A DNA stretch of 35,243 bases from Campylobacterales bacterium (GTDB taxonomy: Bacteria; Campylobacterota; Campylobacteria; Campylobacterales; Sulfurimonadaceae), in contig JACUTT010000021.1 in NCBI GenBank assembly GCA_014859655.1, forward strand, positions 1-35,243, in the 5' to 3' direction. Shown one piece after another: positions 1 through 35,243 of the stretch. The position numbers and the translations under genes were made by a program. Position 1 is the stretch's first letter; each line of letters begins with the position of its first letter. Under the pieces are notes generated by a model, which searched no databases, was not told where the DNA came from, and saw only the letters and a list, made by a program, of their open reading frames with translations.

Positions 1-71
1 CAAGAAAAGTTCTGCACAATCTCATCTCTCTTTTTCCCTCTGAAGGCAGTTGGGGTTTTTAGAGGTGCCCT
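1..71. mobile_element. probable end of an insertion sequence (left window edge)
   Basis: The lapD reading frame stops at 59-61, just after its GGDEF domain. The stop codon lies in a stretch that, read on the minus strand, runs GGGCACCTCTAAAAACCCC, which has the look of an IS terminal repeat. The element would extend leftwards out of the window, so no transposase is visible and the family cannot be assigned; an IS5-like end is only an impression. Support comes from the abrupt loss of the rest of LapD at this point. Confidence 0.4.
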
Positions 72-1276
72 ATGTTCTCCATGCTCTCTTGTACGCAGAC
101 AGAGGCAACGCTGTTCTTCTGAACGCCAGAAAGCTCTTTTTCGATCTTGTTCAGAAGAAGAGGCACGGTGTCTTGTGCTGTGTAGTTGAGCTGCAACAGT
201 TTTACGGCGCACTCGCAATCCTGGGCAGATGAGGCTTCGATGGTCATAATCGCCTTGGCCAAGATCTCATCCGCTATCTTTTCAATATCATCTTTTTGCA
301 TGCGAGGGAAGATCAGCGAGATCTTTGTCCCGTCGATACGTGCAATGACGACCTGCTTCTGCTCTTGTGTCTCACGGACAAGACGCTGCGACAGTTCTTT
401 AATAAGGCTATCGACATTGTCATGACCCAAGACTCTGTTGGCTTCAACAATACCCTCGATATAAAGAGTGAGAACTACACCTTTGGAATCGGCTTCCTCA
501 GAAGAGATAAACTCATTAAGTTTAAGTTCAAAAAAATTGCGGTTACCCAACCCGGTAAGTCTGTCCTTATATAGAAGTCGGTGGTTCTCTCTGGCCGAAT
601 CGGCTTCTTTTGCAAAAATATCCTTGACCTTGGCAACCATCTTGTTCATCGCCAGGGTCACCTCTTTAAGCTCTGCTGTAGAGGGAATCTTCGTGTTGAT
701 GATAAAGTTGTTATTGCTGACAGCTTCGGCCTGCTCCTCCACGCGCTTGAGTGAGCTGAGTAGAAGTCTGAGCAGGAGATACAGAAGTGAGAAAGTGACC
801 AAAGAGATCAATGCAAAAGTCTTGAGAAGCTTCTTAAAGTTCCCATAAAGTTTGATATGTGCATTTTCTTGTATGGGCGTGATCGTGATCGTACCGATGG
901 GATTCCAACCCGAAGAGACGGTTGCCGAGGCGAGGGGTGACTTGAGCGTATAGAGGGATCTAAACCATTGTGGGATCTCTGAGAACCCGCTGGGTATCAG
1001 ACGTTCGTGGATAAGCTTGTTATTCGTATCACGAAGAACGATCTTTTGAAAATATCCGCTGTCGAAGAGGGCATCGATCATGGTGGCCATCGCAGAGAGA
1101 TCTCCCTGGGCATTGGCAAGGGAGAGACTCAGCGAAGAGGCAGTGTTTTGCGCATTGTTTGCCAGTTCAGCTTCTGCATATCGTGCGGAGGACTGAAAGT
1201 TCAGGGCCATGACGGCTAAGAGTATCAACAATAAAAAAAGCGACATAATTATAGCAATCTGCTTAAATAGACTCAT
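59..1276 (-). pseudogene. lapD: LapD-like c-di-GMP receptor, truncated after the GGDEF domain
   Basis: LapD is an inner-membrane receptor. When its cytoplasmic EAL domain binds c-di-GMP, its periplasmic domain holds the protease LapG away from a surface adhesin. Visible here are a first membrane segment (residues about 8-25), a periplasmic LapD/MoxY-type domain (about 26-150), a second membrane segment (about 152-175), a HAMP-like linker and a GGDEF domain starting at DRLTGLGNR (about 238). The GGDEF signature is degenerate (ARIDGTKI, about 312), as in LapD, so no cyclase activity is expected. The protein is 405 residues against about 640 in the family, and the whole EAL domain is missing. 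The ATG at 1276 overlaps the lapG stop as ATGA and has an AGGA site upstream, so translation is probably coupled. The tail MENIGHL may come from IS sequence. A stand-alone GGDEF protein is possible, but the lapG neighbour argues for a broken lapD. Confidence 0.75.
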
Positions 1277-1923
1277 AGTTTGTTCCTTTTGACACGTTGG
1301 TTGAGTTCTTCCCATTTTTTATGGGTGCTTTGCTGAGCGGATGAATTTTCTATCGTATCGGCGTTAAAATTGTATATCGGGACAAGGTCACTGCGATTAG
1401 AAGCCGTATCTATGTCTGCAGAGATATTGTCTAGAATCAGAGGATCGGATTGGGGTGACTCAAAATAGCTCAGAACCATATGCGGCGCTTTTAGGCGTTT
1501 TGAATTGACATAGGTGAAATAGAGCCGTTTCGGATCAACATTAAGTGTTTTCAGCGCAAAATACTTTGCGATCACATAATCTTCAGAGTCTCCCTTGTTG
1601 CGCGCTAGAAACTCCAATGGCGTTGCCCAGTAATCGTCTAGCTTCCAGTTTTCTATGTCGCTGAGAAAAGGGAGGGCATTAAAAAAATCATTAACCAGCT
1701 TAAGCTTGCTGCGTTCAGAGAGAGGTTCTGCGTTGCGAAGCATCGTGTTGTAGGCAAGGTAGCGGCTTACGACAAAGCCGCCATACTTCCGTTCGGCTTT
1801 TTTCATAACGGATTCAGGAATGTTCTGCCCATTAAAGGCAAAGGCGGATGGACTGAAAAGAAGTAGAACAATTAAATTTAATATTGGCATTTTTAATTTT
1901 AGCATTTTCAAAGAATAAATCAT
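1273..1923 (-). CDS. lapG: LapG-type periplasmic transglutaminase-like protease with catalytic Cys replaced by Ser
   Basis: LapG is a calcium-dependent periplasmic cysteine protease that clips LapA-type adhesins off the cell surface. The protein has a signal peptide (hydrophobic stretch ending SPSAFA), then the family signature DDYWATPLEFLARNKGD followed by SEDYVIAKYF. In active LapG this site reads GDCEDY; here the codon at 1585-1587 is TCT (Ser). The His of the triad (APHMVLSYF) and the Asp (LILDNI) remain. Counted from the ATG at 1923 these are S113, H148 and D165. The start is uncertain: no good ribosome site precedes 1923 or the next ATG at 1905. Length is normal for the family. It is co-transcribed with the truncated lapD. 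The family call is firm; loss of activity is inferred from the missing nucleophile. Confidence 0.85.
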   Translation of the reverse strand: MIYSLKMLKLKMPILNLIVLLLFSPSAFAFNGQNIPESVMKKAERKYGGFVVSRYLAYNTMLRNAEPLSERSKLKLVNDFFNALPFLSDIENWKLDDYWATPLEFLARNKGDSEDYVIAKYFALKTLNVDPKRLYFTYVNSKRLKAPHMVLSYFESPQSDPLILDNISADIDTASNRSDLVPIYNFNADTIENSSAQQSTHKKWEELNQRVKRNKL

Positions 1924-2014
1924 AGGATTAATGTGAAAAAGTTCCAAAAACAGAGAGGCTTTTTCTTTTTTTAAATGGATCTGAGAGCAAAGCTTTCTTA
2001 TTTCTCACATTTTG

Positions 2015-2022
2015 GATAAAAT
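2015..2022 (+). promoter_or_regulatory. probable -10 region for efp
   Basis: The sequence GATAAAAT lies about 30 bases before the efp start, in an AT-rich stretch between the divergent lapG and efp genes. No clear -35 is seen, which is usual for Campylobacterota housekeeping promoters. Confidence 0.4.
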
Positions 2023-2050
2023 TTCAAAATAATATTTATGAGGATACGCG

Positions 2051-2617
2051 ATGGCAACCATTGGAATGGGTGATATTAAGAAAAATGTGCGTTTAGAGGT
2101 CAGTGGTGTCCCGTACAAAGTTGTTGACTTTCAACACGTAAAACCGGGAAAAGGCGCAGCCTTTGTGCGCATGAAGGTCAAAAGCTTTATCAATGCAAAA
2201 GTGATCGAAAAGACAGTACATGCCGGCGATAAGTTTGAAGTGCCAAATATCGTCTACAAGACGATGCAGTACCTGTATGATGACGGCGAAATGCTTCAGT
2301 TTATGGACACAGAGACATATGATCAGCTTGGCCTGACCTATGAGCAGTGCGATGATGCGATGAAGTGGCTAAAAGACGGTACCAATGTGGAGCTGGTCCT
2401 TCATAACGGGAAACCGATCTCCGTGGATGCTCCCGAGATCATGGAGCTGCTGATCACTGAAACTCCTCCCAACTTCAAAGGCGACACTTCCAGCGGTTCA
2501 AAAAAACCGGCTACGCTGGAGACCGGTGCTGTCGTCCAGGTTCCTTACCATGTTCTTGAGGGTGATTTGATCAAAGTCAACACAGTAGAGGGCGAATACC
2601 TCGAAAAAGTAAAATAA
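2051..2617 (+). CDS. efp: Translation elongation factor P
   Basis: EF-P binds the ribosome between the P and E sites and relieves stalling at proline runs. The 188-residue protein has the three-domain EF-P length. The KOW-like N-terminal domain carries the loop [10 protein letters not shown], whose K34 is the position that EpmA-type enzymes beta-lysylate in other bacteria. The C-terminal part ([16 protein letters not shown], then [12 protein letters not shown]) matches the conserved OB folds. The ATG at 2051 follows GAGGATACGCG. The gene stands alone between its own promoter and a downstream hairpin. No modification enzyme (epmA/epmB) is in the window. Confidence 0.97.
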
Positions 2618-2628
2618 TCCACATATCA

Positions 2629-2655
2629 AAGAAGCAGCTATAGCCGCTGTTTCTT
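2629..2655 (+). terminator. hairpin after efp
   Basis: The arms AAGAAGCAGC and GCTGTTTCTT pair, with one bulged base, around a 7-base loop shortly after the efp stop. A pyrimidine-rich but not pure T tail follows. It is probably the efp terminator. Confidence 0.55.
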
Positions 2656-2707
2656 GACTTCTCCCTCTTATTATGTTTTTTTATTCTTTTAAGTAGTTAA
2701 AATTTGT

Positions 2708-2713
2708 TATAAT
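2708..2713 (+). promoter_or_regulatory. -10 box for the DJ-1/PfpI gene
   Basis: A perfect TATAAT lies 30 bases upstream of the start at 2744, giving a short leader. There is no recognisable -35, only AT-rich sequence upstream. Confidence 0.6.
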
Positions 2714-2743
2714 ACTTTTTACAATCGATTGACAGGAGCTATT

Positions 2744-3295
2744 ATGGCAAAAGTTTTAATTCCACTTGCAGAGGGTTTTGAAGAGATAGAAGCGGTATGC
2801 CTTATAGATGTTCTTCGCAGAGCAAAAATAGAGGTAGTTATTGCCGGAGTAGGTGCTATCAACATAGCGGGTGCACATGACATTCAAATCCAGACCGAGT
2901 GCCTGCTTAGTGAGATACACAGCAAGGACCTCGATATGATCCTCTTGCCCGGAGGATGGGGCGGCACGAAAGCCATGGCGGATGACCCGGATGTTATGCG
3001 CCTTTTAGAAGAGATGGATGCAGACAAGAAGCTCATAGGAGCAATCTGTGCGGCTCCTTTTGTTCTAAACAAAGCAGGTGTCTTGAAATATAACTACACC
3101 TGCTACCCTTCGGTAGAAGAGCAGATCAGAGAAGAGGGGTATACGCAAGAGCACAGTGTCGTCACAGACGACAATATCATGACCTCTCGAGGACCGGGAA
3201 CGGCGATCTGTTTTGGACTGGCCATCGTAGAAAAACTAAAAGATACACAGACAGCCGAAGCTTTAAAAGAGGGACTACTGGCAGAGTATTGCTAA
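2744..3295 (+). CDS. DJ-1/PfpI family protein
   Basis: The 183-residue protein belongs to the DJ-1/ThiJ/PfpI superfamily. Members act as glyoxalase III/deglycase-like enzymes, chaperones or redox-stress proteins. The nucleophile elbow is GAICAAPF with Cys at about 102. The acidic residue that polarises it lies in EGFEEIE (about E16). The motif LLPGGWGGTKAM is the usual DJ-1 glycine loop. The length and the Cys/Glu pair fit the DJ-1/YajL branch better than the longer class I glutamine amidotransferases. The ATG at 2744 follows ACAGGAGC; an in-frame start five codons earlier has no ribosome site. It has its own promoter and terminator. The exact substrate cannot be told from sequence. Confidence 0.9.
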   Translation: MAKVLIPLAEGFEEIEAVCLIDVLRRAKIEVVIAGVGAINIAGAHDIQIQTECLLSEIHSKDLDMILLPGGWGGTKAMADDPDVMRLLEEMDADKKLIGAICAAPFVLNKAGVLKYNYTCYPSVEEQIREEGYTQEHSVVTDDNIMTSRGPGTAICFGLAIVEKLKDTQTAEALKEGLLAEYC

Positions 3296-3304
3296 GGCGT
3301 CCTT

Positions 3305-3333
3305 AAAGATAAAAAAACACGTTTTTTTATCTT
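3305..3333 (+). terminator. rho-independent terminator after the DJ-1 gene
   Basis: A long A/T-rich inverted repeat (AAGATAAAAAAAC paired with GTTTTTTTATCTT) sits ten bases after the stop. The right arm supplies the T-run. On the minus strand it would work equally well. Confidence 0.75.
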
Positions 3334-3351
3334 CCCCTCATACAACTTCAC

Positions 3352-3357
3352 TATAAT
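3352..3357 (+). promoter_or_regulatory. -10 box for the candidate small RNA
   Basis: TATAAT lies directly after the previous terminator and about 7 bases before the predicted RNA start near 3364. The upstream sequence is T-rich without a -35. Confidence 0.55.
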
Positions 3358-3363
3358 AGCAAA

Positions 3364-3470
3364 TCCTGCGGGTAAAAGATAAGCCCTCATCTGCGGCGTC
3401 GCCTCTTTTCGGATTAGCCAGCTAGTCCTTCAAAGAGCCGTCTTGTAACCAAGGGCTTATATTTTATTAT
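3364..3470 (+). ncRNA. candidate structured small RNA between the DJ-1 gene and dnaE
   Basis: This gene-free stretch has its own TATAAT (3352-3357) and folds well by eye. ATAAGCCCT (3379-3387) pairs perfectly with AGGGCTTAT (3452-3460), and the stem extends by about four A-T pairs beyond one mismatch. Inside it, CTCTTT pairs with AAAGAG and encloses GGATTAG-CCAG-CTAGTCC. The outer arm runs into a T/A-rich tail that could end transcription. No ORF fits. It does not match the conserved core of SRP RNA, tmRNA or the common riboswitches I can recall. A 6S-like or lineage-specific sRNA is possible, but the length (about 105 nt) is short for 6S. It could also be a dnaE leader element, but dnaE has its own -10 further downstream. 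Confidence 0.45.
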
Positions 3471-3496
3471 AAGTGCACCTGGTTAGAAGGATTTGG

Positions 3497-3502
3497 TATA
3501 AT
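3497..3502 (+). promoter_or_regulatory. -10 box for dnaE
   Basis: TATAAT preceded by TTTGG lies 29 bases before the dnaE ATG, so the leader is short. No -35 is visible. Confidence 0.55.
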
Positions 3503-3530
3503 AAAGAAAATAATAATCTAAAGAGTTTTT

Positions 3531-6500
3531 ATGTCCGTTCAGCAGTTTACCCACCTTCATCTACACACAGAATACTCCCTTCTAGACGGCGCCAACAAGA
3601 TCACAAATCTTGTCGAAGAGGTGAAGAAACTCGGAATGACATCGGTGGCGATGACAGACCACGGAAACATGTTCGGCGCCATCGATTTTTACAAGCAGAT
3701 GACGGCGGCGGGCATCAAACCCATTATCGGAATGGAGGGGTATATCCATAACGGGAAGAGCCTGGACGACAAGAGCTCTAAGCAGCGCTTTCATGTCTGC
3801 CTCTTTGCCAAGAACCAGGTCGGCTATGAAAACCTGATGTACCTCTCCTCAAAGGCCTATATCGACGGCTTTTATTACTTTCCGCGGATCAACAAACATG
3901 AGCTTCGCGCACACTCCGAGGGACTTGTTTGTACCTCCGCCTGTTTGCAGGGCGAGGTTAACTGGCACCTTAACCTTCAAAACGAGCGTAACGTCAAAAA
4001 CGGTGCAGGAGGATACGAGGGGGCAAAAGCCGTAGCTCTGGAGTACAAAGAGATTTTCGGGGATGATTTTTACCTTGAGATCATGCGCCACGGCATCGGA
4101 GACCAGCTTTTTATTGATGAGCAGATCCTGCAGCTAAGCCGCGAGACGGACATCAAGATTGTCGCTACAAACGATACCCACTATACCTATCCTGACGATG
4201 CTCAGTATCATGAGGCCTTTATGTGTATCGGGATGAATAAACTCTATGACGATCCCAACCGTATGCGCCACTCCGTGCATGAATTCTACCTTAAATCGCC
4301 CGAACAGATGGGCCGTCTTTTTGTCGACATTCCCGAGGCAATAGCCCACACCCAGGAGATCGCCGACAAGTGCCAGCTGAAACTAAAGTTGGGCGATCCT
4401 ATTCCTCCCAATTTCAAGTTTACCCAGGAGTATGCGCGCGCCGAGGGGCTTGATATTGACTGCGAAGACGATGCTCCGCTGAGCGCCGATGCCGGCAGTG
4501 ATGAAACAAAAAAGTGGATGGGCGCGGCAGACAAAAACGATGCCGAGTACTTTATCCACCGCTGCAAGATCGGTCTGGACAAACGTCTGCAGCATGTGCC
4601 GCCTGAACGCCATGATGAGTACCGGGCGCGTCTGGTCTTTGAGATGGATGTCATCAACTCGATGAAGTTTCCGGGCTATATGCTCATCGTTTGGGACTTT
4701 GTCAAGGTTGCCAAAGAGATGGGCATTGCCGTAGGTCCGGGACGCGGTTCGGCTGCAGGCTCTCTGGTCGCCTACTCATTGGAGATCACGGACATCGATC
4801 CGATGAAGTATGATCTTCTGTTTGAGCGTTTTTTGAACCCGGAGCGCGTTTCGATGCCGGATATCGATATGGACTTTATGCAGGCGAGACGCGGCGAGGT
4901 TATCGACTATGTTGTTGAGAAGTACGGACGCAACCAGGTCGCACAGATCATCACCTTCGGCTCCTTGCTTGCCAAAGGGGTCATACGTGACGTCTCGCGG
5001 GTTCTGGATGTTCCGCTTTCGCAAGCCGACAAGATGGCCAAACTGATCCCCGACGAACTTGGCATCACCCTCAACGGAAAGACGAAAAACGGAGAGCTCA
5101 CGCCGGGTGCCTTTCAAAAAGAGCCTAAGCTGCGCGAACTGATTGAGACAGACCCGACGGCCGCGCGGGTGTGGGAGTTTTCCAAACGTCTCGAAGGACT
5201 GAAGCGCAACGCGGGGATGCACGCGGCGGGTGTGGTCATCTCCAACCGCGAGCTTTGGTACAAGACGCCGATCTACAAACCCTCGGGCGAGACGACCTTC
5301 GTGACCCAATATTCGCTTAACTACCTCGAAGACGTCGACCTGATCAAGTTCGACTTCCTGGGGCTTAAAACGCTTGATGTCATCGACTCCGCGATCAAGC
5401 TGGTCAAAAACCGCTATGACGTCGACGTCAACTGGCATGCGATCGATGAGAACGACGCCAAGGTCTATCAAGTCATCCAAAGCGGCGAGACGATCGGAAT
5501 GTTCCAGATAGAGTCTTCGGGTATGCAAGACCTTAACAAACGCCTCAAGCCTTCGAGCTTCGAGGATCTCATCGCGGTCCTGGCCCTTTACAGACCAGGT
5601 CCGATGGAGTCGGGGATGCTCGATGACTTTATTGAGCGAAAACACGGTCGAGCGGAGATCGTGTATGTCTTCGAGGCGCTTGAGGAGATACTCAAGCCGA
5701 CCTACGGGGTCATCGTCTACCAAGAACAGGTCATGCAGATCGTTCAGACCATAGGCGGAATGAGCCTTGGCGGAGCGGATATCGTGCGCCGTGCGATGGG
5801 TAAGAAAAAAGTCGACGAGATGCTCAAGTACAACAAAGAGTTCTCTCTGGGCGCTCAAAAGCAGGGGCTTGACTACAAAAAGGCTTCGGAGCTTTTCGAT
5901 CTTATCGAGAAGTTTGCCGGATACGGTTTTAACAAATCTCACTCGGCGGCCTATGCAATGGTTACCTTCCAAACGGCCTGGCTCAAGACCTACTATCCCC
6001 AGGAGTTTATGGCTGCGCTGCTGAGTTCGGAGAAGGACAAGGTAGAGAAGGTCGTCAAGTATATCGATGAGGTCAAACGCATGGGCATCGAGCTCTTGCC
6101 CCCGGACATCAATGATTCGCAGTTTGAGTTTTCGGCAACGAAAAAAGATGAGCAAGATGTTATTCTCTTTGGTCTGGGCGCAATCAAAGGCGTGGGGGAG
6201 TCTGCCGTTGAATCCATTTTGGAGGTGAGACAAAACGCTCCCTTTAGTGACTTTAAAGATTTTGTCAACAGAATAGAGCCGCAAAAAGTCAACAAACGTG
6301 TTTTGGAGTCCATCATAAAGTCAGGCGGGTTTGACCGTTTTAGATACTCGCGCCGGGCGCTTCTGGAGCAGATAGAGACGATTATCCAGACAGCAAAAGA
6401 CGCGGCAGGTGCGCGCAAAAATGCGGTAGGAAGCCTTTTTGGGGATGATGCGGAGATCACGGAGGTCGATCTGAAGCTTAACGATGCCCCTGAGTTTGAG

Positions 6501-7136
6501 CTTAAGCAGATACTCGAGTTTGAGAGAGACACTCTGGGCTTTTATGTATCGGGACACCCTCTGGACAGTTATCGCGAAGAGATGGATCAGCTCGATTATA
6601 CGCTTTCGTCCGAAATCGACAATATCGAAGACGGCTCCACGGCGATCTTTATCGGAAAAGTCGAAGAGGTGCAGAAGAAGATCTCCAAAAAAGGAAACCA
6701 GTTCGGCATCGTCAATCTGATGGATTTTCACGGCAATATAGAGATGATGCTTTTCTCCGACAAGCTTGACCAGCTCGAGGCGATGGAGCTGGACGAGCCG
6801 GTTGCTTTCAAGGTCAAAGTCACCCACACCGAGATGTTCACCCGTATCTCGGTGGTGAAGATATTTACGCTCAAAGAGGTTAAAAAAGAGGCAAAGAAGG
6901 TGCAAACGAAGATCATGGAGAAACCGCAGGAGCCTCTGCTTATTACGGTTCGTCTTTCGCGCAATCTTCAGCAGCTTGAAGAGCTTTACCGCTTGATCAG
7001 ACAAAACCCGGGCTCGCGCCAGATGAAACTCTGCATCACCTCAAAACTTCAAAATGTCGTTCTTGATTCGGCCATTCGCGTCGACAGTCGGATCATACTG
7101 GAGATCGAAAAGATGAGCGATGTCAATGTCGCCTGA
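3531..7136 (+). CDS. dnaE: DNA polymerase III alpha subunit
   Basis: This is the replicative polymerase of the chromosome. At 1201 residues it has the usual DnaE length. The N-terminal PHP domain shows HLHLHTEYSLLDG (about 8-20) and MTDHGNMFG. The palm carries PGRGSAAGSLV (about 402-412) and PDIDMDF (about 443-449), the latter holding the catalytic aspartates. Later come the conserved RPGPMESGM and GYGFNKSHSAAYA motifs, a helix-hairpin-helix region and an OB-fold. The peptide SLFGDD (about 970) resembles a beta-clamp-binding motif. There is no exonuclease insert, so this is DnaE and not PolC. The start at 3531 follows AAAGAG. The 3' end overlaps the next gene by 17 bases. Confidence 0.98.
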   Translation: MSVQQFTHLHLHTEYSLLDGANKITNLVEEVKKLGMTSVAMTDHGNMFGAIDFYKQMTAAGIKPIIGMEGYIHNGKSLDDKSSKQRFHVCLFAKNQVGYENLMYLSSKAYIDGFYYFPRINKHELRAHSEGLVCTSACLQGEVNWHLNLQNERNVKNGAGGYEGAKAVALEYKEIFGDDFYLEIMRHGIGDQLFIDEQILQLSRETDIKIVATNDTHYTYPDDAQYHEAFMCIGMNKLYDDPNRMRHSVHEFYLKSPEQMGRLFVDIPEAIAHTQEIADKCQLKLKLGDPIPPNFKFTQEYARAEGLDIDCEDDAPLSADAGSDETKKWMGAADKNDAEYFIHRCKIGLDKRLQHVPPERHDEYRARLVFEMDVINSMKFPGYMLIVWDFVKVAKEMGIAVGPGRGSAAGSLVAYSLEITDIDPMKYDLLFERFLNPERVSMPDIDMDFMQARRGEVIDYVVEKYGRNQVAQIITFGSLLAKGVIRDVSRVLDVPLSQADKMAKLIPDELGITLNGKTKNGELTPGAFQKEPKLRELIETDPTAARVWEFSKRLEGLKRNAGMHAAGVVISNRELWYKTPIYKPSGETTFVTQYSLNYLEDVDLIKFDFLGLKTLDVIDSAIKLVKNRYDVDVNWHAIDENDAKVYQVIQSGETIGMFQIESSGMQDLNKRLKPSSFEDLIAVLALYRPGPMESGMLDDFIERKHGRAEIVYVFEALEEILKPTYGVIVYQEQVMQIVQTIGGMSLGGADIVRRAMGKKKVDEMLKYNKEFSLGAQKQGLDYKKASELFDLIEKFAGYGFNKSHSAAYAMVTFQTAWLKTYYPQEFMAALLSSEKDKVEKVVKYIDEVKRMGIELLPPDINDSQFEFSATKKDEQDVILFGLGAIKGVGESAVESILEVRQNAPFSDFKDFVNRIEPQKVNKRVLESIIKSGGFDRFRYSRRALLEQIETIIQTAKDAAGARKNAVGSLFGDDAEITEVDLKLNDAPEFELKQILEFERDTLGFYVSGHPLDSYREEMDQLDYTLSSEIDNIEDGSTAIFIGKVEEVQKKISKKGNQFGIVNLMDFHGNIEMMLFSDKLDQLEAMELDEPVAFKVKVTHTEMFTRISVVKIFTLKEVKKEAKKVQTKIMEKPQEPLLITVRLSRNLQQLEELYRLIRQNPGSRQMKLCITSKLQNVVLDSAIRVDSRIILEIEKMSDVNVA

Positions 7137-7605
7137 GTCGATAATTGCAGTCTTGTCGCGCTTGAATGAACTCTTGCAGGCGCGTCATGAAGAGTACAAT
7201 GTGAAGGTGAAGAAATTCAGACAACAGCAGCTGATACTGCTGCTTCTCTCTTTTTCGGTGGCTATCGTTCTTTTTGTCCTCTACTCGCCCTCACTCTTTC
7301 AGATGGGGTACATCCTCATAGGTTTCAATCTTCTCTTTTTCATCGGATTTAAGCCCCGCTCTTACTATAGCAAGAAAAATCTTGAACAGATCAGGCTACG
7401 TATTGCTGACCTTCAGTCACGGCTAAAACAATTTTTAAGCGGCGAAATGGTGAGTTTCGACGGCCAAAAGTGCTCTCTAGGCGAAGGGTGGACCTTCGAC
7501 AAATGGGGCATGCATACAGATGCAAAGCGCATCGACTACGCAGAGTTCTTGTATGATAAACATGTCAAAGGCCTTTATCTCGAAGCCTTAAGAAACAAAA
7601 AGTAA
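7120..7605 (+). CDS. hypothetical membrane protein overlapping the dnaE 3' end
   Basis: No family is recognised in this 161-residue protein. A charged, probably helical N-terminus (about 1-40) is followed by two hydrophobic segments (about 41-59 and 65-78), another charged helix (about 85-110) and a soluble C-terminus with GEGWTFDKWGMHTD. The layout suggests a two-pass inner-membrane protein with both ends in the cytoplasm. The ATG at 7120 lies inside dnaE in another frame, and a second ATG follows two codons later, so translation is likely coupled to dnaE. Nothing in the sequence ties it to replication. The reading frame is convincing because it continues well past dnaE and ends just before a new promoter. 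Confidence 0.75.
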   Translation: MSMSPESIIAVLSRLNELLQARHEEYNVKVKKFRQQQLILLLLSFSVAIVLFVLYSPSLFQMGYILIGFNLLFFIGFKPRSYYSKKNLEQIRLRIADLQSRLKQFLSGEMVSFDGQKCSLGEGWTFDKWGMHTDAKRIDYAEFLYDKHVKGLYLEALRNKK

Positions 7606-7614
7606 ATCTTCATC

Positions 7615-7623
7615 TGCTATAAT
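7615..7623 (+). promoter_or_regulatory. extended -10 promoter for the ankyrin gene and aminopeptidase
   Basis: TGCTATAAT at 7615-7623 is an extended -10 (TGn plus TATAAT). It lies about 85 bases before the ankyrin gene, which in turn overlaps apeB, so it probably serves both. Confidence 0.6.
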
Positions 7624-7708
7624 AAAAAATACCAAAACAGAGTGTAGGGTGTTCTTGTATTTAAACGATCATATCGTATTGTCCTTCTGCTCGCAATAGG
7701 GGTGTGAA

Positions 7709-8326
7709 ATGCCAAGATTCAAATTCTTTTTTTCTTTTTTTCTTTTTACGGCACTACTGTCTGCGGACACGCTTCATCAGGCCGTCAAAGATATCAACGA
7801 GCCTAAGGTTCATCAGCTTATTAAAGCCGGTGCTGATGTTAATGGGGTGGATCTAAAGGGAAGGACTCCTCTTCACCTCGCAGCACCTATAGGCCGCCTC
7901 TCTCTTGTGCAGTATCTTGTTGAGCAGGGTGCAAATATCCATCTCAAGGACAATGCACACAAGACCGCTCTGGTTTATGCTATTGAGAAAAATCATATTA
8001 AAGTAATCTTTTATTTAAGTGAAGAAGCACGAAAAAACAAGGCAGAAGAGAAGGCCGATCTTTTCACTGCTGTCAAGGCGGGAAATGTCGAAGAGGTAAA
8101 GCACTTTTTACAAAATATAAATATCAACAGCATAAACAAAGATGGAAAAACAGCCCTGCATATCGCCTGTGAGCACGCAAGAGAAGACGTTGTAAAGCTT
8201 TTGCTTAGCGCTGACATCAACAAGAGTATACGCGATGATGACGGACGGGATGCGCTCAATTATGCTAAACTTTCGGGAAATAAAAAAATTATAGAACTTT
8301 TACAGGACAGCAATGCAACAGAGTGA
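7709..8326 (+). CDS. exported ankyrin-repeat protein
   Basis: The N-terminus MPRFKFFFSFFLFTALLSA is a clear signal peptide, so the 205-residue product is probably periplasmic. The mature part is built from ankyrin repeats. The best copies are DLKGRTPLHLAAPIGRLSLV (about 48-67), DNAHKTALVYAIEKNHIKVI and KDGKTALHIACEHAREDVVKLLL, with weaker ones before and after. Ankyrin repeats bind other proteins; in many proteobacteria such periplasmic proteins sit beside catalase or hydrolase genes. The ATG follows AGGGGTGTGAA. The gene overlaps the start of apeB by 14 bases, so the two are co-translated. The partner is unknown. Confidence 0.88.
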   Translation: MPRFKFFFSFFLFTALLSADTLHQAVKDINEPKVHQLIKAGADVNGVDLKGRTPLHLAAPIGRLSLVQYLVEQGANIHLKDNAHKTALVYAIEKNHIKVIFYLSEEARKNKAEEKADLFTAVKAGNVEEVKHFLQNININSINKDGKTALHIACEHAREDVVKLLLSADINKSIRDDDGRDALNYAKLSGNKKIIELLQDSNATE

Positions 8327-9569
8327 ATTCAATGATGGGGTTTTAGAATTTTTAAGGGAGTCGCCGACACCGTTTCATGCGACAATGAAACTTTCACAGC
8401 GTTTGGAAGAAGCAGGATTTATAAGGCTGGATGAAGCAAGCAGTTGGAGTCTCAGCGCCGGCAACAGGTATTATTTGACGCGCAACGACTCGTCTGTGAT
8501 CGCCTTTATCTACGGAGAGGAGAACATTTGTGAAACGGGTATTGCCATGGTCGGTGCGCATACCGACAGCCCCTGCTTAAAACTCAAGCCCAATGCGCTT
8601 ACTTATAAGAAGAGTTATATCCAGCTTGGGGTAGAAGTCTACGGCGGCGCACTACTTCATCCCTGGTTTGACCGAGACCTCTCTCTTGCAGGGCGGGTCA
8701 GCGGCCTTAACGAGAAGGGAGACCTGGTACATTCTCTCATTGATTTCAAGTCTGCGATTGCGACGATACCCTCCCTGGCAATCCATCTGGACAGGGACGC
8801 CAATACTGCCCACTCGATCAATGCGCAGACGGATATTCCTCCTATTGTGATGCAGAGCGAGGAGGGGTGCTCTTTTGAGCAGATCCTGTGTAAAGAGAGC
8901 GGGCTCAAGGAGGTGCTGGATTTCGAGCTTCTCTTTTACGATACGCAGCCTCCGGCCTTTATCGGGCTGAACAGGGAGTTTTTGGCCTCGGCGCGTTTGG
9001 ATAACCTTCTTAGCTGCTATGTCGGCCTCAGCGCAATCACACAGGCATCTACACGCAAGAGCGCACTGTTGATCTGTTCGGATCACGAAGAGGTGGGAAG
9101 CAATTCTGCCTCAGGCGCTGCCGGACCATTCCTGGAGACCTTTCTGAAAAGAGTTCTCCCTGACCATGAAGCCTATGCTCGTATGATCGATGCTTCGATG
9201 ATGATCTCGGCAGACAATGCGCACGGATTGCATCCGAACTTCGAGGCCAAACATGACGAAAACCACGGCCCTATCCTCAACCAGGGTCCCGTGATCAAAC
9301 TCAATGCAAACCAGCGCTATGCCAGCAACTCGCAGACGGTTTCAATGTTCAAACTCCTATGCAAACAAAGCGGCGTGCCTTATCAGAGTTTTGTGACGCG
9401 TACAGACATGGGATGCGGCTCAACGATAGGACCGATCACGGCAACACGGATCGGCGTGAAAACCCTTGATGTCGGTCTCCCCACCTTTGCGATGCATTCG
9501 ATACGCGAGCTTGCCGGGGATAAAGATGCCCATATGCTCTATCGGGTCTTAAAACACTACTTCTTCTGA
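8313..9569 (+). CDS. apeB: M18 family aminopeptidase
   Basis: This is a zinc-dependent cytoplasmic aminopeptidase of the M18 (aspartyl aminopeptidase-like) family, 418 residues, which removes N-terminal residues from peptides. Ligand and catalytic motifs are all present in order: VGAHTDSPCLKLKP, YGGALLHPWFDRDLSLAGRV, SARLDNLLSCYVGL, SDHEEVGSNSASGA, SADNAHGLHPN, TDMGCGSTIGPITA and GLPTFAMHSIREL. Members form large dodecamers. The ATG at 8313 lies within the end of the ankyrin gene, so expression is coupled to it. The stop at 9569 is closely followed by a long A/G homopolymer tract. Confidence 0.95.
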   Translation: MQQSEFNDGVLEFLRESPTPFHATMKLSQRLEEAGFIRLDEASSWSLSAGNRYYLTRNDSSVIAFIYGEENICETGIAMVGAHTDSPCLKLKPNALTYKKSYIQLGVEVYGGALLHPWFDRDLSLAGRVSGLNEKGDLVHSLIDFKSAIATIPSLAIHLDRDANTAHSINAQTDIPPIVMQSEEGCSFEQILCKESGLKEVLDFELLFYDTQPPAFIGLNREFLASARLDNLLSCYVGLSAITQASTRKSALLICSDHEEVGSNSASGAAGPFLETFLKRVLPDHEAYARMIDASMMISADNAHGLHPNFEAKHDENHGPILNQGPVIKLNANQRYASNSQTVSMFKLLCKQSGVPYQSFVTRTDMGCGSTIGPITATRIGVKTLDVGLPTFAMHSIRELAGDKDAHMLYRVLKHYFF

Positions 9570-9573
9570 TCGT

Positions 9574-9945
9574 TTAGCAAGGAAAAAAAAAGGGGGGGGG
9601 GTCTTTCGCATTTTTTGAAGAGAGCTCCTGAAAATTGAATTCAGAGTGAAGCGCATCTTCGTGTTCTTGTAGAAGCCTCTATGTCTCTTCTTTGGCATCA
9701 TCAATCTTCTGCAAATGCTCACTCTGTATGGTGGTAAGTTTGGCCAGATAGGCCTTGAAGAACTCCTTGTCCTGCACGAGCAAGACGACATCTTCTCTCG
9801 GTGCCCATTTTCGTTAGATGTCGGGTTTTTCGCCAAATTCAAAAATGATATTTTCGTTCTTGGTCGAAAGTATGTATTTAGGTACCTGATAGGAGATAAA
9901 ATGCCTATTTGCGAAGTCGTGGAGAACCTGAATTACATAGTACAT
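9574..9945 (-). pseudogene. small pseudogene with two in-frame stops
   Basis: A 123-codon frame can be read from the ATG at 9945 (ribosome site AAGAG) to a TAA at 9574-9576. It is interrupted by TAA at 9814-9816 (codon 44) and TAG at 9679-9681 (codon 89). No frameshift is needed to join the parts. The pieces read like a genuine soluble protein: VPKYILSTKNENIIFEFG, then RKWAPREDVVLLVQDKEFF and IQSEHLQKIDDAKEE. No family is recognised. It lies just downstream of the histidine kinase gene, with 10 bases between the kinase stop and this start, so it was probably the last gene of that operon. The intact ORFs seen in other frames here lack ribosome sites and protein-like composition. Confidence 0.65.
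9583..9601. repeat. A9/G10 homopolymer tract
   Basis: Nine A (9583-9591) are followed directly by ten G (9592-9601). On the minus strand this is C10T9 and falls in the 3' end of the small pseudogene, where it would encode Pro and Phe runs. Poly-G tracts of this length slip during replication and drive phase variation in other Campylobacterota. Here the only coding frame running through it is already broken. Confidence 0.85.
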
Positions 9946-9955
9946 TATTCTGCTC

Positions 9956-11344
9956 TTATTGCTTTTCGATACTCAGGGTGAAACGCGCCCCGTCTTTTGT
10001 GTTTTGCGCACTGAGTTTTCCGTGATGTTTTTGCGCGATCTGCAGGCTCATGTAAAGGCCGATACCGGTTCCCTTTTTATCCTCTTTCGTCGTCACATTG
10101 GGTTTGAAAATATCCTTTATGATATTTTCAGGGATGCCGCCTGCATTGTCGACGATCTGCACGATGATATGATGTGCTGTCTCATTAAAACCGATAGCGA
10201 CCACGCGTTTTTCTATCTTGTTCTCATTAAAAGCATCTTTTGAATTGTTGATCAGGTTTAAGAGCAGGTGCTTGAACTCGTTTTCGTAACCGAGGACCTG
10301 GATATCTTTTTGCTCTTTTTGCTGTATCTCGATGTTGTTTTTGATCAGTTCGTCTTTGAGCAGGATACGAACAGAGTCGATACTGGCCTTTAAGGAGAAG
10401 GGTTTGATCTCTTTTGTCGGACGAAAAAAGTTTCTAAACTCGCTAAGCGTTGTCGTCATATGGTCGATTTGATAGTGGATGATATCGCTCATCTCATTAA
10501 TCTCTTGCGATTTTTGCGCGCTGATCTTTTCGGAATCGCACTTGATCAGGTCAGCGGCTATAGAGATCGCATTTAGGGGCTGTTTCCACTGATGCGCAAT
10601 CGCATCGACCATCTCGCCCATGGCCGCGAGACGCGACTGTTCTTTTAAAAGTGTATCTTTTTGCGAGACGTTCTCCATCTCTTCTTGCACACGTTTTTCC
10701 AAACGCTCTTTGTACCGGTCAAGTTTCCAATGGGCATTTCTAAGCTCCGCTGTGCGTTCTTCTACTTTTTCTTCGAGTGTTTCCGCCAGTTTTGCAAGCT
10801 TTTGCGTCTCGCGCCGAAGACGTGCTCTGGAGAGTTTCATGCTGAAGACATAATAGCCAAGAAGTAAGATGATGATCGCTTGTATCAGCATAAGCTGGAA
10901 GAGTTCATAGGTGCTTAGCTGAAGTTTTGTCTGCTTGAAAATTTGCGCAGCCACGACAAGAAAATTATAAGCAGCGATCCAAAAAAGGGCGGTTCTGTAG
11001 GGGCGCAGCAAGATGGCGGGAATAGGGTAGATAACCAAGAATATCACAGCCTCAAGCGCACTCGGCGTTGTGGCAAATCCCGTAAAAAAGAACAGAAAAG
11101 AAAAGGCGAGGGTGATATTGGTGAGGATAGAAACATCCACGCTGTTGCGAAGGACGAGCACCCCGATTAAAACACTAAAGAAAGAGAGGATAAGTCCAAC
11201 ATTCGCATCTATAATATTGTGCAGAAAATAGTTCAGGCTTCCCAAAACAATACCGGAGAAAAAGGTAGTTGTCAGCAAGATAAGCAGCATCTTCGACTCA
11301 TCCGTATGGGCATTGGAAAAAAATGAGAAAGTTCTTTGGATCAC
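9956..11344 (-). CDS. membrane-bound sensor histidine kinase
   Basis: The 462-residue protein is a sensor kinase of unknown signal. The N-terminal third (about 18-168) holds about six hydrophobic segments with short loops and no large periplasmic domain, so it probably senses something in or at the membrane. A coiled coil (about 172-240) leads to the phosphorylated-His box AIAHQWKQPLN (H251). The catalytic domain has LLLNLINNSKDAF (N box), DNAGGIPENI (G1) and GTGIGLYMS (G2). The HQWKQPL form is common among Campylobacterota kinases. The start is GTG at 11344, chosen because AAGGTGG lies upstream. No response regulator adjoins it; a small pseudogene follows. Confidence 0.92.
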   Translation of the reverse strand: MIQRTFSFFSNAHTDESKMLLILLTTTFFSGIVLGSLNYFLHNIIDANVGLILSFFSVLIGVLVLRNSVDVSILTNITLAFSFLFFFTGFATTPSALEAVIFLVIYPIPAILLRPYRTALFWIAAYNFLVVAAQIFKQTKLQLSTYELFQLMLIQAIIILLLGYYVFSMKLSRARLRRETQKLAKLAETLEEKVEERTAELRNAHWKLDRYKERLEKRVQEEMENVSQKDTLLKEQSRLAAMGEMVDAIAHQWKQPLNAISIAADLIKCDSEKISAQKSQEINEMSDIIHYQIDHMTTTLSEFRNFFRPTKEIKPFSLKASIDSVRILLKDELIKNNIEIQQKEQKDIQVLGYENEFKHLLLNLINNSKDAFNENKIEKRVVAIGFNETAHHIIVQIVDNAGGIPENIIKDIFKPNVTTKEDKKGTGIGLYMSLQIAQKHHGKLSAQNTKDGARFTLSIEKQ

Positions 11345-11502
11345 GCGCCACCTTGGTGTTTTAGTACTGTTATATTAGCTAAAAAAGAGATGAATCTGCT
11401 GAATTTTGTATAAGGATTTGTTTTAATTAAGAGGATGAGTAAAAATGAAATTTTTAGAAAATAGCAAAGAGATGGTTAAATTTAAAAATATTAAAAACGC
11501 GT

Positions 11503-11508
11503 TATACT
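11503..11508 (+). promoter_or_regulatory. -10 box for flgS
   Basis: TATACT in an AT-rich stretch lies 28 bases before the ATG at 11537. A GTG at 11513 would lie at or before the expected transcription start, which favours the later ATG. Confidence 0.5.
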
Positions 11509-11536
11509 TGCTGTGATTATCCTAAAAAAGAGACCT

Positions 11537-12529
11537 ATGCCAGAAAATAATGATGAGATTTTAGAACAACTTCAGATGCTGATTTCGCAGACCTATAAGG
11601 TCGAAGAGGAGTATAAGACCCTGCGCAGCTCCTATGACCACCTCCAGGGCACGATAGAAAATCTTATTGAGTTTTTGCCCAATGCCCTCTGGGTCGTCTT
11701 TGAAAGCGGAGAGATCTTTACCCAAAACTCCCGAGCCAAAGAGCTGTCGCGTCTTTTGGATGTCATGGACTGGGAAAAGAGCGATTATGAGATCAATTTT
11801 GAAGAGCAGAGTTACCTGATCAAAATCAGCAGCTACAAGGACAAGATCCTTGTCTCTGCCACTGATATCACCGAACAAAAACGCAAAGAGAACCTGGCCA
11901 CCATGGGACAGATGGCGGCGCATCTCTCCCACGAGATACGAAACCCCATAGGCTCAATCTCACTGCTAACATCAACGCTGATGAAGCGCGTAAAGCTGGA
12001 AAACAAGCCGATCGTTTTGGAAATCCAGAAGTCGGTTTACCGCATAGAGCGCATTATTAAGGCGACATTGATGTTTTCCAAAGGGGTGCAGGCGGTAAGT
12101 TCGACTTTGAAATGGAGCGATATTCTTGAAGATATAGAGCTCTCCATCGGCTATTACTCCTATAGCAAGGAGATACGCTTTGAGTTTCCCAACGCTGATT
12201 TTGAGATTGAGGGGGATATCGATCTGCTCTCTATGCTCTTTAGCAATTTTATCTTCAATGCGATCGATGCCATAGAAGAGGACGAAAACGATGAGGGAGA
12301 GATAAGCATCACCTATGAGGATGAGGGTGCCTTCCATCTCTTTAGAGTCTACGACTCAGGTCTGGCCATTGAAAACAGAAAGGCGCTTTTTCAAGCCTTT
12401 AAGAGTACAAAAGAGAAGGGAAACGGACTGGGCCTGGTCCTCTCCGCGCAGATAGCCCAGGCGCATGGAGGGGAGGTCTCCTTGTTCGAGGGGGAGAAAA
12501 AGTGCTTTGAAATACGACTGGGGAAATAA
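11537..12529 (+). CDS. flgS: FlgS-like cytoplasmic histidine kinase (flagellar gene control)
   Basis: FlgS phosphorylates the NtrC-type activator FlgR, which turns on sigma-54 flagellar genes in Campylobacter and Helicobacter. The 330-residue protein has no membrane segment. A coiled coil (about 5-45) and a PAS-like region (about 45-112, ending VSATDITEQ) precede the His box AAHLSHEIRNPIGSISLL (H132). The catalytic part has FSNFIFNAIDAIEED (N box), VYDSGLAI (a degenerate G1) and KGNGLGLVLS (G2). The His-box helix and the following KSVYRIERIIKATLMFSKG are close to what I recall of Campylobacter FlgS. The ATG at 11537 has AAAAAGAG upstream. flgR is not in the window, as is often the case. A generic NtrB-like kinase is the alternative. 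Confidence 0.8.
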   Translation: MPENNDEILEQLQMLISQTYKVEEEYKTLRSSYDHLQGTIENLIEFLPNALWVVFESGEIFTQNSRAKELSRLLDVMDWEKSDYEINFEEQSYLIKISSYKDKILVSATDITEQKRKENLATMGQMAAHLSHEIRNPIGSISLLTSTLMKRVKLENKPIVLEIQKSVYRIERIIKATLMFSKGVQAVSSTLKWSDILEDIELSIGYYSYSKEIRFEFPNADFEIEGDIDLLSMLFSNFIFNAIDAIEEDENDEGEISITYEDEGAFHLFRVYDSGLAIENRKALFQAFKSTKEKGNGLGLVLSAQIAQAHGGEVSLFEGEKKCFEIRLGK

Positions 12530-12548
12530 CTTTCCCTTAGTCGTATTT
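12509..12548 (+). terminator. long hairpin spanning the flgS stop codon
   Basis: AAATACGACT (12510-12519) pairs with AGTCGTATTT (12539-12548), and GGGAAA with TTTCCC inside it, with two unpaired T. The flgS stop TAA lies in the loop. There is only a short T-run after it, so it may be a terminator or an mRNA 3'-end stabiliser. Confidence 0.6.
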
Positions 12549-12639
12549 AGAGGTGCCCTTCAGAAAGATCGCTGCGCGTGAGCGCCACGGCTTTTCAATC
12601 TGTCACACTTGTACAAAATAATAAATATGGAGGCCTAAA

Positions 12640-13062
12640 ATGACTACAGAAGAAAAAGAGTTACTACACTCAGTTAGAGCAGATATGCTTAATCTTGGAG
12701 CTTCTTTTAATAAACTAATTGAAGCTCTCGTACCAATTACAGAAATAATCCAAAGACAAGAAGCAAAGATTGATAGTAATGCTGCTGCGGTTGAGTTGAT
12801 GCTTAGGGAGCTTGCGAAAACACAAGGGTTGATCAGCGAAGGCTTTGGAGAAGAAATGGAAGCGGGGAACCGAGGGCATAAAAATGTAATTGATGCCATT
12901 AATAACGTCGTAAGAAATCAACTCACTGACAATAAAAATGTTAGCGCTATCTGGAATGTTGTGAGCACTACCGACAAGAAAGTGGATGAATCGTTCAAGA
13001 GCATTTTGTCAAAAATTGGAAGTCTAAATGCGACACTAGACAATCAGTGGGCCAACCGGTAG
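12640..13062 (+). CDS. orphan helical protein, unknown function
   Basis: No family is recognised. The 140-residue product has no signal peptide or membrane segment and is probably almost all alpha-helical, with heptad-like hydrophobic spacing (LLHSVRADMLNL, then LVPITEIIQRQEAKI and VISTT-like stretches further on). It may form a coiled coil. The start at 12640 has a strong ribosome site (GGAGG, 7 bases upstream), so it is likely expressed. It lies in a small patch between flgS and lolA that is more A-rich and whose codon choice differs from the neighbouring housekeeping genes. It precedes another orphan gene by 30 bases. The context suggests a recently acquired or fast-evolving two-gene unit. 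Confidence 0.7.
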   Translation: MTTEEKELLHSVRADMLNLGASFNKLIEALVPITEIIQRQEAKIDSNAAAVELMLRELAKTQGLISEGFGEEMEAGNRGHKNVIDAINNVVRNQLTDNKNVSAIWNVVSTTDKKVDESFKSILSKIGSLNATLDNQWANR

Positions 13063-13092
13063 TTTAAATAATTTAATAACAAGGATAATTGA

Positions 13093-13380
13093 ATGGGGAC
13101 ACAAAAAACGCAAGGCCCTCGTAGTGATCTAGGCAACTCTGAGCAAACCAGCAACGTAGCCAGCGGCAACATCTCCCCGCTGACAAGCTTTACCCACTCT
13201 GACAGGTATCGTTTTGGTTCCATTAGTAATATTGAATGTGATGATGAGCTTGGGGAGAGAGAACAGTATAACTACTTTATTGGTGCTACTGATAAGCTTG
13301 CTTCTTGGGGGTCGGATACGTTCTCTCCGGAGGATACTCCGGGGTATCCGCTATCATTGTTGCGCGAGCGCTTCTGCTAG
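13093..13380 (+). CDS. short orphan ORF, unknown function
   Basis: This 95-residue frame starts at an ATG with AAGGA about 11 bases upstream and follows the previous orphan gene by 30 bases. It is rich in Ser, Gly, Asp and Glu and has no membrane segment or known motif; the middle (FGSISNIECDDELGEREQ) looks soluble. The last 20 codons coincide with several overlapping inverted repeats, so the end of the frame may be shaped by structured DNA and may not be a conserved C-terminus. It could be the truncated start of a longer protein. An overlapping frame at 13214-13420 has no ribosome site and is not accepted. Confidence 0.45.
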   Translation: MGTQKTQGPRSDLGNSEQTSNVASGNISPLTSFTHSDRYRFGSISNIECDDELGEREQYNYFIGATDKLASWGSDTFSPEDTPGYPLSLLRERFC

Positions 13381-13401
13381 CATTGCGCAAAAGCAAAGCA
13401 G
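13327..13401. repeat. cluster of nested inverted repeats
   Basis: In 75 bases there are four inverted pairs. CCGGAG/CTCCGG (13327-13342) and GGATAC/GTATCC (13332-13349) overlap and exclude each other. TTGCGC/GCGCAA lies at 13360-13390, and CTGCT/AGCAG at 13374-13401. They cover the end of the short orphan ORF and the gap before lolA. They could act as a terminator between convergent genes or mark the edge of an inserted segment. Confidence 0.65.
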
Positions 13402-13410
13402 TCTGCATTT

Positions 13411-13926
13411 CTACTCTTGAATGATGTCAAACTCTTTGGGGATTTTTGGCGTGAAGAGGCTCTGTTCCATCGGGCGGTTTTGTTTCTGTTTGCTAAAGCG
13501 GATCTGCACCTTGTTCTCAAGCGGGTCGGTGTAGGAGAGTGCCTCGATCACGCCGTCTCTCTCTTTGAGCGTAAAAGAGATGTTTTTGTAGATCGCCTTA
13601 TAGTGGTTCTTGTCAACGATCTGCGCGGAGGCGAGAATACCGAAAAAGTCGATCTCGCCCTCTAGCTTCTTGACGATAGCCTGTTCAAGTTCAGGCTCAA
13701 CGATGACTGCAAACTTGCTGTTGACATAGATCTTTTTGTTGATAGGATCAGTGTAGAGCCATAAGACCGAATTGGGACGTTTGGCATGCATCGTCCCTGC
13801 GTATGTCAGCGTTTTGTTCTCTTCATCGGTGATCGTCTGAACAAAATCGGCTTCAAAGTTTTGGATATTTTCCCCGAAGGCAAAGAGCGAACTCATAAGA
13901 AGGCTTAAAACTAAAATGTATTTCAT
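13411..13926 (-). CDS. lolA: Outer-membrane lipoprotein carrier LolA
   Basis: LolA carries lipoproteins across the periplasm from the LolCDE transporter to the outer membrane. The 171-residue protein starts with a signal peptide (MKYILVLSLLMSSLFAFG). The family opening NFEADFVQTITDEENKTLTYAGTMHAKRPNSVLWLYTDP matches the first strands of the open barrel, with a variant of the RP-x-x-x-W element. Further strands include KKIYVNSKFAVIVEPELEQ and the end SLFTPKIPKEFDIIQ. The ATG at 13926 has AAGGA upstream. It diverges from secA, and a LolC/E-type permease lies on the far side of secA, so lipoprotein export genes cluster here. Confidence 0.9.
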   Translation of the reverse strand: MKYILVLSLLMSSLFAFGENIQNFEADFVQTITDEENKTLTYAGTMHAKRPNSVLWLYTDPINKKIYVNSKFAVIVEPELEQAIVKKLEGEIDFFGILASAQIVDKNHYKAIYKNISFTLKERDGVIEALSYTDPLENKVQIRFSKQKQNRPMEQSLFTPKIPKEFDIIQE

Positions 13927-14102
13927 GATCTTTCCTTGTGTAAAAAAAGAAGTCTACCGTTTTCCGGCTTGCAGGCGATTGAACCGCGCTGCAGCAGATG
14001 AAAAGCTCTTTTAGGATGATCATAGATTTAATATGATAAAATCGGCCAATTTTAAACAGGGGTTTGTTTAAAAATACCCTAAACCATACAAAGTAGGTAT
14101 AT

Positions 14103-16673
14103 ATGCTTCAACGGATGCTAGGCAAAGTGTTTGGAACAAAAAATGATCGTGAACTTAAAAAATATGAACGTCGTGTTAAACAGATCAATGATCTCGAACC
14201 AAAATATGAAAAGCTCAATGATGAAGAACTGAAGGATGCGTTTAATGCGATAAAGCTCTCCGTTTTGAACGAAGAGAAGCGTCTGGACGATGTTCTGGTC
14301 GACTCCTTTGCCATAACGCGTGAGGCGAGCCGGCGTGTGCTTGGAATGCGCCATTTTGATGTGCAGCTTGTCGGCGGTATGGTACTGCATGAGGGGCGCA
14401 TCGCCGAGATGAAGACGGGGGAAGGGAAAACCCTGGTCGCTACTCTGGCCGTTATTCTCAATGCAATGAAGTCCAAGGGCGTGCATGTCGTCACGGTCAA
14501 TGACTATCTTGCCCAGCGTGATGCGGGCGAGATGAGCGCACTGTATGCGTTTTTGGGCTATAGCACGGGCGTTATTCTGGAGACGGAGTATGACCCCGCC
14601 GTCAAGCGTCGGCAATACCTCAGTGACATCACCTACGGAACAAACAACGAGTTCGGTTTTGACTATCTGCGCGACAATATGTCCTACTCACGCGAGCAGA
14701 TGGTGCAGCGCGAACACGCCTTTGTTATCGTGGATGAGGTGGATTCTATCCTTATCGATGAGGCGCGTACCCCGCTTATCATCTCCGGTCCGACCAACCG
14801 CAAAGTCGCAAACTTCGCAAAATCCGACAGTGTCGCCAAGGCGCTGCTCAAAGACGAGCACTTCAGCGTCGATGAGAAGGACCGGGTTATCTTGATCACC
14901 GAAGAGGGGATCGCAAAGGCGGAAGAGCTTTTTGAGGTCGAAAACCTTTACAGTCCACAAAATGCGGAGCTTTCCCACTACCTCGACAATGCGCTTAAGG
15001 CGAACTACCTCTTTGAGCCCGACGTGGATTATGTCCTGCGTGATGGTGAAGTCGTCATCGTGGATGAGTTTACCGGGCGCCTGAGCGAAGGACGCCGTTA
15101 TTCAGAAGGGCTGCACCAGGCACTGGAGGCAAAAGAGAAGGTCACCATCAAAGAAGAGACCCAGACACTCGCCGACATCACCTTCCAGAACTATTTCAGG
15201 ATGTACGACAAGCTGGCGGGGATGACGGGTACAGCGCAGACCGAAGCGACCGAGTTTGCCCAGATATACAGCCTCGACGTTGTCTCCATCCCCACAAACC
15301 TCCCGGTCAACAGAGAAGATCTCAATGACCTTATTTACAAAACTGAGCTGGAGAAATTTGAAGCGGTGATGCTCAAGGTAAAAGAGCTCAATGCCAAAGG
15401 GCAGCCGGTGCTTATCGGTACGGCCTCTATAGAGAAGTCCGAGGCCCTGCACGCTTTCTTGGCTAAGGCGAAGATCCCCCACACGGTCTTGAATGCGAAA
15501 CAGCATGCCCAAGAGGGTGAGATCATTAAAAATGCCGGACAGAAGGGTGCGGTAACGATCGCTACCAATATGGCCGGACGCGGAGTCGATATCAAGATCA
15601 CCGAAGAGGTTAAGGCCCTGGGCGGACTCTACATCATTGGTACGGAACGTCATGAAAACCGCCGTATCGACAACCAGCTGCGCGGGCGTGCAGGCCGCCA
15701 GGGCGATCCGGGAACCAGCCAGTTTTACCTGAGCCTGGAAGACAACCTTCTACGTATCTTCGGTTCGGAGAGGATCAAAACGATCATGGAGCGTCTGGGT
15801 GTAGAAGACGGCGAATACATCGAGTCACGTATGGTGACACGTGCTGTCGAAAAAGCGCAGAAAAAAGTCGAGACGATGCATTTTGAAGGGCGCAAGCAGA
15901 TCGTCGAGTATGATGATGTGGCCAACGAGCAGAGAAAGATCGTCTACAAGTTTAGAAACGACATCTTGAATCCGGACTATGATATTGACAAGAAAGTCGA
16001 CAGTATCCGCGCGGAGTATGTTGTAGGCACTCTTATGAACTGCGGTATCTTTGACGGACAGAGCAGCGAGGATTTCAATCTGGAAAAACTCTCTCTGCTT
16101 TTCAAAGAAGAGATCAACCAGGATATAGAGACAGATGAGCTGAAAGACAAAGAGTATGAAGAACTTGAAAACTATGTTACAGAGACGATCAAAGGCGCTT
16201 ATGACGAGAAGATGTCTGTGCTTGACGATGAGATTCGCCTGGCCGTTGAGCGGGAGATCTTTTTGAAGACTCTGGACCAAACCTGGCGTGACCACCTCTA
16301 CCAGATGGACACGATGAAAACCGGCATACGTCTGCGCGCCTATAACCAGAAAGACCCTCTGGTCGAGTTCAAAAAGGAGTCTTATAACCTCTTCTCGGAA
16401 CTGGTCGAGTCGATCAAGTTCGAGACGATCAAGATGCTTCAGATCATTCAGTTCAAAGCAGCAGAAGAGGAGGCCGAAGCCCTGGTGGAGCAGCGCGAGA
16501 TAGAAAAGCGCCGTGACGAGATGAACATGCACCTCTCGCACGAAGAGATCTCTGCAATAGACAAGAAGATCGCACGCAATGATCCCTGTCCTTGCGGTTC
16601 GGGCAAAAAATACAAAAACTGTTGCGGCACAAGCGGTCCTAAAAAAGGCGCATTGGCTCAAGGCAACGCGTGA
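14103..16673 (+). CDS. secA: Preprotein translocase ATPase SecA
   Basis: SecA drives unfolded preproteins through SecYEG. The 856-residue protein is full length. Visible are Walker [16 protein letters not shown] (about 101-115), the Walker B region [16 protein letters not shown] (about 206-221), the preprotein-binding and motif-III stretches ([13 protein letters not shown]), [10 protein letters not shown], and [23 protein letters not shown] in the second ATPase lobe. The C-terminus ends in the zinc-binding tail [16 protein letters not shown], which contacts SecB or the ribosome. The ATG follows AAAGTAGG. The stop overlaps the next start as GTGA, so the downstream Lol permease is translationally coupled. 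Confidence 0.98.
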
Positions 16674-17872
16674 ATAACACCCTCGTAAAATATATGGTGA
16701 AGCGATATCTTCGCTTTGACCAGGACCAGCCTTTTATCTTTCTTTCCGCACTTCTGGCTTTTTTGGGCATTCTTCTGGGTGTCATGGTGCTTATTATCGC
16801 TATGGCACTGATGAACGGTTTTGACGCGGAATTCAGAAAAAAACTCACTGTGATGAACTACCCCTTGACGATTGTTCCGAAGTTTTACGCTTCGGTGGAC
16901 AAGGCTCTGTATGAAGACCTCAGATCAGGCTTTCCGGAGCTTGCCTTCAGCCCTTATGTCGCTTCTCCTGTGATCGCGCGAAGAGGCTCGACGATGGAGG
17001 GAGGCTATCTCTTCGGTGTGGACCTGCAGGCAGAAGCTAAAGCGAACGCCGTAATTGCCAAGGCGGTGGAAGGCAAGAGCTTTGAAAAGTTCGATGTTAT
17101 CGTTGGCAAGACGCTCTTTGACGAACTCTATCTGAGCGACAGTGAGCGTTTGATGTATATCTTTACCCAGGCGGAGCCGGGAGGACTGACACTGACGCCA
17201 AAGATCAAGCGTTTTAAGGTGAACGGCTATTTTGACTCCGGTCTCTCCGCCTATGACAAGGCCTACCATTATACCTCTCTGTCGGCTCTTCAGACGATTA
17301 TGAACCTGCCAAAGAGCCAATATGACGGAATTCATATCTATTCTGAAAACCCGCATCAAGACATCAAGTTACTCGAAGCCTTTCTGCCTGACACGGTGCG
17401 TATAAAAGGGTGGTGGGAGGACAATGTCTCTTTCTTTTCCGCCTTGGAGCTGGAGAAACATGCCCTTTTCATTGTGCTGATGCTGATTATTTTGATCGCC
17501 GCAGTGAACATCATCTCTTCGCTTTTGATGACGGTGATGAATCGCCGCAGCGAGATCGCCCTTTTTATCTCTTTGGGTGCGAGCGAGGCGGAGGTGAAAA
17601 AGATTTTCCTGTACCTCGGCGTGATCATCGGCATTAGCGGCATCATCGCAGGAACGATCCTGGGACTGAGTGGCTTGTGGGTGCTTTCAAGCTTTGACAT
17701 CATCTCTCTGCCGGCAGATGTCTACGGGACCTCACGCCTGCCTTTGAAGCTCTCGGTGATAGACTTCATCTCTATTATCGCCGGGGCCTTTGTCATCGTG
17801 GTCCTCTCGGCCTGGTATCCGGCCAAAAAAGCGGCGCAGGTCGACGTGCTTAATGTGCTGAGAAACGAATAG
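16670..17872 (+). CDS. LolC/LolE-family lipoprotein-releasing ABC permease
   Basis: This 400-residue protein is the membrane subunit of the LolCDE transporter that extracts lipoproteins from the inner membrane and passes them to LolA. It has one N-terminal membrane segment (about 25-47, [20 protein letters not shown]), a large periplasmic domain (about 50-260), and an FtsX-like C-terminal half with three segments (about 263-290, 310-340, 363-385). It ends [17 protein letters not shown], typical of the family. The start is GTG at 16670, overlapping the secA stop. Whether it is LolC, LolE or a hybrid LolF cannot be settled; no second permease or lolD ATPase adjoins it. Confidence 0.88.
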
Positions 17873-17885
17873 CCGGCAGTATAAA

Positions 17886-17902
17886 ACCTTTCATTGCAAA
17901 GG
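17886..17902 (-). terminator. weak terminator of the arsenic operon
   Basis: On the minus strand CCTTT-GCAATG-AAAGG is followed by TTTTAT, about 50 bases after the thioredoxin-like stop. The stem is only five pairs, so the call is tentative. It lies between convergent operons. Confidence 0.35.
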
Positions 17903-17952
17903 CACTTAGTACTTGGCCTGCTTCTTAGCGAAGTCAATACCAGGAAAGTCGC

Positions 17953-18189
17953 TTACTGCGCTTTGATCAGTGCTGCGATCTCGGCGACACTGAGGAGTTT
18001 TCCGGCGCTGATGACCTTGCCGTCGATGACAAGTGCGGGCGTGCTCATGACCGCGTAATCCATGATCTTTTGGATATCATCGACCTTTTCGATCTGGACA
18101 AATCTGCCGCTTTGTGCAACGGCCTGTTTTACAGCCTCTTCAAGGGCCTTACATTTGGAACAACCTGTTCCGAGGATCTCTATTTTCAT
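17953..18189 (-). CDS. small thioredoxin-like redox protein
   Basis: The 78-residue protein belongs to the small thioredoxin-fold family of archaeal/bacterial 'redox-active disulfide protein 2' (MTH895-like). The active site is GTGCSKCKALE with Cys10 and Cys13, near the N-terminus as in a minimal thioredoxin. The cis-Pro loop is MSTPALVIDGKV. No signal peptide is present, so it is cytoplasmic. It lies 9 bases downstream of an ArsP-like permease. In other genomes this pairing is common, and the protein is presumed to give redox help to the permease or to the arsenate reductase. Its electron donor is unknown. Confidence 0.88.
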   Translation of the reverse strand: MKIEILGTGCSKCKALEEAVKQAVAQSGRFVQIEKVDDIQKIMDYAVMSTPALVIDGKVISAGKLLSVAEIAALIKAQ

Positions 18190-18198
18190 TATTTTTCC

Positions 18199-19155
18199 TT
18201 ACAGTATGGCATTAAACAGGTAGCCGACAAGCAGTATGCCGAAACCGACAATCCCAAAGAAGATCGAAATGAGTTTAAGAGACAGGACTCTTTTGAGTAT
18301 CAGCGCTTCGGGAAGACTTAGGGCGACTACCGCCATCATAAAGGAGAGGGCGGTTCCCAGGAGCATCCCTTTTTCACTCAAGACCTCGACCAGGGGCAAG
18401 ATTCCCGCAGCATTGGAGTACATCGGTATTCCCATAACGACGGCGACAATAGGCGCATACCAGGCATTCCCGCCGGCGTAGTGCGTAATAAAATCGGCTG
18501 GGATATAGCCGTGGATAAAGGCACCGATCCCAACGCCTGCCAAGACGTAGAGGTATATCTTTTTAAAGATATCGACCGTATACTCCCATGCTTCCCGCGC
18601 TCTGTGCTGAAAAAGAAGCTCTTCTGACGTATAGCTGATGTCGCCAATCTCTTTGACTTCGATCAGCACCTCTTTTTCAAGCTTCAGCGCGCCGATGATG
18701 AGTCCGGAAACGATCGCGATGAGCAGGCCGACGAGCACATACAAAAGCGCTATCTTCCATCCAAACAAGGAGAGCAGCAGCGCGATCACCACCGCATCGC
18801 CCAAAGGCGCAGAGATAAGATAGCTAAAGGTTACTCCCAACGGAATGCGTGCCTGTAAAAACCCCAGAAAGAGTGGGATCGCCGAACAGGAACAGAAGGG
18901 GGTGATGACTCCGAAAATAGCCGCCAGCACATGTCCTGTCAGCTTATGCTTCCCGCTGATGTAAAGCCGTGCCTTTTCTACAGGAAAGTAGCTTCGAAGA
19001 AGGGTCACCAGATAGATGATGCCAAGCAGAAGAATGAAGATCTTGACGGTGTCATAGACGAAAAAGTGCAGGGCAGTGCCGAGGGCACTCTCTTCATGCA
19101 GACCCAGCACCTCAAAAACAAAGCGGCCGCTAAGGCTGTCGAGCCAGTCAAACAT
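18199..19155 (-). CDS. ArsP/DUF318-family permease
   Basis: The 318-residue integral membrane protein belongs to the DUF318 permease family that includes ArsP, an exporter of trivalent organoarsenicals in Campylobacter. About eight hydrophobic segments are visible in two halves separated by a charged cytoplasmic loop (about 160-205). The signature TPFCSCSAIPLFLGFLQARIPLGV in the first half contains a Cys pair (FCSC) expected to bind the metalloid. The second half repeats the pattern at MGIPMYSNAAGILPLVE. The ATG overlaps the arsC stop region by 8 bases. The arsC partner and the operator favour an arsenic role, but the substrate could be another soft metal or a thiol compound. Confidence 0.85.
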   Translation of the reverse strand: MFDWLDSLSGRFVFEVLGLHEESALGTALHFFVYDTVKIFILLLGIIYLVTLLRSYFPVEKARLYISGKHKLTGHVLAAIFGVITPFCSCSAIPLFLGFLQARIPLGVTFSYLISAPLGDAVVIALLLSLFGWKIALLYVLVGLLIAIVSGLIIGALKLEKEVLIEVKEIGDISYTSEELLFQHRAREAWEYTVDIFKKIYLYVLAGVGIGAFIHGYIPADFITHYAGGNAWYAPIVAVVMGIPMYSNAAGILPLVEVLSEKGMLLGTALSFMMAVVALSLPEALILKRVLSLKLISIFFGIVGFGILLVGYLFNAIL

Positions 19156-19552
19156 CCAAGGCCTTTCTTAGAGCAGGAAGCAGCTTCTCTTCGATCAGGG
19201 CCAGGGTCTTGACATACTCCTGCTCCGCTTTGCCGCTGGGGTCTTCAAAGGCGATATGGATCGTCTTGACAGCCTTTGGGAACATCGGGCAGGTCTCATG
19301 GGCATGGTCGCAAACGGTGACGACGAGGTCAAAGGGGGTGTCGATGACGGTCTCGATCAGTTTGGAGTGATACGCCTCTCTCCAGTAGCCTTTGGACTCC
19401 AGCAATGCCTGAGCGTGGGGGTTGACCCTGCCGCTGGCTTTGACGCCTGAGCTTTGGGCAAATACACGATCTCCCATCTTTGTATTGATCAGCGCTTCGG
19501 CCATGATGGAGCGGCAGCTGTTACCGGTACAGAGGATAAGGACATTTTTCAT
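19148..19552 (-). CDS. arsC: Arsenate reductase, thioredoxin-coupled (LMW phosphatase type)
   Basis: The enzyme reduces arsenate to arsenite through a Cys relay and is recycled by thioredoxin. The 134-residue protein has the phosphatase-like P-loop LCTGNSCRS (Cys8 nucleophile, Cys13) and the resolving pair in VCDHAHETCP (Cys81, Cys88). This spacing matches the Staphylococcus pI258 ArsC class. HIAFEDPSGK carries the general acid Asp. The start was set at the ATG at 19552, with AAAGG upstream; an earlier in-frame start at 19600 lies at the promoter and is rejected. It is the first gene of a three-gene operon with the ArsP-like permease and thioredoxin-like protein. Confidence 0.93.
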   Translation of the reverse strand: MKNVLILCTGNSCRSIMAEALINTKMGDRVFAQSSGVKASGRVNPHAQALLESKGYWREAYHSKLIETVIDTPFDLVVTVCDHAHETCPMFPKAVKTIHIAFEDPSGKAEQEYVKTLALIEEKLLPALRKALDV

Positions 19553-19589
19553 GAGAGGACCTTTGCAGTGATGAACTTTATGAAAAAGT

Positions 19590-19629
19590 ATTCTATCCAA
19601 ATAAAATCAATAAATCAATATGTATTGAT
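19590..19629 (-). promoter_or_regulatory. arsC promoter with ArsR/SmtB-type operator
   Basis: On the minus strand -35 TTGATT (19613-19618) and -10 TAGAAT (19590-19595) are separated by exactly 17 bases. A perfect inverted repeat ATCAATA-TG-TATTGAT (19614-19629) covers the -35. AATCAA also recurs 8 bases away (19605-19610). Position and sequence fit binding by an ArsR-family repressor that leaves when arsenite or another thiophilic metal binds. No arsR gene is present in the window. Confidence 0.7.
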
Positions 19630-19672
19630 ATTTAGAGAGAAAATAGATGCGCGGCTATAGCAGGAGCGGTGC

Positions 19673-22600
19673 TTACTCTTTGCTCGTGTTGCTCTCGCCG
19701 CTCTCAAAGATATCAAAGACTTTGAAGGGCAGGGTGATGGTACGCTTGATGATGTTATAGGGGGCTACGATGATACTCTTGGCTACGGCACTTTCGACCT
19801 TGGGATCGCTCAAGTCGCCATGGACTCTTAGGGTGGTGGAGACGGTCTCATCGCCGAAGATAATGTAGCCGATCAGCGGGATGTTCTTTGCAGCACTTCC
19901 GATTTTCGTCTTAACCTCCATTAGTAGGTCAATGCTGTCTTTGTCCAAATCAGATTTTCCCTCCGCCGTGATGGTGAGCTCTTTGGCGCTGATCTTTGTC
20001 CCCTTGATAAAAATCTTGTTGTTATCGAAAACAAACTGCGAATACATCTCGCTGACTTTGAGCCCTTTTTTGGAGTAGCCGGGGACAGAAAAGGTGACCA
20101 GCGATGGAATGGTGTTGAAAAAAGCGAGAGCGTTGTTTAAGACGGTATAGTCTTTGATGGTGGTGTTGTCTATTCGGGTCACCCCTTCAAACTGGTCAAA
20201 ATTTCCCTCTCCCATAAACGAGAGAAGGCCGCCTTGAAAAGTAGAGAACTTGAAAAGCCGGTTGATAAAGGTGTCGTCAAGTTCGCGTCCGAAAACAGAG
20301 AAGTCGTTCCCCTGACTTTGAAACAATATGCCGCCATTCTTGTAGATAAGCTCCGCATGAATAGATGAAGAGTTGATGTCGATATCGATGCTGTCTGAGA
20401 TGATCTTTCGCTGTGAGTCGCCCAGGATGATGCTGCATGCCTTCGTCTTTACTTTCAGCTGAACATCCCCCTTTTCCTCGCTGTTATTGATGAACTTCAG
20501 ATAGTCGCGGATGGGAAAAAGGTTGAACTCCAGATTTGAAGCGGTGACTCTGCCCTTTTCTCGGTATACCAGGTCAAGCTGATCGTTGATGCGAAGTGTT
20601 GCCGTCTTGTTTTGGTAATCGCCTTTGATGGTGTACTCTTTTACCTCTTTGTTGTTTTTAGAAAGCAGGGGATGAAAATCTTTGATCTGTATATCCACAC
20701 CAAGTTGCTCACCGATAAGGGTCAGGTTGGCACGCCCGGCTTTGATATCATAGCGTTGCATCAGGCCCGAGTAGGGATAGATCTTGGAGAACTCTTCTAC
20801 ATTAAGCCCAAGGTTCCCCTTCTTGTCTATGAGAGCATGCACATTATAAGAGTTGATATCAAGATAGTGCTCGTCCAGACGTTTTTCATACAAGATCTCA
20901 AAGGAGGGCTCGATATAGAGATGTTTTTTTGAGACAAAGATGCTCTTTTTAAGCTGAAATATTGCCTTTTGTGAGCCTAATCGATGGCGCATAGAGACCT
21001 CTGCAGTGAAATCATCATCAAAAGCGATACTGGTAGAGCTCAACTCCGCATACACATTGCTAAAACGAAGCTGTGCAGGTTTGAGTACGATACGGTGTTT
21101 GTTTAGCAAAAAAGTTGTTTCGGAAGGCAGGCTTAAGCGGGTCTCGTTCTGTGCGTGTTTCAGTGTCAGCGCAAGCTTCTTCTCTTTTGTTGAAAACTCA
21201 AGCTCTTTACCTTTGTAAAGCAGGTTGCTAAGGCTTATATCAAGATCTGCAAGGCCCTCTTTTGGATCAAAAGATCCACTGATACTTGCATCGGCAAGAT
21301 TTTCAGCATGAAGTATAAGTGCCTCTGTTATATAAGCCTTGGAACTGAACTTGAGCGGGAAGAAGAGCTTGTTGGCATCGAGAGTGAGTATCTGCTCATT
21401 TAAAGCCCAGCGTGTTTTTGCGAAGCTAAGCGTTTGCGAGTTTTTTGAAAACTGCAGCTGCAGCCTGGTCACCGGACTTAACAGTTTCAGCTGTGTCTGC
21501 TCTGAGAGGGCGAGTTCAAGCTTTTCTACGTCAAAGAAGAACGTTCCTCTGAGCTCATGCAAGTCAATGTTTCCATTGACTTTAGCCGAGAGGGTCTTTT
21601 CATATGTAACATCAGCAGTATCGATACTTAAGTAGTTTTTGTGCAGTCTGACGGCGGCATTTTTTATATTAGACTCGACTCCGGCAAAGATGACATCAGA
21701 GTCTTTGACAAAGAACTCCCCCGAAGCAGAGGCCTCTTCTGTGCCCAGGTTAATATTGATTTTGAGGTGGGCATCCGTAGTCCCGTTTTTTTGCAGCAGA
21801 GGCAGAGGTATGTTGTAGGCATTGACAATATCAACGACATCCTGTTCCAGCCTTGTTTTTGCAGTGAGATCAATCTCAAGCCACGCCTGAGCGTTTGAAA
21901 AATCGATTTTGACATGGCCACTGTCTAGGACATGGTCGTTGTAGCTGGGCTGATTTGACTTGATAGTCAAGATATTTTTTGAAAAATAGGCATCGGCTTC
22001 TTTGGCGATGATAGGTGATAGCGATGCATTGAAGGTGTAGACGAGATCTTTTTCCTGTGCATGCAAGAAGAGGGTGTCGAGGATCTTTTGCGGATCGTGA
22101 TAGACGTAGATGCCTTTAGCCAAGAGAAGTTGGTAACTGGAGGCTTTGTTGTGCTCAATGATCCATTTGGAGATGCTCTTTTTAAGCCCAAACAGATCGA
22201 CAACAGGCGCCAGATCCGTAAGTATATCAGAGGAGGCCGTAAAGGCGAGGGCATTTCCATCCTCTTTGGCATAAAGCTCGATATGCGCAGCCTTGTTTAC
22301 AGAGACGGTAAAGTGCGCATAGTTTACGGCATCTTTGAAATCAACAACAGCATGTGAGCGGATAGAGATATTGCTTGGTTTATGCCTGAAGTGGGGCATA
22401 TCTATAATAAAAAAATCATCGTATGCCCGGTAGTTCACAACAGCTTCTATCTCATCGCTTGTTATGCGAAGACTGTTCTCTTCCTTGCGCTGCGCTGCGT
22501 CGTTGTAACTAAGAGTAACTCTGATGGCGTCGACATTTAACTCTTCTATAACAAATGACTGGAAGTTTTTACGGGCAAAGTTGATGAGGGAGTGCACTCT

Positions 22601-22861
22601 TAGGCTTTTTTCTATAGAAAAGCTCTCTTCTTCAGTGTTACCTAAGGAGACATCTATCCGCTTGGCATGGAAGATAAGCTTTTTATCTAGTTTAATGTAT
22701 AATTTCTCTGCTTTAAACTGAGGCAAAACAAAATTTTCAACTGAAATTCCATACGACAAAAGAGCATAAAGAATGACACTGAAAGAAAAAATAAAAGCAA
22801 ATAAACTATATATAGCAAACTGGATTTTTGATATGATATTGCTTATTGTAGTGCTCATCAT
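19673..22861 (-). CDS. large AsmA-like (YhdP/TamB superfamily) envelope protein
   Basis: The 1062-residue protein has one N-terminal membrane anchor (about 14-38, AIYSLFAFIFSFSVILYALL), and the rest is predicted to lie in the periplasm as repeated beta-strand units. The C-terminus (VFDNNKIFIKGTKISAKELTITAEGKSDLDKDSIDLLMEVKT, then IPLIGYIIFGDE) is the AsmA-like C-terminal domain found in YhdP/DUF3971 proteins. These are thought to form long grooves that move phospholipids from inner to outer membrane. The ATG at 22861 has AAGG upstream, and no better start exists because the anchor lies at the very N-terminus. As a result the first 89 bases overlap the 5' end of mltG on the other strand. Direct substrate evidence is lacking. 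Confidence 0.78.
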   Translation of the reverse strand: MMSTTISNIISKIQFAIYSLFAFIFSFSVILYALLSYGISVENFVLPQFKAEKLYIKLDKKLIFHAKRIDVSLGNTEEESFSIEKSLRVHSLINFARKNFQSFVIEELNVDAIRVTLSYNDAAQRKEENSLRITSDEIEAVVNYRAYDDFFIIDMPHFRHKPSNISIRSHAVVDFKDAVNYAHFTVSVNKAAHIELYAKEDGNALAFTASSDILTDLAPVVDLFGLKKSISKWIIEHNKASSYQLLLAKGIYVYHDPQKILDTLFLHAQEKDLVYTFNASLSPIIAKEADAYFSKNILTIKSNQPSYNDHVLDSGHVKIDFSNAQAWLEIDLTAKTRLEQDVVDIVNAYNIPLPLLQKNGTTDAHLKININLGTEEASASGEFFVKDSDVIFAGVESNIKNAAVRLHKNYLSIDTADVTYEKTLSAKVNGNIDLHELRGTFFFDVEKLELALSEQTQLKLLSPVTRLQLQFSKNSQTLSFAKTRWALNEQILTLDANKLFFPLKFSSKAYITEALILHAENLADASISGSFDPKEGLADLDISLSNLLYKGKELEFSTKEKKLALTLKHAQNETRLSLPSETTFLLNKHRIVLKPAQLRFSNVYAELSSTSIAFDDDFTAEVSMRHRLGSQKAIFQLKKSIFVSKKHLYIEPSFEILYEKRLDEHYLDINSYNVHALIDKKGNLGLNVEEFSKIYPYSGLMQRYDIKAGRANLTLIGEQLGVDIQIKDFHPLLSKNNKEVKEYTIKGDYQNKTATLRINDQLDLVYREKGRVTASNLEFNLFPIRDYLKFINNSEEKGDVQLKVKTKACSIILGDSQRKIISDSIDIDINSSSIHAELIYKNGGILFQSQGNDFSVFGRELDDTFINRLFKFSTFQGGLLSFMGEGNFDQFEGVTRIDNTTIKDYTVLNNALAFFNTIPSLVTFSVPGYSKKGLKVSEMYSQFVFDNNKIFIKGTKISAKELTITAEGKSDLDKDSIDLLMEVKTKIGSAAKNIPLIGYIIFGDETVSTTLRVHGDLSDPKVESAVAKSIIVAPYNIIKRTITLPFKVFDIFESGESNTSKE
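22698..22703 (+). promoter_or_regulatory. -10 box for mltG inside the AsmA-like gene
   Basis: TATAAT lies about 70 bases before the mltG start, within the opposite-strand AsmA-like coding sequence. No -35 is visible. Confidence 0.45.
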
Positions 22862-23735
22862 TTATTACCTTGCCCAGCCTCTTCAAACCGCTAAGGTGCT
22901 TTATGTGCCCTCGGGGTCAATAAGTGCGATTATAACACATCTGCAGGCAAAAAATATTACGCTTAGCTCCGCAGACCGCATATTTTTAAGATTGATAGGA
23001 ATGCCGCAGCAGGGGTGGATATATATGGGTGAGACTGAGATGACGCACGGGGATTTTCTTTACAAACTGACAAAATCCAAGGCGGCGATGAAAGCGGTGA
23101 CGCTGATTCCGGGTGAAACAAGCTACCAATTCTCCGTGCAGCTTGCTGATGAGCTGGGTTTGGACGCGCAGAAGCTCTACAAAGAGTTCAGCACATTGGC
23201 ACACTACGAAGAGGGCGCATTGGTGCCGGACACCTATCATCTGCCTCTGGGCATAGACGAAAGAAGGGCCGCCCTGCATCTTCTGCGCGCTTCGTATCAG
23301 CGTCACAAGGCCTGGTCTGAAAAGATCTTCGGTACCTATAATAAAAAGAGTTGGCAAAAGTACCTCATAATCGCCTCTGTCATCCAAAAAGAAGCGGCCA
23401 ACAAAGAGGAGATGCCCGTTGTCGCCTCGGTTATTTATAACCGTTTGAAGAAGGGCATGAAGCTGCAGATGGACGGCACCTTGAATTATGGAAAATATTC
23501 GCACGAAAAGATCACAGCGCAGCGAATCCGCGAGGACGCGAGTCTATACAATACCTACAAATACAAAGGCTTGCCTCCTCACCCTGTGTGCAATGTTGAG
23601 CTCGATGCCATCAAAGCAGCTATTTTTCCGCGCAAAACGGAGTACCTTTATTTTATGAAGGGCAAAAATGGAAGGCATGATTTCTCGCGTTACTATTCTA
23701 CACATTTAAGCAATATACATAGTGCTACAAAATGA
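22773..23735 (+). CDS. mltG: Endolytic murein transglycosylase MltG
   Basis: MltG (YceG-like) cuts nascent glycan strands and so sets their length. The 320-residue protein has an N-terminal membrane anchor (about 17-34), a LysM-like region containing VLYVPSGSISAII, and the catalytic stretch LIIASVIQKEAANKEEMPVVASVIYNRL. The conserved Glu in this motif is E207. The following KGMKLQMDGTLNYG and GLPPHPVCNVELDAIKAA are diagnostic. The length fits the family. The start at 22773 has only a weak AAAGA site; a later Met (codon 21) would cut into the membrane segment. It diverges from the AsmA-like gene with an 89-base overlap. Confidence 0.93.
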   Translation: MTLKEKIKANKLYIANWIFDMILLIVVLIIYYLAQPLQTAKVLYVPSGSISAIITHLQAKNITLSSADRIFLRLIGMPQQGWIYMGETEMTHGDFLYKLTKSKAAMKAVTLIPGETSYQFSVQLADELGLDAQKLYKEFSTLAHYEEGALVPDTYHLPLGIDERRAALHLLRASYQRHKAWSEKIFGTYNKKSWQKYLIIASVIQKEAANKEEMPVVASVIYNRLKKGMKLQMDGTLNYGKYSHEKITAQRIREDASLYNTYKYKGLPPHPVCNVELDAIKAAIFPRKTEYLYFMKGKNGRHDFSRYYSTHLSNIHSATK

Positions 23736-23759
23736 AACAAAGTGGAAAAAGCTCTGCAT

Positions 23760-23803
23760 TATAATTGCTATTAGTGCGCAAAAAAAACTTAAAGTGCTAT
23801 GAT
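23760..23803 (+). promoter_or_regulatory. candidate promoters for isocitrate dehydrogenase
   Basis: Two possible -10 boxes precede the gene: TATAAT at 23760-23765 and an extended TGC-TATGAT ending at 23803. The second gives a leader of about 27 bases, the first of about 65. Which is used cannot be told. Confidence 0.4.
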
Positions 23804-23836
23804 TTTGGAATATAAAAATGAACCAGAAGGAACATC

Positions 23837-26011
23837 ATGTCTAAAATTATTTGGTCAGTCATTGACGAGGCTCCAGCTTTGGCAACTTACTCGCTTTTGC
23901 CTATCGTTAGAGCGTTCACTAAGGCAGCAGGCGTGGAGGTAGTTACCAGTGATATCTCACTTGCAGGTAGAGTTCTGGCAGCTATGGGATTGGCTGAAGA
24001 TGAGTTGTCTAAACTAGGCGAAGTTGTATTGCAAGATGATGCCAACATCATTAAGCTTCCAAATGTCTCTGCATCTGTCGGACAGCTGAAAGATTGTATT
24101 GCGGAACTTCAGGCTCAAGGTTATGATATTCCAAACTTTCCTGAAAATCCGGCAAACGATGAAGAAAAAGCTATCAGAGCCAAATACAATGTTTGTTTAG
24201 GTTCAGCCGTTAACCCGGTACTTCGCGAAGGTAACTCCGATCGTCGTGCAGCAGCAGCGGTTAAGAAGTTTGCTCAAAAGAACCCGCACAAGCTTAGAGC
24301 TTTTGCTGAGAATTCCAAAGCCTATGTTGCACATATGGAAGGAAATGGCGATTTCTACGGTAACGAAAAATCAGTTACTATGAACAAAGGCCAAAAAGTC
24401 ACTATCGCGCTTAATGGCAAAGAGTTGGCATGTATCGACGCCCTTGACAAAGAGATCCTTGACGGTACCTATATGTCCGTAAAAGCCCTAAGAGCATTTA
24501 TCCAAAAAACCATCGATGATGCAAGAGCAAAAGGTGTTTTATGGTCAATCCACCTTAAAGCAACAATGATGAAGATCTCTGACCCTATCATGTTCGGTCA
24601 CGCGTTTGAAGTCTTCTTTCAAGACGTGTTTGCCAAATATGCGGATACATTTGCAGAGCTGAAAGTTAACCCTAACCAAGGCATGAGTGACCTAGAGAAG
24701 AAAATCAAAGGCCACGCGCTAGAAGCAGAGATCAAAGCTGCATTCCAGGCGGTAGTCGACTCTGATAACCCTCAGATCGCTATGGTTGACTCTGACAAAG
24801 GCACGACTAACTTCAATGCCTCAAACGATGTCATTATCGATGCTTCTATGCCAGTTGTCGTACGTGAAGGCGGCAAGCAGTGGAATAGAAAAGGCGAGGC
24901 AGTAGAGTGTGTGGCCGTTGTTCCTGACAGTACTTATGCAATGTTCCATGCAGAGATGGTCGCTGACTGTGTTAAAAACGGCCAGTATGATGTGTCTACA
25001 ATGGGTAACGTTGCAAACGTCGGTCTTATGGCACAAAAAGCTGAAGAGTATGGTTCTCACCCGACTACATTTGAACTTGCAGAAGCGGGCAAGGTTACGG
25101 TAACAGCTGAAGACGGAACAGAGCTTATGGCATTCGACTGCGAAGCCGGCGATATCTGGAGAATGTCTCGTGCAAAAGATGTCCCGATCAAAGACTGGGT
25201 ACGTTTGGCAGTTGAGCGTGCTCGTCTTACAGGCCTTCCAACAGTGTTTTGGTTAGACGAAGAGCGTGCTCACGATGCCGAAATGATCAAAAAAGTAAAA
25301 GAGTATTTAAAAGATCACGATACATCAGGCCTAGAGATGCCGTTTATGAATATCACAGATGCTACACGCTATACCAATGCCCGTGTGCGTGAAGGCAAAG
25401 ACACTATCTCAGTTACAGGTAACGTCCTTCGTGACCACTTGACAGACATGTACCCGATCTTGGAGCTAGGAACATCTGCAAAGATGCTTTCTATCGTTCC
25501 TTTGCTCGCCGGCGGCGGTCTGTATGAGACAGGTGCGGGCGGTTCTGCTCCTAAGCACGTTGATCAGTTCCTGGCTGAGGGTCATCTTCGCTGGGATTCA
25601 CTTGGCGAGATCCTGGCACTTGCAGAGTCTTTGCGTTTCATCGGTAACAAAAAATCCGATGAGAAGGTAAAAGCACTTACGGCTGCACTGGATGTTGCTA
25701 ATGATGCTTACCTTGACAATAACAAAGAGCCATCGCGCAAATGTGGCGAGCCGGATAATAAGGCGTCTCACTTCTATGTAGCGCAGTACTGGGCAAAAGC
25801 ATTGGCTGAAGGCAAGAACGCTGAACTTGCTGCCAAGTTTGCACCGCTTGCCAAAGCATTGGTTGACAATGAAGAGAAGATCATGTCTGAGCTTTTGGCT
25901 TCTGAGGGTTCGCCTAAAGACATCGGCGGCTATTTCCACCCGGATGCTGCTAAAACAGAAAAAGCGATGCGCCCTTCTGCAACGCTAAATGCTATAATCG
26001 ACAGCATCTAA
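23837..26011 (+). CDS. icd: Isocitrate dehydrogenase, NADP-dependent, monomeric type
   Basis: The enzyme interconverts isocitrate and 2-oxoglutarate plus CO2. In autotrophic Campylobacterota it works in the carboxylating direction of the reductive TCA cycle. The 724-residue length and the N-terminus [27 protein letters not shown] identify the large monomeric class (IDH-II), unrelated in length to the ~420-residue dimeric type. Conserved stretches include [20 protein letters not shown] (substrate-binding Ser/Asn/Arg), [20 protein letters not shown] and [31 protein letters not shown]. The ATG follows AGAAGGAAC. It has its own promoter and terminator and is followed by the rest of the cycle genes. 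Confidence 0.97.
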
Positions 26012-26026
26012 GTTCACAAAGAAGAT

Positions 26027-26060
26027 AAAACAGGAGCTTCGGTTCTTGTTTTGTTTTTTT
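26027..26060 (+). terminator. rho-independent terminator after icd
   Basis: AAAACAGGAGC pairs with GTTCTTGTTTT around a TTCG tetraloop, followed by a T-run (TTGTTTTTTT). It separates icd from the mdh operon. Confidence 0.85.
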
Positions 26061-26135
26061 CAGCTGACCCAAGGGCTGGCTGGAAAAGACAAAAAGTCTT
26101 TAAGTTCAACAATCAGTGTTCGGCCTGTCTTGATG

Positions 26136-26141
26136 TATACT
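26136..26141 (+). promoter_or_regulatory. -10 box for the mdh-oorC operon
   Basis: TATACT lies about 72 bases before mdh and after the icd terminator, so the operon has its own promoter. The leader is fairly long, with no obvious conserved fold. Confidence 0.45.
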
Positions 26142-26212
26142 TAATCGTTGTGTGTTCGCACGTATCATTTAAGTGTATTGAGAAGGTGACGAACCTAAAG
26201 AAGGAAAAATAA

Positions 26213-27172
26213 ATGCATAAACATGGAAAAAGAGTCGCAATCATCGGTGCAGGCAACGTAGGCTCAACAGTTGCCTACTCGCTTGCGATGCAGGGTGCCT
26301 GCCACGAGATCATTTTAAGAGACAACAAGATCGAGATCGCAAAGGGCAAGGCGCTAGACATGTCCCAGGCCGCTTCCGCTATCCGTTCGCATACCGTTGT
26401 CAGTGTGGCGGAATCCATGGCACAGGTAACCAACTGTGACGTTGTCGTTGTGACTGCGGGCAGTCCGCGTCTTCCGGGAATGAGCCGTGACGATCTTTTG
26501 ATGATCAACGCAAAGATCACCCGCGAAGTGCTTCGTGATATCAAAAAATACTCTCCTGATGCGATCGTCATCATGGTCTCCAATCCGCTTGACGCGATGA
26601 CCTATGTTGCGATCAAAGAGTCCGGCTTCGATAGAAACCGCGTACTGGGAATGGCGGGGATCCTGGACTCTTCGCGTATGGCCTCCTTTATCCAGGAAAA
26701 ACTCGGCTACGGCGGCGGACAGATCCGTGCTTCAGTCATGGGCGGACACGGAGACGATATGGTTCCTCTTCCGCGTTATTCAACCGTTGCGGGTGTTCCT
26801 TTGACCGATGTGCTGACGCATGCCGAGATCGACGAGATTGTTCAGCGTACACGTATGGGTGGCGCGGAGATCGTGGCCTACCTTCAGACAGGCTCAGCCT
26901 ACTATGCACCGGGCAAGGCAACAACCATTATGGTGGATGCAATACTCAAAGATACGAAGCAGATCCACCCCTGCGCGGTCTTGCTTGACGGCGAATACGG
27001 CTATAGCGATGTGGTTTCGGGTGTGCCTATTATGATCGGGGCAAACGGCTGCGAAAAGATTATCGAAGTCACGCTCAACGATGTTGAGAAAAAGATGTTC
27101 AAAAAGTCTGTTGATTCCGTTCAGGCCTTGATCGACACCTTGAACGAAAATAATTTTTTTGAAGGAGAGTAA
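26213..27172 (+). CDS. mdh: Malate dehydrogenase (LDH-like class)
   Basis: The enzyme interconverts malate and oxaloacetate with NAD(H); the reductive cycle uses it to make malate. The 319-residue protein shows the nucleotide loop [11 protein letters not shown] (GAGNVG at 12-17) with Asp37 after strand 2, suggesting NAD over NADP. The substrate-specificity loop is [14 protein letters not shown], whose Arg86 marks malate and not lactate dehydrogenases; Arg92 and Arg155 also bind substrate. The catalytic His is in MGGHGDDMV (H179). The ATG has AAGGA upstream. It is the first gene of the carbon operon; fumC begins one base after its stop. Confidence 0.95.
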
Positions 27173-27173
27173 G

Positions 27174-28565
27174 ATGGGTTTTCGTACTGAAAAAGACACA
27201 ATGGGCGAGATTAAAGTGCCTGAAAATGCCTACTGGGCTGCTCAGACACAACGTTCGATAGAAAACTTTGCCATAGGCGAAGAGACCATGCCGTATGAGA
27301 TTACACGCGCCTTTTCGTATCTTAAGAAGGCTGTGGCTCTGGTCAACAAAGACCTTGGAAAGCTTGATGCGAAAAAAGCCGAGGCTATAGCGCAGGCTGC
27401 GGATGATATGCTCAGCGGCAAGCTCGACGGAAACTACCCTCTCGTCGTATGGCAGACAGGCTCAGGCACGCAGTCAAACATGAACAACAACGAAGTGTTG
27501 GCTAACCGCGCGACAGAGATCCTCGGCGGCGACTTTAGAAAAGAGAAACTGATCCATCCTAATGATGATGTTAACAAATCCCAGTCTTCAAATGACACCT
27601 ACCCGACGGCACTTCATGTGGCTTCAGTTATCGCGGTCGAAGAGCGTCTTCTTCCGGCTATAGCAAAGCTGAAAGCGACCTTGAACGACAAAAGCGCCAA
27701 GTTCGAGTCCATCGTCAAGATCGGGCGAACCCACCTTCAAGATGCTACACCTATCACCCTGGGCCAAGAGATCAGCGGCTGGGTAGAGATGCTGAACAAG
27801 TGTGAAAAAATGGCTAAGACGGCACTTGAGCCGGTACGCGAGCTTGCCCTTGGCGGTACGGCGGTCGGAACAGGTCTGAACGCACACCCGGAACTGGGCG
27901 AGCGTGTTGCTGCAAAACTGACTGAGCTGACCGGACATGACTTTATTACGGCTCCGAATAAGTTTCACGCCTTGACATCGCATGATGCGCTGGTCTTTGC
28001 CCACGGTGCACTCAAGGCGCTCGCGGCAGACATGATGAAGATCGCCAATGATGTCCGCTGGCTGGCATCCGGTCCGCGCTGCGGAATCGGCGAGATCGAG
28101 ATTCCTGAAAACGAGCCGGGCTCGTCTATTATGCCGGGCAAGGTAAACCCTACTCAGGCGGAAGCCGTGACGATGGTTACCTGTCAGGTCTTCGGAAATG
28201 ATGTTGCCATCTCTATGGGCGCGTCTCAGGGAAATTTCCAGCTGAATGTTTTTAAGCCGGTCATTGCCTACAACTTCTTGCAGTCAGTGCGTCTTTTGGC
28301 CGACTCAATTACCTCGTTCAATGACCACTGTGCGGTGGGAATCGAACCGGTAGTGGATAAGATCGATCACTTTTTACACAACTCGTTGATGCTGGTAACG
28401 GCACTTAACCCTTATATCGGGTACGAGAATGCTGCAAAGATCGCCAAAACAGCCCACGCTGAAAAGTCAACACTCAAAGCGACGGCGGTGAAACTTGGAC
28501 TGTTGACAGAAGAAGAGTTTGACAAATACGTAGTTCCGGAAGATATGATCGCACCCAAAGCATAA
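27174..28565 (+). CDS. fumC: Fumarate hydratase, class II
   Basis: The enzyme interconverts malate and fumarate without an iron-sulfur cluster. The 463-residue protein has the family landmarks [50 protein letters not shown] (catalytic His) and the signature [20 protein letters not shown] (about 315-335). The start was set at the ATG at 27174 because GAAGGAG lies just upstream; a TTG in the same frame at 27159 would overlap mdh. It sits between mdh and sucC with almost no gap. Use of the oxygen-stable class II enzyme and not the class I Fe-S fumarase fits a microaerophile. Confidence 0.96.
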
Positions 28566-28589
28566 AACTTAAACTTAGAAGGAGAGTTA

Positions 28590-29759
28590 ATGAATATTCA
28601 CGAATACCAGGCAAAACAGATTTTCAAAAAATACGGTGTTCCGACACCCAGAGGTATTATCGCAAGTACGCCTGCTCAAGCTGCCATCAATGCATCAGAG
28701 CTAGGCGGTGATATTTGGGTAGTTAAAGCTCAGATCCATGCCGGCGGACGCGGTCTAGGCGGTGGCGTCAAGCTTGCGCGCTCTATTGATGAAGTCAGAA
28801 CACTGGCATCTGAGATCTTGGGGATGACCCTGGTGACACACCAGACCGGTCCTGAGGGAAAACTTGTTCAAAAGGTCTATATCGAAGAGGGTGCGGATAT
28901 CAAAGCCGAGCTTTATCTCGGTGTTGTTCTTGACCGTGCAAAAGAGATGCCGGTTATTATGGCCTCTACCGAGGGCGGTATGGACATAGAGACAGTCGCT
29001 GAGAACACACCGGAAAAGATCATTAAGGTAGCCGTAGATCCGGCTATCGGATTCCAGGGCTTCCACGGCCGCGAGCTTGCATTTGGTTTGGGTCTTCCAA
29101 AAGAAGAACAGGGCAAGTTTATTAAATTTGCCGCAGCGCTTTACAAGGTCTATATGGAAAACGATGCGGAGATGATCGAGATCAATCCATTGATCAAAAC
29201 AGCTTCGGGCGACTTTATGGCACTTGATGGCAAGATGGGCTTTGACGACTCTGCGCTCGGACGCCATCCTGAGATCGAAGATATGCGTGATATCTCCGAA
29301 GAAGACGCAGATGAGCGCGAAGCGGCTCAGTACGGTCTTTCGTACATCTCTCTTGACGGTGAGATCGGCTGTATGGTTAACGGCGCGGGTCTTGCGATGG
29401 GAACGATGGACACGATCAACTATATGGGCGGAACACCGGCAAACTTCCTGGACGTAGGCGGCTCTGCCAATGCACAGACGGTCGCCAAGGGTTTTGAGAT
29501 CATTCTTAAAAACCCTAAGGTAAAAGCGATATTCGTCAATATCTTCGGGGGTATCGTCCGATGTGACCGTATTGCCAACGGTATTCTTGAAGCGACAAAG
29601 CTGACGGATGTCAATGTTCCGGTCATTGTCCGTCTGGACGGCACCAATGCTTCTGAAGCGGCAGAGATTCTTAAAAATGCAAATATTTCCAACATTATCG
29701 TAGCGACAGATCTAGGTGATGGTGCGGCAAAAGCCGTAGCAGCAGCAAAGGGAGAATAG
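28590..29759 (+). CDS. sucC: Succinyl-CoA synthetase beta subunit
   Basis: With SucD it joins succinate and CoA at the expense of ATP or GTP, making the succinyl-CoA that OOR then carboxylates. The 389-residue length equals the usual bacterial subunit. The N-terminal ATP-grasp fold opens MNIHEYQAKQIFKKYGVPTPRG, and KAQIHAGGRGLGGGVKLA is the nucleotide-binding loop. Metal and phosphate contacts are in EINPLIKT and LDGKMGFDDSAL. The CoA-ligase-like C-terminus has NFLDVGGSAN and FVNIFGGIVRCDRIANGI. The ATG has AGAAGGAG upstream. It is 3 bases from sucD. Confidence 0.97.
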   Translation: MNIHEYQAKQIFKKYGVPTPRGIIASTPAQAAINASELGGDIWVVKAQIHAGGRGLGGGVKLARSIDEVRTLASEILGMTLVTHQTGPEGKLVQKVYIEEGADIKAELYLGVVLDRAKEMPVIMASTEGGMDIETVAENTPEKIIKVAVDPAIGFQGFHGRELAFGLGLPKEEQGKFIKFAAALYKVYMENDAEMIEINPLIKTASGDFMALDGKMGFDDSALGRHPEIEDMRDISEEDADEREAAQYGLSYISLDGEIGCMVNGAGLAMGTMDTINYMGGTPANFLDVGGSANAQTVAKGFEIILKNPKVKAIFVNIFGGIVRCDRIANGILEATKLTDVNVPVIVRLDGTNASEAAEILKNANISNIIVATDLGDGAAKAVAAAKGE

Positions 29760-29762
29760 TAG

Positions 29763-30635
29763 ATGTCAATTTTAGTAAACAAAGATACCAAGGTTATCGT
29801 TCAGGGCTTTACAGGAAAAGAGGGTTCTTTTCATGCTGAGCAGTGTATGGCATATGGAACAAAGATTGTCGGCGGGGTAACTCCCAACAAGGGCGGTCAA
29901 GAACACCTTGGCCAGCCTGTTTTCAACACAGTAAAAGAAGCCGTCGAGACTACGGGCGCAACCGTTTCTATGATCTTCGTTCCGCCGGCATTTGTTGCCG
30001 ATGCGGTAATGGAAGCGGCTGACGCGGGAATCGACCTTGCGGTCATCATCACCGAGGGTGCGCCGGTGCGTGATATGCAGGCGGCAAAGGCCTACGCGAC
30101 GAAACACAACATGAAGACCATCGGACCAAACTGCCCGGGCATCATCACGGCAGAAGAGTGCAAGATCGGCATTATGCCGGGGATGATCTTCAAAAAAGGA
30201 AATGTCGGTCTGATCTCAAAATCAGGCACATTGACCTATGAGGGGGCGAACCAGGTTGTCAAAGAAGGTTTTGGAATCTCAACGGCGGTTGGAATCGGCG
30301 GAGATCCGATTATCGGTCTTTCCTACAAGCAATTGCTTCCGATGTTTGAAGCTGACCCGGAGACTCACTGTATCGTTATGATTGGCGAGATCGGCGGTGA
30401 CCTTGAGATTCAGGCGGCGGCGTATATCAAAGAGCATATCACTAAGCCGGTAGTTGCTTTTATTGCTGGTCAAACTGCGCCTAAGGGTAAACGTATGGGC
30501 CATGCCGGTGCTATCATCTCTGGTTCTGCCGGTACGGCAGCAGAGAAGATGGCTGCGCTTGAAGCGGCCGGTGTAACGGTTGTCGTTTCTCCGGCAGAGA
30601 TCGGAAAAGCAGTGACTAAGGCGATGGCAAAGTAA
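29763..30635 (+). CDS. sucD: Succinyl-CoA synthetase alpha subunit
   Basis: This subunit binds CoA and carries the phosphorylated histidine of succinyl-CoA synthetase. The 290-residue protein has the CoA-binding Rossmann start [16 protein letters not shown], the loop GPNCPGIIT, and [13 protein letters not shown]. The active-site His247 lies in [17 protein letters not shown]. The order sucC-sucD with a 3-base gap is typical. The stop codon shares bases with the ATG of the next small gene (TAATG), so that gene is translationally coupled. Confidence 0.97.
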
Positions 30636-30934
30636 TGTTACACTCCTTTGAAGTCGCCAATGTAAAGTGCGGTGCGTGTGCAAATACGATCATCAAACAA
30701 CTTACAGAAGCAGGTTTTGAGGAGGTCAGCGTCGATCTCTCGTGCGAGCCTCGTAAGGTAACATCTGTTATAAAAAACGCGGTGCATGAAGCACAATTTA
30801 GAAAGATGTTAACAAAGCTTGGGTACCCTGTGACTGATGAAGAGCACAGTGTTCTCGAGAATGTCGGTTTGAAAGCCAAAAGTTTTATCTCATGTGCCAC
30901 GGGCAAATTTGAGTTAAGCCGCGAAAAAAAATAA
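30635..30934 (+). CDS. small heavy-metal-associated (HMA) domain protein
   Basis: The 99-residue protein has an HMA/CopZ-like fold. The opening FEVANVKCGACANTIIKQLTEAGFEEVSVDLS matches the beta-alpha-beta of metal chaperones, with the metal-binding Cys pair at C12 and C15 (CGAC, where many have MTCxxC). A second part (about 45-70) completes the fold. About 25 residues of tail contain a lone Cys (FISCATG). It lies exactly between sucD (start overlapping the sucD stop) and oorD in a reductive TCA operon. A role in metal or cluster supply for the oxidoreductase is only a guess; copper handling is the family default. Confidence 0.8.
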   Translation: MLHSFEVANVKCGACANTIIKQLTEAGFEEVSVDLSCEPRKVTSVIKNAVHEAQFRKMLTKLGYPVTDEEHSVLENVGLKAKSFISCATGKFELSREKK

Positions 30935-30957
30935 TTAACTTTGTAGAAGGAGAATGT

Positions 30958-31296
30958 ATGGCCGCAAGCGCTATGATTGAATATCCGGGTAATGTACCTG
31001 TTTGGGTAAATAGAGATAACTGCAAGGCCTGTGACATCTGTGTCGCAGTATGTCCAGCAGGTGTTTTAGGGATGAGATACGACTCAACGTCAACCTTGGG
31101 AGCAATGATCTCTGTTAACAATCCTGAGGCATGTATCGGTTGTAATGACTGTGAGCTAAACTGCCCTGACTTTGCTATTTATGTAGCTGAAAAAAGCCAA
31201 TTCAAATTTGCAAAGCTTACTGATGAGGCGAAAGCGCGTCAAGAGAAAATTGTTGCAAATAACTATATGTCTTTAGACCTGCAAGGAGTTAAATAA
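30958..31296 (+). CDS. oorD: 2-oxoglutarate:acceptor oxidoreductase, delta (ferredoxin-like) subunit
   Basis: This is the electron-transfer subunit of the OOR complex, which joins CO2 to succinyl-CoA using reduced ferredoxin. The 112-residue protein holds two [4Fe-4S] motifs: NCKACDICVAVCP (C22, C25, C28, C32) and CIGCNDCELNCP (C59, C62, C65, C69). A short extension lies on each side. The ATG has AGAAGGAG upstream. The stop overlaps the oorA start. The delta-alpha-beta-gamma order matches oorDABC of Helicobacter and Campylobacter. Confidence 0.95.
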   Translation: MAASAMIEYPGNVPVWVNRDNCKACDICVAVCPAGVLGMRYDSTSTLGAMISVNNPEACIGCNDCELNCPDFAIYVAEKSQFKFAKLTDEAKARQEKIVANNYMSLDLQGVK

Positions 31297-32450
31297 TGTC
31301 TGAACTGAGAGAAGTAATTTCAAGTGGAAATGATTTGTCGGCATTAGCTGCTGCTGATGCCGGATGCCGATTTTTTGGAGGCTATCCAATTACACCTTCA
31401 TCTGAAGTAATTCAGGAGTTGTCTGACCTGCTGCCTGCGCGTGGCGGTGTTTGTATCCAAATGGAAGACGAAATTGCTGCAGTAGCTGCTGCTATCGGTG
31501 CCGGTATGGCGGGTGAAAGAGCAATGACTGCAACGTCGGGCCCTGGTATCTCGCTAAAAGCAGAAAACCTTGGTCTTGCACAGATGTGTGAAGTTCCATT
31601 GGTCGTTGTAAACGTAATGCGCGGTGGTCCTTCGACAGGTCTTCCGACGCGTGTATCTCAAGGTGACGTTAGACAAGCCAAAAATCCGTCTCATGGTGAT
31701 TACCGTTCAATCACGCTCTGCGCGGGTACGCTTTCTGAGTGCTATACTGAAACTCTACGTGCCTTCAATCTGGCTGACCGTTTTATGCAGCCTGTATTTG
31801 TTCTCCTCGATGAGACTATAGGTCACATGCACGGTAAAGCAATGATCCCTACAGCCGAAGCGGCAGAAGCCGGAATTGTTCCACGTAAATCCTTTGACGG
31901 TGCGCCTGAAGATTATCATCCTTATGAGTGTGAAGCGGATCAACCTGCCGTACTTAACAAGATGTTTACAGGTTACCGCTATCACTTCACGGGTCTTCAC
32001 CATGACAAAAATGGTTTCCCGACAGAAGAGATTGAAACTTGCCGTAAGCTGATTCAGCGTCTTGAAGACAAGGTTATGATGCACACAGATGAACTTGAGT
32101 CAAACGAAGAGTTTATGCTTGATGACATGACAGGTGAAGAAGGCGAAGTTCTTATCATTGCGTATGGCTCAGTTGCTCTTTCTGCAAAAGAATCTATCCG
32201 TCACTTGCGTGCGGCAGGTATCAAAGCGGGTCTTTTCCGTCCGATTACATTATGGCCGGCTCCTGCTGCATCTATCAAAAAATATACTGATATGATCAAA
32301 AATGTTCTTTGTGTTGAGCTGAACATCAGACAATACACTGAAGAGGTAGAGCGTGTGTCTAGTAGACTTGACATTGAAGGTCTGTACAAAGTCAATGGTC
32401 GTCCAATATCTCCACATGAGATCGTAAATAAAGTTAAAGAGGTATTCTAA
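31296..32450 (+). CDS. oorA: 2-oxoglutarate:acceptor oxidoreductase, alpha subunit
   Basis: The alpha subunit of OOR carries the pyrimidine-binding and C-terminal domains of the 2-oxoacid ferredoxin oxidoreductase family. At 384 residues it matches the four-subunit enzymes. Landmarks are GYPITPSSEVIQ, QMEDEIAAVAAAIGAGMAGERAM, the loop TSGPGISLKAENLGLA, and VMRGGPSTGLPTRVSQGDV, which approaches the thiamine and substrate. The C-terminal part contains VLIIAYGSVALSAKE and ELNIRQYTEEV. The start overlaps the oorD stop (TAATG), and oorB begins one base after its stop. It is essential to CO2 fixation at 2-oxoglutarate in the reductive cycle. Confidence 0.96.
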   Translation: MSELREVISSGNDLSALAAADAGCRFFGGYPITPSSEVIQELSDLLPARGGVCIQMEDEIAAVAAAIGAGMAGERAMTATSGPGISLKAENLGLAQMCEVPLVVVNVMRGGPSTGLPTRVSQGDVRQAKNPSHGDYRSITLCAGTLSECYTETLRAFNLADRFMQPVFVLLDETIGHMHGKAMIPTAEAAEAGIVPRKSFDGAPEDYHPYECEADQPAVLNKMFTGYRYHFTGLHHDKNGFPTEEIETCRKLIQRLEDKVMMHTDELESNEEFMLDDMTGEEGEVLIIAYGSVALSAKESIRHLRAAGIKAGLFRPITLWPAPAASIKKYTDMIKNVLCVELNIRQYTEEVERVSSRLDIEGLYKVNGRPISPHEIVNKVKEVF

Positions 32451-32451
32451 C

Positions 32452-33309
32452 ATGGCATTTAATTATGATAAATATTTAAGACTGGAAAAAATGCCAACAC
32501 TATGGTGTTGGGGTTGTGGTGACGGTGTTATTCTTAAAGCATTCGTTCGTGCGGTTGACAAGCTTGGTATTAACCAGGACGACATCTGTGTAGTCTCTGG
32601 TATCGGCTGTTCAGGACGTTTCTCGTCTTATGTTGACTTCAACACCGTTCATACGACTCACGGTCGTACCGTTGCCTTTGCAACAGGTATTAAACTCATG
32701 CATCCGGATAAAATTGTTGTCTGTGTTGCCGGTGATGGCGATGCACTTGCTATCGGCGGTAACCATACCATTCACGGTGCGCGTAGAAATATTGATATGA
32801 CATTGATTATTATCAATAACTTCATCTACGGTCTTACGAATTCACAGACATCTCCAACAACGCCTCAGGGTATGTGGAGTGTTACTCAAAAAGCGGGTAA
32901 TATCGATCCGACTTTTGATGCCTGTGCGCTTGGTATTGCAGCTGGTGCTTCTTTTGTTGCACGTGAGACGATGCTTGATCCTAAGAAACTTGAGAAGATC
33001 TTTGTCAAGGCTATGGAGCACAGAGGTTTTTCTTATCTTGATATCCTGTCTAACTGTCACATCAACCTTGGTCGTAAGAACAAGATGATCTCGGCGATGG
33101 ACAACCTTAACTGGATCGACAGTATCACTATGCCTAAGAAGAAGTATGATGCACTTTCTCCGGAAGAGCAGATCAACATCCTGCCTACGGGTATTTTAAA
33201 AGAAGATACAACAGCTAGAGAATACTGCGATATGTACCAAGATATTATTGATGTACATCAAGGTAGACGTAAAGTTGTCACTCAAGATGATTTCGTGAAA
33301 AAAATATAA
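32452..33309 (+). CDS. oorB: 2-oxoglutarate:acceptor oxidoreductase, beta subunit
   Basis: The beta subunit binds thiamine diphosphate. The 285-residue protein begins MPTLWCWGCGDGVILKAF; its Cys pair and the later SGIGCSG are cluster- or cofactor-near residues of this family. The thiamine-binding signature is CVAGDGDALAIGGNH, ending with TLIIINNFIYGLTNSQTSPTT (GDG to NN). The C-terminus is soluble, with no ferredoxin domain, because that role falls to OorD. It lies between oorA and oorC with gaps of 1 and 9 bases. Confidence 0.96.
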   Translation: MAFNYDKYLRLEKMPTLWCWGCGDGVILKAFVRAVDKLGINQDDICVVSGIGCSGRFSSYVDFNTVHTTHGRTVAFATGIKLMHPDKIVVCVAGDGDALAIGGNHTIHGARRNIDMTLIIINNFIYGLTNSQTSPTTPQGMWSVTQKAGNIDPTFDACALGIAAGASFVARETMLDPKKLEKIFVKAMEHRGFSYLDILSNCHINLGRKNKMISAMDNLNWIDSITMPKKKYDALSPEEQINILPTGILKEDTTAREYCDMYQDIIDVHQGRRKVVTQDDFVKKI

Positions 33310-33318
33310 GGATAGCCT

Positions 33319-33882
33319 ATGAGTAACAAAACATTAATGAGATTTACAGGAGTTGGTGGACAGGGAGTTCTTCTAGCCGGTGAGATCTTTGCTGCGGCAA
33401 AGATTAAAACTGGGGGTCACGGTCTAAAAACTGCAACCTATACTTCACAAGTTCGTGGTGGGCCAACGGTTGTTGATATCCAGCTTGACGACGAAGAGAT
33501 CTATTACCCTTATGCAAATGACGGTGAGATCGGCTTTATGCTGTCGGTTGCAAATGTTTCTTATAATTCATTCAAAGACGGAGTGCAGCCTGGCGGAACA
33601 ATCGTTGTTGATCCTAACCTTGTTCACCCGTCGGATGAAGACAGAAAGACGTGGAAGATTTATGAGATTCCAATTATTACTATCGCTAAAGAAGAGGTAG
33701 GCAATGTAATTACTCAATCCGTTGTTGCCCTTGCTATCGCAAACACTATGATGAATGCTATTGACAAAGAGACACTTGTCGCTACAATGCTTTCTAAAGT
33801 ACCTGCAAAAGTTCATGCTGCGAACATAAAAGCATATGACCTTGGCGAAAAATACGCTAAAGAAGCGATGGCTAACGCATAA
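33319..33882 (+). CDS. oorC: 2-oxoglutarate:acceptor oxidoreductase, gamma subunit
   Basis: The gamma subunit completes the OOR complex and helps bind CoA. The 187-residue protein opens with the family motif RFTGVGGQGVLLAGEIFA and continues with TYTSQVRGGPTVVDIQLDDEEI, both typical of the gamma domain of 2-oxoacid oxidoreductases. The ATG has AAGGATAG upstream. It is the last gene of the operon; a perfect hairpin begins at its stop codon. Confidence 0.96.
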   Translation: MSNKTLMRFTGVGGQGVLLAGEIFAAAKIKTGGHGLKTATYTSQVRGGPTVVDIQLDDEEIYYPYANDGEIGFMLSVANVSYNSFKDGVQPGGTIVVDPNLVHPSDEDRKTWKIYEIPIITIAKEEVGNVITQSVVALAIANTMMNAIDKETLVATMLSKVPAKVHAANIKAYDLGEKYAKEAMANA

Positions 33883-33902
33883 AGAACCTTCGGGTTCTTT
33901 GT
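33881..33902 (+). terminator. terminator of the mdh-oorC operon
   Basis: AAAGAACC and GGTTCTTT pair perfectly around a TTCG tetraloop at the oorC stop. The T-run after it is interrupted (TTTGTTCGATTTT). Confidence 0.75.
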
Positions 33903-33959
33903 TCGATTTTGACTCTATATAAACCCTCTCTAACATTAGACTTCTCACCTATCTTCTAG

Positions 33960-33965
33960 TATAAT
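33960..33965 (+). promoter_or_regulatory. -10 box for the 147-residue hypothetical gene
   Basis: TATAAT lies 64 bases before the start at 34030, after the operon terminator. Confidence 0.5.
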
Positions 33966-34029
33966 CCTAAAACAAGAGAATCGCTCCGTACGGATGTTTC
34001 TTTAGAAAAATAAATCAAAGAGAACTATT

Positions 34030-34473
34030 ATGAAAGAAAAAGATATATTAAAAACCCAAAAATGGCTGAGTGTTGATGAGATCAACGATAATTTAAAAGG
34101 CGTGGAGTTTATTCTTATGGCTGCACCGACAATGGACAATGATGCATCAACTCCTGTTCATTTCACCCTCTATCTCAATACGCACGAGTTGCTTCCTGAT
34201 GAGATTGTTTCCCCGGTATTTGACAAGTTTTGTAAGGACTATAAGATTACCAAGGTAAGAGATATGATCAATGGCCTGCTTCCGGTTGCCTTTGCTCTAA
34301 ACGACAGAGATACGGCTATGCCTCTGCTCTTTCTAGACGGAAAAGAGAACGAATCCGAACTCGAATACACACACCTGTATGTCTTTGATTTTGAGGGTAA
34401 CGCGGAAGGTTTCAAGGAGTGCAAGAGCGAGTCAAAGACAGGCTGGACTTACGCGTACAGTTCGGATGAATAA
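34030..34473 (+). CDS. conserved-looking hypothetical soluble protein
   Basis: No family is recognised with certainty. The 147-residue acidic product has no signal peptide or membrane segment. It has a helix-rich start (KDILKTQKWLSVDEINDNLKG as a charged region) followed by alternating strands (VEFILMAAP, FTLYLN, LPVAFALND, MPLLFLDG, THLYVFDFEG). The ATG at 34030 has AAAGAG upstream, and codon use is like its neighbours. It sits between the oor operon and rnpB with its own promoter, so no functional partner is suggested. Confidence 0.75.
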   Translation: MKEKDILKTQKWLSVDEINDNLKGVEFILMAAPTMDNDASTPVHFTLYLNTHELLPDEIVSPVFDKFCKDYKITKVRDMINGLLPVAFALNDRDTAMPLLFLDGKENESELEYTHLYVFDFEGNAEGFKECKSESKTGWTYAYSSDE

Positions 34474-34510
34474 TCCAGTCTGAATTATCTGCTCTTTATA
34501 AATATTAGCC

Positions 34511-34516
34511 TATAAT
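34511..34516 (+). promoter_or_regulatory. -10 box for rnpB
   Basis: TATAAT lies 7 bases before the 5' end of the P1 helix of RNase P RNA, the expected distance for transcription to begin at 34523. Confidence 0.7.
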
Positions 34517-34522
34517 CGCGCC

Positions 34523-34866
34523 ATGGTATAGCAACGGCAGCTTGCATTCGCAAGAGGAAAGTCCGGGCTGCAGTGAGACAGGGTTCCATCTAACGGATGG
34601 CCGTGGTAACACGAGGGAAAGTGCAACAGAAAACGTACCGCCTGCGTTTCTTTAGAAATTTTCTAAAGAAAGGGCAGGTAAGGGTGAAAAGGCGGGGTAA
34701 GAGCCCACCAGTCTTGCTAGCAATAGCAGGAGCTTGAAAACCCAACCCGCAGCAAGAAGCAATTGGTTACAGTCTCACAATGTAATGCTTCGCTAAAGGC
34801 TTATAGCAATATAAGCATTAGATGAATTGCCGTTTAAATACAGAACCCGGCTTATAGCTGTGCCAT
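34523..34866 (+). ncRNA. rnpB: RNase P RNA (M1 RNA)
   Basis: This is the catalytic RNA that trims the 5' ends of tRNA precursors. The universal core GAGGAAAGTCCGGGC appears at about 34553-34567, and the matching 3' core TACAGAACCCGGCTTATAG at about 34839-34857. The ends are set by the P1 helix: ATGGTATAGC (34523-34532) pairs with GCTGTGCCAT (34857-34866) with only G-U wobbles. A long A/T hairpin near 34650-34670 (TTTCTTTAGAAA-like arms) replaces one peripheral helix. The size (about 344 nt) fits type A. A weak hairpin at 34890-34904 may end the transcript. Confidence 0.95.
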
Positions 34867-34931
34867 ACTCTCGCAAGCTTCCACAAAACAGGCTTTATTG
34901 GCCTTCTTCACCACTAAACAAACCCTTAACG

Positions 34932-35190
34932 CTACTCGAACTGCGCTGGAACAGTGACACGTTTTTGTATGCTGCTCTCAAACTCAAGATAAGACTTCTG
35001 GGCATAATTAAACATTCCGGCAACGATCACCGCAGGGAATGATTGATCCGATACGACGTGTGCCGCTGTCAAGATAAGCCCGCCTTCGATCAGCACGCCC
35101 GAACCTGTCGAAGAATGCTGATCGCTCATTGTCCACGGAGAAGCATAGTTTGCTTTTACCGAACTCGTAAAAATCTTCACTACCGAAGAG
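34932..35190 (-). pseudogene. chimeric remnant: trypsin-like protease N-terminus fused to LemA C-terminus
   Basis: The frame begins with sequence typical of Deg/HtrA-type trypsin-like proteases: VVKIFTSSVKANYASPW, then STGSGVLIEGGLILTAAHVVSDQ, which includes the catalytic His. It then passes straight into FPAVIVAGMFNYAQKSYLEFE, the conserved C-terminus of LemA-family membrane proteins, and ends at a TAA at 34932. The join is near 35036-35048. The protease Asp and Ser and the LemA membrane helix and coiled coil are all missing. No proper start exists: the frame is closed upstream by a TGA near 35210, within probable IS sequence. An in-frame deletion between two neighbouring genes is the simplest cause; a misassembly is possible. 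Confidence 0.6.
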
Positions 35191-35243
35191 TATAGTGGAC
35201 CCCATTTTCAAACAACATGCTAAGATAACTTTTTCAGTATAGG
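35187..35243. mobile_element. probable end of a second insertion sequence (right window edge)
   Basis: The protease-like frame loses its N-terminus near 35190. The sequence from there reads AGTGGACCCCATTTTC, which resembles the terminal repeats of IS3-type elements. It continues with non-coding A/T-rich sequence ending in CAGTATAGG, as expected just before a transposase gene outside the window. The family is not proven. Confidence 0.35.

Follow-up and report, generated by a model that had tools for sequence, protein, structure and literature searches.

Near its left end the window (the whole stretch of DNA analysed, 35,243 nucleotides) carries a lapG-like gene that lies between a divergently transcribed efp and a lapD broken by a repeat element. 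The features discussed below are as follows (positions in the window).

1..73, no strand assigned: one terminus of a MITE-like inverted-repeat element of high copy number, which interrupts lapD between GGDEF and EAL
59..1276, minus: 5' part of lapD (LapD_MoxY_N with GW loop, HAMP and GGDEF), its frame ending inside the repeat
1273..1890, minus: lapG-like gene (Ser1 clade), 205 aa, with its ATG at 1890 chosen on the basis of its relatives' starts
1429..1431, minus: triad Asp (residue 154), retained in the alignment
1480..1482, minus: triad His (residue 137), retained in the alignment
1582..1590, minus: D-S-E around the nucleophile; D101 and E103 are kept, and their counterparts are required for calcium binding in LapG/DvhG
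1585..1587, minus: nucleophile codon TCT (Ser), matching C135 of Pseudomonas fluorescens LapG
2051..2617, plus: efp (elongation factor P), divergent neighbour of lapG

An alternative TTG start upstream, at 1947, would give an open reading frame of 1273-1947 and a protein of 224 aa. The N-terminus resembles a signal peptide (MPILNLIVLLLFSPSAFA). The serine codon, read on the minus strand at 1587..1585, sits inside G-D-S-E-D-Y, which confirms the substitution reported in an earlier note on this DNA. The same column is Cys in all 55 aligned Cys-type LapGs. In P. fluorescens numbering, counted from C135, the triad His and Asp are residues 170 and 187.

The protein passes the curated cut-off of Pfam Peptidase_C93 (PF06035; 33 versus 27 bits). 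Its AF2 model (pLDDT 90.6) has LapG structures as its best PDB matches, namely 4u65 of P. fluorescens (TM 0.85) and 4fgq of Legionella (TM 0.80), and it displays the transglutaminase-type fold of LapG. Of the Cys-His-Asp triad, His and Asp are retained and Ser replaces Cys, so that alignment, model and PDB matches agree with the earlier description of a kept fold, His and Asp. With 156 bits the protein falls below the 320 bits of the NCBIfam equivalog NF045674 (LapG), as does the Cys paralogue of a related genome, G003 (187 bits). The co-encoded LapD has a LapD_MoxY_N periplasmic domain (97.8 bits) with its Trp loop present (GWNPIG).

An orphaned pair in the window's own genome

The start ATG of lapD overlaps the lapG stop (ATGA), and lapD has a length of 418 aa here, since the contig ends in the repeat. 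A LapD that naturally lacks EAL was ruled out by the 637-aa LapD of relatives (full length in four other Ser1 species) and by the genome's own EAL half. This half lies at the right end of another contig (G000:C2:75880-76584, L092) and is 88% identical to that of G004; after it, C2 ends with the opposite end of the same repeat element. The left end of C67 and the right end of C2 would join via a single copy of the element. That is, lapG is intact in this genome while the c-di-GMP-reading half of its partner LapD is separated. The element has 49 matches in the genome, on C2, C69, C49, C35, C8, C37 and other contigs, and many contigs end in it. Complete copies are ~165-270 bp long, with terminal inverted repeats of 28-43 nt (beginning GGGCACCTCTAAAAACC), variable interiors and apparent 4-bp target duplications (TTTA, TAAA, TAAG).

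The genome of the window (G000; 2.17 Mb, 99.6% completeness) contains no second LapG and no Cys LapG, and neither a LapB above cut-off nor a retention-module adhesin was found in it. With these components undetected and lapD split, the lapG-like gene is an orphan there. The earlier note had written of the protein and 'its adhesin', a phrase for which this genome offers no candidate.

Conservation of the serine across the genus

The genus set comprised six genomes, G000 to G005, and the named records of the genus are MAGs filed as Arcobacter, Sulfurimonas or Campylobacterales. A lapG-like gene is present in five of the six (G000-G004), always with Ser at the nucleophile, and the encoded proteins are 63-89% identical to the window protein. 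When the nucleophile and His columns are masked before tree building, these five orthologues form a single clade (Ser1; support 100/100). A recent point mutation or a sequencing error is ruled out by the Ser in four other species' assemblies; since it occupies the same site in each, miscalling of the base can for practical purposes be excluded. The earlier note had named, as one thing that would refute its reading, close relatives with an active LapG carrying Ser here; the Ser half of that condition is what these four species supply.

The Ser codons of the clade are TCT, TCT, TCT, TCA and AGC, and so come from both serine boxes. Passage between TCN and AGY requires a double change or an intermediate residue, which implies either that Ser was held by selection or that Cys changed to Ser repeatedly within the clade; either route argues against accident. 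The single base change from TGT put forward earlier is possible for the window codon, although the substitution itself is old and shared by the whole clade rather than specific to one strain.

Pairwise dS is mostly saturated inside the clade, and only two pairs are usable. The lapG-like gene has a dN/dS of 0.114 for the pair G000 and G004, similar to the 0.02-0.22 of neighbouring genes, and 0.08 for the pair G001 and G002. On the G000 branch there is no clear excess of changes (7 versus 5). The clade retains 28 of the 29 columns that are at least 95% conserved in the 55 Cys LapGs, the sole difference being C135, and in the alignment Cys is absent from the rest of the Ser1 LapG domain as well. 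The acidic residues of the calcium site (equivalents of P. fluorescens D111, D134 and E136) are retained in all five species.

Seen from G000 alone, one could suspect a decaying gene whose active site went after the adhesin system that it served was lost: a retention-module adhesin, LapB and Cys LapG are undetectable there, and a repeat splits lapD. For the Ser1 clade this is largely refuted and we regard it as highly improbable, given a dN/dS of 0.11 with no acceleration on the G000 branch, the near-complete set of key columns, a full-length lapD in four other species and a Ser common to five species at such divergence. To judge from these sequences, the Ser-form LapG looks like a maintained non-cutting version, not a broken gene. 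The recent change in one strain implied by the earlier note gives way to a conserved paralogue under purifying selection, with Ser in 5/5 orthologues and no lesion.

Cysteine paralogues, adhesins and other serine lineages

Three of the five Ser1 species (G002, G003 and G004) additionally encode a normal Cys LapG (GDCEDY), 41-51% identical to the window protein, and the cutting job in these other genomes would fall to this separate protein. The Cys LapG genes lie inside a Lap operon (a lapE-B-C-luxR-lapG-lapD-adhesin cluster) together with genes for an ABC secretion ATPase above the LapB cut-off and for LapC-like, LuxR-like and LapD proteins; the cluster of G004 also encodes a 1481-aa adhesin with TAAG. 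The Ser1 gene forms a free-standing lapG-lapD pair, and the efp/lapG/lapD order of the window recurs in G001 and G004. Each LapG of G002-G004 has its own linked LapD. A LapB-type ATPase (TIGR03375 above cut-off) was found in G002, G003 and G004 and had no match above cut-off in G000, G001 or G005, and a retention-module adhesin with a [T/A/P]AAG site was not found in G000 or G001.

In G003 the Ser1 lapG and the gene of an adhesin with a TEAG site are arranged head to head. G002 likewise has a TEAG adhesin of this type, located on a different contig. Among the adhesins read, TAAG occurs in 5/5 of those linked to Cys LapG and TEAG in 2/2 of the type seen next to the Ser1 gene in G003 (G002, G003). 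TTAVG was dropped as the cleavage site of the G003 adhesin, whose expected place reads TEAG. Matches to LapA_retention in G001, G002 and G005 were rejected as adhesins; by eye they resemble small proteins of the FecR type that neighbour CHASE2-like ones. CdrA-like two-partner adhesins (PF05860) gave no match, but the control genomes likewise had none, which leaves this negative with little weight. Separately, G003 has a second LapB-type secretion system (L133 / L138, G003:C94) adjoining a very large adhesin-like protein, the N-terminus of which is unlike the Lap retention module. Two Sulfurimonas MAGs (L038, L044) have Cys-type lapG genes in close pairs, and L044 also has two TAAG adhesins.

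In a wider set of 397 Campylobacterota genomes, a pattern for the nucleophile motif with TGY or AGY matched 132 sites, 129 of them Cys and 3 Ser. With TCN the pattern matched two sites, the window and G401. The three AGY cases (G329, G347 and G399; the SerY lineage) combine C to S with H to Y, and their genes lie within complete operons that encode an outer-membrane efflux-type protein, lapG, lapD, lapB, lapC and large adhesins. In G401 a tandem lapG pair runs from the Ser copy to the Cys copy to LapD, and the Ser copy lacks the RxDL region. The corresponding features are the following.

L130 9176-9811, minus: LapG with C to S and H to Y in a complete lap operon, adhesin without cleavage site
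L131 9416-10045, plus: LapG with C to S and H to Y in a complete lap operon, adhesin without cleavage site
L132 9198-9842, plus: LapG with C to S and H to Y in a complete lap operon, adhesin without cleavage site
L107 / L109 8634-10000, minus: tandem lapG, a divergent Ser copy beside a Cys copy, then a LapD of 739 aa whose periplasmic part is longer

A [TAP]AAG motif is found in the first 260 residues of 0/3 SerY-linked adhesins versus 5/5 Cys-linked ones, a comparison of small numbers and related sequences. On the LapG tree the Ser state requires three C/S changes. A common origin of Ser1 and SerY is disfavoured by the tree, yet the AU test does not reject it (p 0.24); Ser1 as sister to the genus's Cys LapGs is not rejected either (p 0.41).

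These data bear on whether the Ser1 protein could be an active protease with a serine nucleophile, using the same His and Asp with altered specificity (TEAG versus TAAG). Such an enzyme must be taken seriously because all five species share an unchanged His, Asp and set of calcium-site residues. Moreover, Ser is kept across the TCN/AGY codon switch, as where serine itself is required, the site of the linked adhesin is altered rather than erased, and families with a conserved Ser in place of Cys have been noted in the papain-like superfamily (PMC10318531). On the other hand, the same replacement is accompanied by loss of His in the SerY lineage, a matching TEAG adhesin is present only in G002 and G003, and the C192S mutant of HvyA is dead (PMC4241560). 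We therefore consider a working serine protease unlikely, although less so than decay.

The coexistence of both forms in G002, G003, G004 and G401 suggests a further option, in which the Ser copy would act as a decoy or competitor, occupying LapD or the adhesin and thereby tuning the Cys LapG of the same cell. In favour of this, a LapG labelled at C135 is usable in LapD binding assays (PMC5231407). Yet a Cys LapG to compete with is absent from G000 and G001, and in G002-G004 the two LapGs have separate linked LapDs. Competition within one cell seems to us a poor prospect, on a par with decay.

A LapG that may bind without cutting

In the usual understanding of the Lap system, c-di-GMP governs one irreversible act, the cutting of an adhesin. 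In P. fluorescens, the cut that LapG makes in LapA falls between two Ala; the C135A mutant has no activity, and cells carrying it are hyper-adherent (PMC3032545). In HvyA, another member of the BTLCP family, the same swap as in the window protein (C192S) is non-functional. By analogy with these two mutants, the Ser most likely abolishes cleavage. LapD recruits LapG through its Trp loop (PMC4359373), and LapG binding itself aids LapD activation (PMC5231407). C135 is the only Cys of LapG and carried the dye with which LapD binding was measured in the latter work; judging from that labelled protein, it is plausible that the Ser LapG still binds LapD, the GW-loop Trp of which is retained in the window.

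The pattern in the Ser1 clade combines a clade-wide Ser, selection, otherwise intact residues, linkage to lapD and one adjacent TEAG adhesin. The reading that we favour, with some reserve, is that the window gene encodes a conserved LapG pseudoprotease, a LapD-binding calcium-site module that does not cut; for this protein we infer the lack of proteolysis, the binding of LapD and of an adhesin, and the direction of regulation. An ancestral LapG-LapD pair would have been duplicated. One copy would have retained Cys and remained in the lapEBC-adhesin operon, and the other would have swapped Cys for Ser, with purifying selection preserving the non-cutting protein. The Ser LapG would then act in the periplasm as a calcium-binding partner to the LapD that is co-transcribed with it. 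At high c-di-GMP, LapD would hold it; at low c-di-GMP, it would be free to bind a periplasmic target without cutting. Where present, this target is probably an adhesin retention module with an altered site (TEAG replacing TAAG). The protein may thus serve as a reversible clamp, not a release scissor, or may provide LapD with an input from the periplasm. In G000 the pair might act on another target or have lost control.

Two observations stand against this. A pure binder would have no need of the His, Asp and calcium-site residues, all of which are fully kept in the clade, and the TEAG adhesin adjoins the Ser gene in one species only (G003). Moreover, with no adhesin or LapB found in G000 and G001, the clamp idea is without a target there.

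Taken more broadly, several Campylobacterota lineages have lost the nucleophile (one also the His), with partner adhesins whose site is lost or altered. It is possible, though we lean somewhat against it, that LapG repeatedly became a non-cutting, c-di-GMP-controlled adhesin clamp and that in such Lap systems the adhesin is held and released, or LapD signals, without proteolysis. If true, a LapG without nucleophile and lap operons without a cut site would mean that LapD-LapG can be useful by binding alone. This raises the question of whether the LapG of ordinary systems also has a non-catalytic function, and it cautions against automatically annotating a LapG homologue as an adhesin-releasing protease. 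On sequence grounds, the Ser LapG would be a pseudoprotease branch of LapG, a new variation on a known family. We found no report of a natural Ser LapG or a LapG pseudoprotease in what could be consulted of the openly licensed literature, which is not proof of novelty.

Among the closest known systems is LapG of P. fluorescens (Peptidase C93 / BTLCP; 4u65), with which the window protein shares the fold, His, Asp and the D-x-E at the nucleophile, as well as overlapping lapG-lapD genes and a LapD periplasmic domain with a GW loop. It differs in its Ser nucleophile and in its free-standing pair beside efp, and unlike the P. fluorescens Lap system, its genome has no TAAG adhesin or LapB that we could find. 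HvyA of Caulobacter belongs to the same family, and its laboratory mutant C192S is the counterpart of the natural Ser change; HvyA itself is catalytic and acts on capsule control, with no LapD partnership. In DvhG/DvhA of Desulfovibrio vulgaris, the adhesin's own retention domain makes contact with the protease outside the active site (PMC13090378), a kind of contact that a non-cutting LapG could use, whereas DvhG itself has an intact C-H-D triad, cuts and works with a different receptor (HD-GYP). The Cys LapG paralogues of the genus (G002, G003 and G004) have the same partners and differ by their Cys and their location in a lap cluster.
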